Part shown: positions 1-64,000 of the stretch, in pieces | How positions within the stretch are numbered: position 1 is the first letter of the stretch | How the letters are laid out: the number at the start of each line of letters is the position of its first letter | Assembly (NCBI RefSeq): GCF_019670125.1 | Contig: NZ_AP023033.1 | Location: 248,001 to 312,000, forward strand | Length of the DNA: 64,000 nt | Direction: 5' to 3' | From: Agarivorans aestuarii | GTDB taxonomy: Bacteria > Pseudomonadota > Gammaproteobacteria > Enterobacterales > Celerinatantimonadaceae | Notes under the pieces: model-generated | Databases searched by the model: none | Seen by the model: the letters and a program-made list of their open reading frames with translations, nothing else | What the model was told of the DNA's origin: nothing | Position numbers and translations under genes: made by a program

Positions 1-1
1 T

Positions 2-718
2 CAGAATATTTTTTTGATTGAGTATCCGAACAAATTACTCTTGCTGGATGGCTGTTGCCGCGCTGATGTTGCAATGCTTAAGCGTTTTATCTGTGAACAG
101 TTAGCACGACCACTTAGCCAACTAGAACTGGTGATGGTAACCCATATGCATCCAGATCATGCTGGTGGTGCCAGTTACTTGCAACGCCGTTTTAAGCTTT
201 CTATTGCAGGAGCTGAACACCCTGGCGAGTGGTATCAAGGCATTGCCGGAAGGTGTAAGCATTTAGTGGATTTGGCCTTAGCGCATTATGTTGCGAAGCG
301 GCATCGGCGGGCTAAAGCCAATTTGTGGTATTCGCCCAAACTCAACTTTACCCATCGGCTTAAAGATGGTCAGGGCTTACCGGGGTTTGAAGATTGGCTG
401 GTGTACTTTACGCCCGGTCATACCGACCGAGATTTATCGCTCTATCATCCAGCCACAAAAACCTTATATGTGGCAGATTGCATCTTGCGGGTGAAAGGCA
501 GTTTGATTTGTCCGTTTCCTATCTCTAACCCTAGCCTGTATCGCCAATCTATTGAGCGGTTTAGCCAAATGCAGGTTGATAACTATTTACTGGCCCATGG
601 CGAGGGCGGCAAGATCAACCAAGCAGAGTTAAGCCAATTGCAGCAACTTTGTCCCGAACAGGCTACCAGCTATAAAGGCTTTCTTGGTGAACTGCTGCGC
701 AAGCGCTTAACTGCTTAA
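2..718 (+). CDS. MBL-fold metallo-hydrolase, 5' end outside window
   Basis: The reading frame is open from the first full codon at position 2, so the start lies upstream; the TTG at 14 is inside the beta-strand that opens MBL domains and is not a convincing start. Visible codons 47-53 give the metal-binding motif THMHPDH, and later a strand ending in TPGHTD and an AHGEG segment supply further expected ligands. The family covers glyoxalase II-like and other hydrolases, so the substrate cannot be named. The last 12 bases overlap the end of the convergent glpR gene. Confidence 0.85.
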   Translation, partial: QNIFLIEYPNKLLLLDGCCRADVAMLKRFICEQLARPLSQLELVMVTHMHPDHAGGASYLQRRFKLSIAGAEHPGEWYQGIAGRCKHLVDLALAHYVAKRHRRAKANLWYSPKLNFTHRLKDGQGLPGFEDWLVYFTPGHTDRDLSLYHPATKTLYVADCILRVKGSLICPFPISNPSLYRQSIERFSQMQVDNYLLAHGEGGKINQAELSQLQQLCPEQATSYKGFLGELLRKRLTA

Positions 719-1486
719 CTGAGTAGGGCAAAGTGTTAACTGTACGTCTTGTTGTTTAAGGATTTCGCTGATGTCTTGTGGCACTGGTCGATCGGTATAC
801 AAGTGGTCAATTTGCGCGATATTGCCAATGTTAATCATCGCGTTACGGCCAAACTTACTGTGGTCTGCGGCAAGAATAACGTTGCGCGAACTAGCAATAA
901 TGGCTTGAGTTACACGCACCTCGTGGTAGTCAAAATCCAGCAGTGAGCCATCTAAATCAATGCCGCTAACCGTTACTACCCCATAATCTAGGCGAAATTG
1001 TTTTATGAAGTCGATGGTGGCTTCACCCACTATGCCACCATCTTTATTACGCAACGCGCCGCCGGCCATAATCACATTAAAGTCGTCTTTAACCATCAGT
1101 AGTGATGCAACATGAATATTGTTAGTGATAATACGTAAATCGCGGTGCTCCAATAGTGCTCTAGCAATTGTTTCGGCGGTGGTACCAATATCCAAAAACA
1201 GCGATGCGCCATTGGGGATCTGCTCGGCAATTTTCTGAGCAATGCTTTCTTTTTCAAGATGTTGTTTGATCTTTCTACTGGAATAAGAGTCGTTCACTAC
1301 GCTACTCGATAGTAACGAAGCACCACCGTGGTGGCGGTGAATCAGCTTCTGTTCGGCCAATACATTAAGGTCGCGGCGAATGGTTTGCGGGCTTACATTA
1401 AGTGATTCTACTAATTCTTCGGTAGCCACAAAGCCTTGGGTTTTTATCACCTGCAAGATTTGTTGATGGCGTTGAGTCTGCTTCAC
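707..1486 (-). CDS. glpR: Glycerol-3-phosphate regulon repressor GlpR (DeoR family)
   Basis: DeoR-type repressor that is released from DNA by glycerol-3-phosphate. The N-terminal winged helix-turn-helix contains VSPQTIRRDLN and is followed by the effector domain with IGTTAETIA, GGALRNKDGG and DHSKFGRNAM, all close to E. coli GlpR. I chose the GTG at 1486 because it gives the same MKQTQRH start as E. coli GlpR and has AAGAGA upstream; an in-frame ATG at 1513 would add nine residues but lacks a visible ribosome site. It is divergent from glpK, with a GlpR operator between them, so it very likely controls glpK and itself. Its 3' end overlaps the MBL gene. Confidence 0.93.
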   Translation of the reverse strand: MKQTQRHQQILQVIKTQGFVATEELVESLNVSPQTIRRDLNVLAEQKLIHRHHGGASLLSSSVVNDSYSSRKIKQHLEKESIAQKIAEQIPNGASLFLDIGTTAETIARALLEHRDLRIITNNIHVASLLMVKDDFNVIMAGGALRNKDGGIVGEATIDFIKQFRLDYGVVTVSGIDLDGSLLDFDYHEVRVTQAIIASSRNVILAADHSKFGRNAMINIGNIAQIDHLYTDRPVPQDISEILKQQDVQLTLCPTQLSS

Positions 1487-1659
1487 AACTGGGTTTCTCT
1501 TATTGGTATACATTTTATAGCGCAGTCATAAGTCTACTTAAAATGCAGTTTTTGTCACGGTTAACAAAGCGATACCGCAAACTGCATCGCAGCTTTTTAG
1601 AGAAATTGCTGAAATGAAATTAAAGTTTTGTCACGCTTCGGTTAAAAAAATGTTCTAAA

Positions 1660-1677
1660 ATGTTCGTTTTCGAGCAT
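1660..1677. promoter_or_regulatory. GlpR operator
   Basis: ATGTTCGTTTTCGAGCAT is an imperfect palindrome close to the known GlpR operator pattern (ATGTTCG, short spacer, CGAACAT). A second half-site-like AATGTTC begins about 11 bases upstream. It sits 37 bp before the glpK start in the glpR-glpK intergenic region, where a repressor would block glpK. Confidence 0.75.
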
Positions 1678-1695
1678 AATAGACATAAATGCTAA

Positions 1696-3228
<1,533 letters not shown>

Positions 3229-3250
3229 CCAGTTATAGAGTTTATATTTG

Positions 3251-3281
3251 AAAAGCCGCTCAGCCGTAGCGGCTTTTTTGT
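3251..3281 (+). terminator. Rho-independent terminator after glpK
   Basis: GCCGCT/AGCGGC stem with a 7-base loop followed by six T residues, directly downstream of glpK. Confidence 0.85.
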
Positions 3282-3407
3282 GCCTGCCACCACAGTTTAT
3301 GTGTTGATTCTCAGTAAATGCCTAGCTTCTTCGAAAAATGATGAGCTTAGCGCGATTCATTGCTAATGTTTAAGGGGCTTACTGGAGAATAATGCTGGAG
3401 GAAGTAG

Positions 3408-4349
3408 GTGACCAATAGTTCCTTTGAGACGCTAGATTTAAATTTACTAAAAGTGTTTGTGGTGTTAGCGCAAGAGCTTAATACGCGCCGCACTGCCGAA
3501 CGTATGAATGTTAGTCAGCCAGCGATTAGCCGCAGCTTGCAAAAACTGCGTGAGCATTTTGCCGATGAGCTTTTCGTACGTGCTCAACATGGGCTTATTG
3601 CCACCCCAAAAGCCGAACAGTTATCGCTTAGCTTACCAAGCATTTTAGCTGAGCTTGCTAACGTTGTTGACCACCATAATGACTTTGACCCAGCTAAGTT
3701 AGAAGGCGTACTAAAAGTTGCTATGCACCCAATGTTATTAGCGTCGGTCGCTAAGCGTTTGTTTGTGGCATTGCAGCAGCATGCGCCGGATCTACGTCTG
3801 CAAGTGGCTACTTGGGGAGCCGATACTTGCGAGCTGATTCAGCGCGGGCAAATTGATTTTGGCTTGTGTTTATTGCCGGTAGAAGGCTCGAAAGAGCTAG
3901 TGCAACGACGTTTATGGCGCCAGCCTATTTATGTTTATGCGCGTGATGCTCATCCAATTGGTGACGACATTGTCACCCCGCAAGATTTTGAACATTACTC
4001 TACTGCTTTAATTCATGTTCCAGGTTGGAGCCCTGCTCGCACCGAGGCAGAAAAGTTTTTGGCTGCCTATGGCGTAGAAGTGACCATTGGTTATCGTTCC
4101 GAACTGCCGGGTTCGATTATGGATGTATTACGGGTGAGTGATTTAGTCTACCCAAGTGTGACTTATTACCCACCAGAAGATATCCCTGGCATTAGGCAAT
4201 TACAGCTAAGTGAAGACTTTAAAGGTTTAGCGCTGAAGTACGATACTGGTTATGTTTTCCACTATCGCAATCGACAAAACCCTTTGTACCTATGGTTGCA
4301 GGAGATTTTGGTAGAAAAATGCCGTGATGAGATCTTCAGTATCAACTAA
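3408..4349 (+). CDS. LysR family transcriptional regulator
   Basis: LTTR of 313 residues. The N-terminal helix-turn-helix spans roughly residues 10-70 (LNLLKVFVVLAQELNTRRTA, then VSQPAISRSLQKLRE), followed by a substrate-binding domain. The GTG start at 3408 is chosen because GGAGG ends 6 bases before it and no ATG is better placed. It is convergent with recG (17 bp gap) and has no obvious target gene beside it, so its regulon and ligand are unknown. Confidence 0.88.
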   Translation: MTNSSFETLDLNLLKVFVVLAQELNTRRTAERMNVSQPAISRSLQKLREHFADELFVRAQHGLIATPKAEQLSLSLPSILAELANVVDHHNDFDPAKLEGVLKVAMHPMLLASVAKRLFVALQQHAPDLRLQVATWGADTCELIQRGQIDFGLCLLPVEGSKELVQRRLWRQPIYVYARDAHPIGDDIVTPQDFEHYSTALIHVPGWSPARTEAEKFLAAYGVEVTIGYRSELPGSIMDVLRVSDLVYPSVTYYPPEDIPGIRQLQLSEDFKGLALKYDTGYVFHYRNRQNPLYLWLQEILVEKCRDEIFSIN

Positions 4350-4366
4350 CAGAGAGTCATATGTTG

Positions 4367-6448
4367 CTAAGCTTGAGCGAATTGTTCGCGGCCGGCTAAC
4401 CAACGGTCAATTAAGGGCTCAATAGCAACCGGTGTTTGCTGAAGAAGTTGTTTAGCTAGGCGCTGCGCTTCAGCTATCATTGCTTGGTCTCGTACTAAGT
4501 CGGCAATTTTAAATTCGGCTAAACCGGTTTGCTTGGTGCCAAGTAGTTCGCCAGGGCCTCTAATTTCCATATCGCGTTGGGCAATTACAAAACCGTCGGT
4601 GCTGTCGCGCAATACACTTAAACGAGAACTGGCGGTTTTAGATAAGGGGCTGTGGTACATCAATACGCAGTGGCTTTCTACTTGGCCACGACCCACCCTG
4701 CCACGTAACTGGTGGAGCTGAGCTAAACCTAAACGTTCGGGGTTTTCTATAATCATTAAACTGGAGTTAGGTACATCCACACCCACCTCGATTACGGTGG
4801 TAGCCACCAGTAAATCAAGCTGATGGTTTTTGAACTGCTCCATTACCCACTGTTTTTCTTGCGGTTTCATGCGGCCATGCACTAAACCAATGCGTAAATC
4901 GGGTAGTTGTTTTTGTAAGGTATCGGCGGTGTCTTCGGCTGCTTGGCACTGCAGGACTTCTGATTCTTCAATTAAGGTACAAACCCAATATGCTTGGCGC
5001 CCGTCGTTATGGCAAGCCTGATACACCCGTTCGATCACTTGCTCACGACGAGTATCTGGCAGGGCCACGGTTTTAATTGGGGTTCGTCCGGGCGGCAGCT
5101 CATCAATAATCGACAGCTCCAAATCGGCATAGGCCGTCATCGCCAAGGTGCGAGGGATAGGGGTAGCCGTCATAATTAACTGATGGGGTAAAGTGTTGCT
5201 GCCATCTACAGCGGCGCCCTTCTCCCGCAAGGCCATACGTTGGTGCACCCCAAAGCGGTGTTGTTCGTCGATAATCACTAAGGCGAGTTTGGCAAACTGC
5301 ACTTGCTCTTGGAAAATGGCATGAGTACCCACTACCATTTGCGCTTCGCCGCTGGCTATGCGCTCCATAGCCTCGTTGCGAGCTTTGCCTTTTTGTTTGC
5401 CGGCAAGCCAATCAACTTTAATGCCTAGGGGCTCGAACCATTTGGCAAAGTTAAGCGCATGCTGCTCGGCCAATATTTCGGTGGGCGCCATCAGCGCCAC
5501 TTGGTAACCATTAGCTAAGGCCTGCAAAGCCGCCATTGCTGCTACTAAGGTTTTGCCACTGCCTACATCGCCTTGTACCAAACGCATCATGGCATGTGGC
5601 TGCTGGGTATCGCTTTTAATTTCGGCCACCACCCGTTGTTGGGCATTGGTTGGTTTAAAGGGGAGCTGGGCTAAAAATTGCTGTTCTAAGTCACTGGCAA
5701 GCGGTAAAGCAATGGCCGCTTGGCGCTGTTGCTCTTGGCGTAGCTTTAACATGCTGAGCTGGTGGGCGGCTAGTTCTTCTAATACCAAACGCTGCTGGGC
5801 AGGATGTCGGCCTTCTTCTAACAAGCTGAGCTTGGTATCTGGATCGGGGCGATGCAGCTGCATTAAGGCTTGGTTAAGATCTAAACCATGGGGGCGTAAT
5901 GCGGGTGGTAGCCAATCTACCAAGGGATATTGCTCTAGCAACTTAAAAGCTTGCTCGCTGAGTTTACGCAAATTGAGTTGCTTTAAACCCTCGGTAGTGG
6001 GATAAACCGGGGTAAGCTTTTCATCCATTAAGGGTGCACTAGGATCGGCAACAATGCTGTATTCCGGGTGGATCATTTCCCAACCATGTTTACCGCGCTT
6101 AGCTTCGCCAAAGCAACGCATCCACTTACCCTGTTGCATGGCAGCCTTTTGGCCGTTATTAAAGTTGAAAAAGCGCAGTGTAATACTGCCGCTGCCATCG
6201 CTGATGCGACACGTTAGCATGCGGCGACGGGCGTGAATGGTTTCCACCTTGGTAATTTCGCCATGCACCGAAACATGCGCGCCGTGCAGTAAATCATTAA
6301 TTGGCCATACGCGAGTGCGGTCTTCATAACGCAGGGGTAAGTGCAGCAGCAAGTCGCCGACATTGCGAATATGTAGGCGTAGGAGTTTTTCGGCAAGTTT
6401 GTCACCCACTCCTTTAAGTGCGGTGATGGGCAGGCTGCTTAATTCCAC
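4367..6448 (-). CDS. recG: ATP-dependent DNA helicase RecG
   Basis: Branch-migration helicase that reverses stalled forks and processes recombination intermediates. Its 693 residues equal E. coli RecG. The wedge/OB domain lies in the first third (LLLHLPLRYEDRTRVW, ISDGSGSITLRFFNF). Walker A GDVGSGKT is at residues 293-300, followed by DEQHRFG, MTATPIPRTLAM, the helicase C motifs (VATTVIEVGVDVPN, QLRGRVGRG) and the RecG C-terminal domain. It is not in the E. coli spoT-trmH-recG arrangement; the neighbours are a LysR gene and a secreted protein gene. Confidence 0.97.
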   Translation of the reverse strand: MELSSLPITALKGVGDKLAEKLLRLHIRNVGDLLLHLPLRYEDRTRVWPINDLLHGAHVSVHGEITKVETIHARRRMLTCRISDGSGSITLRFFNFNNGQKAAMQQGKWMRCFGEAKRGKHGWEMIHPEYSIVADPSAPLMDEKLTPVYPTTEGLKQLNLRKLSEQAFKLLEQYPLVDWLPPALRPHGLDLNQALMQLHRPDPDTKLSLLEEGRHPAQQRLVLEELAAHQLSMLKLRQEQQRQAAIALPLASDLEQQFLAQLPFKPTNAQQRVVAEIKSDTQQPHAMMRLVQGDVGSGKTLVAAMAALQALANGYQVALMAPTEILAEQHALNFAKWFEPLGIKVDWLAGKQKGKARNEAMERIASGEAQMVVGTHAIFQEQVQFAKLALVIIDEQHRFGVHQRMALREKGAAVDGSNTLPHQLIMTATPIPRTLAMTAYADLELSIIDELPPGRTPIKTVALPDTRREQVIERVYQACHNDGRQAYWVCTLIEESEVLQCQAAEDTADTLQKQLPDLRIGLVHGRMKPQEKQWVMEQFKNHQLDLLVATTVIEVGVDVPNSSLMIIENPERLGLAQLHQLRGRVGRGQVESHCVLMYHSPLSKTASSRLSVLRDSTDGFVIAQRDMEIRGPGELLGTKQTGLAEFKIADLVRDQAMIAEAQRLAKQLLQQTPVAIEPLIDRWLAGREQFAQA

Positions 6449-6543
6449 TTAAACCACTGTAAATATGATCATGTACCAAGAGTATATATGAATTTTTCGG
6501 CTATTATTACTAATCAAGGGTTTAACTGTGGTTGGGGCGAGAA

Positions 6544-7071
6544 ATGCTAAGGTTTCTTTGTAATATAGGTTTGGCTTTGCTGTTAGCGATTGGCGTTATA
6601 GAAGCCTGTATGGCGGAACAGGCCGCTCGCCCAGCGCAGTTACACAAACCCGAGCAACCCATAGAGCGCCCAATCCCTAGCCATCCTATTGAACGCCCAA
6701 TTCGACCTATTTACCCAATTCGTCCACCTGCTCAGTTACCCCATCGTTGGCAAGGCGCAAGAACCTACTACTGGGTCGCTCCAAGTGATTTGTGGCAACC
6801 AGAAGCCTTAAAGCCAGAGCAAGTTATAGAGCTAGAAATTGAAGCCGACAACCGAGCCGAATTACTGCTTATTGATGGCCGCGATAAAGTGGTATTTGAT
6901 GGCTGGTTAGGCATGGGCGATCTGCGCACTTGGCAGGTAATGCACCCAGCATCCTTGTACTTTTCTCAAATCGAGGGTTTTAGCTTAAAACTTAATGGCA
7001 GCGAGATTGATTTGTCGGGCTATCCGCAAGATCAACCTTTGTCGTTAACCCTAGCGCCACAAGCCGAGTAG
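6544..7071 (+). CDS. Secreted proline-rich hypothetical protein
   Basis: I do not recognise this protein. The start ATG at 6544 follows GGGGCGAG and opens a Sec signal peptide (MLRFLCNIGLALLLAIGV, cleavage likely after ACMA). The mature N-terminus is a proline-rich stretch with repeated PIERPI / PIRP motifs (about residues 35-70), followed by a compact domain of about 110 residues rich in beta-type segments. The layout suggests a periplasmic or surface protein with a flexible linker. It is divergent from recG with a 95-bp gap. Confidence 0.7.
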   Translation: MLRFLCNIGLALLLAIGVIEACMAEQAARPAQLHKPEQPIERPIPSHPIERPIRPIYPIRPPAQLPHRWQGARTYYWVAPSDLWQPEALKPEQVIELEIEADNRAELLLIDGRDKVVFDGWLGMGDLRTWQVMHPASLYFSQIEGFSLKLNGSEIDLSGYPQDQPLSLTLAPQAE

Positions 7072-7193
7072 GCCTGGTTAACTTGTTCGCTATAGGTTCA
7101 AATTTGTAGCCGCTTCACGTATTATCTAGGCCTTTAGTGGCCGTAGTGCTGCATTATAAATTCACCCATCGAATTCAAAGGTATAGATTTGCT

Positions 7194-7715
7194 ATGGCCA
7201 AGTTATCGCTGCAAGAGCAGATGCTTAAAGCTGGTTTAGTTGACAAGAAAAAAGCCAAAAAAGTAGGCAAAACCAATAAAAAATCACGCACCTTGGCCAA
7301 GGAAGTAAAAGCAGCTGCCGAGCAAGCCAAGCTTGACCAACAACAACGTGACGCTGAATTAGCTCAGCAACAAAATGCCGAGAAAGCCAAAAAAGCTGTT
7401 GCCGCTCAAATCAAGCAATTGATTGAGATGAACATGTTAGACAGAAAGCGTGGCGAAGAAGCTTACAACTTCACCCACGAAGGCCTAATTAAAAAGATTT
7501 ATGTTACCGAAGAACTGCGTAAGCAGCTTAGTAACGGCCGCTTAGCCATTGTTACTCTGGGCGAAGCTTATGAAGTCGTCCCTACGATTGTGGCGGAAAA
7601 GATTGCCCAGCGTGATGAAAGCGTAGTTGTGCTAATTAACGACCCAAGCCAAGATGTGATTGATGAAGATGACCCATATGCTGATTATCAAATCCCAGAT
7701 GATTTGATGTGGTAA
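7194..7715 (+). CDS. yaiL: DUF2058 family protein YaiL
   Basis: The N-terminus MAKLSLQEQMLKAGLVDKKK and the C-terminal DEDDPYADYQIPDDLMW are hallmarks of the YaiL/DUF2058 family, annotated as a nucleoprotein or polynucleotide-associated enzyme regulator; the molecular role is not established. The middle is a long charged, Gln- and Lys-rich helix (residues about 20-90). I placed the start at the ATG at 7194, which restores the family N-terminus; an upstream GTG at 7137 would add an atypical extension. Followed by a terminator. Confidence 0.9.
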   Translation: MAKLSLQEQMLKAGLVDKKKAKKVGKTNKKSRTLAKEVKAAAEQAKLDQQQRDAELAQQQNAEKAKKAVAAQIKQLIEMNMLDRKRGEEAYNFTHEGLIKKIYVTEELRKQLSNGRLAIVTLGEAYEVVPTIVAEKIAQRDESVVVLINDPSQDVIDEDDPYADYQIPDDLMW

Positions 7716-7736
7716 TGGGATGTTAGTTTGAGAAGA

Positions 7737-7760
7737 AACCGCTAATTAGCGGTTTTTTTG
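7737..7760 (+). terminator. Rho-independent terminator after yaiL
   Basis: ACCGCT-AATT-AGCGGT stem followed by seven T residues, 21 bp after the yaiL stop. Confidence 0.85.
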
Positions 7761-7836
7761 TATTTGTAAGCTTCCTCTTCTCGTTAACCATTTTGCTTGC
7801 GATGTACTTTGTGGGCTCAGGTTTTGGCTTGGCGGC

Positions 7837-8335
7837 GATGATGGTGTATTGAAAGCAGAACAGCATGCTTGAGGCTTCATTCGTTTTATTTTGAGCCAAT
7901 GCTTGGTGTTGGTTCAGGTTTCGCCTTGCCGGCGATACACTTTTCTTTGTGCGGCCAAAGAAAAGTGCACAAAAGAAAGGCCGCCCGCATTCCCTTGAAT
8001 CTTGCGTTTCTCATAAATCAACGCGCCTACGGAAACTCGCTGCGCTCAAACAGTCCTCGGCTTATTCATTGATTTACTGCGATACTCAGCGGGAATCATG
8101 GTTTATGGATTGGGCAACTTGTCGTCCACTTTTGCTGACGAGGTACTTTGTGGGTTCGGGTTTCGCCTTGGCGGCGATGTACTTTTCTTTGCTCTGCCAA
8201 AGAAAAGTACACAAAAGAAAGGCAGCCCGCATCTCCTTAGCTCCTCCGTTGCTCGCAAACAAGAGCACCTTCGGAAACTCGCTACGCTCAAACAGTCCTC
8301 GGTTTCATCTCTTGTTTACTCCGCTACTCGGCGGA
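7837..8335 (+). repeat. 499-bp tandem repeat, copy A (two diverged half-units)
   Basis: First copy of an exact-period (499 bp) tandem duplication. It holds two diverged half-units of about 240 bp. Each begins TTTCGCCTTG[GC]CGGCGAT, then a perfect palindrome (12-bp arms 7938-7949/7956-7967; 13-bp arms 8179-8191/8198-8210; 6-base loops), then ACAAAAGAAAGGC, then a foldback. The foldback stems are 7989-7994/8091-8096 and 8014-8021/8069-8076 in the first half, and 8230-8236/8333-8339 and 8258-8265/8309-8316 in the second. The stem sequences of the two halves differ but each pairs perfectly. Short open frames here are products of the repeat, not genes. Confidence 0.9.
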
Positions 8336-8834
8336 GATGATGGTGTATTGAAAGCAGAGCTGTGAGCTTGAATTTATATTAGTTTCATTTGAACCACTGC
8401 TTGGTGTTGGCTTAGGTTTCGCCTTGCCGGCGATACACTTTTCTTTGCGCGGCCAAAGAAAAGTGTACAAAAGAAAGGCCGCCCCGCATTCCCTTGAATC
8501 TTGCGTTTCTCATAAATCAACGCGCCTACGGAAACTCGCTGCGCTCAAACAGTCCTCGGCTTATTCGTTGATTTACCGCGATACTCAGCGGGAATCATGG
8601 TTTATGGATTGGGCAACTTGTCGTCCACTTTTGCTGACGAGGTACTTTGTGGGTTCGGGTTTCGCCTTGGCGGCGATGTACTTTTCTTTGCTCTGCCAAA
8701 GAAAAGTACACAAAAGAAAGGCAGCCCGCATCTCCTTAGCTCCTCCGTTGCTCGCAAACAAGGGCACCTTCGGAAACTCGCTACGCTCAAACAGTCCTCG
8801 GTTTAATCCCTTGTTTACTTCGCTACTCAGCGGA
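8336..8834 (+). repeat. 499-bp tandem repeat, copy B
   Basis: Second copy, nearly identical to copy A at an offset of 498-499 bp. Its second half-unit carries an inner stem AACAAGGG (8757-8764) pairing with CCCTTGTT (8808-8815), where copy A has AACAAGAG pairing with CTCTTGTT. The A-to-G change in one arm is matched by T-to-C in the other. The CAAAGAAAAG palindromes recur near 8436-8465 and 8678-8709. Confidence 0.9.
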
Positions 8835-8846
8835 GATGATGGTCCT

Positions 8847-8901
8847 AAAGAGCAAAGAGCAAAGAGCAAAGAGCAAAGAGCAAAGAGCAAAGAGCAAAGA
8901 G
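8847..8901 (+). repeat. Heptanucleotide microsatellite (AAAGAGC)n
   Basis: Seven perfect copies of AAAGAGC plus six bases of an eighth, at the right edge of the 499-bp tandem repeat. It is in no coding frame I believe in. Such tracts are prone to slippage. Confidence 0.95.
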
Positions 8902-8962
8902 TGGGAGTGTTAAGTTTTTTCTGTTTATCTAGCTAGCTGGGCTCTTGATCTTCCTTCCCCCT

Positions 8963-9150
8963 CATCATCGCCGAGTAGCGCAAGCGAGCTGCGGGTATAG
9001 GCAAAACCTGTTTGAGCGTAGCGAGTTGTTTTGACGCCGCAGTGAGTGAGCAACGCAGGAAGAAGATGATGCTGGGGCAGCCTTTCTTTTTCCTTAGTTT
9101 TTCTTTGGCTGTTCAAAGAAAAAGGAAGTCGCCGTCAGGGCGAAATCCGC
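8963..9150 (-). repeat. Inverted, diverged unit of the foldback repeat family
   Basis: On the minus strand this matches the plus-strand half-units: the core AACTCGCTACGCTCAAAC is conserved (complement near 9009-9026), and a palindrome with 10-bp arms lies at 9098-9107/9114-9123. Its own nested stems (8963-8969/9065-9071, 8989-8994/9037-9042, 9002-9007/9028-9033) again have sequences not shared with the other units but pair perfectly. No gene is present between 7761 and 9258. Confidence 0.75.
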
Positions 9151-9253
9151 AAGTGAAGCGAACACCAACGTTAATTGTTTAAGATAAACTATTAGCGTCA
9201 AAATACCGAAATGTAGAGTAAGGTATTTGATTAACAAAAGTAGATTTCAAGAA

Positions 9254-9285
9254 GAACAAAAAAGCCGCTCAATGAGCGGCTTTCA
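9254..9285 (-). terminator. Rho-independent terminator after pntB
   Basis: GCCGCTC-ATT-GAGCGGC stem read on the minus strand, followed by a run of T residues; about 20 bp beyond the pntB stop. Confidence 0.85.
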
Positions 9286-9304
9286 TATTTAACAAGTTAT
9301 CTGA

Positions 9305-10705
9305 TTAGATATGAGAAAGAATCTTCTGAACCGTTTCTTTAGCATCACCAAACAACATGTCTGTATTCTCTTTAAAGAACAATGGGTTTTGAACACCAGC
9401 ATAACCAGTCGCCATTGAACGTTTAAATACTACTACCTTCTTCGCATCCCATACTTCAAGCACTGGCATACCAGCAATTGGGCTGCCTGGCTCTTTAGCT
9501 GCAGGGTTAACCGTGTCGTTAGCACCAATTACTAGCACAACGTCGGTAGAGGCGAAGTCTTCGTTAATCTCGTCCATTTCCATTACGATGTCGTAAGGGA
9601 CTTTGGCTTCGGCTAACAATACGTTCATGTGGCCTGGTAAACGACCGGCTACTGGGTGAATAGCAAAACGTACGTTTATGCCTTTATCACGTAGCTGCTT
9701 GGTAATTTCCGCTACTGGGTATTGGGCTTGTGCTACTGCCATGCCGTAACCTGGGGCGATAATCACTTCGTTTGCGTCTTTTAGCATTTCGGCTACGTCT
9801 TCAGCTTGCACTTCGGTGTGCTCGCCTTGGTCTACGTCGCTAGCTACAACTGTGCCGCCTTCTGAGCCAAAGCCACCTAAGATTACGCTGATGAACGAGC
9901 GGTTCATTGCTTTACACATAATGTAAGACAGAATCGCACCCGAGCTACCTACTAGCGCACCGGTTACAATTAGCAAGTCGTTGCCTAGCATGAAACCTGC
10001 CGCTGCTGCTGCCCAACCAGAGTATGAGTTAAGCATCGATACAACTACTGGCATGTCGGCGCCGCCGATAGCAGATACTAGGTTGTAACCAAATACAAAG
10101 GCGATAAAGGTCATGATAACCAGTGGCCACATAGAGCCGCTGTCCATGAATACACTACCTAGGTAGATTGATACCACAATCATGCCTAAGTTTAACCAGT
10201 GAGCGCCTGGTAGGGCTTTAGGGGCACTGCTAATAAGGCCGCGAAGTTTACCAAAGGCTACTACCGAACCGGTGAAGGTTACTGCACCAATAAAGATACC
10301 TAGGAATACTTCTACGTCGTGAATAGATTTTGCTACTGGGTCAATTAAGCCAGTAACTGAATCAATTAACGAGCCGTGGTCGATAGCACTTGAGAAACCA
10401 ACCAATACTGCTGCCATACCTACGAAACTGTGCAAAATAGCAACCAGCTCTGGCATTTCGGTCATTTCAACTTTAAGTGCTAAACGGATGCCAATAGCGG
10501 CACCAATACCCATGGCTAGGGTAATAATCCAGCTACCGCCGGTTACTTGGGTGCTAGCTAATGTGGCGAGTACGGCGATAACCATACCGATGATGCCAAA
10601 GATGTTACCGCGCTGAGCGGTTTCTTGTTTACTTAGGCCGGCTAGGCTGAAGATAAACAATAGGGCAGCGATTAAATACGCTGCAGAAACTATACCTTGA
10701 GACAT
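9305..10705 (-). CDS. pntB: NAD(P) transhydrogenase subunit beta
   Basis: Membrane subunit of the proton-translocating transhydrogenase, which couples proton entry to hydride transfer from NADH to NADP+. The N-terminal part (residues 1 to about 265) has multiple membrane helices with the conserved [19 protein letters not shown] and [20 protein letters not shown] segments. The C-terminal NADP-binding domain III contains [26 protein letters not shown] and [10 protein letters not shown]. The 466 residues are the usual length. It follows pntA by 14 bp in the same operon and ends at a terminator. Confidence 0.97.
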
Positions 10706-10719
10706 GTGACTATTTCTCC

Positions 10720-12279
10720 TTAGTCGTCTTTACGGAACATTTTCAGCATCCGCTGAGTCACAGTAAAACCACCGGCGATATTAATGGTGGCGATAAGCAC
10801 GGCGATACCCGAGAGCAGTAGTACTACCCAGGAGGTGTCGGCTTTCATCTGGACTAAGGCGCCCACAATAATAATGCCGCTAATGGCGTTGGTTACACTC
10901 ATTAATGGAGTGTGCAAGGCATGTGTTACGTTCCAAACTACGTAGTAACCCACTACACAAGCCAGCAAGAACACAGTGAAGTGTTGTACAAAGTCTGCTG
11001 GTGCTGCGTCGGCTACCCAAGCAAAAGCGGCTGCACCGGCTGCTGCTAGCACTGGTTTTAGCCAAGGCTTGCTTGGTTTTTCTTCTTCCACTGGAGCCGG
11101 CTCTGCAGCTGGTGCTTCGGCTTGAGGCTGAGCACTTACTTGAATTGCTGGTGGTGGGAAAGTGATTTCGCCATCTTTAACCGAGGCTACGCCACGTAAA
11201 ACTTCGTCTTCGAAGTCGATGTTGATTTCGCCATTTTTCTCTGGGCTAAGTAACTTAAGTAGGTTTACTAAGTTGGTGCCGTAAAGTTGGCTAGCTTGAG
11301 CAGGCAAACGGCGAGAAATATCGGTTAAGCCGACAATGGTTACATCGTGCTTAACGGCAATTTCGCCAGGCTCGGTTAACTCACAGTTACCGCCAGTGGC
11401 TGCTGCTAAATCAACAATTACGCTACCTGGCTTCATTAATTCAACCATGTCGGCCAAAATCAGCTTTGGTGCTGGGCGGCCTGGAATTAATGCGGTGGTA
11501 ATGATGATGTCTACATCTTTGGCTTGTTCGCGGAACAAGGCCATTTCGGCTTCAATAAAGGCTGCGCTCATTTCTTTTGCGTAGCCGTCACCGCTGCCAG
11601 TATCTTCTTCTTCGTAATCAAGCTCTAGGAACTCGGCGCCCATAGAGTTAATTTGCTCTTTTACTTCTGGGCGAGTATCAAAGGCGCGAACAATGGCGCC
11701 CAAGCTACCAGCGGTACCAATGGCAGCCAAACCGGCTACACCTGCACCAATTACCAATACTTTAGCTGGTGGTACTTTACCCGCAGCTGTAATTTGACCG
11801 GTAAAGAAGCGGCCGAAGTGGTTGGCTGCTTCTACCACTGCGCGGTAGCCGTCTACGTTGGCTAGCGAGCTACGTGCGTCCAATGATTGAGCACGAGAAA
11901 TCCGTGGCACCATGTCCATGGCTAATAAGTTAACCTTGGCTGCTTTAAATTTTTCAAGCAATTCTGGATTTTGTGCAGGCCATGCAAAACTGGCTACCGT
12001 TGCGCCTTCCTTTATAAGAGAAAGTTCGTCGGTGGTGTTGTCGCTTCCGTCTAGTGGAGCGTTAACCTTAAAGATGAGGTCAGCTTGAAATGCTTGCTCT
12101 TTGCTTACAATTTCTGCGCCTGCTTCGCTATAAGCATCATCATTAAAGCTGGCTGCTGTTCCTGCACCGCTTTCCACTGCCACAGAGAAGCCTAGTTTAA
12201 GCAACTGCTCTACGGTTTTTGGGGTGGCGGCTACCCGGCTCTCCTGGTCGAAGATCTCCTTAGGTATTCCGATTTGCAT
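10720..12279 (-). CDS. pntA: NAD(P) transhydrogenase subunit alpha
   Basis: Carries NAD(H)-binding domain I plus four C-terminal membrane helices, the E. coli single-chain arrangement (519 residues here). The N-terminus [20 protein letters not shown] is typical; the Rossmann segment [18 protein letters not shown] and [10 protein letters not shown] mark the nucleotide site. A Pro/Glu/Ala-rich linker (about residues 370-400) joins it to the membrane part. First gene of pntAB; a PdhR-like palindrome lies 174 bp upstream. Confidence 0.97.
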
Positions 12280-12452
12280 AGTGTGTTCCTGCTAATGGTT
12301 GTTATGTTGAGTTGCTGTGTTGGCAACACGTCGCTGCATATTAAATGTTTGTTAGCTACTGCATGTTAGCTAATTTTTCGCATTTGGTGTGTATGAAAGA
12401 AAACTACGGCCTAACAGTCAAGTAACTTCGCACAAAAGTATCGCTTATTTCC

Positions 12453-12467
12453 ATTGGTCAAACCAAT
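12453..12467. promoter_or_regulatory. PdhR/LldR-type (GntR family) operator-like palindrome
   Basis: ATTGGTCAAACCAAT fits the ATTGGTnnnACCAAT pattern of E. coli PdhR; LldR-type GntR regulators use similar sites. It lies 174 bp upstream of pntA and 225 bp upstream of the plus-strand gene at 12692. The match is seen directly; the regulator and the target are inferred. Confidence 0.5.
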
Positions 12468-12602
12468 TTGTAAAGTTTATCGGTGTGATAGGTTATGCCT
12501 AGGTTGAATAAAGTTAGCAGAATGTAACGCGCACCTGTGTAAAAGCTTAGTAGTGGCATGGAAATAGCAAGAACCCATTGCGTCTACTACTCTTTAATAA
12601 AA

Positions 12603-12628
12603 GCACCTTACCAAGCTTGGCAAGGTGC
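12603..12628. promoter_or_regulatory. 26-bp near-perfect palindrome in the pntA/secreted-protein intergenic region
   Basis: GCACCTT and AAGGTGC flank CCAAGCTTGG, giving a dyad with one mismatched pair. Read on the minus strand it is followed by TTTTATT and could act as a terminator; as DNA it could be an operator; in the plus-strand transcript it would be a leader hairpin 64 nt before the gene at 12692. The rest of 12280-12691 shows only the PdhR-like site and no gene. Confidence 0.45.
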
Positions 12629-12691
12629 GAGATGTAAACCAAACCATAAGAGGAAGTAGTTCACTAAACTAACGTTGCGTTGGAGGTTGTT

Positions 12692-13135
12692 ATGGGTATT
12701 GCATTATCGTTAATGATTGCAGTATTGGTGTTGGCAAACATGGTTCAGGCAAAGCCTAAACTGGCGCTCGACTTTAGTGTTGAGAACGAGCTCGAACAAC
12801 CTCAAGCTTCTAGTGATTTATTCAATGATATTAATTGGTTACAAGAACAGCATTTTAGTGCTCGCAGCGCTAGCAGTAATCAGCTTCCTACTAATACTAC
12901 CGAGCAATCTGAATTTTTACGTTACCAGCAAGTGCCGCAATGGCGTGCAAATTGGCGTGGTGGAGTGCGCTGGCAAGCGCAAAATAACTTGTTGTTTCGT
13001 GCCAAAGGTAACCGTTTGTCGGGCCACTTAACCTTGTCGAACAAAACGCTGTGTGCAATTTGCAAAACGCAAATCGACACCACAGTATGGAAAGATGGCC
13101 ACGTACAGCTGCAGCTAAAGTCTTACTTTGAGTAA
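12692..13135 (+). CDS. Secreted hypothetical protein with CxxC
   Basis: 147 residues, not recognised. The ATG at 12692 has GGAGG five bases upstream; a frame from the TTG at 12680 would bury that site. The N-terminus MGIALSLMIAVLVLANMVQA is a Sec signal peptide cleaved near A20. The mature part is rich in Gln, Asn and Trp and contains WRANWRGGVRWQ and, close to the end, CAICKTQ, a CxxC that could form a disulfide or bind metal. Monocistronic as far as I can see. Confidence 0.65.
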   Translation: MGIALSLMIAVLVLANMVQAKPKLALDFSVENELEQPQASSDLFNDINWLQEQHFSARSASSNQLPTNTTEQSEFLRYQQVPQWRANWRGGVRWQAQNNLLFRAKGNRLSGHLTLSNKTLCAICKTQIDTTVWKDGHVQLQLKSYFE

Positions 13136-13377
13136 CTGGCCATCTATCTTGATGAGCACTGTTGATGCTAAGTGCAATGCCGGTGTTTACTTTATAGCCA
13201 GCTCTGGGTAAATAAACTTAGGCTTTTGCTGTTTTTAGTATTATCAAATCAGGTTTTCTAAACCGCTATTTCTTCTTCTTTAATTCCCAGCAGATTAAAA
13301 CCTTCACGAAATGTTAATTTTGATATGGCTTGAGGGTAAATCATCAGGATATACTCCTAAAAAAAGAGGAGATTATC

Positions 13378-13539
13378 TTGGGCTATTTGTTGTTGGCCTT
13401 AATGCTTGTATTAGTTTTACCCGCAGTAAGCTTTTTTCTCGGTTATATCCACCTTTATCTAGAATATGGCGTGGTGGTGTCGGCAACCATTATTGCATTA
13501 TGGCTTTTCTTCGATTTCGTAAAAATCAAAAAGCGCTAA
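13378..13539 (+). CDS. Small membrane protein, 53 aa, TTG start
   Basis: The TTG at 13378 follows GAGGAG with 6-base spacing and gives a 53-residue protein with two predicted membrane helices (GYLLLALMLVLVLPAVSFFL, then VVVSATIIALWLFFDFV) and a basic tail VKIKKR. This start is better than the longer in-frame extension from 13330, which lacks a ribosome site. CTCCT at 13355-13359 can pair with the AGGAG of the ribosome site, so translation may be gated. No family recognised. Confidence 0.5.
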   Translation: MGYLLLALMLVLVLPAVSFFLGYIHLYLEYGVVVSATIIALWLFFDFVKIKKR

Positions 13540-13601
13540 GCCTAGCCTGTGAGCGGCCTGCGCTCTAGTTTTATAACTGTCTTTTATGTCATTAGTTACT
13601 A

Positions 13602-13620
13602 TTTTGAATAATTATTCACT
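13602..13620. promoter_or_regulatory. ArgR (ARG box)-like palindrome
   Basis: TTTTGAATAATTATTCACT satisfies every position of the E. coli ARG box pattern wTnTGAATwwwwATTCAnw. A neighbouring box at 3-bp spacing is weak on both sides. It lies in the gene-poor stretch 13540-14060, 440 bp before the 41-aa ORF and far from argA. The sequence is AT-rich, so a chance match is possible. I see no gene in the rest of that stretch. Confidence 0.35.
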
Positions 13621-14060
13621 AGGCTTTGTTTGAATGATAGCTCGGTGTAAGTAACTGATTCATCTATTGTTATTTTCTCGGCTTAACCCGAATATAGCCA
13701 AACAGATATAAAACACATTTTATACATGCCAAAAAGCTATAAGTAATATTTTCTTATATTTTGCCTTGTTTTTAAGTTGTTGTTTTTTATGGGTATTATT
13801 TTTTGTGGATTTGGCTTGCATCCCCAAAGTGGTAAATTAGTACTTCACATTTCTAGCAAAAGCCTATAGATTACCTCCCGCAAGACTGAGCTAGATCAAG
13901 AAATGTTTGGCTAAATGGAATTTTTACTGATTATTTCTTGTGCAATTTTTATTCACTAGCTAGCCTTACTTACGCAAGTGGCAATAAGCAAAATATAACG
14001 AGAAATTAAACATAACATTTAACTTTTTCACCCTTGCAACAACTTAGGAGATTTATCTAA

Positions 14061-14186
14061 ATGGAACAAGACCAACAACAAACGATGCGTTGTTTTGCAA
14101 CTGGTAAAGGTTTTTTTGTGCGCCTTCCAATCAGTGAAGATATTGAAGCAAAAGAATGCGAATCAGATGTTGAAGCGGCCGAGTAA
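14061..14186 (+). CDS. Unrecognised 41-aa protein
   Basis: ATG at 14061 with AGGAG ten bases upstream, ending TAA at 14184-14186, followed 57 bp later by a strong terminator, so it forms its own short transcription unit. The product begins MEQDQQQTMRCFATGKG, has a hydrophobic middle GFFVRLPI and an acidic tail (EDIEAKECESDVEAAE) with two Cys in total. Codon choice is like the neighbours. I know no family for it; it could also be a leader peptide or part of a small RNA. Confidence 0.5.
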   Translation: MEQDQQQTMRCFATGKGFFVRLPISEDIEAKECESDVEAAE

Positions 14187-14242
14187 ACTACCCCGTAGTT
14201 GCCTTTTTAACTCGTGACTCGAACTAACGCTTGTTACATCCT

Positions 14243-14272
14243 AAACCGCTAGCTTTGGCTAGCGGTTTTTTT
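14243..14272 (+). terminator. Rho-independent terminator after the 41-aa ORF
   Basis: ACCGCTAGC-TTTG-GCTAGCGGT, a nine-pair stem with a seven-T tail. Confidence 0.9.
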
Positions 14273-14314
14273 ATGCCCGTCTCCTACCGCATAATTTGTA
14301 CCTTTTCTTAGCCT

Positions 14315-14368
14315 CAAAATAATAGTTATCGATGAGTTTGCTTTAGGTCAAACTCGCTAGTTATTTTG
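14315..14368 (+). other. Long imperfect hairpin upstream of hsp20
   Basis: CAAAATAA (14315-14322) pairs with TTATTTTG (14361-14368), and GAGTTTG (14334-14340) with CAAACTC (14349-14355) around an 8-base loop; an asymmetric bulge separates the two stems. It lies about 90 nt before the hsp20 start and just after the previous terminator. It may be an operator, a leader structure or a repeat remnant. Confidence 0.5.
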
Positions 14369-14458
14369 GCCTCAACTTCCTGTTAGGCCAGTTTGTCTCT
14401 ACTAAAATTAAATTGAGTAAGCTGTTGTTTAGTGTTGGTTCTAACTAAGGAGCTTATT

Positions 14459-14878
14459 ATGAACATGTTACCTAGAGATCATTGGTTTGGAGAAGACCAT
14501 TTATGGGAGCAGCTTTTTAGCCCACAATTTGCCATGCGTGATGATGGGTTTTTCCAACCGCGTGTCGATATCATCGACAAAGAAGATAGCTACTTATTTG
14601 TTGCCGAGTTACCTGGTGTGGCTAAGGAAGATATTGATGTGCAGCTACACGATGGTGTGTTGAGCATTCAAGCCAAAATTGAGCAGCAACACCAACAGCA
14701 GGGTGACAGTGTACTGCGTAAAGAACGCCGCAGTGGCTTTTTCCGCAGAAACATTAATGTTGGTAAAGCAATTCAAGCTGAGGATATTAGCGCTGAATTA
14801 GTCAACGGCCTGTTAATGCTTAAAGCGCCCAAAGCTGTTGCTAAGGTGAGTGAAAAGCAGCAAATAGAAATTAGTTAA
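14459..14878 (+). CDS. Hsp20 family small heat-shock protein
   Basis: ATP-independent holdase of the alpha-crystallin type, 139 residues from the ATG at 14459 (AAGGAG 6 bases upstream). The alpha-crystallin domain begins near residue 35 (QPRVDIIDKEDSYLFVAELP) with GVAKEDIDVQLHDGVLSI and ends with LVNGLLMLKAPK. The C-terminal IxI-like motif for oligomer contacts appears as QIEIS. No consensus sigma32 promoter is obvious upstream; a long hairpin is. Its last 8 bases overlap the convergent LysR gene. Confidence 0.92.
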   Translation: MNMLPRDHWFGEDHLWEQLFSPQFAMRDDGFFQPRVDIIDKEDSYLFVAELPGVAKEDIDVQLHDGVLSIQAKIEQQHQQQGDSVLRKERRSGFFRRNINVGKAIQAEDISAELVNGLLMLKAPKAVAKVSEKQQIEIS

Positions 14879-15764
14879 GCGGAGTACCGCCTTGGCTTTG
14901 TTCACGTAAGTGCTGTAAAAAGGCGCTGATATTGGGGTTTTCGAAACGCTGAGCTGGATAATAGGCGCATACGCTGCGTTGCTCAGACAATAAGCCGGGT
15001 AGCACTTCAACTAACTTCCCGTCTAATAGATGTTGTTGTACCAGATCTTCTGATACTAATACTACGCCCATATGGTGAACAGCTGCTTGAATGGCTGCCA
15101 TAGGGTCATGAGTAACAAAGCGACAAGCTTGGTTAAGCACAGTGCCTTCATTTAGTTTTACACCGCCTGCTTTGATTTGCCCTTGCACCAACAATAGCGG
15201 TAGAGCTTGCAGTTGCTTTGCGCTTTGTATTGGGCCGCAGCCGGCTAAAAATGTGGGGCTGGCAAAACACTTCACCGCGTAATTAAATAGATGCAGCATG
15301 CGATAGCTAGTGCTATCAAAATTGTCTAACTGGCGCGTTACTACAATGTCGAGTGATAAATCTGGAATTTCCCCTGGCTCTACCTCTAATAACTCAATAT
15401 TAAGGTGCGGATGCTTTGGTAAAAACGAAGCTATTAAGGGCGTCACAAATAAACTGCCCGACACCGCAGGAGCGCCAATAGTGAGGCTGCCTGTTAAGCC
15501 AAGACTAGAGGGGCCAAGTTGTTGGCGCATATTATTGAACTGGCTTAACCAATCGCAACTTTGCAAATAAAACTGCTGGCCTTGCTCGGTGGTGCGCACC
15601 CTGCGAGTGGTACGTAATAGCAATTGGCAATGCAATTGTGACTCTAACCAAGAGATGCGTTTACTGCAGGCTGAGGTAGTAATGTTGAGTTGCTGCGCTG
15701 CTTGCACAAAGCTGCTGCTTTCCACCACTGCTACGTAAGTTTGCACCGCGTTCAACCAATCCAT
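14871..15764 (-). CDS. LysR family transcriptional regulator
   Basis: 297 residues with the N-terminal winged helix (MDWLNAVQTYVAVVESSSFV, TTSACSKRISWLESQLHCQL, TTRRVRTTEQGQQF) and an effector domain typical of the CrgA/DmlR-like branch. It is divergent from the MFS transporter gene, with a 99-bp gap, so it probably controls that transporter; ligand unknown. The 3' end overlaps hsp20 by 8 bp. Confidence 0.9.
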   Translation of the reverse strand: MDWLNAVQTYVAVVESSSFVQAAQQLNITTSACSKRISWLESQLHCQLLLRTTRRVRTTEQGQQFYLQSCDWLSQFNNMRQQLGPSSLGLTGSLTIGAPAVSGSLFVTPLIASFLPKHPHLNIELLEVEPGEIPDLSLDIVVTRQLDNFDSTSYRMLHLFNYAVKCFASPTFLAGCGPIQSAKQLQALPLLLVQGQIKAGGVKLNEGTVLNQACRFVTHDPMAAIQAAVHHMGVVLVSEDLVQQHLLDGKLVEVLPGLLSEQRSVCAYYPAQRFENPNISAFLQHLREQSQGGTPLN

Positions 15765-15863
15765 ATTCGGCCTCTTTGATTAATTGTTTCCTGCTGGGAA
15801 ATAAATCATGTCTTTGATGAATGATTATCCGCTTTTGGCTTTGTTTTACAATGAAGAACGCTG

Positions 15864-17063
15864 ATGTATTGGAGTTTATTAGTGAGCTATTCGCGAGTCC
15901 CGCTGTTTTTTTCTATTGCCTTTATTGCTTGTTCCCAGTTAACCAATGGATTGCTGGCGCCTGCCTTACCAGAAATGGCCACGCATTTTGCGGTAGAAGA
16001 GCATTTAGTGCAGCGCCTTATTGTGGTGTTTATTTTAGGCTTAGGCATATCCCAACTATTTTATGGCCCGCTAGCCGATAGTTATGGCAGGCGACGGGTA
16101 TTTTGGATGGGGCAGGCAGTCTTCCTGCTGGGTAATCTACTCACCTTTTTGGGCTTTAATCATCTTGATTTGTTATTAGCTGGTGTACTTATTCAAGGTT
16201 TAGGCGCAGGCAGTAACCAAATACTGGCCCGCTGTTTAATTAGTGACAGTTACCGCGGTAAAGAGCTAAAGCATGGTTTTGCTTGGTTGGGCATGGCGGC
16301 GTCGGTTATTCCCGTTTTAGGTCCGGTTATAGGCGGCATAGTGACGGCTTATTGGGGCTGGCACTATCTATTTGTGATCATAGGTATTGCTGGCGCGAGT
16401 TTACTGATTATTGCTGCCAAGCTATTGCCAGAAACCCAAACAGAAGTTGGCCCGCCGCTAAACTTGAACCGTGTGGCAAACGACTACTTAAGCTTGGCCT
16501 TCGATCGCCACTTTATTCATTACTCTAGCTTTGCTTGGATCGCCAGCATTGGTTTGATGTACATGATTAGTAGCGCACCTTTTGTATTGCAGCATGGCTT
16601 TGGTTTGTCGGCTGATGATTTTGGTTTAGTGATGATAATCCCTGCTGCAGGCTTGGCTTTGGGCAGTGCTTTTACTCGCCGCTTTAACGGTCGCTGGCCA
16701 GAGCAACACATTTTGCTGCTAGCGTCGTTGCTGCCTTTTATTGCAGCCTTTATATTGCTCACTCATGCAAGCACGTTAATTTGGGTGATAGTAGCGATGA
16801 GTTTGATCAGCATTAGCGTAGGAGCTATTTATCCTATTTCTCAATCTGGTCTGTTTGGACACTTTTCGGGGCAAGCTGGCACGGTGTCTGCCTTAAGTGG
16901 CACAACGCAGATGACCCTTACCGCCTTAGCCGTTGGTGGCTTAACAACTGCCTTTATGCCGAGCCCAAGTGCGATGGCGATCATATTTAGTGTGATGGCT
17001 TTAGCCTTAATACTCAACATGGTGATCCAGATAGTGAAAGTGAAAGCACCAACTATGCAATGA
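15864..17063 (+). CDS. MFS transporter, Bcr/CflA-type drug exporter
   Basis: About 12 membrane helices in 399 residues; inner-membrane drug:proton antiporter. The A-loop motif GPLADSYGRRRVFW lies between helices 2 and 3, and GAGSNQILARCLISD and the antiporter motif C-like GPVIGGIVTAYWGW are in place for the Bcr/CflA (DHA1) group. The start is uncertain: ATG 15864 has only a weak ribosome site, while the GTG at 15882 has GGAG at good spacing and keeps helix 1. The LysR gene is divergent; the condensation-domain gene follows by 45 bp and may be co-transcribed. Confidence 0.9.
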   Translation: MYWSLLVSYSRVPLFFSIAFIACSQLTNGLLAPALPEMATHFAVEEHLVQRLIVVFILGLGISQLFYGPLADSYGRRRVFWMGQAVFLLGNLLTFLGFNHLDLLLAGVLIQGLGAGSNQILARCLISDSYRGKELKHGFAWLGMAASVIPVLGPVIGGIVTAYWGWHYLFVIIGIAGASLLIIAAKLLPETQTEVGPPLNLNRVANDYLSLAFDRHFIHYSSFAWIASIGLMYMISSAPFVLQHGFGLSADDFGLVMIIPAAGLALGSAFTRRFNGRWPEQHILLLASLLPFIAAFILLTHASTLIWVIVAMSLISISVGAIYPISQSGLFGHFSGQAGTVSALSGTTQMTLTALAVGGLTTAFMPSPSAMAIIFSVMALALILNMVIQIVKVKAPTMQ

Positions 17064-17108
17064 TTGCTGCTTATTGAGTTATCTGCAGTTTACTTGCTTT
17101 AGGGGGTT

Positions 17109-18407
17109 ATGATGACGATTCGCCAATTGGGAAAAACTGAATCTTTGTTTGCCGAGTTAACCAGCACGGGTGCCATGTTGGTGGTGAATGCGGTGACAGT
17201 GACAGGTAAGATAAACACTCACTTTATTCCGCGAATCCATCAGTTATTGCAACTTCGCCACCCGTTTTTGTCACTGTGTTTAAAACAAGTGGCGCAGCAA
17301 TGGCAGTGGCAAGAGTGTTCTAACCAGCCAGAACTTGAAGTGGCGGAGATTGATGAAAGCAAGCTGCCATTTTCCCGAGCACTGCGTGACTCCATGCAGC
17401 AACAAACTAATACTCCGCTCAACGTTGGCGGTCCGCTTTGGCGGGTATCGGTTTTGTTAGGTCAGCAGCAATCGGCTCTGGTGATTAGCATGCATCACAG
17501 TATTTGTGATGGCTTGTCGGCGGCTTCTTTGTTAGCTGAGTGGTTAGAGCGGCACCAGCAAGTGGCTCAACAAATGGTGCCAGATATTCAGCGCTTAAGT
17601 ATTCGCGCTGGCGTTCACCAAGCCTTGGCCATGGATGAGTACTCGCCTGACGATAACCCTTTTGCCACTCCGATTAGTCCGGCTCAAGCAGGAGTATGGC
17701 TAAACCAAGCTGGTTTAACGCAAAACCAACAGAATAAACTGGAGCTGTTGAATTTTAGCCAGCAACAATCTCAGCGTTTATTAGCGATAAGCCGTAAGCA
17801 TCAAGTGAGCCTAACTATTACTCTTTATTGCGCAGCGATTGAAGTAGCCGCAAAGATTGCTCGCTCACCAGTGAGTAAAGTAAGTGCAGGCGGTAATGCC
17901 AATGTTCGACCAATAGTTGAACCACCGGTAAATCAGCAAGAACTGGCTTGTTATGTTTCTATGTTTTCTTTTGAAGTGGCTAACGATTCATCGCAAGGCT
18001 TTTGGCAACGCGCTCAGAAAATTAAACAGGCCTATAAAGAGAAAGTCGACTCTGGTCTGCACTTGGTGTCGTGTAACGACAATTGGTGGGAGGCGCAGGC
18101 ACCACGCCGCGCCGATGATGAAATGCAACAAGTGGCTGGCAGGTTCAATTGCTTACACCTATCTAATCTTGGGCCTTTAGAGCTGGTGTTTGACTCTTTG
18201 GAAGGTTCTGGTTTAGTTCCCCAGCAATACTATTTTACTGCCGCTCAGCATTTGGTAGGGGCCATATTTTGGCTTGGCGCGCAGAGTGTCGCTGGCGCAT
18301 TAAGTCTTACGGTTAATTGTGTAGAACCGATGGTTGACCAAGCAATGCGTAACGACTTTAGCAGTTTGCTTAAACAACGCTTGTTAGGCTTAATTGAAGA
18401 GCGTTGA
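17109..18407 (+). CDS. Stand-alone condensation/acyltransferase-domain protein
   Basis: 432 residues resembling a lone condensation-domain (CoA-dependent acyltransferase superfamily) protein. The catalytic HHxxxDG motif is intact as HHSICDG at residues 129-135, with the expected N-terminal half before it. No adenylation or carrier domain is fused or nearby. Such stand-alone enzymes join acyl or aminoacyl groups to an acceptor; the substrate cannot be read from sequence. It lies 45 bp after the MFS exporter, so a product made or modified here and exported there is a reasonable inference. Start ATG 17109 (or 17112) follows AGGGGG. Confidence 0.7.
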   Translation: MMTIRQLGKTESLFAELTSTGAMLVVNAVTVTGKINTHFIPRIHQLLQLRHPFLSLCLKQVAQQWQWQECSNQPELEVAEIDESKLPFSRALRDSMQQQTNTPLNVGGPLWRVSVLLGQQQSALVISMHHSICDGLSAASLLAEWLERHQQVAQQMVPDIQRLSIRAGVHQALAMDEYSPDDNPFATPISPAQAGVWLNQAGLTQNQQNKLELLNFSQQQSQRLLAISRKHQVSLTITLYCAAIEVAAKIARSPVSKVSAGGNANVRPIVEPPVNQQELACYVSMFSFEVANDSSQGFWQRAQKIKQAYKEKVDSGLHLVSCNDNWWEAQAPRRADDEMQQVAGRFNCLHLSNLGPLELVFDSLEGSGLVPQQYYFTAAQHLVGAIFWLGAQSVAGALSLTVNCVEPMVDQAMRNDFSSLLKQRLLGLIEER

Positions 18408-18547
18408 GCGATGAAAGATAAAGCTAACAGACGAGGTCTATAAGATTTGATAGCTAGTACCTATCGCTAACAGTGAAATATTCGATTTTTTTATTTAGTA
18501 GCTAGCCGCTATAGTAGGGCTAATTCACATTGGTTTTGGAGTTTAAG

Positions 18548-18805
18548 ATGTTTGCAGTAATTTTTGGTCGCCCTGGTTGCCCTTATTGTGTTCGTGCCAA
18601 GCAGATCGCCGAGCAATTAAGCGAAGCACACGAAGACTATAACTACCGTTATGTTGATATTCATGCTGAAGGCATCTCAAAAGCCGATCTTGAAAAAACT
18701 GTAGGTAAGCCGGTTGAAACGGTACCGCAGATTTTTGTTGACGAGAAGCACGTTGGCGGGTGTACCGAGTATGAAGCACTAATGCGCGAACAGTTTGATA
18801 TTTAA
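18548..18805 (+). CDS. grxA: Glutaredoxin 1
   Basis: 85-residue dithiol glutaredoxin with the CPYC active site at residues 11-14, the TVPQIFV cis-Pro segment and GGCTEY glutathione-binding loop; length and sequence match E. coli GrxA, which reduces ribonucleotide reductase and other disulfides with glutathione. The ATG at 18548 has GGAG about 7 bases upstream. Gly-Gly-Cys-Thr replaces the E. coli Gly-Gly-Tyr-Thr, adding one Cys near the glutathione site. Monocistronic with its own terminator. Confidence 0.95.
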   Translation: MFAVIFGRPGCPYCVRAKQIAEQLSEAHEDYNYRYVDIHAEGISKADLEKTVGKPVETVPQIFVDEKHVGGCTEYEALMREQFDI

Positions 18806-18822
18806 TACAAGATTACCTCACT

Positions 18823-18849
18823 AAAGCCCGGCACTCGCCGGGCTTTTTG
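18823..18849 (+). terminator. Rho-independent terminator after grxA
   Basis: AGCCCGGC-ACTC-GCCGGGCT stem with a T5 tail. Confidence 0.9.
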
Positions 18850-18970
18850 TTGCTTATCACTTAAGTAAACAAAAAAATACAGCATTGTTGCTAGCGCTTA
18901 GCTACAAAAGTGAGGATTGTTTAACTAAGCTCAAATTAACTCGATGTAGCCAATAGATGAGGAGTTAATT

Positions 18971-19165
18971 ATGGATGCGAGCTATATGTTGAACCTCGAA
19001 GCCAACATCTTATTAGGTATTGTGAATGAGAAACTGCGCTTAGAGTGTAACAGCCTAGAAGACCTAGCCTTAACCTTTGGTTTTGAAGAGCGTTCTTTAG
19101 CGCGCCGTTTAGAAACCATTGGTTACCATTACGATGTGATAACCAATCAATTTAAGGCTATTTAA
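18971..19165 (+). CDS. DUF4250 family small protein
   Basis: 64 residues with LEANILLGIVNEKLRLE, SLEDLALTFGF and the C-terminal IGYHYDVITNQFK, the usual layout of DUF4250 proteins. It is a helical, possibly HTH-like small protein whose function is not known. The ATG follows GGAG at 7-base spacing. It is a separate unit between grxA and an outer-membrane protein gene. Confidence 0.8.
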   Translation: MDASYMLNLEANILLGIVNEKLRLECNSLEDLALTFGFEERSLARRLETIGYHYDVITNQFKAI

Positions 19166-19223
19166 ACTTGGCTTAAGTTACTGAATGTTAGACACTGTTG
19201 ATGTGTCTAACAGGAGGTGACCG

Positions 19224-19817
19224 ATGCTAAGAAAAATAGGATTATTATTGGCGTGCTGTGTTTCGCTGCCCGCACTCGCGGATGTAAGCATTGGTGCTGG
19301 TTATACTTTTGGTGGCGAAATGACCGACCTAGACACTGAACAGACCTATTCGGTTCGTTCGGCTCCTTCTTATATGGCCGCCTTTGATTTTGCTACTAGT
19401 CGTGGCGAAAACCGCAAACGTGAGACTTACGAAAACTACGTGGGAGCGTTGGTGTCTTGGCAAAACACCGAGATGGACGACTCGGCCAATACCGATGTTG
19501 ACGTGGTATATGCTCATTTAACCGCATCTCGCCGATGGCAATATGAAAACTTTGAAACCTTTGCCAGCGGTGGCGCCGGTGTTACCCATTTTGCTGCCAG
19601 CCCAGGTAGTGATACCCAGCGCTTTTCTATTAGCTTAGGTGGCGGTTACTTTTATCACCTCACTGAAAACCTCGATTTAAAATTAGAAGGCCGTTTATAT
19701 GGTACCTTTGTAAACGAAGGTACCAGGATAGAGTGTGGCCCTGGCTGCCAAGTTACTTTTGTGGGTAGTTATTGGTCCCAATTGGGCTTAAATTTGGGGC
19801 TAAACTACCGATTTTAA
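19224..19817 (+). CDS. Small outer-membrane beta-barrel protein
   Basis: 197 residues: signal peptide MLRKIGLLLACCVSLPALA, then alternating amphipathic strands (ISLGGGYFYHLTENLDLKLE, LGLNLGLNYRF) ending in an aromatic Phe preceded by Arg, as in OmpW/OmpA-like barrels recognised by BamA. A CGPGC motif near residue 173 may form a disulfide in a loop. AGGAGGTG gives an excellent ribosome site. Specific function unknown. Confidence 0.75.
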   Translation: MLRKIGLLLACCVSLPALADVSIGAGYTFGGEMTDLDTEQTYSVRSAPSYMAAFDFATSRGENRKRETYENYVGALVSWQNTEMDDSANTDVDVVYAHLTASRRWQYENFETFASGGAGVTHFAASPGSDTQRFSISLGGGYFYHLTENLDLKLEGRLYGTFVNEGTRIECGPGCQVTFVGSYWSQLGLNLGLNYRF

Positions 19818-19873
19818 CGTCATGCTCTAACGATATATTCTTCTGGTAAGCGCTGAAAAATATCAGCACTTAC

Positions 19874-20144
19874 TAGGGGCTGTTAATCTTTCGCGGTTAA
19901 ATTTTGTTCGCGGTTAAATTTTGTTCGCGGAAAAATCGTTTTAGGCGCGGTAAGGCGTGTGTCGGCTAGCATTCTAGGTAAACACGTCTTAACAAAGCAT
20001 AAAACGATTTTAGCCGAACCCTTCGGGCAGCGTTTGTGGCTTATTTCTACTGCGTTATCAGCTTCTCATGTAGTAAAGCTTCTGCCTTGTATAAATAAGC
20101 CACAAATGGCTGCAAAAATCAGCTCGAACGATCAACAGCCCCTA
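19874..20144. mobile_element. MITE-like element, copy 1 (TA-flanked, terminal inverted repeats)
   Basis: Ends TAGGGGCTGTTAATC on the left and the complement of TAGGGGCTGTTGATC on the right, with TA at both edges as expected for IS630/Tc1-type targets. There is no open frame of interest. Inside are a 17-bp direct repeat (CGCGGTTAAATTTTGTT twice), a 12-bp inverted repeat (19932-19943/20000-20011), the core CCGAACCCTTCGGGCAGC (20014-20031), and a 14-bp inverted repeat (20033-20046/20093-20106). A relative sits at 55533-55702 in the opposite orientation. It occupies most of the gene-free interval 19818-20296; the remainder holds the porin leader. Confidence 0.7.
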
Positions 20145-20296
20145 AATAAACTGCTTAAAAAATAAACGCTTACAAACTATTCAATAAAGTTCCGCTGTCA
20201 TTAATCTTTAATACTTCAGTCACCTAGCTGTAATTTTTCGACCCTAAGATTTGTTCAACTTTTACTTGATGTACTTCACATTTTTTAGGGATTAAA

Positions 20297-21316
20297 ATGA
20301 AAAAGCTTACTATTATCGCTCTAGCGGTTGCCGCTGCTTCTGGTTCAGCTAACGCTGCTAAAGTTTACGAAGATGAGAAACACGCTGTTGATTTATACGG
20401 CCGTATCTACGCTGGTTACACTGCTGGTGACGATGCTGGTAAATCTGACAATTTTGGTGCTGACCAATACGTACGTTTTGGCGCTAAAGTTAAATCTCAG
20501 TTTGGTGAGTCAAACTACGCTCTAGGTCGTTACGAGCTGCAAATGGAAAACAGTGGCGAAGGTGACAACACTTCAGCAACTAAAGCACGTTTAGCTTACG
20601 CTGGTTTTGGTGGCGACTTTGGTGAAGTAACTTTCGGTCGTAACTACGGTGCTCTAGAGCTAGTAGCTGATTGGACTGATGCAAGCTACGTAAACCCTTA
20701 CGGTAACTCTGCTATTGGTATTAGCTCTAGCCGTGAAGAAGGCATTGGCCGTTCAGACAGCGTTCTTAAGTACGCTGGCGAGTTCAATAACTTTGACCTT
20801 CACGCTTCTTACAAGTTTAACGATAACCAAAAAGACGAGACTACTGGCGCTAGCCAAGACAACTCTGCTTACGGTATCGCTGTAGCTTACGGCTTCGACT
20901 TTGGTTTGGGCCTAGGTGCGGGTTACAACATTGCTAACAACGGCGATGCTAAAGACAGCAAAATGGCATTAGTAGGTGTTAACTACGATGCAAACGGTGT
21001 TTACGCTGCACTTAACTACTCTATGGGCGAAAACAACAAAGCCTTTAAACTGCACGGCTCTGACGCTAAAAACGAACACACTGGTTACGAGTTAGTTGCA
21101 GGCTACAAATTCACTAAAGCTTTCCGCGCTCAAGCAATGTGGAATAAAGCTGAAGTTGAAGAGGAAGGTGCTGCTAAGTACGACAAAGTGGATTACTACA
21201 CTATCGAAGGTCGTTACAACCTAACTAAACAGTTACGCATTGTTGCTGCTTACCAAATCAACAACATTGATGACGCTGAGAACGAGTTCCACTTCGCTGC
21301 GCGTTACGACTTCTAA
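20297..21316 (+). CDS. Gram-negative general porin
   Basis: 339 residues: signal peptide MKKLTIIALAVAAASGSANA, mature start AKVYEDEKHAVDLYGRIYAG, a 16-strand porin pattern with FGRNYGALELVADWTDASY as the constriction-loop region, and the C-terminal FHFAARYDF ending in Phe. Acidic residues dominate, typical of cation-favouring OmpC/OmpF-like trimeric porins of marine gammaproteobacteria. Codon choice is strongly biased (repeated GGT, GCT, AAA, TAC), suggesting high expression. Followed by two hairpins. Confidence 0.92.
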   Translation: MKKLTIIALAVAAASGSANAAKVYEDEKHAVDLYGRIYAGYTAGDDAGKSDNFGADQYVRFGAKVKSQFGESNYALGRYELQMENSGEGDNTSATKARLAYAGFGGDFGEVTFGRNYGALELVADWTDASYVNPYGNSAIGISSSREEGIGRSDSVLKYAGEFNNFDLHASYKFNDNQKDETTGASQDNSAYGIAVAYGFDFGLGLGAGYNIANNGDAKDSKMALVGVNYDANGVYAALNYSMGENNKAFKLHGSDAKNEHTGYELVAGYKFTKAFRAQAMWNKAEVEEEGAAKYDKVDYYTIEGRYNLTKQLRIVAAYQINNIDDAENEFHFAARYDF

Positions 21317-21383
21317 GAGAAATAAAATCCCACGCTAAGCGCCTACTTAGCGTGCTTCCTTATTTTCTTATGTTTGTCTTTTT

Positions 21384-21412
21384 ACCAGCTCTTTGTAGAG
21401 CTGGTTTTTTTG
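21384..21412. terminator. Bidirectional terminator between the porin gene and argA
   Basis: ACCAGCTCT-TTGT-AGAGCTGGT stem, T7 on the plus side and a T-rich tail on the minus side, so it can end both convergent genes. A weaker hairpin, CACGCTAAG/CTTAGCGTG at 21331-21354, directly follows the porin. Confidence 0.85.
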
Positions 21413-21447
21413 GTTTAGCGATATAGAACGAGGTTAGCGCTAGAGGC

Positions 21448-22779
21448 TTAGTGGGTGATATCCATCATCAAGATTTTAGAGCGTCGTTGCAGGTTGTAAA
21501 TGGCCTGCTTTTCGGTAGGAAGATCTTCAAAATCGGCAGGTGCAAAGCCGCGTTCTCTAAACCAATGGATGCTTTTAGTGGTTAGCACAAACAACTTGCT
21601 CAAGCCTTGCTGGCGAGCGCGTTTAACAATGGCTTGCAATAAGCGGTCGCCACGGCTGGCTTGACGATATTGCGGGTGGCTAACTAAACAGGCCAGTTCG
21701 CCAATGTTTTCTTGTTCAAAGGCATAAAGTGCAGCACAGCCAATGATCATGCCGTCGCGCTCTACAATGGTAAAGCGTTCAATTTCCATCTCCAGCAATT
21801 CGCGTGAGCGACGCACTAGTATGCCTTCTTCTTCCAATGGTCTTATTAACTCGATAATGCCATTAATGTCATCAAGTCTTGCTTCACGCACCCGCTCGTA
21901 GCTGTATTGAACGAGCTGCGTGCCACTGCCATCGCGGGTATAGAGCTCTTGCAATAATGCGCCATCTTGTTGGTAGCTCACTAAGTGGCAACGATCTATG
22001 CCTCTATCGCTACATTGAATAGCCGCGCGTAAGTAGCGTAGCGTATCTTTGTCGGTCTCTCGTAGAAAGGGCTCTGAGCGCATTAATTGATTGGCTGTAT
22101 CGGGTAGCAGTTCGCTTACCAGCTGGCCTTTGTCATTGTGAATGCCTTGCTCAGGGCAGAAGTAAATTACTTTATCTGCTTTTAACGAGACTGCAATTTC
22201 GGTGGTAATGTCTTCCGAGCAAATATTAAATAATTCGCCAGTTACCGACACCCCTAAGGGGGACACCATTACTATTTCGCCATGATCTAATTGGCGCTTA
22301 ATGCTTTGGTGGTTAATGCGTCGTACTTTGCCGGTGTGCAAAAAGTCGATGCCATCTTCTACGCCAATGGGTTGGGCAACCACAAAGTTACCACGCACCA
22401 CGTTGATATGTGCTTGATGCAAGGGAGAGTTGACTAAACCCATAGACAGTTGGGCTTCAATATCCATTTGAATTTGGCCAACCGCTTGCTTAATGATGTT
22501 AAGGCTACGCTCGTCGGTGATACGCTGTTCACCAGCAAACAAACAACTATGTTGATGTGCTGCAATCAGGCCATCGATTTGTGGTCGAGCGCCGCATACC
22601 AATACTATTTTCACCCCAAGGGTTTTAAGTAGCGCGATATCTTGGATGATGTTGCTAAAATTGCCACTGCTGCTGGCTTCGCCACTAAGCATTACAACAA
22701 AGGTTTTGCCTCGGTGGGCATTAATATAAGGCGCCGACTGACGAAACCAGTTGACTAAATCTTCGGCCGAGCGGTCCAA
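21448..22779 (-). CDS. argA: N-acetylglutamate synthase
   Basis: First committed step of arginine synthesis: acetyl-CoA plus glutamate to N-acetylglutamate. The 443 residues equal E. coli ArgA. The amino-acid-kinase-like domain (APYINAHRGKTFVVML, CGARPQID) binds feedback arginine; the C-terminal GNAT domain (RPLEEEGILVRRSRE, GDRLLQAIVKRA, KLFVLTTKSIHWFRERGF) is catalytic. The start is TTG at 22779 with GGAG upstream, which aligns with the E. coli N-terminus. A 7-bp perfect dyad (22810-22827) lies upstream; I do not see a good ARG box. Confidence 0.95.
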   Translation of the reverse strand: MDRSAEDLVNWFRQSAPYINAHRGKTFVVMLSGEASSSGNFSNIIQDIALLKTLGVKIVLVCGARPQIDGLIAAHQHSCLFAGEQRITDERSLNIIKQAVGQIQMDIEAQLSMGLVNSPLHQAHINVVRGNFVVAQPIGVEDGIDFLHTGKVRRINHQSIKRQLDHGEIVMVSPLGVSVTGELFNICSEDITTEIAVSLKADKVIYFCPEQGIHNDKGQLVSELLPDTANQLMRSEPFLRETDKDTLRYLRAAIQCSDRGIDRCHLVSYQQDGALLQELYTRDGSGTQLVQYSYERVREARLDDINGIIELIRPLEEEGILVRRSRELLEMEIERFTIVERDGMIIGCAALYAFEQENIGELACLVSHPQYRQASRGDRLLQAIVKRARQQGLSKLFVLTTKSIHWFRERGFAPADFEDLPTEKQAIYNLQRRSKILMMDITH

Positions 22780-22809
22780 ATTCTTCTCCGTGAATAACTA
22801 GCTACTAGA

Positions 22810-22827
22810 TCTGACTAATGAGTCAGA
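22810..22827. promoter_or_regulatory. Inverted repeat upstream of argA
   Basis: TCTGACT-AATG-AGTCAGA, a perfect dyad with 7-bp arms, 31 bp upstream of the argA start and about 200 bp before the TetR gene. It could be an operator for either gene, for example the TetR product; this is inference. Confidence 0.4.
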
Positions 22828-23031
22828 TATTTGTGTATTGTTGCATATTCCTTAGCATTGTCGAGCAATATGTTTTTCTTCATGACAAAACTTATACACA
22901 GTTATCTTATGCAAGAGTTGTTTAGTTAAGCTTTGTGGAGTATAAGCTGCTGTATTATCTCAGCTAAGCTTCATTTAATCTGGATTAGCTGATGGAATTT
23001 AGATGATGTTTTTATCAATGAGAGGGTGAAT

Positions 23032-23688
23032 ATGGAAAACTATGTCGTACCTGAGCATCTGGCCATGCGCAAGCAGCCAAGCCAAGAGCGAACCAGGCGA
23101 CTAGTGGAGCACATCCTAGATAGCACTTTGTCTCTTATTAAAGAACAAGGCATGGCATCGGTAAATACCAACCTTATTGCCCAATACGCCGAGATCGACA
23201 TTGCCTCTTTGTACCGTTTCTTTAAGAACAAAGATGCGATCTTTTTTGCCCTCGCCAAGCGTTGGTTTGAAAAAGTGCAAGAGGTGGTTGAGCAACACAA
23301 CTTTCAACAAGCTGTTGGTAATATCGTTGAATATAAAGACAGTACCCAGTTTCGGGTTAATCAACTGCCAGAAACAGAGGTAATGTTGGTGAGTTTTCAT
23401 GAACTGTTTACTCACGACCAAGACTTTAAAGCTTTAGAAAGTTGGCACCGCGAAATTTTGATACTCCACAGTAAACGTTCGTTTATTGAAAATGGCTCAA
23501 AGTGGGACGATGAAGCCCTAACCAGTGTTTGTTTGTATTTGTATGGCTTCACTCGAAACTTTATGGCTGGAACAATCGGTTTTAGCGCTGAAGAGCATCA
23601 GCATCAATTTACTTGGCTTCAGGTGATGTTAAATGAAGTGCGTGAGATGGTGTTGTTAGGCGAGGTGCCTGAACAGTTTTCACGCTAA
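23032..23688 (+). CDS. TetR family transcriptional regulator
   Basis: 218 residues from the ATG at 23032 (GAGG six bases upstream). The N-terminal TetR helix-turn-helix spans about residues 20-65 (RTRRLVEHILDSTLSLIKEQ, then DIASLYRFFKNKDAIFFALA), with a diverged ligand domain behind it. It is divergent from argA, and its last 9 bases overlap a small minus-strand ORF. The ligand and targets are unknown. Confidence 0.88.
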   Translation: MENYVVPEHLAMRKQPSQERTRRLVEHILDSTLSLIKEQGMASVNTNLIAQYAEIDIASLYRFFKNKDAIFFALAKRWFEKVQEVVEQHNFQQAVGNIVEYKDSTQFRVNQLPETEVMLVSFHELFTHDQDFKALESWHREILILHSKRSFIENGSKWDDEALTSVCLYLYGFTRNFMAGTIGFSAEEHQHQFTWLQVMLNEVREMVLLGEVPEQFSR

Positions 23689-23892
23689 GGCGTCACTGAC
23701 AATATGCGCTTGGCTGGCACTAGGATATTCTTGCTCGTCTACCAAGCGTTCTGCACCTAAGCAATGCAACCAAGAGCCATAATCTAAGGTTTTGTTTCCT
23801 AAAATTAATTCTTTTAGTACCTGTTCTGATAAACCTTGAGTAATAGGTTTACAGCTGGGCCAAGTTTTCCTACCGTTTTGTGCGATCGTCAC
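23680..23892 (-). CDS. Small hypothetical protein, 70 aa
   Basis: GTG start at 23892 with GGAA seven bases before it. The product includes GRKTWPSCKPITQGLSEQ and DYGSWLHCLGAERLVDEQEY. Codon use resembles its neighbours and it fills an otherwise empty gap, so I think it is real, but no family is recognised. The 3' end overlaps the TetR gene by 9 bp, tail to tail. Confidence 0.5.
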   Translation of the reverse strand: MTIAQNGRKTWPSCKPITQGLSEQVLKELILGNKTLDYGSWLHCLGAERLVDEQEYPSASQAHIVSDALA

Positions 23893-24007
23893 TGTATTTT
23901 CCGCGCCTATAAGGTCAAACTATTCTGCATATAAGATTCAGTGTGGGTCAATTTGGTGATAAACAAGTTAGCTTGTTACATCAATGTGAAATGACGCTCA
24001 ATTTTTG

Positions 24008-24017
24008 ACCAATTGGT
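24008..24017. promoter_or_regulatory. ACCAATTGGT palindrome upstream of the HDOD gene
   Basis: A perfect 10-bp dyad 48 bp before the HDOD gene start. It resembles half of the PdhR-like site near pntA but without the 3-bp spacer, so a different regulator is likely. Weak evidence on its own. Confidence 0.25.
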
Positions 24018-24064
24018 AAGTGAAAGCATGCAGTGCTTCACACTATTTTTTTAGGGAGTAATCC

Positions 24065-24889
24065 ATGGAACTGGAAGCCTTTTTCCAGCAGGTAAAAAAA
24101 CTGCCGGTGATGCCGCAAATTATGCAGGAATTGCTGACCAGCATTAACGATGAGAATGTCGATTTACATCAGTTGGGTAAAAAGCTTGCCACTGATCAAT
24201 CCTTGGGTGCCAATGTGCTAAAAATGGCCAACTCGGCGGCGTTTCGCGGTATTAAACAAATTGATTCTATTGAAGCAGCGGCGATTCGCCTCGGTCTAAA
24301 GCGAGTTCGATCCTTAGTTGTTGCAGCTGGCCTAAATGGCATGATGCCGAGCAAAAACTTTGACCAGCAACAGTTCTGGAGCCAAGCCATGTATGTGGCT
24401 TTATTAGCGCAAGCGCTGGCTAAAAGTACAGATATAGAACCTGAAATGGCCTTTACTTGCGGTATGTTGCATAACTTTGGCGAGTTACTGATTGCCAGTG
24501 CTACACCTGAAGAAGCGGGCCTTATCGAATTGAGTTTAGAAACCGGTGAAACGCGGGTATCTGCACAGCGGCAAACCTTAGGTTTAGATTATGCCCAAAT
24601 TGGTGGTGAACTGGCGCGTCGCTGGAACTTTTCTCCGGTTATCACCGATGCCATTGAGCAGCAGCTTAATCCAATGGATTTTGAAGAAGTGTCTAAGCCA
24701 GCTGTACTAATCCGTTTGGCCATTTTTGCTCACCATGCGCTTAATGCCGGTTTAAGTAGTGAAACGGTGGCCAACAACTTACCAGCACCTTTGTGCGAAG
24801 TAGTAGGCGTTGATAAAGAGAAAGTCAGCGAGTTTATAGCTGAAGCAGTAGAGCAGGGCGAACAAATGGTAAGCACTAGCGTGGCTTAA
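24065..24889 (+). CDS. HDOD domain signalling protein
   Basis: 274 residues, almost entirely an HDOD domain: KLPVMPQIMQELL, then ANSAAFRGIKQIDSIEAAAI and GMLHNFGELLI. HDOD proteins are non-catalytic relatives of HD phosphohydrolases and act in signalling (stress, motility, c-di-GMP-linked pathways). Here no receiver, GGDEF or EAL domain is attached. GGAG precedes the ATG. Own terminator follows; the specific role is unknown. Confidence 0.88.
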   Translation: MELEAFFQQVKKLPVMPQIMQELLTSINDENVDLHQLGKKLATDQSLGANVLKMANSAAFRGIKQIDSIEAAAIRLGLKRVRSLVVAAGLNGMMPSKNFDQQQFWSQAMYVALLAQALAKSTDIEPEMAFTCGMLHNFGELLIASATPEEAGLIELSLETGETRVSAQRQTLGLDYAQIGGELARRWNFSPVITDAIEQQLNPMDFEEVSKPAVLIRLAIFAHHALNAGLSSETVANNLPAPLCEVVGVDKEKVSEFIAEAVEQGEQMVSTSVA

Positions 24890-24907
24890 GTTCTTACGGT
24901 TTTAATG

Positions 24908-24939
24908 AAAAAGGGATTAGCTTAGCTAGTCCCTTTTTG
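24908..24939 (+). terminator. Rho-independent terminator after the HDOD gene
   Basis: AAAGGGATTAGCT/AGCTAGTCCCTTT stem with one mismatch and a short T-tail. It lies in the convergent gap to the RND gene and may serve both. Confidence 0.75.
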
Positions 24940-24946
24940 TTTACGC

Positions 24947-27900
24947 CTAGTTACTGGTTTGCTCAAATCCACGTAACCACCACTGCTTGGCTTGTTTAAG
25001 CCCGCGTTGAGCATCTTCTAACAATAGGTAGTTAACAGGCACTATTAGCAAAGTAATCATAGTGGCGAAAATAATGCCAAAACCCAGTGATACCGCCATA
25101 GGTATTAAGAATTGTGCCTGAGTACTTTTCTCAAAAATCAGCGGCATTAAACCGGCAAAGGTGGTGAGTGAGGTGAGAATTACTGCTCTAAAGCGTGCCA
25201 CTCCAGCATTGGCTACCGCAGTCACTAAATCCACGCCTTTTTTGCGTTGGCGATTAATGTAATCCACCAATACTAAGCTGTCGTTTACCACCACGCCGGT
25301 GAGCGCCAACATGCCCATCATACTCATAATAGTTAATGGCATGCCCATAATCATGTGGCCCAAAACAGCACCCACTGCGCCATAGGGGATGATCGACATA
25401 ACTACTAAGGGTTGCCAGTAGGAGCCAAAGGGAATCGCCAGTAAGCCGTAGATAACAAACAGCACAAACAACATACCAAAGCCCAAGCTGCTAAAGGATT
25501 CTCGCTGCTCTTTAGCTTCCCCTTCTAGGCTCGCGTTTACTTGTGGATAGGCCACCAAGGTTTGGCTTAACCACTGCTGCAGTTCAGTTTTAATCACCTC
25601 AATATTGGCTTGCTCTTTATTCACGTCGGCACGGATATTTTGGGTGCGTAAACGGTCAATGCGAGTAATGGTGGCAGGGCTTTGTGAAGGAGTCACACTA
25701 GCAACTTCGCTAAAGGGCAGTTCGGCGCCATCGGGGGTGCGAATTAGCATATTATTAAGGTTGTACTGAGAGCGGCGTTCGCTGGCGGGGTAGCGAACGT
25801 AGACCTTCACGTCTTCGCGGCCGCGCTGAATGCGCTGCACTTGATAACCAAAAAATGCACTTCTTACTTGCTGGGCTAAATCATTTAAACTTAAACCTAG
25901 CGCTTGGGCCTGCGGTTTAATATTAAGTTGTAGCTCCAATTTGCCGTCGGCCAAGCTGTCTTCTACATCAAATACCGCTGGGTACTCTTGTAGTTTTTGC
26001 TTGGTTAGCTCTGCCACCTGAGCCATCGCCGCAAAATCGTTACTGCTGAACTGCACATCTAAGGGCGAGCCACCGCGGCCGATTTCCGCCCTAAAGGTTA
26101 GGCTTTCTGCACCCGGCAAGCTGCCGATTAGTTGTCGCCACTCTCTCACTAGTTCGCCACTGCTAATTGGATTAGTGCGCGACTCGGGCGGTTCTATTTC
26201 GAATATCACTCTCCCCTTATTACTTTGGCCACTGCCCGAACCACCACTAGAACCACTGGTGGCCAGAATATTCAAAATCACACTGTCGCCAGTTTCTTGG
26301 TCTCGGTATTTTTCTTGTAATTCTAAGGCTGCGCCCAACATCCGATTGATGTAATCGTCGGTAGTGTTAAAGGCGGTGCCCGCTGGCATCACTAAAGAGG
26401 CGCGTGCGGTTTCACTGGGCACCCTTGGGAAGAAAATAAAGCGTACCCAGCCAGAGGTGGCTAAAGACAATACCACCACAAAAACACTAATTGCGATGGC
26501 GGCGCTAAGCAGTCGTCGAGACAAGGCCACTTTTAGCAGCGGTTTATAAAACCTAATGATGGCGGACTCAAAGCCATTGGCAAATCTATTTTGCCAATAA
26601 CTAAAGCGACCTGGGTTTTTACTCACCGGCTTGATGTGTTTTAAGTGGGCGGGCAGAATGAGTTTTGATTCCACCAAAGAAAACAGCAGCACCGGAATCA
26701 CAATCAGTGGGATTTGCGCAAATATTTTGCCACGTACCCCATCAATCATCATTAACGGCATAAAGGCTGCAATCGTAGTAAGCACCCCGAAGGTAACCGG
26801 TACGGCGACTTCTTGAGTACCTTTAATCGCCGCGTGCAGCGGTTCTTCACCCGCCTTTAGGTGGGTATAGATATTCTCGCCGGTGACAATGGCATCGTCC
26901 ACCAAAATCCCCAGCACCATAATAAAGGCAAATAGCGAGATAATATTGATGGTGACATCCATGGTAGGCATCAACAACAGGCCACCCATAAAGCTAATGG
27001 GAATGCCAATACATACCCAAATCGCAATGGCTGGGCGCAGGAAGATAGCCAGCAACAAGGCCACCAATAAACAACCTTGAATGGCACTGTTTTTTAGTGT
27101 GTTTAAACGGGCTTTTACTATTTTGGCGCTGTCTCGCCAATAGTTTAAAGAGATGCCTTGCGGCAAATAAGACTGCTTATCGCTGATGTATTGCTTTACC
27201 GCATCGGAGATGGCAATGGCACTTTGATCGCCAACTCGGTACACCTCAATCATTACTGCAGGTTGGTTATTGAAGCGGTTCTCGATGGGAGTTTCTTCAA
27301 AACCATCCACCACCGTAGCAATGTCGGATAAGCGAATGCGGGTGCCGTCGGCGCGACTAATAATCAGCAAATTGGCAAACTCATCCCCTACATAGGCTTG
27401 GCCTTTGGTGCGCAGTAATATTTCACCGCCCTGAGTTTTCACCGAACCTGCAGATAAATCTAGCGAAGCTTGGCTAATGGTTTGAGCAACTTTACTAAGC
27501 TCTAGGCCATATTCGCGCAGCTTTTGTTCGGAGACTTCGATGGAGATCTCGTAGGGCGCTACCGAGTCTAGCTCTACTTGAGAGAGTTCTGGTAATTGCA
27601 ATAATTCGTCGCGAATCGATTCTGCCACTAAGCGCAGTTCGCTATGGGCTAAGTCACCAGATACTGCAACAGTAATGGTCTCGCGTTTGCGTTGGGTAAG
27701 GCTAACCACTGGACGTTCTGCGTCGCTAGGAAAGGTATTAACGGCATCGATTCGCGATTTAATATCGCTCATTACATCGCGGGTATCGTAGCGCGAGTTA
27801 ATCTCGGCGCTCACTCGAGCAGCGCCTTCTTGCGAGACTGAAGATATTTGGTCTATGCCTTCAATGTCGCTAATCGCTTCTTCTATGCGAATGGCTAGGC

Positions 27901-28090
27901 TTTCTTCGCTTTCCTCTGGGCTAGAGCCTGGCAGAGCGATGCTTACATTCACCATATCCAGTTCAAATTCAGGGAAAACCTCTAAGGGTAAACGGAATTT
28001 GGCTGAGTACAAACCTAAGCCGATGATCAGCACCATTAGCAAGTTAGCGGCAACATGATTGCGAGTGAACCAAGCAATTAAGCCATGCAT
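24947..28090 (-). CDS. RND efflux transporter, inner-membrane subunit
   Basis: 1047 residues, AcrB/MdtB-type permease of a tripartite pump driven by protons. Expected features: helix 1 followed by the first porter domain (LPLEVFPEFELDMVNV), the central helix block with GILVDDAIVTGENIYTHL carrying the paired Asp residues of the proton relay, a second porter half, and a C-terminal helix block (GVVVNDSLVLVDYINRQRKKG). It is last in the minus-strand operon of outer-membrane factor, adaptor, transporter. The substrate is unknown; the sequence looks like the marine HAE1-type group of drug or solvent pumps. Confidence 0.93.
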   Translation of the reverse strand: MHGLIAWFTRNHVAANLLMVLIIGLGLYSAKFRLPLEVFPEFELDMVNVSIALPGSSPEESEESLAIRIEEAISDIEGIDQISSVSQEGAARVSAEINSRYDTRDVMSDIKSRIDAVNTFPSDAERPVVSLTQRKRETITVAVSGDLAHSELRLVAESIRDELLQLPELSQVELDSVAPYEISIEVSEQKLREYGLELSKVAQTISQASLDLSAGSVKTQGGEILLRTKGQAYVGDEFANLLIISRADGTRIRLSDIATVVDGFEETPIENRFNNQPAVMIEVYRVGDQSAIAISDAVKQYISDKQSYLPQGISLNYWRDSAKIVKARLNTLKNSAIQGCLLVALLLAIFLRPAIAIWVCIGIPISFMGGLLLMPTMDVTINIISLFAFIMVLGILVDDAIVTGENIYTHLKAGEEPLHAAIKGTQEVAVPVTFGVLTTIAAFMPLMMIDGVRGKIFAQIPLIVIPVLLFSLVESKLILPAHLKHIKPVSKNPGRFSYWQNRFANGFESAIIRFYKPLLKVALSRRLLSAAIAISVFVVVLSLATSGWVRFIFFPRVPSETARASLVMPAGTAFNTTDDYINRMLGAALELQEKYRDQETGDSVILNILATSGSSGGSGSGQSNKGRVIFEIEPPESRTNPISSGELVREWRQLIGSLPGAESLTFRAEIGRGGSPLDVQFSSNDFAAMAQVAELTKQKLQEYPAVFDVEDSLADGKLELQLNIKPQAQALGLSLNDLAQQVRSAFFGYQVQRIQRGREDVKVYVRYPASERRSQYNLNNMLIRTPDGAELPFSEVASVTPSQSPATITRIDRLRTQNIRADVNKEQANIEVIKTELQQWLSQTLVAYPQVNASLEGEAKEQRESFSSLGFGMLFVLFVIYGLLAIPFGSYWQPLVVMSIIPYGAVGAVLGHMIMGMPLTIMSMMGMLALTGVVVNDSLVLVDYINRQRKKGVDLVTAVANAGVARFRAVILTSLTTFAGLMPLIFEKSTQAQFLIPMAVSLGFGIIFATMITLLIVPVNYLLLEDAQRGLKQAKQWWLRGFEQTSN

Positions 28091-28137
28091 AATAGTTCTC
28101 TCCCTAAGGGGATTAATTGAGTAATTTGCAGCATGGT

Positions 28138-29301
28138 TTAAGCTCCTATTGGCTTAGCGGGTGTGCCACTAATTACCCTGCCAAGGGGCGTAGTCACCAA
28201 CATTTGGCCAGCTTCGATGCCGCCATTTACTATGTAGCTTTGCTGATCTTGCCACAGAATGTTGACTGATTTTCTCTGTAGTAATCCGTCTTCCAATACA
28301 ATCACTTGTTGCCCTGAATAGAGCGCGCTGCGAGGAATAATAAATACTTGCTCTAAGGTTTTGCCTTGAATTTGTGCGCTAACAAACTGGCCAATCTTAA
28401 GCGCCGGTTTATTTTCGTTAGCGGGGCCGTAGGGGTCATTAATTTTTGCCACAACAAATAACTGTCTGCTGGCACTATCTAGGGCTGCTTCACTGCGCTC
28501 TACCTTGGCTTGCCAGTGGTATTCTTTTGCGCCAAAGTTAGTGCTTAAATCTACCTGTGGCCGGCTAACTGGGCTTTGGCTGCGACGATAATTTTCTGGG
28601 ATGTTTAATACACTTTGCTCGTTTAAGCTTAAGGGCAGGCGCACCTCTAAGTAATCGACCGCATAGCTATTGGCTAGGTTTTTTCCGGTAGTCACGTACT
28701 CGCCTAGTTCAACGTTTTTCTCCAGTATTCTTCCGGCGTAGCTGGCGTGAATCACGGTGCGTTCTAGATCTAACTTGGCGCGAGTTAGCTTAGCTTTAGC
28801 CGAGGCCATCGCGGCTTCTTGGGCGGCTAGTTGGGGTTTACGTAATACTAAGTCGTTGGCGGGCTTGCCCTTGCCTAAACGCTTCCAATCTCGCAGCGCT
28901 TGTTCAACTTTGGCTTGTTCTTCGGCCAATTGCAGCTGGGTGGTTTGCAGCTCTGCTTCGGCGATGGTGATGGCATTTTGGTAATCTCTGGCATCAATTT
29001 TTAGCAGCACTTCGCCTTTTTCAAAGAATGCCCCTTCACGAAAATTAGCTGAAACATAAGTAATGCTGCCGGCTACCTGTGCCACTAAGTTGCTTTCGGT
29101 ATGCGGGCGAATAGTGCCAAAGGAGCTAACGCTGGCTTGATAACTCTGCAAACTAAGCGGACTCACTTCTACCGCAAGTTTGGCTAATTCGGCTTGCGGT
29201 TTACGTTGAGCCTGTGGTTTGTTTGCCTTGATGTATTGGCTAATCAGTAGACCAATAATAATCACCAACAGTGGCAGGCTAAGTCGTATCAGTTTGGCCA
29301 T
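28138..29301 (-). CDS. RND efflux periplasmic adaptor (membrane fusion protein)
   Basis: Adaptor joining the transporter and the outer-membrane channel. An N-terminal membrane anchor (MAKLIRLSLPLLVIIIGLLI) is followed by a lipoyl half-motif (VAQVAGSITYVS), a coiled-coil hairpin (about residues 95-180, rich in Ala, Glu and Gln), the second half of the lipoyl domain and a beta-barrel domain. I chose the ATG at 29301; the GTG/ATG at 29313/29310 sit too close to the GGAG. Middle gene of the operon, 47 bp before the transporter. Confidence 0.9.
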   Translation of the reverse strand: MAKLIRLSLPLLVIIIGLLISQYIKANKPQAQRKPQAELAKLAVEVSPLSLQSYQASVSSFGTIRPHTESNLVAQVAGSITYVSANFREGAFFEKGEVLLKIDARDYQNAITIAEAELQTTQLQLAEEQAKVEQALRDWKRLGKGKPANDLVLRKPQLAAQEAAMASAKAKLTRAKLDLERTVIHASYAGRILEKNVELGEYVTTGKNLANSYAVDYLEVRLPLSLNEQSVLNIPENYRRSQSPVSRPQVDLSTNFGAKEYHWQAKVERSEAALDSASRQLFVVAKINDPYGPANENKPALKIGQFVSAQIQGKTLEQVFIIPRSALYSGQQVIVLEDGLLQRKSVNILWQDQQSYIVNGGIEAGQMLVTTPLGRVISGTPAKPIGA

Positions 29302-29318
29302 AATTGGCATCACTCCAG

Positions 29319-30722
29319 TTAAAATAATGGCTCGGAGGCAAAGGCCTCACGAGTGGTTTGCGCCTGTTCGAGGTGCCCACCTAGGGCTAGGTAAAGCTCG
29401 ATACGATTTTGTAGCTGCAAGTTAAGCGCAGTAATGGCGCTGCTTTGGGCATCAAAGGCGCGGCGCTGCGACTCTAATACCGTGACGTATTCATTTAAGC
29501 CAGCTAAGTAGTTTTCAAAGGCTAAGGACTCCGCTTGTTTAGAATCTTCGGCTGCGGTGGCGAGTAATTGGGCATTTTGGTACAGGCTAGGCTCGAGGGT
29601 GAGGCTTTCTTCCACTTCAGCAAAACTTGCTAATACTTGTTCCAAATAAGCCGAGTTTAAGCCTTGAGCAACCGCGTATTGTTGCAGTTGCTGATTCTCA
29701 CGACGGGCGGCATCAAAAATCGGCGCGGTCACTCCGGCAAACAAAGACCACACCAATGATTCACCATTGAGCAACTGGTTGAGTTGGCTGCTTTGCGCGC
29801 CACCACTGGCAGTGAGGGTAAGGCTAGGAAAGCGGTCACGATAAGCTGCGTACACCCTTAAGTCGGCAGCGGCTAGCCGATATTGAGCTGCCTTAATATC
29901 GTGGCGTCGAATTAATAACTCTGAGGGCAAGCCTGCTGGTATAGCATCTAGCGGTACGTTAAGTTGCCCGGCTACCTTTATGTCACCACCGGGGTAGCGC
30001 CCAAGCAGCAGTTCCAGCTCGCGTTGAGCTTGAGTGAGCTGATTGTTTCGAGAGTTTAACTGGGCTTGTGACGCACTTAAATCAGCGCGCGCTAGGTAAA
30101 CATCTAAGGCGCTGTTTAAACCGCTTTGATAGCTTTCTTCAATAATTTGCAGGTTGGCTTTGAGGTTGTTGTAACGCTCTTCAATGAGCTGCTGTTGTTG
30201 CTGAGCCTCAATCACGTTATACCATTGTTGCGCTGTGTTTGCGGCTAAGCGAATTTGCGCTTGTTGCCATTGTTCAAAGCTTACTTTGGCATCTAACACT
30301 GCGGCTTGTTGCAAGGCATCAAGTTTTCCTAGCCAATCTATTTCCCAGCTAATATCTAGGCCTGCGCGCAGTTGAGTGGCGGTGCTGGTATCGCTGCCAC
30401 TGCGTTGGCCGGTTAAAAAGGCTTCAACATTTGGCCAGCTTTGTGAATCTTGAATTTTTACTTGATAAAGCTGTTGGTCAAGGGCGAAGCCTTGTTGTTG
30501 TAATGCGGGATTATTGCTTAGCGCTTCAGTGATCAAGGTTTGGAGGTCACTAGGTAAGGCTTGCTCAAATCGCTGTTGATTGAATTGACCTTGCTGATAT
30601 TGGCTGGTCCAGCTGGTGGTTGTGGCCACGGTATGCGGTTCATGAGCAGGCGTATCGTTCATACTGCAAGCGCTTAAACTTACAATAAGTAGAGTTATCC
30701 AAGCCCAACTAGCCAAGTGCAT
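29319..30722 (-). CDS. TolC/NodT family outer-membrane efflux lipoprotein
   Basis: 467 residues. Lipoprotein signal with LSAC, the lipidated Cys being residue 19. Two outer-membrane-factor repeats form the helical barrel; GLDISWEIDWLGKLDA and FAGVTAPIFDAARRENQQ are typical NodT/CusC-type segments. It is the first gene of the operon and ends 17 bp before the chosen adaptor start, giving a full tripartite pump. Confidence 0.9.
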   Translation of the reverse strand: MHLASWAWITLLIVSLSACSMNDTPAHEPHTVATTTSWTSQYQQGQFNQQRFEQALPSDLQTLITEALSNNPALQQQGFALDQQLYQVKIQDSQSWPNVEAFLTGQRSGSDTSTATQLRAGLDISWEIDWLGKLDALQQAAVLDAKVSFEQWQQAQIRLAANTAQQWYNVIEAQQQQQLIEERYNNLKANLQIIEESYQSGLNSALDVYLARADLSASQAQLNSRNNQLTQAQRELELLLGRYPGGDIKVAGQLNVPLDAIPAGLPSELLIRRHDIKAAQYRLAAADLRVYAAYRDRFPSLTLTASGGAQSSQLNQLLNGESLVWSLFAGVTAPIFDAARRENQQLQQYAVAQGLNSAYLEQVLASFAEVEESLTLEPSLYQNAQLLATAAEDSKQAESLAFENYLAGLNEYVTVLESQRRAFDAQSSAITALNLQLQNRIELYLALGGHLEQAQTTREAFASEPLF

Positions 30723-30829
30723 TCCATATCCTATGATTCAATCCTTGCTATTAGTGTTATTTAACGTTTCTTGGATTGTATTGTCGAGTCTTCTAGCAAA
30801 GCTTTTACCTTTATTTACAGTTGCTTTGG

Positions 30830-31552
30830 CTAAACCTGGTGTTTAGCTTGACCCAAGCGGTAAAGCTGCAAAATCCAATAGAAGACCAGTTTTGCATCCA
30901 GTGGACGTACTAAACTTGTTTTAGCTAAAACGAATTGAGTAGGCGATAAGATCATTTGTCGTTTGTCGATGAGGGCCTCAGCATATCCAACAGGAAACTC
31001 GGGATGTCCTTGAATAGCAAAGGTATGTTGGCCAATTTCAAACATGAAGTTAGGGCAAAAGTCGCTGCCTGCTAGCAACTGGGCTTGTGCTGGAAGAGCA
31101 GTCACTTGGTCTTGATGGCTCACCAAAATGGATAAGCTATCTTGCTCCGTCGGCTCTGCCCAAGTGGGCGCTTGAATAAGGGTGTTTTTAGCCACTCCTA
31201 AACCCCAACCCGCACTTGATTTTTCAACCTTACCCTCTAGTGCACGAGCAATGATTTGATGACCAAAACAAATTCCTGCCAAGGGGCGCTGCAATTGTTC
31301 ACACTGCTGTACCCAAGCCACCAACTGTAAAATCCATGGCTGTTGATCATAGGCATTGTGTCGGCTGCCGGTAATTAAAAAGCCATCAAATTGATTGAGT
31401 TTAGGCAGCTCACTGTTAAGTACATTGAACACTTCAAACTGTAGTTGTGAATCTTGCTCGCTCAGGTGCTTGATGAACATATTGGGATATTCACCATGAA
31501 TTTCAGCAAGTTGCTTATCAACTCGGTCACAATTTAGAATCGCAATTTGCAT
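30830..31552 (-). CDS. Class I glutamine amidotransferase-like protein
   Basis: 240 residues with the GATase1 triad in GMP-synthase-like form: GICFGHQ with the nucleophile Cys95 and, in the last third, QGHPEF carrying His and Glu; FDGFLITGSRHNAY forms the early oxyanion region. The family hydrolyses glutamine or gamma-glutamyl amides. It is divergent from the puuC-like gene (135 bp between starts) and could supply the gamma-glutamyl-GABA hydrolysis that PuuD performs elsewhere; it is not a PuuD homologue (peptidase C26 type), so this is inference. Confidence 0.82.
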   Translation of the reverse strand: MQIAILNCDRVDKQLAEIHGEYPNMFIKHLSEQDSQLQFEVFNVLNSELPKLNQFDGFLITGSRHNAYDQQPWILQLVAWVQQCEQLQRPLAGICFGHQIIARALEGKVEKSSAGWGLGVAKNTLIQAPTWAEPTEQDSLSILVSHQDQVTALPAQAQLLAGSDFCPNFMFEIGQHTFAIQGHPEFPVGYAEALIDKRQMILSPTQFVLAKTSLVRPLDAKLVFYWILQLYRLGQAKHQV

Positions 31553-31591
31553 AGTAAAAACCTAAAGAATAGCTATATATTGACCATAAGC

Positions 31592-31602
31592 TGTTAAATA
31601 AA
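31592..31602 (+). promoter_or_regulatory. Shared 11-mer upstream of puuC-like gene
   Basis: TGTTAAATAAA here also occurs at 50109-50119 between the two divergent puuA-like genes. A common regulator such as the PuuR homologue would explain it. It does not resemble the published E. coli PuuR site, and an 11-mer this AT-rich can recur by chance. Confidence 0.25.
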
Positions 31603-31687
31603 CTGTATCAAGTATGGAATAAAATTTAATATTTGTGTAGTTTTGTTCATTATTGGGTAACAGTTGATGGATTCATCCGGAGGGAAC

Positions 31688-33184
31688 ATGGCGCAGCAGG
31701 ATCTAGCTTATTGGCAACAACAAGCGCGGGAATTGGAATTCCCCACTAAGGCATTTATAAACGGAGCGTTTGTGGATGCGCAATCAGGAAAAACCTTTAG
31801 CAGCATTAACCCTGCGACCGGACAAGTGCTAGCTGAGGTAGCTGAGTGTGATGCTGCCGATGTTGAATTGGCGGTTAGCGCAGCACGAACAGCCTATCAA
31901 AGTGGAGTGTGGTCGAACCTTCCGCCAGCCGAGCGAAAGCAAAAGCTACAAGCCTTTGCTCAACTGATTGAGCAGCATCAAACACAACTCGCTTTGTTAG
32001 AAAGCCTAGACATGGGTAAACCTATTGGTGACGCGTTGTCCTACGATGCACCTGCCGCCGCACGCTGTGTTGCTTGGAATGGTGAAGCGATAGATAAGGT
32101 TTATGATGAAGTGGCACCTGTTACCACCGATGCTCTTGCTTTAGTCACGCGAGAGGCGCTGGGTGTAGTGGCGGCCATTGTGCCGTGGAATTTTCCCTTA
32201 GTAATGGCCTCGTGGAAGATTGGACCTGCCTTGGCCACCGGTAATTCGGTTATTTTAAAACCTTCGGAAAAATCCCCCTTAAGTGCACTGTATTTGGCGC
32301 AACTGGCGAAACAGGCGGGTATTCCAGACGGGGTGTTTAATGTGCTGCCTGGGTATGGACACACCGCTGGGCAAGCGTTGGCACTGCACATGGATGTAGA
32401 CTGCATTACCTTTACTGGCTCTACTGCTGTGGGTAAAAAATTGGTGGAGTTTTCTGGGCAATCAAACTTAAAGCGTGCCTTTATGGAGTGTGGCGGTAAG
32501 AGCCCGAATCTGGTGTGTGCTGATGTTGCCGATTTAGACAAGGCGGCCGCCACAGCAGTTGCTGCGATTTTTTATAATCAAGGTGAAGTGTGTACTGCCG
32601 GGTCTAGGCTTATCGTGCATCGCAGCGTGCACAAAGCCTTAGTAAATAAAATGCTAGCTCTTGTTGATAACTGGCAACCAGGCAACCCATTGGATCCCAA
32701 TACCAGCATGGGAGCAATGGTTGATGACGTACAAATGCAGCGAGTATTGGCATTTATAGAGCAAGCAAAAGCACAGGGTGCCAAGCTGTTATGTGGTGGT
32801 GAGCAAGCCTTACAGGAAAGAGGTGGCTACTTCCTTAAACCTACTATTTTTGATGATGTAGATGCCAAACTGGATATTGTAAAACAAGAAATTTTTGGTC
32901 CAGTGTTAGTAATTCAAGTGTTTGACGAGCTTGAGCAGGGCATTGCCTTAGCCAACGATACCGAATATGGCCTAGCCGCCGGAGTGTGGACCAGTGACAT
33001 TAATACTGCGGTGCGCACTTCACGTGCCCTGCGCGCCGGTACGGTATTTGTGAACAATTGGGATGGCGGTGATATGACAATGCCCTTTGGTGGTTTTAAG
33101 CAGTCGGGCAATGGGCGCGACAAATCCTTGCATGCGCTAGAAAAATACACCGAGCTTAAGTCTACTTGGATTGATTTGACTTAG
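31688..33184 (+). CDS. puuC: Gamma-glutamyl-gamma-aminobutyraldehyde dehydrogenase (PuuC-like)
   Basis: NAD(P)+-dependent aldehyde dehydrogenase of 498 residues. VPWNFPLVMASWKIGPALA forms the cofactor pocket, the general base is in MECGGKSPN and the nucleophile Cys in NQGEVCTAGSR. The opening MAQQDLAYWQQQA and closing FGGFKQSGNGRDKSLHALEK match PuuC closely. It oxidises gamma-glutamyl-gamma-aminobutyraldehyde from the Puu pathway and probably other amino-aldehydes. The ATG at 31688 follows GGAGG; an in-frame ATG at 31667 is less likely. It is separated from puuA/puuB by about 17 kb. Confidence 0.88.
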   Translation: MAQQDLAYWQQQARELEFPTKAFINGAFVDAQSGKTFSSINPATGQVLAEVAECDAADVELAVSAARTAYQSGVWSNLPPAERKQKLQAFAQLIEQHQTQLALLESLDMGKPIGDALSYDAPAAARCVAWNGEAIDKVYDEVAPVTTDALALVTREALGVVAAIVPWNFPLVMASWKIGPALATGNSVILKPSEKSPLSALYLAQLAKQAGIPDGVFNVLPGYGHTAGQALALHMDVDCITFTGSTAVGKKLVEFSGQSNLKRAFMECGGKSPNLVCADVADLDKAAATAVAAIFYNQGEVCTAGSRLIVHRSVHKALVNKMLALVDNWQPGNPLDPNTSMGAMVDDVQMQRVLAFIEQAKAQGAKLLCGGEQALQERGGYFLKPTIFDDVDAKLDIVKQEIFGPVLVIQVFDELEQGIALANDTEYGLAAGVWTSDINTAVRTSRALRAGTVFVNNWDGGDMTMPFGGFKQSGNGRDKSLHALEKYTELKSTWIDLT

Positions 33185-33365
33185 CGTTAATGGGATCGGG
33201 CTGCTCGATAAAGTGTTCTAAAATGAACTGTTGATCGAGTGGGTTCAAGTCAAAGCGAAACGCTACATCGTTTAAGGAGCGAGCATCATGACAATGGTGC
33301 TCGCCGATATACTTAACCGCTCTAATCAGATCGGTGCCCTTGGGCAATAAACAACAATCACTCAT
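33162..33365 (-). CDS. Small hypothetical protein, 67 aa
   Basis: ATG at 33365 behind a good ribosome site (AAGGGG, 6-7 bases). The product starts MSDCCLLPKGTDLIRAVKYI and continues with SLNDVAFRFDLNPLDQQFIL. I have the impression of similar small proteins in Vibrio and relatives but cannot name a family. The 3' end overlaps puuC by 23 bp, tail to tail. Confidence 0.65.
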   Translation of the reverse strand: MSDCCLLPKGTDLIRAVKYIGEHHCHDARSLNDVAFRFDLNPLDQQFILEHFIEQPDPINAKSNQSK

Positions 33366-33501
33366 AATTCACCCCTTGAACAGCCCTACTAAAAGTATAG
33401 TTGAGTCGCTTTGAAGGCGATGTCGATTTGCTGTTTTCTTTTGTATTATGTGATGAAGCTATTCTTGGAGGTTAGTGACCTTGTTGGAGCGTATTTGAGC
33501 T

Positions 33502-34464
33502 TTAAACTGAGTGTTGTCGCCGATACCGTAAAGGCGCTTCGCCAGAAAACTGCTTAAACGCACGCGAGAAGTTAGAAGGGTGGTTGTAACCTAGGTGGCT
33601 GGAAATCTGGCTGATACTGAGAGACGTTTCGCTGAGAAGTTCACATGCCCATTTATATTTTTCTTGGTCTACTAGTTGAGTGAAACTGACACCTTGGCTG
33701 TCGAGCTTGCGCTTTAGGGTTGCGTTGCTCATACCTAGCTCAGTAGCTAACTGGCTTAGATTTGCGCATTGAATGCGAACATGGCTGGCAATAAGTTGCT
33801 CAATACTTAAAGAAAGTTGTTCAGCGACCTGATGGACCGAATTGTTAACTACCTTTGGCGAGAAGGTTAGTAAATGATTCTCTATGGTCAGCTGGGTGGC
33901 GCTACAGCCCCAGGTAATATCAATGCTTTGCCAGGCCTTGGGAATTGCTTGAGGGGTATTTACTGAGCTCACACATACCTGCTTGGGTAGCCAAGTTTTG
34001 GGTGCGCACAGGCGAATTACTTGAAAAAAAACAGCCAACATATATTGCTCCACTTGCCAACTGGAAAAGCGCTTGCCGAAAGCAGGTAAGCGGTGCAAAC
34101 ATGTTTGATTTAACCCCGTGGGAATGAGTGAGTAGTGGCAACTATTGGAATCTTGTTTTGCTCGTTGAATGAATTTCCGCAAGATACTGAGTAAGTTAAT
34201 ACTGGCATCATCACTAATATCTGCAAGGCTCAAAATTGGAGAGGACTTTGCGCAGGCATAGCCAAAAAGTGGGTCCTCTAGCAAGTCTGCAGCCCTCTCA
34301 ACAAACTGCCATAATGCATACTCCCCTACAACCGCATCCGTTTTAGAGAGTGCTTCTATTGGTAAGCCTGCTTGTTTGGCCAAACGCGAATAATTCACCT
34401 TGCGTTTATCTAGTTCGCTGATAAACGGCTTTGCGTGTAAGGCTTTTATCAGGTGTGTTTTCAT
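33502..34464 (-). CDS. AraC family transcriptional regulator
   Basis: 320 residues. The N-terminal effector domain is of the OruR/Arabinose_bd-like type (VVGEYALWQFVERAADLLED, FGYACAKSSP). The C-terminal double helix-turn-helix includes MSNATLKRKLDSQGVSFTQL and ISQISSHLGYNHPSNFSRAF, ending GEAPLRYRRQ. It is divergent from the outer-membrane protein/dipeptidase pair (123-bp gap) and is the likely regulator of that pair. Confidence 0.88.
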   Translation of the reverse strand: MKTHLIKALHAKPFISELDKRKVNYSRLAKQAGLPIEALSKTDAVVGEYALWQFVERAADLLEDPLFGYACAKSSPILSLADISDDASINLLSILRKFIQRAKQDSNSCHYSLIPTGLNQTCLHRLPAFGKRFSSWQVEQYMLAVFFQVIRLCAPKTWLPKQVCVSSVNTPQAIPKAWQSIDITWGCSATQLTIENHLLTFSPKVVNNSVHQVAEQLSLSIEQLIASHVRIQCANLSQLATELGMSNATLKRKLDSQGVSFTQLVDQEKYKWACELLSETSLSISQISSHLGYNHPSNFSRAFKQFSGEAPLRYRRQHSV

Positions 34465-34587
34465 TCTCGTTAGCTTTAGTCCGTGATAATGAGCTTAAAT
34501 GATAATTATTTTACCTACTAATAAGGTGAATCATCATCTAGTATAAAATAACAAAATTGAATAAATGATTAAAATCATAGGCTTGTA

Positions 34588-35805
34588 ATGTATCAGTCAA
34601 GGAATCGATTGATCAGTGCTTTTTGTTTTCTTTTTGCTGTAAGCATAGCAGCGTTATCTCCGCAGCTGCTCGCTCAGCAAAAGACTGATTTTTTAGGTAG
34701 TGAGGACGCTGTAGACAATCGAATTGCTAGTGACCAGCGTGAACAAGCGCTACCAATGAAGCAGCGTTTAGCTAAACAACATATCCAACTGGCAATAGAT
34801 TATTCAGCGGCCGCCGTTAACGCTAGCAATGTGCTGTCAGATAAAGATGACTTTGCCGCGAATGGCATGCTTCGTTTTTATGGCAGCTGGGATATGCTTA
34901 ATGCAGGTTCGGCAGATGCTGGTGGTTTGGTATGGAAGCTTGAGCATCGGCACAGCTATACAGATACTCCAGTTAAAGGCATTGAATTTAACGCTGGAGG
35001 TTTAGGTATTGTAAGCCCAGTGTTCTCTGATGAGGGAGCCCGCTTAACTAACCTTTATTGGCGCCAGCGCTTTAATGACCATAACGCAACGCTTACGGTT
35101 GGCTATTTAGACGCAACCGATTATGCCGATGTTTTCGCTTTAGCAAGCCCTTGGACGGGCTTCATGAATTTTGCTTTCAGTACTGGCGCTACCACAATGG
35201 CCTTGCCTAGTGATTCAGCCTTTGGTGTGGCTGGAGGAACAATGTTGAACCAAAATGTCTTTGTTATTGGTGGCATTGTTGACATGGAGTCTGATCCAAC
35301 TGACCCCTTAAAGAGCGCTGAAAATTTCTTTAATAAAAACCACTATTTTAAAAGCATCGAATTGGGTTATACCTCCGGCAAGGAGAAAATTTTTGTCAAC
35401 AACCTACATCTTACCGCTTGGCATGCCGATAGTAGTGAGCAGTTAAATCAAGATAGCGATTCAGGTATTAATCTTTCTGCATCTTGGATGATTGGTAAGT
35501 GGCTACCATTTGTTCGTGCTGGTTTCGCTGATAAGGGCAGCTTGCTTGGTATCGACCGCTCAGTAAGTGCCGGAGTGGGTTATTTTGGACTTGGTGGCGC
35601 TAACAATAATTTAGGTTTTGGGATTAACTTGGCAAATGTTGTCGGCAACCCTGATAATCAAGTCACTGGGGAACTGTTTTATTTGTTCAAACCAGTACCT
35701 TTTTTCGAAATTACCCCGGATATTCAATTTGTTCAAAACCCTGCTCTAAACCCTGATAAAAGCCAAATCTGGTTAGTTGGATTACGTTCTCGATTAATAT
35801 GGTAG
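34588..35805 (+). CDS. Outer-membrane porin-like protein (OprB-like)
   Basis: 405 residues with signal peptide ending near SPQLLAQQ and a long beta-barrel pattern: GLVWKLEHRHSYTDTPVK, TNLYWRQRFNDHNATLTVGY and the C-terminal SQIWLVGLRSRLIW ending in Trp. The strands AATIGYLDATDY-type and WTGFMNFAFSTGAT-type regions recall carbohydrate-selective OprB porins, but the match is by pattern only. It lies 15 bp before the M19-like dipeptidase gene, so they form a unit, probably controlled by the divergent AraC protein. Confidence 0.65.
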   Translation: MYQSRNRLISAFCFLFAVSIAALSPQLLAQQKTDFLGSEDAVDNRIASDQREQALPMKQRLAKQHIQLAIDYSAAAVNASNVLSDKDDFAANGMLRFYGSWDMLNAGSADAGGLVWKLEHRHSYTDTPVKGIEFNAGGLGIVSPVFSDEGARLTNLYWRQRFNDHNATLTVGYLDATDYADVFALASPWTGFMNFAFSTGATTMALPSDSAFGVAGGTMLNQNVFVIGGIVDMESDPTDPLKSAENFFNKNHYFKSIELGYTSGKEKIFVNNLHLTAWHADSSEQLNQDSDSGINLSASWMIGKWLPFVRAGFADKGSLLGIDRSVSAGVGYFGLGGANNNLGFGINLANVVGNPDNQVTGELFYLFKPVPFFEITPDIQFVQNPALNPDKSQIWLVGLRSRLIW

Positions 35806-35820
35806 ACAAGGAGTAATAAC

Positions 35821-37062
35821 ATGAAAGGAATTTTATTTGCTTTAGTGCTCTCCTCGGCAGCGGTGTTTTCTGCCAACGCTAGCTTGGAAGCAAAGCACTG
35901 GCCGGCGTCGGATAAAGCAAAACAGTTTGTACAAGACAGCATAGTGATAGGCATGCTGGCTAGCCCTTATGGAACGGGTTGGACGGAAAGCTCCCAACTA
36001 CATACTTATTTTCAAGAAGCCCGAGATGCTGGTATTACCGGCCATGAGATGACACTTGCGGCCGCCTCACATAATTGGGATGAACTAAGGCGCCAGCATC
36101 ATGCATTTAAACAAGCGATGGCTGAAGATCCAGAAAACTATATCTTTGTACGCACTAATCGCGATATTGAAATGGCGCATTTAAAAGGTAAAACAGCGGT
36201 CATTTGGAATTCACAAACGGCTACAATTTTGGAAGAAGACCTAAGCCGTATGGCCATATTAAAAGATATGGGCATTGCTAGTATGATCTTGGCCTACAAC
36301 GACAGGTTCCGCACCGGAACTGGCTCACTTGCTGCCTACAATGGTAAAGATGATGGTTTGACGGGCTGGGGTCGGGCAGTGATCGATGAAATGGTTAAGT
36401 ACGGGATCATTTTAGATTTAAGCCACACCGGTAAACAAACCGCTATGGATGCAATGGATCATATGGATGAACGCTACCCAAATACTCCTTATATTTTTTC
36501 CCATTCATTGCCTGCTGGGCTTTATGCAAACGAAAAGAACAAATCTCCCCGAGGTTGCTACCGTAATATTTCTGATGAAGAAGCACTACGTGTTGTGAAA
36601 AGTGGCGGCTATGTTGCACCAACTTTCACAGAATGGATGGTTGATGGCATTTGGCCTGATAATTTGTCACCTAAGCAAGCAGCCGACATGATTGACTATT
36701 ACGTTAAGCTTGTAGGAGAGGACCACGTAGCGATTGCAACTGATGATATGTTTAGCGTCGAGTTAGTTGTCGCTTTCGCCAAGAAAAATGCCAGCATGTA
36801 TGCTGATGGTGGCTATATGATTGATGCTTTTAATAATGGCGCTGATGACTCGGCTCCGCTGGCTCGAATTTTAGCCGCTATCACTGATGATCTATGGTCT
36901 AGAGGCTACACGAATGCCCAGTTAGCAAAAATTTATGGTGGTAATAAGATGCGGGTATACCAACAAGTTTGGGAGAATGCGCCAAAAGGAAAATGGGATG
37001 ATGAATACCAAGAGCGGATTAAGCTACGCAAAGAATTAATGGAAAAATACGCTACCCGCTAA
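35821..37062 (+). CDS. Periplasmic M19-like dipeptidase, non-canonical metal site
   Basis: 413 residues with signal peptide [20 protein letters not shown]. The M19 (renal dipeptidase) barrel is seen in [20 protein letters not shown] with His in LSHTG, the second His in IFSHSLP, the Arg in CYRNISDE and the Asp in AIATDD. The usual first ligand pair HxD is replaced (IGMLAS near residues 43-48), and the expected Glu region reads [14 protein letters not shown], as in the divergent branch with Gln in that place. It may therefore not be a standard zinc dipeptidase. Translated just after the porin-like gene; ends at a bidirectional terminator. Confidence 0.75.
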
Positions 37063-37089
37063 ATAGCTTCTGCGTTCTTCACTAAGCAT

Positions 37090-37121
37090 AAAAAAAGCTC
37101 GCTGTAATGCGAGCTTTTTTA
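37090..37121. terminator. Bidirectional terminator between the dipeptidase gene and speB
   Basis: AAAAAAGCTCGC-TGTAAT-GCGAGCTTTTTT, symmetrical and able to act on both strands. Confidence 0.9.
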
Positions 37122-37183
37122 TGTGAATTAGCAAACAGAGGCTTGCTGGCGGCTTGCGCTTGATACGCTGCAATGCTTATTAG

Positions 37184-38104
37184 TTACCCATGTTTATTAG
37201 CCCATAAATGGAGTAATTCCACAGCAATGGTCGCTGCGGCCAATGCGGTCACTTCGCTATTATCATAGGCGGGCGCTACTTCTACTACGTCCATGCCGAC
37301 AATGTTTAAACCCTTTAAGCCACGCAAGATTTGCAGAATTCGATTGCTGCTTAAGCCGCCAGCAACTGGCGTGCCGGTGCCTGGCGCGTAGGCGGGATCT
37401 AAACAATCTATGTCGAAGCTAAGATAAACAGGCAAATCCGCCACTTGCTTACGTATGCTTTCTACCACTTGCTCAATGCTTAAGTTATTAGCTTGGTCAG
37501 AATCGATGACCGTGAATGGGTGGCCAACTCGCTCATACTCGGTGCGAATACCTACCTGTACTGAGTGAGCGGGATCGATTAAGCCTTCTTTGGGCGCATG
37601 GTAAAACATGGTGCCGTGGTCGTAGCGGCTACCTTCACTGTAGGTATCGGTGTGGGCATCAAAATGCACTAAGGCTAACTTTCCATGATGGTGTGCGTGA
37701 GCGCGCAACAGGGGCAGAGTAACAAAGTGATCGCCACCAAAGCTCAGCATGGTTTTTCCTGCTTGCAATAGCTGCTTGGCGTAAGCTTCGAGCCGTTCTA
37801 CAAATTGAGCTTGCTCGCCACAATCAAAGACTAAGTCACCGGCATCAACCAAACTCACTCGATCAAGCAATCTAAAATCCCAAGGCCAGCGCTTTTCTTC
37901 CCAAGCTAGGTTGACTGATGCGCGGCGAATGGCATCTGGACCCAATCGCGCACCGGATCGCCCGGTTGTGGCTAAGTCAAAAGGAAGACCTGTTATCACT
38001 ACGTCGGCATCACTTTGCTCGGGACGATGATCTAAGCGCTGTCGTAAAAAGGTGTTTGCGTTGGAGTACAGCGAGTAATCAGGATGATCGGCAAGCGTGC
38101 TCAT
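37184..38104 (-). CDS. speB: Agmatinase
   Basis: Binuclear Mn ureohydrolase converting agmatine to putrescine and urea. 306 residues as in E. coli SpeB. Metal motifs: [21 protein letters not shown], and [18 protein letters not shown]; the substrate segment [16 protein letters not shown] is intact. It feeds putrescine into the catabolic and transport genes around it, although speA is not in the window. CAATTCA-TTG-TGAATTG, a perfect dyad at 38133-38149, sits just upstream and may be an operator. Confidence 0.96.
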
Positions 38105-38305
38105 TATTTATTCCTTGCTATAAAATAGTTAACAATTCATTGTGAATTGCTTCTCTAATTACTACAAGTGTTTTGTATAAAATGACATAGCTAGCTTATT
38201 AGTAGAAAATAGCGGGCTAATTGAGCAAGCAAACACTAGACACTAAAGAGCACTCTTCCTACACTGAATGAAGCTCTCACTACTTTTAGTTACACGGACG
38301 TTTAT

Positions 38306-39433
38306 ATGCCTAGGCCATTATTTTCATTCACCTTTTTACTCATACCCCTTGCTTTGGGGGGGATGGCAGTGAATGCATTGAGTCAGCATGCTGTTGCCGC
38401 AGATGATGAACTGTTTGCCGACACTGCGGTAAATGTGCAACAAGTAAAAGCTTTTGTGCCGGTATTAAGTGAGGATTATGCAGTTGAACGGCAGTTTGTT
38501 GGGCAAGTTATAGCTAAACAACGTGCAGACATTGGCTTTGAACTAGCAGGTAAAATATCCAAAATATTCGTAGATGAAGGCGAACGTGTTATACAAGGCG
38601 ATGTGTTGATGCAGCTAGACACTGAGCTGCTAGAAATTGAATACATAGACTTACAAGCACAACTACAACAATTAGCAGCAGATGCTGCTCTAGTTCAAGC
38701 TAACTTAAAACGGGTTAAGTCCCTTAAGAGCGACGGTTATGCCTCGGCGCAAAGTGTCGATGAGTTGGTTGCCCAGCAAAAATCCTTAAAAGCCAATAAA
38801 GCGCGTATCGACGCCTCAATTAAAGCTAATCGCACCCGCATTGAAAAATCCACATTACTGGCTCCTTATAACGGCATTATCGATAAACGAACGGTGTCGG
38901 AAGGTGCGGTAGTTGGTGCTTCTCAGCCAGTGCTCACGGTATTACAGCAAGGCGCCAACGAGGTAAAAGTAGGCGTGCCGGTGCGCTTGCTCGAGCAGGT
39001 TGATATGGTCACTCCTAAATCGGTGACAGTGGCTAAGCGTCATTATTCGGTAGATTTAGTGGCTGCGGGGGGGCAGGTTGACCCGGTTACTCGCACCGTA
39101 CAACTGCGGTTTGCTTTGCCTGATAACGATAGTTTGGTGAGTGGGCAATTGGCCTATTTAAATGTGGTGGAAACCGTTAAAGAGCCGGGTTATTGGGTGC
39201 CCGTGAGCGCGATTACCGATGGTGTGCGAGGCTTGTGGAATGTATATGCCATTGTGGCGCAAAGTGACGGCAGCTTTAAGTTAGAGCGCCGTGATGTAAG
39301 TGTGCGATATGCCACCGAAGAGCAAGCTTTTGTGAGAGGCGCGCTGCAGGCTGGCGAAGCCATCGTTGCCACAGGCATGCACCGTTACGTGCCCGGACAA
39401 ACTGTTAACCCAAGCAAGGCGCTTAGCCAATGA
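38306..39433 (+). CDS. RND periplasmic adaptor subunit
   Basis: 375 residues. N-terminal signal or anchor (LFSFTFLLIPLALGGMAVNA), lipoyl half IGFELAGKISKIFVDEGERV, a short coiled-coil hairpin (about residues 105-175), second lipoyl half LAPYNGIIDKRTVSEGAVVG, then a beta-barrel. It overlaps the next gene by 4 bp (ATGA), so the two are translationally coupled. No outer-membrane factor is adjacent. Confidence 0.9.
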   Translation: MPRPLFSFTFLLIPLALGGMAVNALSQHAVAADDELFADTAVNVQQVKAFVPVLSEDYAVERQFVGQVIAKQRADIGFELAGKISKIFVDEGERVIQGDVLMQLDTELLEIEYIDLQAQLQQLAADAALVQANLKRVKSLKSDGYASAQSVDELVAQQKSLKANKARIDASIKANRTRIEKSTLLAPYNGIIDKRTVSEGAVVGASQPVLTVLQQGANEVKVGVPVRLLEQVDMVTPKSVTVAKRHYSVDLVAAGGQVDPVTRTVQLRFALPDNDSLVSGQLAYLNVVETVKEPGYWVPVSAITDGVRGLWNVYAIVAQSDGSFKLERRDVSVRYATEEQAFVRGALQAGEAIVATGMHRYVPGQTVNPSKALSQ

Positions 39434-42400
39434 TTGCAGCTATTTATAATAATGGGCGTTTAATTTCCTTACTTATAGCGCTTATTTTGGTGGCTGGCAT
39501 GGGGGCTGTTAGCACCTTGCCGCGCAGCGAAGACCCTAAAATTACCAGCCGTTTTGCCAGTATTGTGACTCAATATCCCGGTGCGTCTGCAGAACGGGTT
39601 GAAGCCTTGGTGACCGAATTAATTGAAAACAAAATTCGCAAATTGCCAGAAATTAAACGGGTTCAATCCTCTTCTCGTCCTGGCTTTTCGGTGCTGCAAG
39701 TTGAGTTAAAAGATGAAGTCATCGATGTTGTCCCCGTATGGGCAAGGGTGCGTGATTTGGTGGGAGAACTCCCCCCCTTGTTGCCCTTGGGGAGTTCTGA
39801 ACCAGTAGTCGATGATGATCGAGGTTATGCGTTTACCACCTTGGTTGCACTGCGTTGGACAGGCCCCGGAGATACCGATTTAGCTATTCTTGGCCGCTAT
39901 GCTAAAGAGCTACAAAACCGTTTGCGCAATGTGGCAGGAACCGACTTTGTTGACTTACAAGGGCAGGGTGAAGAAGAAATACTGGTAGAAATTGAACCCT
40001 ACCAAGCGGGCGCCATGCAGCTAACCACTGACCAAGTGTCGCAAATTATCGCCGGAGCGGACGCTAAGGTATCGGCGGGCGAACTGACTAACGACAATAC
40101 ACGAATGCAACTAGAGCTGGAGGGTGAGCTTAACTCGCTAGAGCGGATTAAGAACATCCCTGTGAGCAGCGCCGACAATGGTTATGTATTCCGCCTAGGT
40201 GATCTCGCTAAAGTCACTCGCCAGCTTAAATCTCCGCCAGAGCAAATTGCCGTGGTAGAGCGCGATTATGCTGTGGTAGTGGGCATTAGAATGCTCTCTG
40301 AATATCGGGTGGATTTGTGGAGCGCTCGAGTTAACCAAGCGCTGGATGATTACCGCACCATCTTGCCTAGCAATGTCAGTGCAGACATCATTTTTGAACA
40401 AGATGGTTACACCGCTAAACGCCTTGGTGAGTTAGTGGTTAACGTGCTGATTGGTTTTGCCATTATCGTGGTGGTGTTGCTGCTTACCTTAGGTTGGCGT
40501 TCGGCGCTTATTGTTGGTTTGTCCTTGCCACTAACGGTAATGTTTACTTTAGCCTGCATGAAGTTTTACGGTTTGCCCATTCACCAAATGTCGGTAACTG
40601 GCTTGGTGGTTGCCTTGGGCATTATGGTGGACAACGCCATTGTCATGGCCGACACCATTGCTCAAAAACGTCAGCAGGGAAAAAGCGGCTTACAAGCGGT
40701 TAAAGAGTCTTTGGCTCATTTATGGTTACCCTTGTTGGGTTCAACCCTCACCACCATTCTGGCTTTCTTGCCGATTGTATTAATGCCAGGGCCCGCCGGT
40801 GAGTTTGTTGGTGGTATTGCGCTTAGCGTGATTTTCTCGCTAATTGGTTCTTACTTTATTTCGCATACCTTGGTGGCTATTTTCTCGGGCCATTTCTTAC
40901 CTTCTCAGCAAACCGCCGATCATTGGTACGAAAAAGGCGTGCAAGTTGCTTGGCTCAGCGGTGCCTTTAAAGCCTGTTTACGCACAAGTCTGCGCTACCC
41001 TAAATTGGCGATTATTGTTGTATCAAGCCTGCCAGTTTTGGGTTTTTACAGCGCTGGCAGTTTAACCGAGCAGTTCTTTCCGCCGTCTGATCGTGACATG
41101 TTCCAAATTGAAGTGTACATGGCGCCGCAGTCGAGTATTTATGCCACCGAACGTTTGACCGAAAAGCTAACTGAGCATCTATATGCTAAAGAAGGTATTA
41201 GCTCGGTGAGTTGGTTTGTAGGCAATAATGCACCATCGTTTTACTACAATTTGATGCTGCGCCAGCAGGGTGCCAAAAACTACGCGCAAGCAATGATTAA
41301 GACTGACGACTTTAGAGCTGCTAACGATCTTATTCCTAAGTTACAAGTCGAGTTTGATTTGCTCTATCCCGAAGCGCAAATTTTAGTCAGGAAGCTAGAA
41401 CAGGGTCCTCCTTTTAATGCTCCGATTGAGTTGCGGGTTTATGGTCCAAACCTAGATAAACTTAAAGAACTGGGTGATCAATACCGGCGCATTCTTTCCG
41501 AGATCCCACACGTTACTCATACGCGCGCTACTTTGTTGGCGGGCACGCCCAAGGTGTGGTTAAAAGTTAATGAAGAAGCATCTCGCTTAAGCGGCATTGT
41601 ATTAACCGATATTGCTGGTCAGTTACAGGCAAACCTACAAGGCCGTATTAACGGTAGTGTGCTCGAGGCCAGTGAGTCTTTGCCGGTGCGGATTCGTTTG
41701 GCCGATGAGCAACGTAAACACGTTGAGAACTTAGGTGATATAACCCTTACCAGCCAAATAGCCGGGAATATACCGCTAGCGTCTATTGCTGAACTAGATA
41801 TTCGCCCCAGTCGCGGCGAAATACCGCGCCGGAACGGTAAACGAGTAAATACCGTAGAAGGTTATTTGCAAACCGATATTCTGCCTGAGCAAGTGCTAGA
41901 AGTATTTCGGGAACATCTAGAGCAAGCCGATATTCCGCTTCCCGCTGGATACAGCTTGGAGTTTGGTGGTGAAGGCGCCGAGCGTAATGAGGCAGTGGGC
42001 AATTTATTGGCCAGTGTTGGCATTATCGCGGTGCTACTGATTACTGTAGTGGTGCTGTCGTTTAACTCCTTCCGTTTAAGCTTCTTGATTATGATTACTG
42101 CGATTCAAGCGGCAGGTTTGGGTTTATTAAGTGTATTTATATTTAATTACCCCTTCGGTTTTACCGTTATTATTGGGCTACTAGGTTTGGTGGGCTTAGC
42201 GATTAACGCGGCCATTGTGATTGTCGCCGAGCTTAAATCCGATGCCAAAGCCTGCGCTGGCGATCATGAATCCATATGTTTTGGGGTGCTTAGTTGTACT
42301 CGGCATATTACTTCTACCACCATCACCACAGTGGGTGGCTTCTTACCGCTAATTTTAGAAGGTGGCGGTTTTTGGCCGCCGTTTGCGGTGGCCATTGCTG

Positions 42401-42516
42401 GTGGTACGGTGCTTACCACTATGCTGTCATTCTTCTTTGTGCCAGTGGTCTTTTCGATAATTGCCAAAGGCAAACGCAAAATCCCATCGGTAGGTGAACC
42501 AACAGTGGCGCATTAG
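39430..42516 (+). CDS. RND family inner-membrane transporter
   Basis: 1028 residues with the RND architecture: helix 1, porter domain, helix block containing VVALGIMVDNAIVMADTIAQ with the proton-relay Asp, second porter domain and the C-terminal block (GLVGLAINAAIVIVAELKSD). The opening LPRSEDPKITSRFASIVTQY fits the VexF/AcrB-like HAE1 group seen in two-gene RND operons. It must borrow a TolC-type channel; one candidate lies at 29319-30722. Ends at a strong terminator. Confidence 0.92.
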   Translation: MIAAIYNNGRLISLLIALILVAGMGAVSTLPRSEDPKITSRFASIVTQYPGASAERVEALVTELIENKIRKLPEIKRVQSSSRPGFSVLQVELKDEVIDVVPVWARVRDLVGELPPLLPLGSSEPVVDDDRGYAFTTLVALRWTGPGDTDLAILGRYAKELQNRLRNVAGTDFVDLQGQGEEEILVEIEPYQAGAMQLTTDQVSQIIAGADAKVSAGELTNDNTRMQLELEGELNSLERIKNIPVSSADNGYVFRLGDLAKVTRQLKSPPEQIAVVERDYAVVVGIRMLSEYRVDLWSARVNQALDDYRTILPSNVSADIIFEQDGYTAKRLGELVVNVLIGFAIIVVVLLLTLGWRSALIVGLSLPLTVMFTLACMKFYGLPIHQMSVTGLVVALGIMVDNAIVMADTIAQKRQQGKSGLQAVKESLAHLWLPLLGSTLTTILAFLPIVLMPGPAGEFVGGIALSVIFSLIGSYFISHTLVAIFSGHFLPSQQTADHWYEKGVQVAWLSGAFKACLRTSLRYPKLAIIVVSSLPVLGFYSAGSLTEQFFPPSDRDMFQIEVYMAPQSSIYATERLTEKLTEHLYAKEGISSVSWFVGNNAPSFYYNLMLRQQGAKNYAQAMIKTDDFRAANDLIPKLQVEFDLLYPEAQILVRKLEQGPPFNAPIELRVYGPNLDKLKELGDQYRRILSEIPHVTHTRATLLAGTPKVWLKVNEEASRLSGIVLTDIAGQLQANLQGRINGSVLEASESLPVRIRLADEQRKHVENLGDITLTSQIAGNIPLASIAELDIRPSRGEIPRRNGKRVNTVEGYLQTDILPEQVLEVFREHLEQADIPLPAGYSLEFGGEGAERNEAVGNLLASVGIIAVLLITVVVLSFNSFRLSFLIMITAIQAAGLGLLSVFIFNYPFGFTVIIGLLGLVGLAINAAIVIVAELKSDAKACAGDHESICFGVLSCTRHITSTTITTVGGFLPLILEGGGFWPPFAVAIAGGTVLTTMLSFFFVPVVFSIIAKGKRKIPSVGEPTVAH

Positions 42517-42529
42517 TAAAGCCTCAATG

Positions 42530-42562
42530 ATAAAAAAAGCCGCTAAAGCGGCTTTTTTTATC
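42530..42562. terminator. Bidirectional terminator between the RND and puuR genes
   Basis: AAAAAAAGCCGCT-AA-AGCGGCTTTTTTT, symmetrical, ending both the RND operon and the long minus-strand polyamine operon. Confidence 0.92.
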
Positions 42563-42585
42563 AGTATTTTTAGTCTTAACAGAGC

Positions 42586-43128
42586 TTAGAAAGTAGGTGG
42601 CGTCGCGGCGCTGATGAGCTCACACTCTTCCTTGCTTTTATTGCGAAAGCGATGTGGCTTACGGGTTTCAAAGTAATAAGAATCTCCAGCTTTTAGCACT
42701 TTAGATTTGCTGCCTACGGTAATTTCAATTTCTCCGCGGATTACAATGCCACCTTCTTCACCTTCGTGTTGAATAAACTCGGTGCCAGTATCGGCGCCTG
42801 GCGGGTAAATCTCGCGCAAAATCGCCAGTTGTCGGCCATTGTGTTTACTACCAACCAATAACATTTTGACCTTGCCGTCACCGAGGTCGGTAAGTTCTTC
42901 GGCGCTATAGAAAATCTTGTCGTCACTTTCCATTTCAAGGGTGAAAAACTCGCCCATTGAAATAGGAATAGCATCAAGTATTTTTTTTAAAGAGCCTACC
43001 GAAGGGTTAACTTGGTTTTGCTCAATTTGCGAGATCATGCTGTTAGTGACCCCGCTTAATTTGGCCAGTTCGCGTTGCGAAATGCCGCGCATTAGGCGAA
43101 TACTTTTAAGGCGTTTTCCAACATCCAT
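42586..43128 (-). CDS. puuR: XRE-cupin regulator, PuuR-like
   Basis: 180 residues: an XRE helix-turn-helix (RLKSIRLMRGISQRELAKLS, NSMISQIEQNQVNPSVGSLK) followed by a C-terminal cupin (EFIQHEGEEGGIVIRGEIEI, HRFRNKS). Length, domain order and the final ISAATPPTF match E. coli PuuR, the putrescine-responsive repressor. It is the last gene of the operon, so its level follows that of the transport genes, which suggests feedback control. Confidence 0.88.
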   Translation of the reverse strand: MDVGKRLKSIRLMRGISQRELAKLSGVTNSMISQIEQNQVNPSVGSLKKILDAIPISMGEFFTLEMESDDKIFYSAEELTDLGDGKVKMLLVGSKHNGRQLAILREIYPPGADTGTEFIQHEGEEGGIVIRGEIEITVGSKSKVLKAGDSYYFETRKPHRFRNKSKEECELISAATPPTF

Positions 43129-43155
43129 TAAGTTTTATTCCTCAAAATTCAACGC

Positions 43156-44001
43156 CTATTTAGCATTGCTAATCTTTAATTCTAGCAAGCGGCGTTTTTC
43201 TGCTTTGGCCATTAACCACCAAGCAATAAAAGTAGCGACAGATACTACACCAATAATCAGGGTAGCTAGGGCATTAATTTTGGGACTTACCCCTAACCTT
43301 ACGCTAGAAAACACCACCATCGGCAAGGTTGTGGCACTTGGGCCGGATACAAAGCTGGCAATTACTAGGTCATCTAAAGATAAAGTGAAGGCCAATAACC
43401 AGCCGGCCACTAAGGCAGGAAGAATTGTCGGCAGGGTGATAACGAAAAACACTTTAAAAGGCGTCGCCCCCAAATCCATGGCGGCTTCTTCGATGCTTTT
43501 ATCTAGCTCGCGTAAGCGCGAGCTCACCACCACCGATACATAGGCTGTACAGAAGGTGACGTGGGCAATCCAAATAGTTAGCATGCCGCGTTGGCTAAAT
43601 AGATCAAATACTTGGCCTAAAGAAATAAACAGCAATAACAGGCTTAAGCCGGTGATAACTTCTGGCATCACCAGTGGGGCAGTAATCATAAAGGCAAAGC
43701 TGGTTTCGCCTCTAAATTTGCTATAGCGGGTCATCACAAAGGCAGCAAGGGTACCTAATACTACAGCTGCGGAGGCAGATAAAAAGCCAATGAGTAAGCT
43801 TAAACTAATGCCATTCATTAGTAGCGAGTCGTTAAACAACGCCCCATACCACTTGGTAGAAAAGCCACTCCACACCGTCACTAAACGGTTAGCGTTAAAC
43901 GAGTAAGCGATAAGGCTTAAAATCGGCAGGTATAAAAAGGCCAAGCCAAGGCTGAGTATCAGCCACTTCCACTTAGTTTTGTAAACCGGGATCGCGTCCA
44001 T
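43156..44001 (-). CDS. potI: Putrescine ABC transporter permease PotI
   Basis: 281 residues, the E. coli PotI length, six membrane helices and the EAA loop EEAAMDLGATPFKVFFVITL that docks with the ATPase. Its ATG overlaps the potH stop (TAATG), so translation is coupled. Part of the potFGHI uptake system for putrescine. Confidence 0.94.
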   Translation of the reverse strand: MDAIPVYKTKWKWLILSLGLAFLYLPILSLIAYSFNANRLVTVWSGFSTKWYGALFNDSLLMNGISLSLLIGFLSASAAVVLGTLAAFVMTRYSKFRGETSFAFMITAPLVMPEVITGLSLLLLFISLGQVFDLFSQRGMLTIWIAHVTFCTAYVSVVVSSRLRELDKSIEEAAMDLGATPFKVFFVITLPTILPALVAGWLLAFTLSLDDLVIASFVSGPSATTLPMVVFSSVRLGVSPKINALATLIIGVVSVATFIAWWLMAKAEKRRLLELKISNAK

Positions 44002-44924
44002 TAGCTGGCCTCCAATTCACGTTTTTGATAACGATAAAAGAACATAATCGGCACCATTAATAGCAATAACATCACCGAAGCTACGGCTGATGCAACAGGC
44101 CAGTCACGGTTATTAAAGAACTCTTGCCATAGCACCTTACCAATAAGAATTGAGTCGGGCCCACCCAGTAACTCAGGGATAACAAACTCACCTACAGCGG
44201 GAATAAATACCAACATTGAGCCTGCGATAATGCCGGCTTTTGTTAGTGGCAATAGCACTTTGAATAATACAGTTAGGGTGGAGGCACCTAGATCACGTGC
44301 CGCTTCTATCAGGGAATAATCAACCCGCATAAGTGCGGTGTATAAGGGCAGGATCATAAACGGCAAATAGGTATACACAATGCCAATATAAACCGCTGTG
44401 TCGGTGTGCAGTATTTGTAGCGGTTCATCGATAACACCTACGTAGAGCAAGATGTTGTTTAAGAAGCCATTGTTTTTAAGAATACCTATCCAGGCATAAA
44501 CCCGAATTAAAAAGCTGGTCCACGAGGGGAGAATAATCAGCATCAGCAGAATATTTCTGTTTGCTGGGCTGGAATGCACGATGGCCCAGGCCATTGGAAA
44601 GCCGATAACAAAACACAAAAAGGTGGAAATCGAAGCAATGCGTACCGACTGCAAGTAGGAGCTAATGTAGAGATCGTCTTCGATTAAATAGCCATAGTTG
44701 CCTAAGTTGAGCAGTATTTGTACTTGCTCATCCACCATCGTGATTAACTCACTATAGGGAGGAATGGCAATCATTGCCTCGGCAAAACTGATTTTAAAGA
44801 CGATAAAGAACGGCATTAAAAAGAATAAAAATAGCCAAAAGTAAGGCACCGCCATAATGGCGCAGCGCCCACTTGGCACCCAGCGATGAAGCCTTTGTTT
44901 AAGTTTATTGCTAAGCATGGTCAT
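44001..44924 (-). CDS. potH: Putrescine ABC transporter permease PotH
   Basis: 307 residues from the ATG at 44924, which overlaps the potG stop as ATGA; a longer frame to 44981 would run into potG. Six helices and the EAA loop IEAARDLGASTLTVLFKVLL. Partner of PotI in the membrane pore. Helix 1 starts after a short basic N-terminus (NKLKQRLHRW). Confidence 0.94.
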   Translation of the reverse strand: MTMLSNKLKQRLHRWVPSGRCAIMAVPYFWLFLFFLMPFFIVFKISFAEAMIAIPPYSELITMVDEQVQILLNLGNYGYLIEDDLYISSYLQSVRIASISTFLCFVIGFPMAWAIVHSSPANRNILLMLIILPSWTSFLIRVYAWIGILKNNGFLNNILLYVGVIDEPLQILHTDTAVYIGIVYTYLPFMILPLYTALMRVDYSLIEAARDLGASTLTVLFKVLLPLTKAGIIAGSMLVFIPAVGEFVIPELLGGPDSILIGKVLWQEFFNNRDWPVASAVASVMLLLLMVPIMFFYRYQKRELEAS

Positions 44925-46060
44925 ATTTTGAGTACCACGCAGCTGTCGGCTTGCCAGCATAAGTACACTTGGTCTTCCCAAGTTGGCATATTGTTGCGGT
45001 GGCGGCTGCTATTAGGCATAGCGGCGGTGACCCGTTTACCACTGGCTAACCGCACATAGTAAATAGACTGATCGCCAAGATAGGCGATGTCTTCTACCTT
45101 GCCTTGGCATACATTGTTATGGCGCCCTTTAAGGGTTTTGAAAATACTCATTTTTTCAGGGCGAACAGCCACCATGAACGGAACGCCAGGAGCTGATGAT
45201 ACGCCGTGATTTAAGCTAATCGGGTAACCAAGCTCTGGGCTGTCAATAGTCGCGCTGTCGTTATCATTGTCACGCAACACTCCCTCAAATACGTTTACAG
45301 AGCCAATAAACTCGGCACTAAAACGTGAGTTAGGGTATTCGTAAATTTCTTCCGGCTCGCCCACTTGAATAAACTGGCCGCGATTCATAATGGCAATGCG
45401 GCTTGCCATGGTCATGGCTTCTTCTTGGTCGTGAGTTACCATTACACAGGTAACGCCAACCTTTTCTAGAATATCCACTACTTCAAGCTGCATTTGACCA
45501 CGCAGGTTTTTATCTAGTGCACCCATCGGTTCGTCTAACAGTAACAGTTTTGGACGTTTAGCTAGGCTACGTGCCAGTGCCACGCGTTGGCGTTGCCCAC
45601 CCGATAATTGATGCGGTTTGCGGCGAGCGTAGTCTTTCATGCGCACTAGCTCGAGCATCTTAGCTACGGTTGCGCCAATTTCATCTTTGGGCAACTTGTC
45701 TTGTTTTAGGCCAAAGGCGATGTTTTGTTCCACGGTCATGTGGGGAAATAGCGCATAGGATTGAAACATCATATTCACTGGGCGCTGATGTGGAGGTACG
45801 CCAATCAGCTCTTGGCCATCGAGAATAATTTTGCCAGCACTGGGCTTTTCGAAGCCAGCTAACAACCTTAGTAAAGTGGATTTACCACAACCCGATGCAC
45901 CTAATAAGGCAAAAATTTCGCCCTTGTTTATGGTTAGGCTTACGTTGTCTACAGCTATTGCGCCGTCGTAATCTTTACTTAAATTTTCAATCTGTAACAA
46001 AGGTTCCGGGACTTTTTCGCCATCAACAGGAAGCTTTGAAATGTGTGACACCGCAGCCAT
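44921..46060 (-). CDS. potG: Putrescine ABC transporter ATP-binding protein PotG
   Basis: 379 residues from the ATG at 46060, which has GGAGG seven bases upstream; the frame extends to 46099 without a ribosome site. Walker A GASGCGKST at residues 54-62, signature LSGGQRQRVALARSLAKRPK, Walker B LLLLDEP, and the C-terminal TOBE regulatory domain of the polyamine/sulfate importer ATPases. A terminator-like hairpin separates it from potF. Confidence 0.95.
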   Translation of the reverse strand: MAAVSHISKLPVDGEKVPEPLLQIENLSKDYDGAIAVDNVSLTINKGEIFALLGASGCGKSTLLRLLAGFEKPSAGKIILDGQELIGVPPHQRPVNMMFQSYALFPHMTVEQNIAFGLKQDKLPKDEIGATVAKMLELVRMKDYARRKPHQLSGGQRQRVALARSLAKRPKLLLLDEPMGALDKNLRGQMQLEVVDILEKVGVTCVMVTHDQEEAMTMASRIAIMNRGQFIQVGEPEEIYEYPNSRFSAEFIGSVNVFEGVLRDNDNDSATIDSPELGYPISLNHGVSSAPGVPFMVAVRPEKMSIFKTLKGRHNNVCQGKVEDIAYLGDQSIYYVRLASGKRVTAAMPNSSRHRNNMPTWEDQVYLCWQADSCVVLKI

Positions 46061-46080
46061 TGCGGATCCTCCATAAAGAA

Positions 46081-46115
46081 TCAAAAACGCACTTGCCACC
46101 CAAGGGTGGCAAGTG
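46081..46115 (-). terminator. Intercistronic terminator/attenuator between potF and potG
   Basis: CACTTGCCACCC/GGGTGGCAAGTG, a 12-bp inverted repeat at 46090-46115, followed on the minus strand by CGTTTTTG. It should stop part of the transcripts, or protect the potF 3' end, so that binding protein exceeds the membrane components, as in many ABC operons. Confidence 0.75.
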
Positions 46116-46120
46116 ATTAC

Positions 46121-47230
46121 TTAGTTTTGAAGAAACTTAGTCCAAGAGCGTGTCAGAGTTCGAGACGCTTTTGCTGGCATTACCTTGGCTCCATATAATT
46201 TAGCCAAGGTTTCGTCACTTGGATAGATACCCGGATGTTCAATAATTTCTGGATCAATAAACTCTTTAGAGGCAGGCGTTGGGTTGGCATACCATACGTA
46301 GTTAGAGATCTCCGAAATTACCTTAGGTTGCAGTAAAAAGTTAATGAATTTGTGTGCATTATCTTTATGTGGTGCATCCGCTGGAATGGCCATTAGGTCA
46401 AACCAGGCTAAGGCCCCTTCTTGCGGGATAACATACTCAACCACTACTCCGTTATCGGCTTCGGCAGCACGATCTGAGGCTTGCAGTACATCACCTGACC
46501 AGCCAATGGCCACACAAATGTCACCGTTCGCTAAGTCGTTAATGTATTGCGAAGAGTGAAAATAAGTCACATAAGGGCGTACTGATTTGAGCAGTTTGTA
46601 AGCCTCGCCAGTGTCTTTGTAGTCGTTCGGATCAACACTGTTTGGATCTTTACCTACGTAATGCAGCGCTGCTGCAAATAACTCGGTAGGAGCATTTAAA
46701 AATGCTACTCCACAGCTTTGTAGTTTTTCCATGTTTTCTGGCTTAAATACCAGATCCCAACTATCTACTGGGGCGTCGTCACCTAATACTTCTTTAACTT
46801 TGTCTACGTTGTAACCTAAACCTGTGGTTCCCCAAAGGTAAGGCACTGCATATTGATTATCCGGATCTGCAGTTTCATCAAGCATTGACATGATTTTATC
46901 ATCTAAGTTGGCGTAATTACTCAACTTTGTTTTATCTAATTTGATAAACGCACCAGCCTGAACTTGGCGGGCTAAAAAGTCTGAGGTTGGCACCACAATG
47001 TCAAAACCGGTTGAGCCGGAAAGAATCTTGGCTTCAAGTACTTCGTTTGAATCGAATACATCGTAAACCACTTTAATGCCGGTTTCGGCTTCAAACTGGG
47101 CGATGGTATCTTCGGCGATATAGTCAGACCAGTTGTACACATTAAGTACTTTTTCTTCGGCTGCCTGCAGGGTAAACGCGCTGGCAGTTAACAGGGAGGC
47201 TAGGGTTAGGGTAAAGCTAGCGTTTTTCAT
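46121..47230 (-). CDS. potF: Putrescine-binding periplasmic protein PotF
   Basis: 369 residues from the ATG at 47230 (GGAG upstream), close to the 370 of E. coli PotF. Signal peptide MKNASFTLTLASLLTASAFT ends near LQA. The PotD/PotF fold is clear from LNVYNWSDYIAEDTIAQFE, GFDIVVPTSDFLARQ, PYLWGTTGLGYN and CVAIGWSGDV. It delivers putrescine to PotGHI. Confidence 0.95.
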   Translation of the reverse strand: MKNASFTLTLASLLTASAFTLQAAEEKVLNVYNWSDYIAEDTIAQFEAETGIKVVYDVFDSNEVLEAKILSGSTGFDIVVPTSDFLARQVQAGAFIKLDKTKLSNYANLDDKIMSMLDETADPDNQYAVPYLWGTTGLGYNVDKVKEVLGDDAPVDSWDLVFKPENMEKLQSCGVAFLNAPTELFAAALHYVGKDPNSVDPNDYKDTGEAYKLLKSVRPYVTYFHSSQYINDLANGDICVAIGWSGDVLQASDRAAEADNGVVVEYVIPQEGALAWFDLMAIPADAPHKDNAHKFINFLLQPKVISEISNYVWYANPTPASKEFIDPEIIEHPGIYPSDETLAKLYGAKVMPAKASRTLTRSWTKFLQN

Positions 47231-47276
47231 GTTGTTCTCCAAATCCTTGTGGTGATTGCTCGTACTGCTTCGCGGA

Positions 47277-48635
47277 TTAACTCAATGCCTGCAGAGTGTC
47301 ATCCAAACTTTGTTTTGCCAGTGTAATTAACTGATCGACTTGTTGTTTTGTAATAACCAATGGGGGTGAAATAATCATGGTATCGCCGCAAGCGCGCATG
47401 ATAAGCCCATTGTTTATGCATATATCGCGACACACACCGCCAGCGCCTTGCTCTTTGCTAAAGCGTTGCAGGGTGTTTTTATCGGCAACCAGCTCTATGG
47501 CTGCCACCAAGCCTTTACTGCGAGCCTCGCCTACTAAGGGATGGCTGGCTAGTTCTTGCCAGCGTTGGGCTAGGTAAGGGGCTATTTCATCACGTACATG
47601 GCTAATAATGTTCTCTTGTTGCATGATGCGAATGTTTTCAATGGCTACCGCGCAAGCTGCCGGGTGGCCGGAATAGGTAAAGCCATGGGCAAATTCAGTA
47701 TCGGCTTCGGTTAGGCCTTGAGCGACTTTGTCCGACACCATCACTGCGCCCATTGGTAAATAGCCAGAGGTAATGCCTTTAGCTAAACACAGTAAATCTG
47801 GCTTAATGTTATAGGTTTGGCAGGCAAACCATTCTCCGGTGCGGCCAAATCCACAGATCACTTCGTCTACTATCAACAAAATATCGTATTTGTCGCAAAT
47901 GCGTTGAATCTCAGGCCAATAAGAGTCGGGTGGAATAATTACGCCACCGGCACCTTGAATAGGCTCGGCGATAAATGCCGCCACCTTATCTTCGCCTAGC
48001 TCTAGAATTTTTTGCTCTAATTGCTGAGCACGCTCTAAACCAAACTGTTGCGGATCTTGGCCTTGACCTTCTTCAAACCAATAAGGTTGATCGATGTGGC
48101 TAATATTGGGCAATGGCAAGCCACCTTGGGCGTGCATAAAGCCCATGCCGCCTAAGCTGGCACCTGCCATGGTGCTGCCATGATAAGCATTGTTGCGACT
48201 AATGATTTCTAGTTTGTTGGGCTGGCCTTTGCTGGCCCAATAATGGCGCACCATGCGCACTACGGTGTCGTTACACTCTGAACCTGAGCCGGTAAAAAAG
48301 GCATGGTTTAAGCCCTCTGGCGTTAGTTCGGCTAGCAGGGTAGATAATTCAACCGCGGGGCTGTGAGTCGTTTGAAAAAACAAGTTGTAGTAGGGCAGCT
48401 GCTGCATTTGTTTGGCTGCGGCATCAACTAACTCTTGGCGACCATAGCCTAGATTTACACACCACAAGCCGGCCATGGCATCGAGCAACTTATTGCCCTC
48501 ACTGTCGTATACAAACACACCTTCGCCTCGTTCTATCACTCGAGCTCCCTTGGCATTTAACTCTTTAAAGTTAGTGAAAGGGTGTAAACAGTGGGCGCTG
48601 TCTTGTTGTTGTATCGTCAATGTTGCTGTGCTCAT
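47277..48635 (-). CDS. spuC: Putrescine-pyruvate aminotransferase (SpuC-like)
   Basis: Class III PLP aminotransferase, 452 residues. The PLP lysine is Lys286 in LCLAKGITSGY; GSECNDTVVRMVRHYW, AYHGSTMAGASLGGM and IVDEVICGFGRTG mark the cofactor site. Closest in style to Pseudomonas SpuC, which transaminates putrescine and related diamines to 4-aminobutyraldehyde. Between potF and the puuA-like gene in one operon (46 and 32 bp gaps). Substrate range is inferred from context. Confidence 0.88.
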   Translation of the reverse strand: MSTATLTIQQQDSAHCLHPFTNFKELNAKGARVIERGEGVFVYDSEGNKLLDAMAGLWCVNLGYGRQELVDAAAKQMQQLPYYNLFFQTTHSPAVELSTLLAELTPEGLNHAFFTGSGSECNDTVVRMVRHYWASKGQPNKLEIISRNNAYHGSTMAGASLGGMGFMHAQGGLPLPNISHIDQPYWFEEGQGQDPQQFGLERAQQLEQKILELGEDKVAAFIAEPIQGAGGVIIPPDSYWPEIQRICDKYDILLIVDEVICGFGRTGEWFACQTYNIKPDLLCLAKGITSGYLPMGAVMVSDKVAQGLTEADTEFAHGFTYSGHPAACAVAIENIRIMQQENIISHVRDEIAPYLAQRWQELASHPLVGEARSKGLVAAIELVADKNTLQRFSKEQGAGGVCRDICINNGLIMRACGDTMIISPPLVITKQQVDQLITLAKQSLDDTLQALS

Positions 48636-48667
48636 TTCGCCTCCTTGTGGCTGAGTTAACTCTGGGT

Positions 48668-49999
48668 TTATACGTTGAGTAACAAAAACTCACGTTCCCA
48701 AGAACTAATGACCTTGAAGTAGGTTTGGTATTCCTTACGTTTTACTGCCACGTAACAGTTCACAAAGCGCTCACCAAGTATTTCCTTGAGTTCCTCGCAT
48801 TGCTCTAACTTAACTAATGCTTCTTCTAAAGTGCCGGGCAGGGTGTAACGGTCTTCACTCACATCACCAGTTTCTTGGGCGGAAGGAGTTAGTTGTTTTT
48901 TCATGCCTATGTAGCCACAGGCTAAGGTAAGTGCCATGGCTAGATAAGGATTGGCATCGGCACCGGCAAAGCGGTTTTCTACGCGGCGATTTTGCGGATC
49001 TGATAGTGGCACACGTAAACCCACGGTGCGATTGTCGATGCCCCATTGCAAATTAATTGGCGCCGAATCGCCAAACATTAAACGTCGATAGCTGTTCACA
49101 TTAGGGGCATAAAAGGCAATGCTAGCGGGGGTAAATTGCTGTAAACCAGCAATAAAGCTTAAAAACATTTGGCTGTTGCTGCCATCTTCGTTAGCGAATA
49201 AGTTATTGCCATTGGTATCTACCAAGCTTTGGTGAATATGCATGGCGCTGCCGGGTTCATCTTCCATCGGTTTAGCCATGAATGTGGCATAAGTATCATG
49301 CTGTAAGGCGGCTTCGCGCATGGTGCGTTTGAAAAGGAATACTTGGTCACAGGCTAAAGTTGGCTCGCCGTGATCAAAGTTGATTTCCATTTGTGCAGCG
49401 CCAGATTCATGAACCAAGGTATCTACATCTAGGTTCTGTGCTTCGCAGTAGTCGTACATGTCTTCAAACAGCGGATCAAACTCATTTACCGCATCAATGC
49501 TAAAAGACTGACGTGCTGTTTCTGGTCGGCCATTACGTCCAATGGGTGGCTCTAATGGGTAATCCCAATCGAGGTTTTTCTTCACCAAGAAAAATTCTAG
49601 CTCTGGCGCTACAATCGGCTTCCAGCCTTCTTTCTCATAAAGGGCGAGTACTTTTTTCAGTACTGAACGTGGCGCCATGCCAATTAGTTGGCCTTGGCTG
49701 TCATAACAGTCATGGATAAGCTGGGCGGTAGGCTCTTTAGCCCAGGGCACAAAGCGCACGCTGTCGGTGTCTGGCTCAAGATTCATATCTTTCTCGGTCC
49801 AGTCAAACAAGTCATCGTCTTCTGGCCAGTCGCCTGTGACGGTTTGGTAGAAAATTGATTCAGGGAGGCGCATGCCACCTTCTTTGAGGTACTTGCTAGC
49901 TGGGATAATTTTGCCGCGGGCATTACCAGTAATATCGGGGATGAGGCATTCAACTTCGGTTATTCGGTTTTCCTCGAACCACTTCCTGACGTTATCCAT
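48668..49999 (-). CDS. puuA: Gamma-glutamylputrescine synthetase, first paralogue
   Basis: Glutamine-synthetase-fold ligase, 443 residues from the ATG at 49999 (AGG five bases before). LIPDITGNARGKIIPASKYL, PELEFFLVKK, GAAQMEINFDH, GSAMHIHQSL, NSYRRLMFGD and RFAGADANPYLAMALTLACG are the catalytic and ATP-binding signatures of the PuuA/SpuI group. ATP-dependent joining of glutamate to putrescine. First gene of the long operon puuA-spuC-potFGHI-puuR. Confidence 0.88.
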   Translation of the reverse strand: MDNVRKWFEENRITEVECLIPDITGNARGKIIPASKYLKEGGMRLPESIFYQTVTGDWPEDDDLFDWTEKDMNLEPDTDSVRFVPWAKEPTAQLIHDCYDSQGQLIGMAPRSVLKKVLALYEKEGWKPIVAPELEFFLVKKNLDWDYPLEPPIGRNGRPETARQSFSIDAVNEFDPLFEDMYDYCEAQNLDVDTLVHESGAAQMEINFDHGEPTLACDQVFLFKRTMREAALQHDTYATFMAKPMEDEPGSAMHIHQSLVDTNGNNLFANEDGSNSQMFLSFIAGLQQFTPASIAFYAPNVNSYRRLMFGDSAPINLQWGIDNRTVGLRVPLSDPQNRRVENRFAGADANPYLAMALTLACGYIGMKKQLTPSAQETGDVSEDRYTLPGTLEEALVKLEQCEELKEILGERFVNCYVAVKRKEYQTYFKVISSWEREFLLLNV

Positions 50000-50106
50000 A
50001 TTCACCTGTCATAAGTCTGTTAAGTAAAAGGGGGCAGATGTTTGAGTTGCTTAGTTTTTACCCCGCACTATTAAGAATTGTCATGATTTCCCGCCAAAGT
50101 CAACAA

Positions 50107-50180
50107 AGTGTTAAATAAAAACTAAATATAGCCCCTTTTTTAGCTTAATGTGTATTTTAATTTGCATTATACTTAACACT
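50107..50180. promoter_or_regulatory. AGTGTTAA inverted repeat between divergent puuA-like genes
   Basis: AGTGTTAA (50107-50114) and its complement TTAACACT (50173-50180) flank the centre of the 234-bp divergent promoter region, 66 bp apart. Two facing sites suit a shared repressor or looping; the encoded PuuR-like protein is the natural candidate, but the site differs from the E. coli PuuR box. Confidence 0.4.
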
Positions 50181-50233
50181 GTGCTGTAAATTTATAGGGT
50201 TTTAGGGACGCTTTAAGCGAGGGACTGTTAATT

Positions 50234-51604
50234 ATGTTGAAACACCAGCCACAGATTCAGCCAATCAGTATGCTTCAGCAGGTGGATGATTTTCTGGCAG
50301 CACATCCGCAATTAGAGAGCGTAGATCTGATGCTGTCTGACATGAATGGCGTGATCCGCGGTAAGCGTATTGAGGCGGCGTCTCTAGCGAAAATAGCGCA
50401 GGAAGGCATGTGTTTACCTGCCTCGGTATTTGCGCTAGATATTTGCGGTGACACCGTAGAGCAAACTGGCTTAGGCTTTGAGCAAGGAGATGGCGACCGT
50501 ATCTGCCATCTGTTGCCAAATAGTTTGTCGATGATTCCTTGGAAAAAAAACGCCGCGCAAGCTTTGTTAACCATGCATGAGGTGGATGGCTCAGCCTTTT
50601 TTGCCGACCCTCGGCAACTGCTTAGCAAGGTATTGCAAGGATTGCATCAGCAAAATTTGTTTCCCTGTGTGGCCATTGAATGGGAGTTTTACTTACTTGA
50701 TGCACGCAGTGAAAACCGTCAACCACAAGCGCCGCTGTTGCCAAAATCGCAGCAACGTATGCAGCAAACTCAGGTTTACTCTTTAGATGAACTCGATGAG
50801 TTTGATGAATTTATTCGTGATATTCAGGATTACTGCCATACCCAAAATATTCCCAGTGACAATGTCATTGCAGAATACGCTCCCGGGCAGTTCGAAGTCA
50901 CTTTGCAGCATCAGCACGACCCGCTGTTGGCCTGCGACCAAGCCATTTTATTGAAACGAGCAATTAAAGCGGTAGCCAAGCAACATGGCTACCTAGCCAC
51001 GTTTATGGCCAAACCTTATGCCGAGCACTCTGGCAATGGCTGCCACGTGCACATTAGCATGTTAGATAAGCAGGGCCACAACCTCTTTTCCACTGAACAG
51101 AGCTTGTTGGAATATGCTTTGGCAGGGCTATTAGACACCATGCCGCAGGCGATTGCTTTGTTAGCGCCTAATGCCAACTCATATCGCCGATTCCAACCAG
51201 ATATGTTTGTGCCGCTTCAAGCCAATTGGGGCTGGGACAACCGCACTGTTGCCTTGCGCATTCCTTCTGGCAGCACCGAAAATACTCGCATTGAGCATCG
51301 CGTAGCAGGGGCTGATTGTAATCCTTATATTGTAATGTCGGCCTTATTGGTTGGGATTTCCTATGGCATTGAGCAGCAACGTGACTGCCCTAAAGCGGTG
51401 AGCGGCGATGCCAGCAAAGTGCCAGCGCCTGCCCTGCCTTGTTCTTGGCAACAGGCCTTAGCCGAATTTGAGCACTCTACTTTGTGGTCGCTACTCGGTG
51501 CCGATTTTAGCCATGTATACCATGCCAACAAACTTAACGAATGGCAGCGCTTTGAGGCGCAAGTAACCCCTCTAGAGCAGCAGTGGTATCAGCAAATGGT
51601 GTAG
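50234..51604 (+). CDS. Gamma-glutamylputrescine synthetase, second paralogue
   Basis: 456 residues of the same GS-fold family but clearly diverged from the minus-strand copy: VDLMLSDMNGVIRGKRIEAA, IEWEFYLLDA, PGQFEVTLQH, GNGCHVHISML and NSYRRFQPDMF. Trp replaces the usual Leu in the E-x-E motif (EWEFY). It may prefer another polyamine or monoamine, as Pseudomonas uses several PauA enzymes. It forms a plus-strand unit with puuB, 39 bp downstream. Confidence 0.85.
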   Translation: MLKHQPQIQPISMLQQVDDFLAAHPQLESVDLMLSDMNGVIRGKRIEAASLAKIAQEGMCLPASVFALDICGDTVEQTGLGFEQGDGDRICHLLPNSLSMIPWKKNAAQALLTMHEVDGSAFFADPRQLLSKVLQGLHQQNLFPCVAIEWEFYLLDARSENRQPQAPLLPKSQQRMQQTQVYSLDELDEFDEFIRDIQDYCHTQNIPSDNVIAEYAPGQFEVTLQHQHDPLLACDQAILLKRAIKAVAKQHGYLATFMAKPYAEHSGNGCHVHISMLDKQGHNLFSTEQSLLEYALAGLLDTMPQAIALLAPNANSYRRFQPDMFVPLQANWGWDNRTVALRIPSGSTENTRIEHRVAGADCNPYIVMSALLVGISYGIEQQRDCPKAVSGDASKVPAPALPCSWQQALAEFEHSTLWSLLGADFSHVYHANKLNEWQRFEAQVTPLEQQWYQQMV

Positions 51605-51643
51605 TGCCAACAGCAGATTTGTTTTTATGTTTAAGGTGAGAAA

Positions 51644-52921
51644 ATGAAAGCGCAACATGCAAATTCATATTATGCAGCAAGTGCCAACCTACAGTTGGAC
51701 TATCCGCAGCTGCAAGGCGAGCATCAAGCTGATGTATGTGTAGTAGGGGCAGGTATAACCGGCGCTAGCACCGCACTAGAGTTAGCCAGCCAAGGTTATA
51801 AGGTTATTTTGCTGGAAGGCAGCCGTGTAGGCTGGGGAGCCTCGGGACGAAGTGGCGGGCAAGCGATTTTTGGCTGGGCCAGTGAACAGTCCACCCTAGA
51901 GAAATTAGTGGGTAAAGATGATGCAAAAAAACTCTGGGATCTCTCGGTTGAATCGCTAGCTGTTACTAAAGACAACATTCGTAAACACCAAATTGACTGT
52001 GATTGGCAAGATGGCCAAATTCACGTTGCTATTAAAGATCGCCATGTTCGCGAGCTAAAAGAATGGCAACAACAACTCAGTGAAGACTACGGCTATGAGC
52101 ATTTAGAATACTGGTCGCAAGACAAACTCGAAAGCCAGTTGAAAAGCCCACGTTATTTAGGCGGGATGTTTGATTCAAACAGTGGCCACTTACATCCACT
52201 TAATTACACCTTAGGCTTGGTAAAGGCTGCCGAAAATGCTGGCGCTAGCATTTATGAAGACAGCAAAGTCATCAAAATTGAACACGGTGCTAAGGTTAAG
52301 CTTCATACCGCGCAGGCTAGCGTTAGTTGCCAACATGTAGTGTTGGCTTGTAATGCTTATATGGAAGGATTAAACAGTAAGTTAGAAAGCAAAGTCATGC
52401 CGGTGGGTACTTACATTTGTGCCACTAAACCTTTAGGGGAGCAACGTGCCCGTGAGCTAATTGCCAATAACATGGCGGTATGCGACATCAACTTTGTATT
52501 GGATTACTACCGTTGCTCTGGCGATCACCGAATGCTGTTTGGTGGCAGAGTGAGTTATTCGGGCATTGAGCCTCGTGATTTAGCCCAAACCATGAAACAG
52601 CGTATGGATTGGGTATTTCCACAATTAAGTGATGAACCGGTAGAGTTTGCCTGGGGCGGGAATGTAGGTATTACCATTAACCGTGCGCCTCATTTTGGCC
52701 GAATAGCACCCAATGTGTATTTTGCTCAAGGCTTCTCGGGCCATGGCATTGCTGCCACGGGTTTGGCGGGTAAGCTGATGGCGGAATCGATTATGGCTAC
52801 CTCAGAGCGCTTTGATATATTCGATAAAATTCCTCACATGCCTTTTCCTGGCGGACGTTTATTGCGTACCCCGGCTTTGGTGCTTGCTATGACCTATTAT
52901 CGAATCCGAGATTTGCTTTAG
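51644..52921 (+). CDS. puuB: Gamma-glutamylputrescine oxidase (PuuB-like)
   Basis: FAD-dependent amine oxidase of the DAO family, 425 residues as in PuuB. The dinucleotide fold is CVVGAGITGASTALELASQG, then GWGASGRSGGQAIFG, typical of PuuB/OrdL; the C-terminal FAD contact is QGFSGHGIAATGLAGKLMAE. It oxidises gamma-glutamylputrescine to the aldehyde used by PuuC, giving ammonia and hydrogen peroxide. Follows the second puuA-like gene. Confidence 0.9.
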   Translation: MKAQHANSYYAASANLQLDYPQLQGEHQADVCVVGAGITGASTALELASQGYKVILLEGSRVGWGASGRSGGQAIFGWASEQSTLEKLVGKDDAKKLWDLSVESLAVTKDNIRKHQIDCDWQDGQIHVAIKDRHVRELKEWQQQLSEDYGYEHLEYWSQDKLESQLKSPRYLGGMFDSNSGHLHPLNYTLGLVKAAENAGASIYEDSKVIKIEHGAKVKLHTAQASVSCQHVVLACNAYMEGLNSKLESKVMPVGTYICATKPLGEQRARELIANNMAVCDINFVLDYYRCSGDHRMLFGGRVSYSGIEPRDLAQTMKQRMDWVFPQLSDEPVEFAWGGNVGITINRAPHFGRIAPNVYFAQGFSGHGIAATGLAGKLMAESIMATSERFDIFDKIPHMPFPGGRLLRTPALVLAMTYYRIRDLL

Positions 52922-53067
52922 TACCATCGGCTGGCCTAGCGTCAGCCGCTCTAACCATCTTCTTTCATTCGTACTATAGTTCGTATTTTCTGCCTATAAA
53001 CCTATTAGCGCTCGCTGATTTATCGTTATACTTGCCTAATATTCGTAAGCATAAAGGTAAGCTCGAA

Positions 53068-54039
53068 ATGGCTGCATCACCGATTAATCAGGTTTTTCCT
53101 AAGGCAAGTCGCTTAGTATACGGCTGCATGGGTTTAGGCGGAAACTGGGACAACTCTCCTATAACGCAAGATCACTTAAACCAAGCGCATACTGCTATAG
53201 ATGCGGCCTTAGAGATAGGCATTAACTATTTTGACCACGCCGACATCTATACCATGGGTAAAGCTGAGCAGGTTTTTGGTCAAGTATTGGCACAGCGTCC
53301 AGAGTTGCGTGAGCAAATTATTCTGCAAACCAAAGCGGCCATTCGTTTTGGCGATGAGCAATGGTGTGGTCGCTACGATTGGTCGGCGGATTACATTCGC
53401 CAAAGTGTTGAAGATTCGCTGCGCCGCTTACAAAGCGACAGCATTGATGTGATGATGCTGCACCGCCCAGATCCCTTGGCTGAAATGGACGAAGTGGCCG
53501 CGGTGCTTAGCGAGCTTAAAGATAGCGGTAAAGTGCAGCACTTTGGCGTATCTAACATGAGTGGAGCACAAATTGCGCATTTACAATCATTACTGAGTTT
53601 TCCGCTAGTGGCTAATCAGTTAGAGATGAGTTTGTCGAAACTAGACTGGCTTGATCACAACATTGCAGTAAACGACGAGCAAGCAAAAGGCCACAGTTTT
53701 GCGCCTGGTACACTTGAGTACTGCGCGATGAACAAAGTGCAAATTCAAGCCTGGGGAAGTTTATCGCGTGGTTTGTTTAGCGGCGCTGATTTATCTAACG
53801 CCAGCCAAGCTCAGCGTGATACCGCACAGCTGGTTCGCCAATATGCCGATCAAAACTCCACTTCGCCAGAGGCCGTTGTACTGGCGTGGTTAATGCGTCA
53901 TCCGGCTGGTATTCAACCAGTGATTGGCAGTGTGAACCCAGACCGGATTCGTGCTTGTGGCGACGCTACTAAACTGCAGCTTAGCCGTGAACAATGGTAT
54001 CAGCTGTATGTCACTTCGCGTGGCAAGGCTTTACCTTAA
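53068..54039 (+). CDS. Aldo/keto reductase
   Basis: 323 residues, (beta/alpha)8 NADPH-dependent reductase of the YdhF-like group. Catalytic Asp-Tyr appear in INYFDHADIYTMGKAEQVFG, Lys in LQTKAAIRFG and His in VMMLHRPDPLAE. The ATG at 53068 restores the usual N-terminus; the TTG at 53032 would add twelve basic residues. Own promoter region (146-bp gap from puuB) and own terminator. Physiological substrate unknown. Confidence 0.9.
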   Translation: MAASPINQVFPKASRLVYGCMGLGGNWDNSPITQDHLNQAHTAIDAALEIGINYFDHADIYTMGKAEQVFGQVLAQRPELREQIILQTKAAIRFGDEQWCGRYDWSADYIRQSVEDSLRRLQSDSIDVMMLHRPDPLAEMDEVAAVLSELKDSGKVQHFGVSNMSGAQIAHLQSLLSFPLVANQLEMSLSKLDWLDHNIAVNDEQAKGHSFAPGTLEYCAMNKVQIQAWGSLSRGLFSGADLSNASQAQRDTAQLVRQYADQNSTSPEAVVLAWLMRHPAGIQPVIGSVNPDRIRACGDATKLQLSREQWYQLYVTSRGKALP

Positions 54040-54054
54040 ACACTGCATGTTGCA

Positions 54055-54087
54055 GAAAAAACGCCGAGCTAATGCTCGGCGTTTTTG
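54055..54087. terminator. Bidirectional terminator between AKR and MATE genes
   Basis: AAAAACGCCGAGC-TAAT-GCTCGGCGTTTTT, symmetrical with A- and T-runs on either side. Confidence 0.9.
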
Positions 54088-54107
54088 TTAGCAAATTCCT
54101 TAGCCTA

Positions 54108-55433
54108 TTAGGCCGTTTCAACTTTTAACTGTTGTACCAGTTTTAGCAGCCACCAAGTCACCACTGCACTAAGAATTACCGTAGATAACGGCATCACCAA
54201 CCAAATACCTACTACACCAAAAGCGACCGGCAACAGCAGCATAAATGGCAGTTGAATCGCCATATTGCCCACCGAGATAAAAGTGGCTCGATTGGCACGA
54301 TTAATTGACTGAAACACCACCGCGCCGGTAAAAATCAAACCGTCCAATGGCATCGCCCAAAGGTGCAGGCGGATCCCGCTTACCGTTGCAGCTAATAGCT
54401 CTGGATCATCGCTGTTAAATACCGACACGCTAAATTCGCTAAACAGGTTCATTAGAAATACCGCAGCCACTCCGCTGCCTAAAATAATGCTAAAACCCAA
54501 AGCCATTACTTTTAGTACATTGTCGTAGCGTTTAGCGCCAAAGTTATAGGAGATAAGAGGCTGCATGCCATTGGCAAAACCCTCCGCAATAAAGTAATAA
54601 ATTACGCTTAAATACAGCACAATGGCATAGGCACCGGTTTCGGTAATGCTGCCATAACGTAGGAATAAATAATTGTGCACCAAAGTAATAAAGGCGGTGT
54701 ACACCGTGGTAAAAAAGCTGCTTAAGCCTAAGTTGCTTATATTAGCTAGATATTTTGGCTTTAAGCAAAAACCGCTAACTTGAAAACTCAAGCTGCTGTA
54801 GCGAGAAAAAAAGTAAGCAAAGGCCAACAGCATTACTAAGGCTTGCGCGCCCAAGGTGGCATAGGCTGCACCAGCTAGCTGCCAATCCCACTTAACAATA
54901 AACAAATAGTCGAGGCCGATGTTGGCTACAGCACCGATGATCATCAACAGGGTGGCAAAATTGGGGGAGTTGTCGTTTCTAATCAAGATGGGCAGCGCGC
55001 AGCTAAACAATACAACCAGTGCTCCGTTTCCTAATATACTCAGATAGCTTTCGGCCATGGATTGAATGTTACCGCTGGCACCTTGCAGGCTTATAGGAGC
55101 AGAGCCTAAGCAGGCTAAAATAACACTAAAAAGCACTGCCATTAGTAGCATCAGCAGCAAGGCATGAGTTAATAGGCTTTGGGCTTTTTCAGTTTTTCCC
55201 TCGCCAGTAGCAATAGATATTAATGCCCCGCCACCCACACCCACCATTAAACCTAGGCCGGTGACTAAAAATATAATCGGCCAAGCTAAGTTAATCGCCG
55301 CTAGCCCTTCTGCGCCGAGAACTTGGCCAATGAAAATGCCATCTACAATCAGATAAATACCGCTTACTATCATTGCCACTACCGAAGGAATGGAATAGCG
55401 CCAAAATTGTAAGTTAATGTTTTTACTAAGCAT
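54108..55433 (-). CDS. MATE family efflux protein
   Basis: 441 residues with about 12 membrane helices; Na+- or H+-coupled exporter. Start MLSKNINLQFWRYSIPSVVA, then IYLIVDGIFIGQVLGAEGLA, and the second half GMQPLISYNFGAKRYDNVLK typical of the DinF/MepA side of the family. Substrate unknown. Monocistronic. Confidence 0.9.
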   Translation of the reverse strand: MLSKNINLQFWRYSIPSVVAMIVSGIYLIVDGIFIGQVLGAEGLAAINLAWPIIFLVTGLGLMVGVGGGALISIATGEGKTEKAQSLLTHALLLMLLMAVLFSVILACLGSAPISLQGASGNIQSMAESYLSILGNGALVVLFSCALPILIRNDNSPNFATLLMIIGAVANIGLDYLFIVKWDWQLAGAAYATLGAQALVMLLAFAYFFSRYSSLSFQVSGFCLKPKYLANISNLGLSSFFTTVYTAFITLVHNYLFLRYGSITETGAYAIVLYLSVIYYFIAEGFANGMQPLISYNFGAKRYDNVLKVMALGFSIILGSGVAAVFLMNLFSEFSVSVFNSDDPELLAATVSGIRLHLWAMPLDGLIFTGAVVFQSINRANRATFISVGNMAIQLPFMLLLPVAFGVVGIWLVMPLSTVILSAVVTWWLLKLVQQLKVETA

Positions 55434-55532
55434 GATTCGCCAACATAAAGGAATAGCAAGGCACAGAGGGTACCGAGTTGCCGTTCCATCATATGTACTT
55501 TACTGACGCTGGCAAGAGGGAAAGCTAGCAAA

Positions 55533-55702
55533 TAGGGTCTATGCTTATTGTTTGTGCAAATGCTGCCCGAAGGGTTCGGATAAGCGAACTTTACTCTTTG
55601 TTAAGCACTTCTTGCTTAACCCACTAGGCTTCTAAGTGCTCGCCGCGATTAAAGCCCGCTTATCTCGAACAAAATTTCAACACCAAAGATCAACAGACCC
55701 TA
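55533..55702. mobile_element. MITE-like element, copy 2
   Basis: Relative of the element at 19874, in opposite orientation and shorter (170 bp). Edges TAGGGTCTA and AGACCCTA with TA on both sides; the right end (GATCAACAGACCC) matches the left end of copy 1 after complementing, and the 18-mer GCTGCCCGAAGGGTTCGG is the exact complement of copy 1's core. Its stems GATAAGCG/CGCTTATC (55579-55586/55657-55664) and AGCACTT/AAGTGCT (55604-55610/55634-55640) are different in sequence from those of copy 1. The remainder of 55434-55733 shows no gene. Confidence 0.65.
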
Positions 55703-55733
55703 GTTCAAGCTGTGGTTTTTACGAGGAAAATAA

Positions 55734-56252
55734 GTGGATTCACAGGTAACTATCCGCCCCGCCAAAATAGAGGACGCCGCAGCCATTAGTGAACTGTTAA
55801 GATATTTATCGCGCCGTTATTTAGTCGGCGATTTTTCCGAGCAGGGCGCAAAGCGTTTATTAAAAGCCATGAACAAAGCGGCTATTAGTTCTTACATTAA
55901 TCAAGGTTTTTGCTATCACTTAGCCGAGCAGCAGAATAACGGCGATGCCCAGCTGCTGGGCGTGGTCGCAACCAGAGATAACAGCCACCTTTACCATCTA
56001 TTTGTTGCCGAACCTGCTCAGGGTAAAGGCTTGGCCAGTCGCTTATGGCAACATGCTAGAGCAGCCTGTTTAGCCAATGGTAATCAGGGAGAGTTCACGG
56101 TAAATGCATCACTGGGTGCTAAAGCAATGTATCAGGCTTGGGGCTTTGTTGCCGAGCAAGAACAGCGCAATACCAAGGGCATTATCGATGTGCCGATGCG
56201 CCTAATACTTAATGAGCAAACTAAGGAGACAAAATGCAACTCGCACAGCTAA
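55734..56252 (+). CDS. GNAT family N-acetyltransferase
   Basis: 172 residues. The acetyl-CoA loop is VAEPAQGKGLASRLW (R/Q-x-x-G-x-G/A), followed by ASLGAKAMYQAWGFVAEQEQ. The GTG at 55734 has GGAA upstream and gives a good N-terminus (DSQVTIRPAKIEDAAAISEL). The gene overlaps the next by 19 bp, so the pair is coupled. Target unknown. Confidence 0.87.
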   Translation: MDSQVTIRPAKIEDAAAISELLRYLSRRYLVGDFSEQGAKRLLKAMNKAAISSYINQGFCYHLAEQQNNGDAQLLGVVATRDNSHLYHLFVAEPAQGKGLASRLWQHARAACLANGNQGEFTVNASLGAKAMYQAWGFVAEQEQRNTKGIIDVPMRLILNEQTKETKCNSHS

Positions 56253-56686
56253 ATATTGCCACTGCCAAAGACGATCTAGATTCACCCCTGCTCAAAGATT
56301 TTGTCGATAATTTAGATCCCATTAATGCCATTGCTGATGCGAGCGAGGGCTTTATTTGGCGGCTTAAAGATGACACCGGCAATGCCACCGATGTTCAAGC
56401 CTTTGATAACCCAAGGATGATTGTCAACCTGTCGGTATGGCAGTCCTTAGCTAGTCTGCAGCACTTTATGTTTAAAACCCATCACATCGACATTATGAAA
56501 CGCCGGGCAGAGTGGTTTGATAAATCGCCGTTGGCCACTTACGTATTGTGGTGGGTGGAAGATGGCCATGTTCCCAGCACCGCTGAAGCACTGGAGCGTT
56601 TAGAATTATTAAGGCAGCACGGAGATACTGCCCAAGCCTTTAGTTTCAAAAAAACATTTAGCGCAGAAGATGCCTTACAGCGCTAA
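56234..56686 (+). CDS. DUF3291 domain protein
   Basis: 150 residues matching DUF3291: MQLAQLNIATAKDDLDSPLL, FVDNLDPINAIADASEGFIW, VNLSVWQSLASLQHFMFKT and RAEWFDKSPLATYVLWWV. The fold is a dimeric alpha/beta-barrel-like domain with no known reaction. GGAG precedes the ATG; translated in overlap with the GNAT gene. Confidence 0.85.
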   Translation: MQLAQLNIATAKDDLDSPLLKDFVDNLDPINAIADASEGFIWRLKDDTGNATDVQAFDNPRMIVNLSVWQSLASLQHFMFKTHHIDIMKRRAEWFDKSPLATYVLWWVEDGHVPSTAEALERLELLRQHGDTAQAFSFKKTFSAEDALQR

Positions 56687-56819
56687 TCTAAGGTCTGTTG
56701 TTAATAGCCTTTGCCACCTTTTGCTACTCGGGCTTTGTTGCTCCCCTTTGGATAGAAAGCGTCTAAGCTAAGTAAATGCAGGGCGAGTATGCCCCGCCAT
56801 TTTTGCGCAAGGAGAGGGT

Positions 56820-58358
56820 ATGACTAAAGCGATTATTGCCGATAACAAACCCAAGAAGGTGAGTTTAACTAAGGGAGACCAATACTACTTTTGCAGCTGT
56901 GGTCGTTCTAAATCCCAACCCTTTTGTGATGGTAGCCATGCAGGTACCGGCCTTAGCCCCAAGGCTTTTACCGCAGAAGAAAGTGGTGATGCTTATTTAT
57001 GTGCGTGTAAATCCACCGCGAATAGCCCGTTTTGTGATGGTAGCCATAAACAGTTTAGCGCCGAGCAGATTGGCCAGGCGGCACCACAGCCCAAGGCCAA
57101 AGATGCCGCACCGCAGGCCAAGCCTACAACTGAAGAACCCACCGTTACCTTTATTCATCAACTGGCGCGTGAAGGTTTGTCTCAGCTTGGTCACCATGGG
57201 GCAATGACCTCAATGGGAGTGCCTAGGCATCTTCTGCCACATTGGGATGATATCCAAGTGATGGTGGCGCAAATGGCGAGAAAACCCTTGATGGAAGATC
57301 AGCCAGTGGCCACCGAATTGATTATTGGCCCAGAAGCTAAAAAACCGCTGCAACTGAAAATTCCTCTGTTTGTTTCTGATATGAGTTTTGGCGCTTTATC
57401 GGAAGAAGCGAAAACCGCATTAGCTAAAGGCGCTGAGCTGGTCGGAACAGGGATTTGTTCTGGTGAAGGCGGCATGTTGGCTGAAGAGCAGCAGCAAAAT
57501 TCCCGTTACTTTTATGAGTTAGCCAGCGCAAAATTTGGTTATCAAGAATCACTGCTTACTCAAGTTCAAGCTTTTCACTTTAAAGGAGGGCAAGGTGCAA
57601 AAACCGGTACCGGAGGGCATTTACCAGGCAATAAAAACCATGGCAAAATTTCTTTAGTTCGCGGCATAGCTGAAGGACAACCTGCAATCTCCCCGCCCAC
57701 CTTTGCCGATTTACACAGCAGCAAAGACTTTAAACACTTTGCCGATAGGGTGCGTGAAATAACTGGCGGCATTCCTATTGGCTTTAAGTTAAGTGCCAAC
57801 CATATCGAGCGAGATATTCAGTTTGCCTTAGATAGCAGCGCTGACTACATCATATTAGATGGGCGTGGTGGCGGTACTGGTGCGGCACCAGTAATATTTA
57901 GGGACCATATTAGTGTGCCTACCATTCCGGCCTTAGCCAGAGCGCGACGCTATCTTGATCAACAAGGTGCCAGTGGCAGCGTAAGTTTGATAATAACTGG
58001 CGGTTTACGCCTACCTATGGACTTTGTCAAAGCCATGGCTTTGGGGGCCGATGGCGTTGCGGTATCTAATAGTGCCTTGCAAGCCATAGGTTGCGTGGCA
58101 GCGCGGATCTGTAATACCAATAACTGCCCGGCAGGGATTGCGACCCAAAATGCCGATTTACGCCAGCGTTTAAATGTGGACAAGTCGGCCCAGCAACTGG
58201 CTAATTTCTTTGACGCTTCGGTAGCGCTAATGCAGGTTATGGCGCGAGCATGTGGGCATCATCATCTTAATCAATTCACTAAAGACGACTTGGCAACTTG
58301 GCATAGAGAAATGGCGCATTTAAGTGGCATTGCTTACGGAGGCTTTAGCGCAGTGTAG
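56820..58358 (+). CDS. Double-CDGSH / glutamate-synthase-like FMN protein (fusion)
   Basis: 512 residues. Two N-terminal CDGSH-type [2Fe-2S] motifs, both complete: CSCGRSKSQPFCDGSH at 25-40 and CACKSTANSPFCDGSH at 61-76. After a Pro/Ala/Lys linker (about 85-108) comes a glutamate-synthase central/FMN domain (LFVSDMSFGALSEEAKTAL, FKGGQGAKTGTGG, ILDGRGGGTGAAP). All three [3Fe-4S] cysteines of GltB-type enzymes are kept (Cys425, Cys431, Cys436 in C-x5-C-x4-C). The amidotransferase domain is absent. It looks like a self-contained redox enzyme with three iron-sulfur clusters and FMN; substrate unknown. Confidence 0.88.
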   Translation: MTKAIIADNKPKKVSLTKGDQYYFCSCGRSKSQPFCDGSHAGTGLSPKAFTAEESGDAYLCACKSTANSPFCDGSHKQFSAEQIGQAAPQPKAKDAAPQAKPTTEEPTVTFIHQLAREGLSQLGHHGAMTSMGVPRHLLPHWDDIQVMVAQMARKPLMEDQPVATELIIGPEAKKPLQLKIPLFVSDMSFGALSEEAKTALAKGAELVGTGICSGEGGMLAEEQQQNSRYFYELASAKFGYQESLLTQVQAFHFKGGQGAKTGTGGHLPGNKNHGKISLVRGIAEGQPAISPPTFADLHSSKDFKHFADRVREITGGIPIGFKLSANHIERDIQFALDSSADYIILDGRGGGTGAAPVIFRDHISVPTIPALARARRYLDQQGASGSVSLIITGGLRLPMDFVKAMALGADGVAVSNSALQAIGCVAARICNTNNCPAGIATQNADLRQRLNVDKSAQQLANFFDASVALMQVMARACGHHHLNQFTKDDLATWHREMAHLSGIAYGGFSAV

Positions 58359-58370
58359 TGTTGTTTTATT

Positions 58371-58405
58371 GGCTATTTAAGCAGCTATTTGTTGCTTAAG
58401 TAGCC
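58371..58405 (+). terminator. Hairpin after the CDGSH fusion gene
   Basis: GGCTATTTAAGCA pairs with TGCTTAAGTAGCC, a 13-bp stem with one G-T pair. The tail is not T-rich, so it is a weak terminator or an mRNA 3' stabiliser. Confidence 0.45.
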
Positions 58406-58473
58406 TTGAAATTAAGGGCTTTTTCTAGGCTTGCTGGAAAAGCCAGCAATTACCAGTTTTTTTATAAAATGTC

Positions 58474-58502
58474 TTTACAGGGCGGAGCGAAAACCCTAAT
58501 AT
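58474..58502 (+). promoter_or_regulatory. Sigma70 promoter of the tRNA cluster
   Basis: TTTACA, 17-bp spacer, TAATAT, then a GC-rich discriminator (ACGCCTCCGCC) as in stringently controlled stable-RNA promoters. It ends 19 bp before tRNA-Arg. Confidence 0.85.
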
Positions 58503-58521
58503 ACGCCTCCGCCAGCATTGA

Positions 58522-58598
58522 GCACCCGTAGCTCAGCTGGATAGAGCGTCGCCCTCCGGAGGCGAAGGTCACAGGTTCGACTCCTGTCGGGTGCGCCA
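58522..58598 (+). tRNA. argX: tRNA-Arg(CCG)
   Basis: 77 nt cloverleaf with acceptor GCACCCG/CGGGTGC, encoded CCA, anticodon loop CTCCGGA (CCG, reads CGG). First gene of the cluster, the argX position in E. coli. Confidence 0.96.
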
Positions 58599-58627
58599 TT
58601 GCTTCGGAAACGCTCGAAATACTCAGT

Positions 58628-58704
58628 GGTGGGTATAGCTCAGTTGGTAGAGCCCCGGATTGTGATTCCGGTTGTCGTGGGTTCAAATCCCATTACTCAC
58701 CCCA
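58628..58704 (+). tRNA. hisR: tRNA-His(GTG)
   Basis: 77 nt including the extra 5' G, anticodon GTG in the loop TTGTGAT, T-arm GGGTTCAAATCCC, encoded CCA. Acceptor GTGGGTA/TACTCAC has one G-T pair. Follows tRNA-Arg as hisR does in E. coli. Confidence 0.96.
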
Positions 58705-58778
58705 TTATTTAGATGCAACGAGTTTCGTTGTTATCGCAATAGTTTGGTTATTGCTAAGAGCTTGCTCTAAAATAACTA

Positions 58779-58956
58779 AGACGATAAACGCAGCTTGGTA
58801 GCGCATCGTCGCGAAGCTCATAAAGAGTGGGAGCAGAGGGTTTAGCCCGCTGAAGTATCAAGAAAATCGGTGATTAGCGCAGCTTGGTAGCGCATCGTCG
58901 CGAAGCTCATAAAGAGTGGGAGCAGAGGGTTTAGCTCTCTGAATTATCAAGAAAAT
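58779..58956 (+). repeat. Two tandem 5'-half copies of tRNA-Pro (89-bp period)
   Basis: The first 29 or so nucleotides of the tRNA-Pro gene (CGGTGATTAGCGCAGCTTGG and on to GCGCAT) recur at 58868, and in degraded form at 58779, each followed by the same 60-bp spacer ending AAGAAAAT. In both, the anticodon arm and 3' half are missing. They occupy the space between hisR and proM where E. coli has leuT. Confidence 0.85.
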
Positions 58957-59033
<77 letters not shown>

Positions 59034-59040
59034 CATTCTA

Positions 59041-59068
59041 AAAAGCCTGCTCATTGAGCAGGCTTTTT
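59041..59068 (+). terminator. Terminator of the tRNA cluster
   Basis: AAAGCCTGCTC-ATT-GAGCAGGCTTTTT hairpin with a T-run, 8 bp after tRNA-Pro. Confidence 0.9.
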
Positions 59069-59100
59069 GCTTTCTGCAGGTTGGCGTTAACCAAGAAAGC

Positions 59101-59142
59101 GGGAGTTTGCCTTTCGACCTTGGCTCATCACCGACCACATTT
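59101..59142 (+). repeat. Degraded 3' half of tRNA-Pro
   Basis: GGGAGTTT then, after a diverged stretch, CTCATCACCGACCACATT, an 18-bp exact copy of 59020-59037 covering the tRNA-Pro 3' acceptor strand, CCA and flank. It is followed by a second terminator. A still more degraded version may follow at about 59191-59240. Confidence 0.7.
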
Positions 59143-59144
59143 AG

Positions 59145-59178
59145 AAAGCCCCGTCAGTAATGACGGGGCTTTTTTTTA
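59145..59178 (+). terminator. Second terminator after the tRNA-Pro remnant
   Basis: AAGCCCCGTCA-GTAA-TGACGGGGCTT stem with eight or more T residues. Confidence 0.9.
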
Positions 59179-59251
59179 CTTGGTAGTTAAGAACTCGGAG
59201 TTCGCCTTTTAACTTTGGCTTTAGTTCATCATCACCTAACTATCGAAAACG

Positions 59252-59599
59252 TTATTTCCCGTAGGCATCTGCAGTGACTAATACACAGCGTTTAGCGTAG
59301 CCAAATCCCCATTGGGTAACGTCACCAATACTAAGATCGCTTAGCATTAGGGTGGAGTCTTGAGATTGCTTTGCTTGCTCTAAAGCGAGCGCAGTTGATG
59401 GGCTTTGCTTTAATGGAAATAGATATAAAGCATAAGTTTGGCAGTGTTCGCCACTTGCGGGGCCAATATATTTTAAACTGCTAGCATCCCCTTGATAGAA
59501 GCTGCGCTCGGCATAGGACCCATGGTCCCCAGTAGAGCAAGCAGTGAGTAAAACCATGCTTAAAATGATTACGCTATTGTTGAATAATGAATGCCGCAA
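59252..59599 (-). CDS. Small lipoprotein
   Basis: 115 residues from the TTG at 59599, which has AAGGA six bases upstream; the TTG at 59605 touches that site. A type II signal MRHSLFNNSVIILSMVLLTA precedes the lipobox Cys21 (LTAC), followed by STGDHGSYAERSF. The mature domain includes YIGPASGEHCQTYALYLFPL and WGFGYAKRCVLVTADAYGK, with two Cys likely paired. The pattern recalls TRL-like lipoproteins; function unknown. Confidence 0.7.
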   Translation of the reverse strand: MRHSLFNNSVIILSMVLLTACSTGDHGSYAERSFYQGDASSLKYIGPASGEHCQTYALYLFPLKQSPSTALALEQAKQSQDSTLMLSDLSIGDVTQWGFGYAKRCVLVTADAYGK

Positions 59600-59797
59600 A
59601 GCCAATCCTTGTTGTTGAAGCTAAGCCAAGTATAAACCTTAGTGATAGTCATATGATACATCGCCAGCTTCTCTGGCAAGTAGAGAGAGTTTTGACTAAT
59701 TAATTGTTGAGTACTTAGGCAATAATTGACAGAAAGGCTATTGTCACTTGCTGATATTTTGTACACTAAGCAGTAAATGAGTACAGCTTGAGCAACA

Positions 59798-60664
59798 ATG
59801 AAACATCTATTTCTCGTTGTTTTTACCAGTCTATCGCTCTGTTCGATATCTATTGCCGCTGAGCTAAGCCCCCAGCTGGTGCGCCATATTGCGCCGCAAG
59901 GCGAAAAAGACTTACGAAATCTCTATTTTATCGATTTACTCGACTTGGTCTTATCTAAAACTGAGCAGGAGCTTGGGCCGTTTCGTCTTGAGAGTAATAA
60001 AGCCAAAATGAGCCAAAATCGCTCCTTGCTGCAGCTGCAAAATAACGACGGTATTGATGTGGTGTGGACAATGAGCACCGCAGAGCGAGAAGAGGCCTTA
60101 TTGCCCATACGGATCCCACTGTTAAAAGGGCTGCTTGGACAGCGCTTATTGATGATTCGCCAACAAGATATTGGTCGTTTTGCCAAGGTGGAATCTCTTC
60201 AAGACTTACAGGCCTTTAGTGCAGGCCAAGGCAGCGGCTGGCCAGACAACAAAATACTGCGTGCTAACAATATTGGTGTAATTGAAGGCATGAATTACGA
60301 AGGTTTGTTTGGCATGTTACAACGTCAGCGCTTTGATTATTTCCCGCGTGGAATTAACGAGATCTTTGATGAGTTAGAGCAGCATAAAAGTGAAAACTTT
60401 GTGGCCGAGCCGCACTTAGTAATTAGTTATCGTGCGCCTATCTATTATTTTGTAAGCAAGCAAAACCGCGAGTTAGCAGCGCGTATTGAACAAGGTTTAT
60501 GGATCGCCTTTAGCGATGGCAGCTTTGATGCACTGTTTTCTCGCTATCAATACGACAATCTAGTTAACGAGCTAAGATCTCGCACGGTGATTAAACTAAA
60601 TAACCCCTATTTACACGCTAGCACCCCTAGCGAACAAAGCCCGCTTTGGCTTAAGTTTAACTAG
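59798..60664 (+). CDS. Periplasmic substrate-binding-like protein, paralogue 1
   Basis: 288 residues: signal peptide MKHLFLVVFTSLSLCSISIA, then a PBP type 2-like domain. IDVVWTMSTAEREEALLPIR, GLFGMLQRQRFDYFPRGINE and APIYYFVSKQNRELAARIEQ recall solute-binding (SBP_bac_3) proteins. There are no permease genes nearby, so it may be a sensor-type or orphan binding protein. A close paralogue follows 148 bp downstream. Confidence 0.72.
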   Translation: MKHLFLVVFTSLSLCSISIAAELSPQLVRHIAPQGEKDLRNLYFIDLLDLVLSKTEQELGPFRLESNKAKMSQNRSLLQLQNNDGIDVVWTMSTAEREEALLPIRIPLLKGLLGQRLLMIRQQDIGRFAKVESLQDLQAFSAGQGSGWPDNKILRANNIGVIEGMNYEGLFGMLQRQRFDYFPRGINEIFDELEQHKSENFVAEPHLVISYRAPIYYFVSKQNRELAARIEQGLWIAFSDGSFDALFSRYQYDNLVNELRSRTVIKLNNPYLHASTPSEQSPLWLKFN

Positions 60665-60812
60665 CCCACTTGTTATCCCGTTTATTGTTCAATCGCGCTT
60701 AGCATCAGCTGGGTGTTGGAAGTTTTACATGCTTTGATATTTTATTGATCTAGTCATTTGTTATTAAGTAAATCCATTACATACAATTAACTTGATAAGT
60801 TAATTGTGAACA

Positions 60813-61694
60813 ATGCCAATGCCGCGTCGCTGTTTAATGCTGTTAGTGATTTTTACCATCGTTACTGGGGCCAATGCGGCGAACCTAGTGGTGAGACACG
60901 TTCAGCCAGAAAGCGACAAAGATCAGCGACATCAATACTTTATTGAGCTGTTAGAGTTAGCCTTAAGCAAAACAGAAGCGAGCCACGGTTCTTATACCAC
61001 TCAAACTTGCGCTGTTAGGATGATGCAAGACCGAGCCTTACAGCAAGTTCAGCGCAAGCGTTGTATCGATATTGTTTGGACAATGACCAGCCTTGAGCGT
61101 GAGTCAAAACTGCTGGCTGTACGGATTCCTTTATTGAAGGGCTTATTAGGCCAGCGGGTATTGATGATCCGCCGAGAAGACCTACGTCGATTTAAGGACA
61201 TTCAACAGCTTAGTGAATTGGGCCAGATGCGCGCTGGGCAAGGTATGGGCTGGCCAGATATTGAGATTCTAGAATACAACCGCTTGCCAGTGATTGAAGG
61301 TAAAACCTATGAAGGTTTGTTTGGCATGTTAAAGCGCGGCCGTTTTGATTATTTCCCTCGAGGTATTAGCGAAATAGGCGCGGAATTAAAACAGCATAAG
61401 CGGGATGATTTTGTTGCAGAGCCAAGAATATTACTCAGTTATCCCGCACCCATTTATTACTTTGTAAACCCAGAAAACACCGCCTTAGCAGAGCGTTTAG
61501 AGCAAGGTTTAAGGTTAGCCATTGATGATGGCAGTTTCGACGCACTATTTAAAAAGTTTAATTACCACAAATTGGCAGATTTAATGGAAAATCGCTTGGT
61601 GTTTAAACTACGCAACCCGTCTTTACATCCAAAGACGCCGATCGATGAAGATAAACTTTGGGTGCTCCCTAACCTTGTTAAAAACTTGCGGTAA
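60813..61694 (+). CDS. Periplasmic substrate-binding-like protein, paralogue 2
   Basis: 293 residues, sharing with the upstream gene IPLLKGLLGQR, EGLFGMLKRGRFDYFPRGIS, the FVAEP segment, APIYYFV and DGSFDALF. The signal peptide MPRRCLMLLVIFTIVTGANA starts at 60819 if the second ATG is used. Two extra Cys (ACAV-type and KRCIDIVW) are absent from paralogue 1. A tandem duplication that has since diverged. No ABC partner is seen. Confidence 0.72.
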   Translation: MPMPRRCLMLLVIFTIVTGANAANLVVRHVQPESDKDQRHQYFIELLELALSKTEASHGSYTTQTCAVRMMQDRALQQVQRKRCIDIVWTMTSLERESKLLAVRIPLLKGLLGQRVLMIRREDLRRFKDIQQLSELGQMRAGQGMGWPDIEILEYNRLPVIEGKTYEGLFGMLKRGRFDYFPRGISEIGAELKQHKRDDFVAEPRILLSYPAPIYYFVNPENTALAERLEQGLRLAIDDGSFDALFKKFNYHKLADLMENRLVFKLRNPSLHPKTPIDEDKLWVLPNLVKNLR

Positions 61695-61953
61695 GCGCAT
61701 GTATTTAGCTGTTTAGTTAATTCAAACAGCAATATTGGTTGTGAAAACATTGTCATTTCGCCTAGTATGAAAGGTGACGAGGTTCACTTTTTTGTTGTTA
61801 AGGCTATTACGTTTTTTGCGTCTTATGTTGAACTGTGGACTGCATCAAAAATCTTCCGTTAAGCTAGGCTAGTATCGCCTTATTTAGCGGGTTGCAGAGG
61901 TTTTCCACCTTTTTGTTACTCTCATTGTATTGAATTAGTTTTAGGAGTTTTTC

Positions 61954-62985
61954 ATGCCTTTCGCACAGCAAGATAAAAAATTGCAAACGTTTACCCTTAG
62001 GAATGCTAAGGGGAGTGAGGCCACCGTATTAGCATGGGGAGCCACCCTAGCTAGTTTAAAAATAAAACTTAGTAGCGGTGAGTTACGTGAAGTGGTTCTG
62101 GGTTGTGACAGCTTTGAAGATTACCTAAAACAAGACGCTTACTTAGGCGCTACAGTGGGGCGCTATGCTAACCGCATCAAGCAAGCGCGCTTTGAGTACC
62201 AAGGGCAAGTTTATGCCTTAAGTGCCAATCAAGATGAGCACCAATTACATGGCGCCAATGATTTTAGCCACCGCGATTGGCTAGGCGAGCAGCTGGCAGA
62301 CAACAAAGTTCGTTTTACTATTAGCTCAGCCGATGGAGAGTGTGGATTTCCTGGTAATATGCAAGTGCAGCTTGATTACACCTTAGATGAAGATAATCAG
62401 TTAGTACTGGATTACTCAGCTACTGTAGATAAAGCCTGTCCGGTAAATCTCACCGACCATAGTTATTTTAATTTGAATGCCGCTAGCTCAACGGTATTAC
62501 AGCACCACTTATACATTGCAGCAGATCATTACTTACCAGTAGCAGCAGATGGTATTCCGATTGATGGCTTAAAACCTGTAGAAGGAACTGGTTTTGATTT
62601 TAGGCAAGCCAAGCGGATTGCTAAAGATCTTAAGAAAGATCCCGATCAGCAGCTAGTGGGCGGATACGATCATAGTTACTTGCTGCAAGAGCAGGTAGTG
62701 AGTGATGGCAAGCCAGTAGCCCGTATTATTGCCGATGACGCGTCGTTAGCAATGGAAGTGTATACCAATAAACCTGCGATCCAGCTTTATACTGGTAACT
62801 TCCTAACCGGTAATCCGGGGCACAATGGCGAAGTGTATCAAGCTCATAGTGGCGTTGCTTTAGAAACCCAATTCTTGCCAGACTCTCCCAACCGCCCAGA
62901 TTGGCCACACCAAAGCTGTTGGTTAAAGCCAGGCGAACGTTATCAATATCAAACCTGTTATCGCCTGTATCAACCCACGGCATAA
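61954..62985 (+). CDS. galM: Aldose 1-epimerase (galactose mutarotase)
   Basis: 343 residues. Interconverts alpha and beta anomers of galactose and glucose. TVGRYANRIKQARF, the catalytic His in NLTDHSYFNL and the Glu in ALETQFLPDSPN are present, in the order of E. coli GalM. GGAG precedes the ATG. It stands alone, without galK or galT. Confidence 0.94.
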   Translation: MPFAQQDKKLQTFTLRNAKGSEATVLAWGATLASLKIKLSSGELREVVLGCDSFEDYLKQDAYLGATVGRYANRIKQARFEYQGQVYALSANQDEHQLHGANDFSHRDWLGEQLADNKVRFTISSADGECGFPGNMQVQLDYTLDEDNQLVLDYSATVDKACPVNLTDHSYFNLNAASSTVLQHHLYIAADHYLPVAADGIPIDGLKPVEGTGFDFRQAKRIAKDLKKDPDQQLVGGYDHSYLLQEQVVSDGKPVARIIADDASLAMEVYTNKPAIQLYTGNFLTGNPGHNGEVYQAHSGVALETQFLPDSPNRPDWPHQSCWLKPGERYQYQTCYRLYQPTA

Positions 62986-63082
62986 ATTTTCCAATATTGA
63001 AGTTTTTGTAGGCAGCGTACCGATTTTCACATACATCGTGTATGCTGCTTGCACCATACTCCAAATCTAGGGATGTTTATTT

Positions 63083-63628
63083 ATGAAGAAATGGTTGGCA
63101 CTGTGCGTTGGTGTGCTTGTATTAAGTTTTCAAGCCGTCGCAGACGATTATCAAGCTACGATTCAGCAGTTCAAGAAATCTGATCGAACTACCCCATTTT
63201 TTAACAATGCTTATGGCTATGCGGTGTTTCCTACCATTGGTAAGGGTGGCATTGGCATTGGTGGCGCTTATGGTGAGGGTAAAGTCTACCGAGGCGGAGC
63301 AACAACAGGCAGTGTGAATATGGGCCAAGTTACCCTTGGTTTCCAGCTTGGTGGCCAAGCGTTTAGCCAAATCATTTTCCTTCAAGATAAACGCGCTTAT
63401 GATGAGTTTACTGGCGGTAGTTTCGAGTTTGGCGCTCAAGCTAGCGCAGTGGCACTAACCGTTGGTGCATCTGCTCAAGCTGGTACATCTGGCGCCGGAG
63501 CAGCAGCAGGCGAAACCCAATCTAAAGCCCACTATGTAAGCGGCTATGCGGTATTCACCTTAGCTAAAGGTGGTTTAATGTATGAAGCCAGTATTGGCGG
63601 ACAGAAGTTTAACTTTACTGCCGAATAA
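63083..63628 (+). CDS. SYLF (YSC84-like) domain lipid-binding protein
   Basis: 181 residues with signal peptide MKKWLALCVGVLVLSFQAVA and a SYLF domain: NNAYGYAVFPTIGKGGIGIG, GAYGEGKVYRGG, VTLGFQLGGQAFSQIIFL and YVSGYAVFTLAKGGLMYEAS. SYLF domains bind phosphoinositides or membranes in eukaryotes; the bacterial role, presumably periplasmic, is not known. Own terminator. Confidence 0.88.
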   Translation: MKKWLALCVGVLVLSFQAVADDYQATIQQFKKSDRTTPFFNNAYGYAVFPTIGKGGIGIGGAYGEGKVYRGGATTGSVNMGQVTLGFQLGGQAFSQIIFLQDKRAYDEFTGGSFEFGAQASAVALTVGASAQAGTSGAGAAAGETQSKAHYVSGYAVFTLAKGGLMYEASIGGQKFNFTAE

Positions 63629-63648
63629 ACATATAGCTATAGTTATCC

Positions 63649-63676
63649 AAAAACGGACCTACTAGGTCCGTTTTTT
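63649..63676. terminator. Terminator between the SYLF gene and the amidohydrolase gene
   Basis: AAAAACGGACCT-ACT-AGGTCCGTTTTTT, usable from both sides. Confidence 0.88.
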
Positions 63677-63723
63677 GTAAGCTATTAAGCACCTTCTAGC
63701 CGATTACTTGTCGTTTACTCAGC

Positions 63724-64000
63724 CTAAAAGGAACAGCGTTTAATTAGCTTAGCTGGTTGACGCTGAATCAGTATTTCGCCATTTCGTACCGATAACAATA
63801 CTTCGCCTTGGCGTTGAATCACCGATAAATCGTCTTCTCCTTCTAGCAAAATAAAGTTTGCAGGTTTGCCTACCTCAATACCGTATTCAGCTTCTACTTG
63901 TAAGGTTTTAGCGCCATTGTCGGTAATAAGATCTAAGGCTTTAGATAGCTCTTTATAGCCCATCATGTGGCAGATGTGTAAGCCAGCGTCTAATACTCGT
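63724..64000 (-). CDS. codA: Cytosine deaminase-like amidohydrolase, C-terminal part
   Basis: The frame stays open past the window edge; the ATG at 63966 is internal. The visible 92 codons (LDAGLHICHMMGYKELSKAL, then DLITDNGAKTLQVEAEYGIE and KPANFILLEGED) line up with the C-terminus of E. coli CodA, which deaminates cytosine to uracil. The catalytic residues lie outside the window, so the substrate is inferred and a related amidohydrolase is possible. Confidence 0.72.
   Translation of the reverse strand, partial: RVLDAGLHICHMMGYKELSKALDLITDNGAKTLQVEAEYGIEVGKPANFILLEGEDDLSVIQRQGEVLLSVRNGEILIQRQPAKLIKRCSF

Follow-up and report, generated by a model that had tools for sequence, protein, structure and literature searches.

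A pan-bacterial ~185-nt DNA module with a covarying pseudoknot and an invariant 19-nt loop as a candidate end of small mobile elements

An array at positions 7919-9145 of the window, the 64,000-nt stretch of Agarivorans aestuarii DNA analysed here, consists of a single unit repeated five times, four times in direct (+) and once in inverted (-) orientation (Table 1). Each unit of ~185 nt folds into a small hairpin, then a second one that makes an H-type pseudoknot by pairing its loop with downstream sequence, and finally a long stem of several segments closed by a 19-nt loop, AACTCGCTNCGCTCAAACA. This fold, pseudoknot included, is established by covariation. Modules occur in multiple phyla in a patchy manner, assemble into tail-to-tail units and have dispersed as whole units. 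We give about an even chance to the reading that a non-autonomous mobile element, passing through a folded single-stranded DNA stage, has these modules as its structured ends.

The array is flanked by convergent genes that we take to be yaiL (+, ending at ~7714) and pntB (-), the names being read from the frames rather than from a family search, and spurious open frames do run across a unit. The five units and the named stems of the original prediction are all present in the sequence. Its core and its CTTTG palindrome are both real; listed there as separate features, they prove to be parts of one unit, and beyond that first reading the loop of the palindrome pairs with a segment ahead of the long stem, forming the pseudoknot. 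With the strand carrying the core taken as sense, the window contains five exact cores, AACTCGCTRCGCTCAAAC, where 100 shuffles average 0.08. Copies 3-4 repeat copies 1-2 (ABAB) with a period of 499 nt and 97% identity over 300 nt, so these four are not independent witnesses. Pieces of the spacer between copies 4 and 5 recur in other genomes of the genus at 85-100% identity; the AAAGAGC tandem repeats in this spacer span 8843-8901, and similar spacers are present in G002 and G004.

Table 1. Features of the module array in the window (positions count from the first letter of the window).
Feature	Position	Strand	Description
Terminator-like site just past yaiL	7733..7758	+	inverted repeat (I24) and T-run; array beyond
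Further copy, probable deletion remnant	7791..7891	+	unit flanks apparently joined without interior; repeat families D4, D6
Copy 1	7919..8101	+	type 24; core 8034-8051; consists of hairpin A, hairpin B with the pseudoknot, and a long stem ending in the invariant loop
Pseudoknot part of copy 1	7938..7984	+	hairpin CACTTTTCTTTG/CAAAGAAAAGTG; TGCGGC in the loop paired to GGCCGC; AAAGAAAA-spacer-AAAAGAAA as mirror repeat
Copy 2	8161..8343	+	type 24; core 8276-8293
Copy 3	8417..8600	+	type 24; core 8533-8550; duplicate of copy 1
Copy 4	8660..8842	+	type 24; core 8775-8792; left partner of tail-to-tail pair
Spacer between tail-to-tail copies 4 and 5	8843..8958	.	116 nt; AAAGAGC tandem repeats
Copy 5	8959..9145	-	type 26; core 9010-9027 on -; right partner of tail-to-tail pair

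The genome-wide core search proposed with the prediction yields 18 cores at ≤2 mismatches in the window genome (G000; one contig, 4,687,452 bases) against 2 for the reversed control, and a covariance model, R1, yields 19 matches, two of them partial. R1 was built from alignment A4, comprising seven cleanly aligned copies of the window genome picked for equal arm length; alignments A1-A3, which mis-register hairpin B, were excluded from model building. Since all seven seed copies lie outside the window, the window copies are independent of R1. One locus (L014/L035, G000:C1:423161-423380) carries an extra ~40-nt palindromic insertion on the left side of the long stem, and matches of 220-227 nt in G006 are alike. 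The right flanks of L022 and L019, and G000:C1:1792207 and 1998244, carry repeats of another family, ~130 nt long (GTTATTTTTNGAGCTAGGTGGCTGATAT ... palindrome AAGAGGAAAAATCCCTTGTTTAAACAAGGAATTTTTCCTC), with many copies per genus genome, some lying within about 1.5 kb of integron integrase genes.

Hairpin A is composed of TCGCC/GGCGA, and hairpin B of arms such as TTTTTCTTTG/CAAAGAAAAA. Pairing between the hairpin-B loop and the segment immediately ahead of the long stem involves CGAG/CTCG, CTGCC/GGCAG or GCGGCC/GGCCGC, and in Bacteroidota CTTGAT/ATCAAG or CTTGAA/TTCAAG. RNAalifold picked this pseudoknot helix unprompted on the first alignment. Judged by eye, minimal forms in Cellulophaga and Arcicella go straight from the pseudoknot to a short hairpin that has the same loop, and one Cellulophaga copy has a mismatch in the pseudoknot.

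The covariation signature claimed in the prediction is right and stronger than stated there, as the stems change two-sidedly yet stay paired, genome-wide and beyond. All eight helices, pseudoknot included, show two-sided changes. Across 51 pairs and 116 distinct sequences, in an alignment fitted to the nested structure and therefore inflating the figures for the nested part, 90.3% of cells are paired versus 68.3% after shuffling (0/500), two-sided change occurs in 50 of the 51 pairs, and the covariation score reaches 0.489 versus 0.146 (0/500); sliding the partners by 1-3 columns reduces paired cells to 38-46%. The pseudoknot, which lies outside the model, has 85.5% paired cells and two-sided change in all four of its pairs. 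Independently of any model, the core flanks pair better than 95% of shuffled flanks in 107/114 pan-bacterial hits, with weak stems (score ≤8) in 13 of the 114, and a pseudoknot of ≥4 bp is present in 94 of 124 distinct contexts versus 35.1 (maximum 47 of 200) with the loops dealt among copies.

The hairpin-B arm is mirrored in an A-rich linker, and the two vary together: AAAGAAAA-GTGCAC-AAAAGAAA in copy 1 and AAAGAAAAA-CTAAGG-AAAAAGAAA in copy 5. A shift of the G in the arm is mirrored in the linker, with AAAAGAAA accompanying AAAGAAAA in Haemophilus and some Variovorax, and AAGAAAA accompanying AAAAGAA in Extensimonas. The A-count before the G of the arm equals the A-count after the G of the linker in 31 of 40 distinct strings, which derive from related copies and are not 40 events; permutation gives a mean of 16 and a maximum of 26 of 5000, and direct-repeat equality is found in 6/40. 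The corresponding correlations are 0.83 and 0.91 for the mirror versus 0.29 and 0.38 for the direct repeat. The test drew on 161 hits, many being one copy seen in overlapping loci, and scored only single-G arms and linkers. A cruder score gives a mixed answer, with total matches of 7.36 versus 6.60 dealt and 6.65 for the direct-repeat control, and non-A matches of 1.14, not above the 1.26 of that control. Some subtypes (those with TTAAGCTTTG stems) keep the linker and lose most of the mirror match. Step-wise mirror variation of this kind is what a triple helix would predict. A third strand would run parallel to the purine arm on the T-rich strand and antiparallel on the A-rich strand, and DNA allows both.

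Folded single-stranded DNA appears to fit these data better than a working RNA. Model pairs in 107 distinct sequences comprise 4278 Watson-Crick, 125 G-U, 106 A-C and 333 other cells; in pan-bacterial stems, scored with no mismatch favoured, G-T pairs number 31 versus 47 A-C, and T-C mismatches (81) far exceed A-G (8), fixed internal loops being perhaps part of the cause. An excess of G-U over A-C was sought on both strands and is seen on neither. A functional RNA is expected to show a clear G-U excess on its own strand, and we read its absence as DNA folding or as a duplex-level process, which is an argument rather than a proof. Among the meanings offered by the prediction, structured RNA gains from the covarying pairing and loses from the missing G-U excess; a single-strand DNA substrate for a recombinase or transposase is the best remaining fit if the enzyme is one other than the Y1 type; and persistent stem pairing is more than a protein-binding array alone would call for.

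A structured RNA, most likely from the T-rich strand and spread as a retro-element or within 3' untranslated regions, is in our judgement unlikely. Its U-rich loop would occupy the major groove of a U-A stem to form a telomerase-like triplex pseudoknot, and the pseudoknot and mirror repeat do have the right U-A-U triplex geometry on the T-rich strand. In telomerase-type RNA a pyrimidine loop lies in the major groove of the pseudoknot stem, and the module shares with it the H-type pseudoknot and a pyrimidine loop that can occupy the groove of an A-T/U stem. Covariation in all helices also favours an RNA, as does a slight 3'-side gene bias at loci without an overlapping frame (17 convergent and 8 divergent, by crude frame calling). 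The module differs from the telomerase type, however, in showing no G-U excess, even though a model-fitted alignment should favour G-U; the array has no Rfam 15 match at the gathering score, only weak sub-threshold ones, three tRNAs lying elsewhere in the window. Within a search of 13 genomes, the reverse transcriptase family RVT_1 is present in 4/7 genus genomes and has no match in the other 3/7, which argues that it is not needed in residence, and a resident reverse transcriptase is rejected.

The exact core occurs in at least 116 stretches of 84,980 species genomes, against ~7.5 expected by chance (our own arithmetic for 257 billion bases, two strands and 18 fixed letters). Titles among the listed matches cover Lachnospiraceae, Bacteroidota, Desulfobulbaceae, Nitrospirales, Patescibacteria, Variovorax and Haemophilus; the loop is also found, patchily, in Clostridia and Nitrospirales. 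Cores at ≤1 mismatch (control in parentheses) number 116 (0) in Flammeovirga, 41 (5) in Ralstonia, 39 (0) in Iodobacter, 29 (0) in Flavobacterium, 26 (1) in Clostridium and 15 (0) in Variovorax, with 1-6 in others of the 12 genomes; the 94 of Sedimenticola are unreliable against a control of 58. R1 independently detects 41 copies in Ralstonia, 35 in Iodobacter, 29 in Flavobacterium and 15 in Variovorax, mostly over all 185 positions, as well as relatives in Haemophilus; distant stems differ and the loop and knot are alike. Within the phylum of the window genome, 17/398 genomes contain the exact core, all 17 belonging to its class and all listed controls being zero, and R1 matches are present in 15/60 relatives, including 7/7 of the genus, with 39 matches in G006. 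Such a widespread but patchy occurrence is as expected of mobile DNA.

Orientation of neighbouring modules is strongly biased in six named genomes (all 132 R1 rows), with 25/25 neighbours tail to tail at ≤1 kb and 26/29 at ≤3 kb. These pairs are distributed over Ralstonia (13), Variovorax (7), Methylophaga (3), Haemophilus (2) and Iodobacter (1), and two more pairs among relatives outside the genus are also tail to tail. The two-ended unit is not universal: the three same-direction neighbours, 2.4-3 kb apart, belong to Iodobacter (2, against its one tail-to-tail pair) and Flavobacterium (1), whose copies are single, and genus neighbours (less G009 and G019) comprise 35 same-direction, 19 tail-to-tail and 5 head-to-head cases. 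Pair partners usually differ in subtype (27 with 25, 24 with 26, 20 with 18 or 19), with like-subtype partners in L078 and L189; a homotypic pair would amount to a long perfect palindrome, and the scarcity of such pairs may reflect no more than their loss.

Seven Variovorax units are 88-93% alike over ~580 nt, with common outer ends and unlike flanks, and their outer ends, close to TTCCCGAGGCCGGG...CCCGGCCTCGGGAA, constitute terminal inverted repeats; in the genus of the window the two unit ends are related and of different types. Two G006 units (L196/L197) are 94% alike over 493 nt and unlike outside, and a third is 86-87% alike over ~362 nt. Upstream of ilvC, one unit is inverted between two genomes of one Pasteurellaceae genus, matching at 90% over 529 nt on the minus strand versus 72% over 818 nt in a plus-strand alignment that includes the flanks. 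Matches occur in 7 of the 30 ilvC-upstream loci read. In the Pasteurellaceae locus L232 another palindromic unit (TGCCAAATCTCCCCTACCCC...) stands in place of the module at this intergenic position, which therefore looks like a general landing site. Paraburkholderia plasmids (H12-H18) have, per replicon, at least 37-40 unannotated places that match 64 nt from the outer portion of the Variovorax unit, perhaps a large related family.

Comparison of module sites suggests that hotspots exchange genes, some of them defence-like. Six genus genomes have modules downstream of a gene 'X' (ending ...KKIAVGG), accompanied by differing genes: a KAP NTPase in G000, G002, G003 and G006, a 312-aa frame in G004 and a 115-aa frame in G001, the cargo lying inside a tail-to-tail pair in G006 and G001 and the array being more complex elsewhere. 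The KAP protein matches candidate PADLOC family PDC-S20 (1.8e-95). One G009 pair encloses candidates PDC-M22A and B (2e-155 and 1e-222), another a 105-aa DUF2971-like frame, candidate PDC-S31 (1e-15). Between two same-direction modules in G006 lie a ParE-like frame (3e-12), a 254-aa frame and a weak match to RelB that stays under its cut-off, and a Ralstonia pair encloses a frame that is, recognised by eye, presumably an efflux outer-membrane factor. The yaiL-pntB site holds a candidate PDC-S31 gene in G003 (9e-42) and G004 (4e-44), a frame of ≤319 codons in G001 and a 138-aa frame in G005, the compared stretch in the latter two not including both yaiL and pntB; the window genome has no cargo gene there. 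Cargo at this site sits between the last module and pntB, outside the pair. Among the nearest frames of pan-bacterial loci (first hit per locus, ≤1200 nt away, 100-700 aa; 148 used of 173 eligible), no Pfam family is found in more than 3/148 and any one PADLOC family in at most 2/148. The link to defence genes is therefore not general, and a fixed partner gene is rejected.

Empty sites were sought with the flanks of nine window-genome sites in seven genus genomes (17 locus comparisons). Against 14 module-less loci, sequence is shared on both sides only at S4 (G001, G004) and S10 (G002, G006). The S4 interiors are unlike, so no insertion point is readable. At S10 (L029 124-1724, G000), a ~1.6-kb segment is missing in G002 and G006, where the outer sequences are continuous; within it are two frames that match no family and, 41 nt short of the right junction, a single module; only one of its ends has a module. 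S10 is one gain-or-loss site and the best candidate for exact insertion ends.

Units of this kind resemble MITEs, which are likewise short, non-coding and dispersed, have inverted ends and no internal transposase, and can enclose genes. The module ends differ in being ~185 nt long and folded, with pseudoknot, mirror repeat and invariant loop; here single modules and direct tandems are also common, and no target-site duplication was seen by eye at the loci inspected, where outer boundaries are not sharp. We consider it improbable that they are ordinary MITEs moved by a DDE transposase, their arms complementary through template switching rather than selection on the fold. Dispersed units with inverted ends extending outward would suit such elements, and the near-equal G-U and A-C counts fit a duplex-level process. 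Arm-to-arm copying, however, leaves unexplained both a pseudoknot between non-adjacent segments and the mirror correlation, as well as an invariant 19-nt loop in very distant bacteria, and the target-site duplication expected of them is the one not seen by eye. MITE-like units are a known kind, in which the fold, loop and knot are probably new, and a categorically new mechanism is conceivable. Text searches of open-access literature yielded no description of the module, though one under some other name may exist, subscription papers and preprints being mostly outside that text; the papers listed for a shorter string are on unrelated subjects, judged by their titles, and passages of a MITE review (PMC10969869) contain no mention of pseudoknot, Haemophilus, defence or covariation.

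It is far less probable that the modules are bidirectional terminators or insulators, each stopping transcription from outside and placed in pairs between convergent genes. The window array does lie between convergent genes past a terminator-like site, and at S4 the sequence specific to module-bearing genomes begins right after a terminator-like T-run, ~45 nt ahead of the module. The Pasteurellaceae unit, on the other hand, lies between divergent genes, which by eye we take to be ilvC and a LysR-type gene, the window copies have no T-run directly after them, and a terminator has no need for an invariant 19-nt loop common to phyla. REP/BIME elements mobilised by a Y1 (RAYT, TnpA-REP) transposase, which are likewise numerous intergenic palindromes in opposed orientations, are scarcely credible here, as REPs are several times shorter than the ~185-nt module and lack its fold and pseudoknot, and the check for a REP-type transposase proposed with the prediction came back empty, Y1_Tnp having no match by profile search in the window genome or in G001, G003, G004 and G006 (four of the six other genus genomes; G006 holds 39 R1 matches).

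Besides the Y1 transposase, rejected as mover by its absence from the window genome, several enzymes were considered. No transposase is present among the cargo frames looked up. Integron attC sites fold as single strands with shape conserved rather than sequence, and the module shares this property and the nearby gene cassettes. It differs in that the conserved part is the terminal loop and the stems vary, and an integron integrase is rejected as mover: in a search of 13 genomes the window genome has only an 84-aa fragment (G000:C1:3228584-3228799, positions 243-314 of 315, below cut-off), whereas G001-G006 have one above the family cut-off. In rolling-circle origins a hairpin presents a conserved motif. 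The module has this in common with rolling-circle and inovirus origins, and the same 19 nt occur in inovirus-type contigs, but the module unit has no rep gene.

An exact-loop scan of IMG/VR lists 80 stretches. One large set is discarded, its loop matches being coincidental coding sequence of an O-like replication gene, as checked in L278 only; a second has the hairpin and by eye resembles the Pasteurellaceae type. The third is inovirus DNA: L296, for example, encodes a Zot-like protein together with a replication initiation protein (phrog_453, 1.5e-127). The loop opens a conserved block in these contigs, and the leftward sequence differs between them; in L270, L284, L296, L298, L302 and L311 the 19 nt stand where variable sequence gives way to the conserved block, which has a CGGGGG/CCCCCG hairpin. 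The inovirus loop mostly lacks the long stem, with a short stem in only some contigs. Nine deposited Vibrio phages match the block, four matches beginning inside the loop and five to its right, and the Vibrio inovirus PQ189344 (Tubulavirales) has the loop with one mismatch, outside the annotated gene of that stretch. The block has no match in the plasmids searched. The loop is antisense to rep in 10 of the 11 contigs with a rep match (12 examined). Inovirus virion strands are usually rep-sense, in which case the virion strand reads TGTTTGAGCGNAGCGAGTT. Phage_CRI is rejected as a resident helper, being present in 7/60 genomes and 1/7 genus genomes and absent from the window genome.

Returning to the reading of the modules as ends of a non-autonomous mobile element, each repeat would be the end module of a small DNA element. 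The single-stranded DNA would fold into a locked shape of three parts: a hairpin at the end, an H-type pseudoknot braced by a triple helix, and a further, long hairpin that exposes the invariant 19-nt loop. Two tail-to-tail modules with a short spacer, sometimes with genes, would make up one unit (~475-580 nt when empty), moved by an enzyme supplied in trans, probably via a single-stranded stage. It is thus presumably DNA rather than RNA that folds, and the loop may be a host-recognised start or processing site. Either strand of a tail-to-tail unit alone would carry the TGTTTGAGCGNAGCGAGTT form close to its 3' end, where synthesis of the complementary strand could sensibly begin; such a start-site role of the loop is a guess, of fairly low probability. 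In favour of the mobile-end reading stand the covarying fold with its pseudoknot, the mirror correlation, the lack of a G-U excess, the tail-to-tail and dispersed units, the inverted unit upstream of ilvC, the S10 site, and the loop in DNA of inoviruses, which are single-stranded DNA phages. Counting against it are the absence of any mover found, the lack of a target-site duplication to the eye, the single copies in Flavobacterium and the same-direction neighbours in Iodobacter, and, in the genus, the excess of same-direction over tail-to-tail neighbours, as well as the cargo outside the pair at the yaiL-pntB site, the one-ended S10 segment and the scarcity of the long stem at the inovirus loop. 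Taken further, and only tentatively, the modules may define a class of mobile DNA with folded single-strand ends and a triplex-locked pseudoknot, whose invariant loop is read by a conserved bacterial factor (primase, RNA polymerase or equivalent) or by a shared trans-acting enzyme, so that, once transferred, a single-stranded copy could gain its complementary strand whichever its polarity; such elements would move defence and toxin-antitoxin genes between hotspots and have the loop signal in common with inoviruses.

At the least, the model allows annotators to mask spurious open frames. One fixed loop combined with freely changing stems is found patchily in distant bacteria, with up to 116 loop matches in Flammeovirga. 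If the DNA itself folds, selection would be maintaining a natural triplex pseudoknot made of DNA, and mobile genes would have their ends marked in a new way. The module further opens to testing how small cassettes, some of them for defence, may be swapped at fixed intergenic hotspots without a resident transposase.
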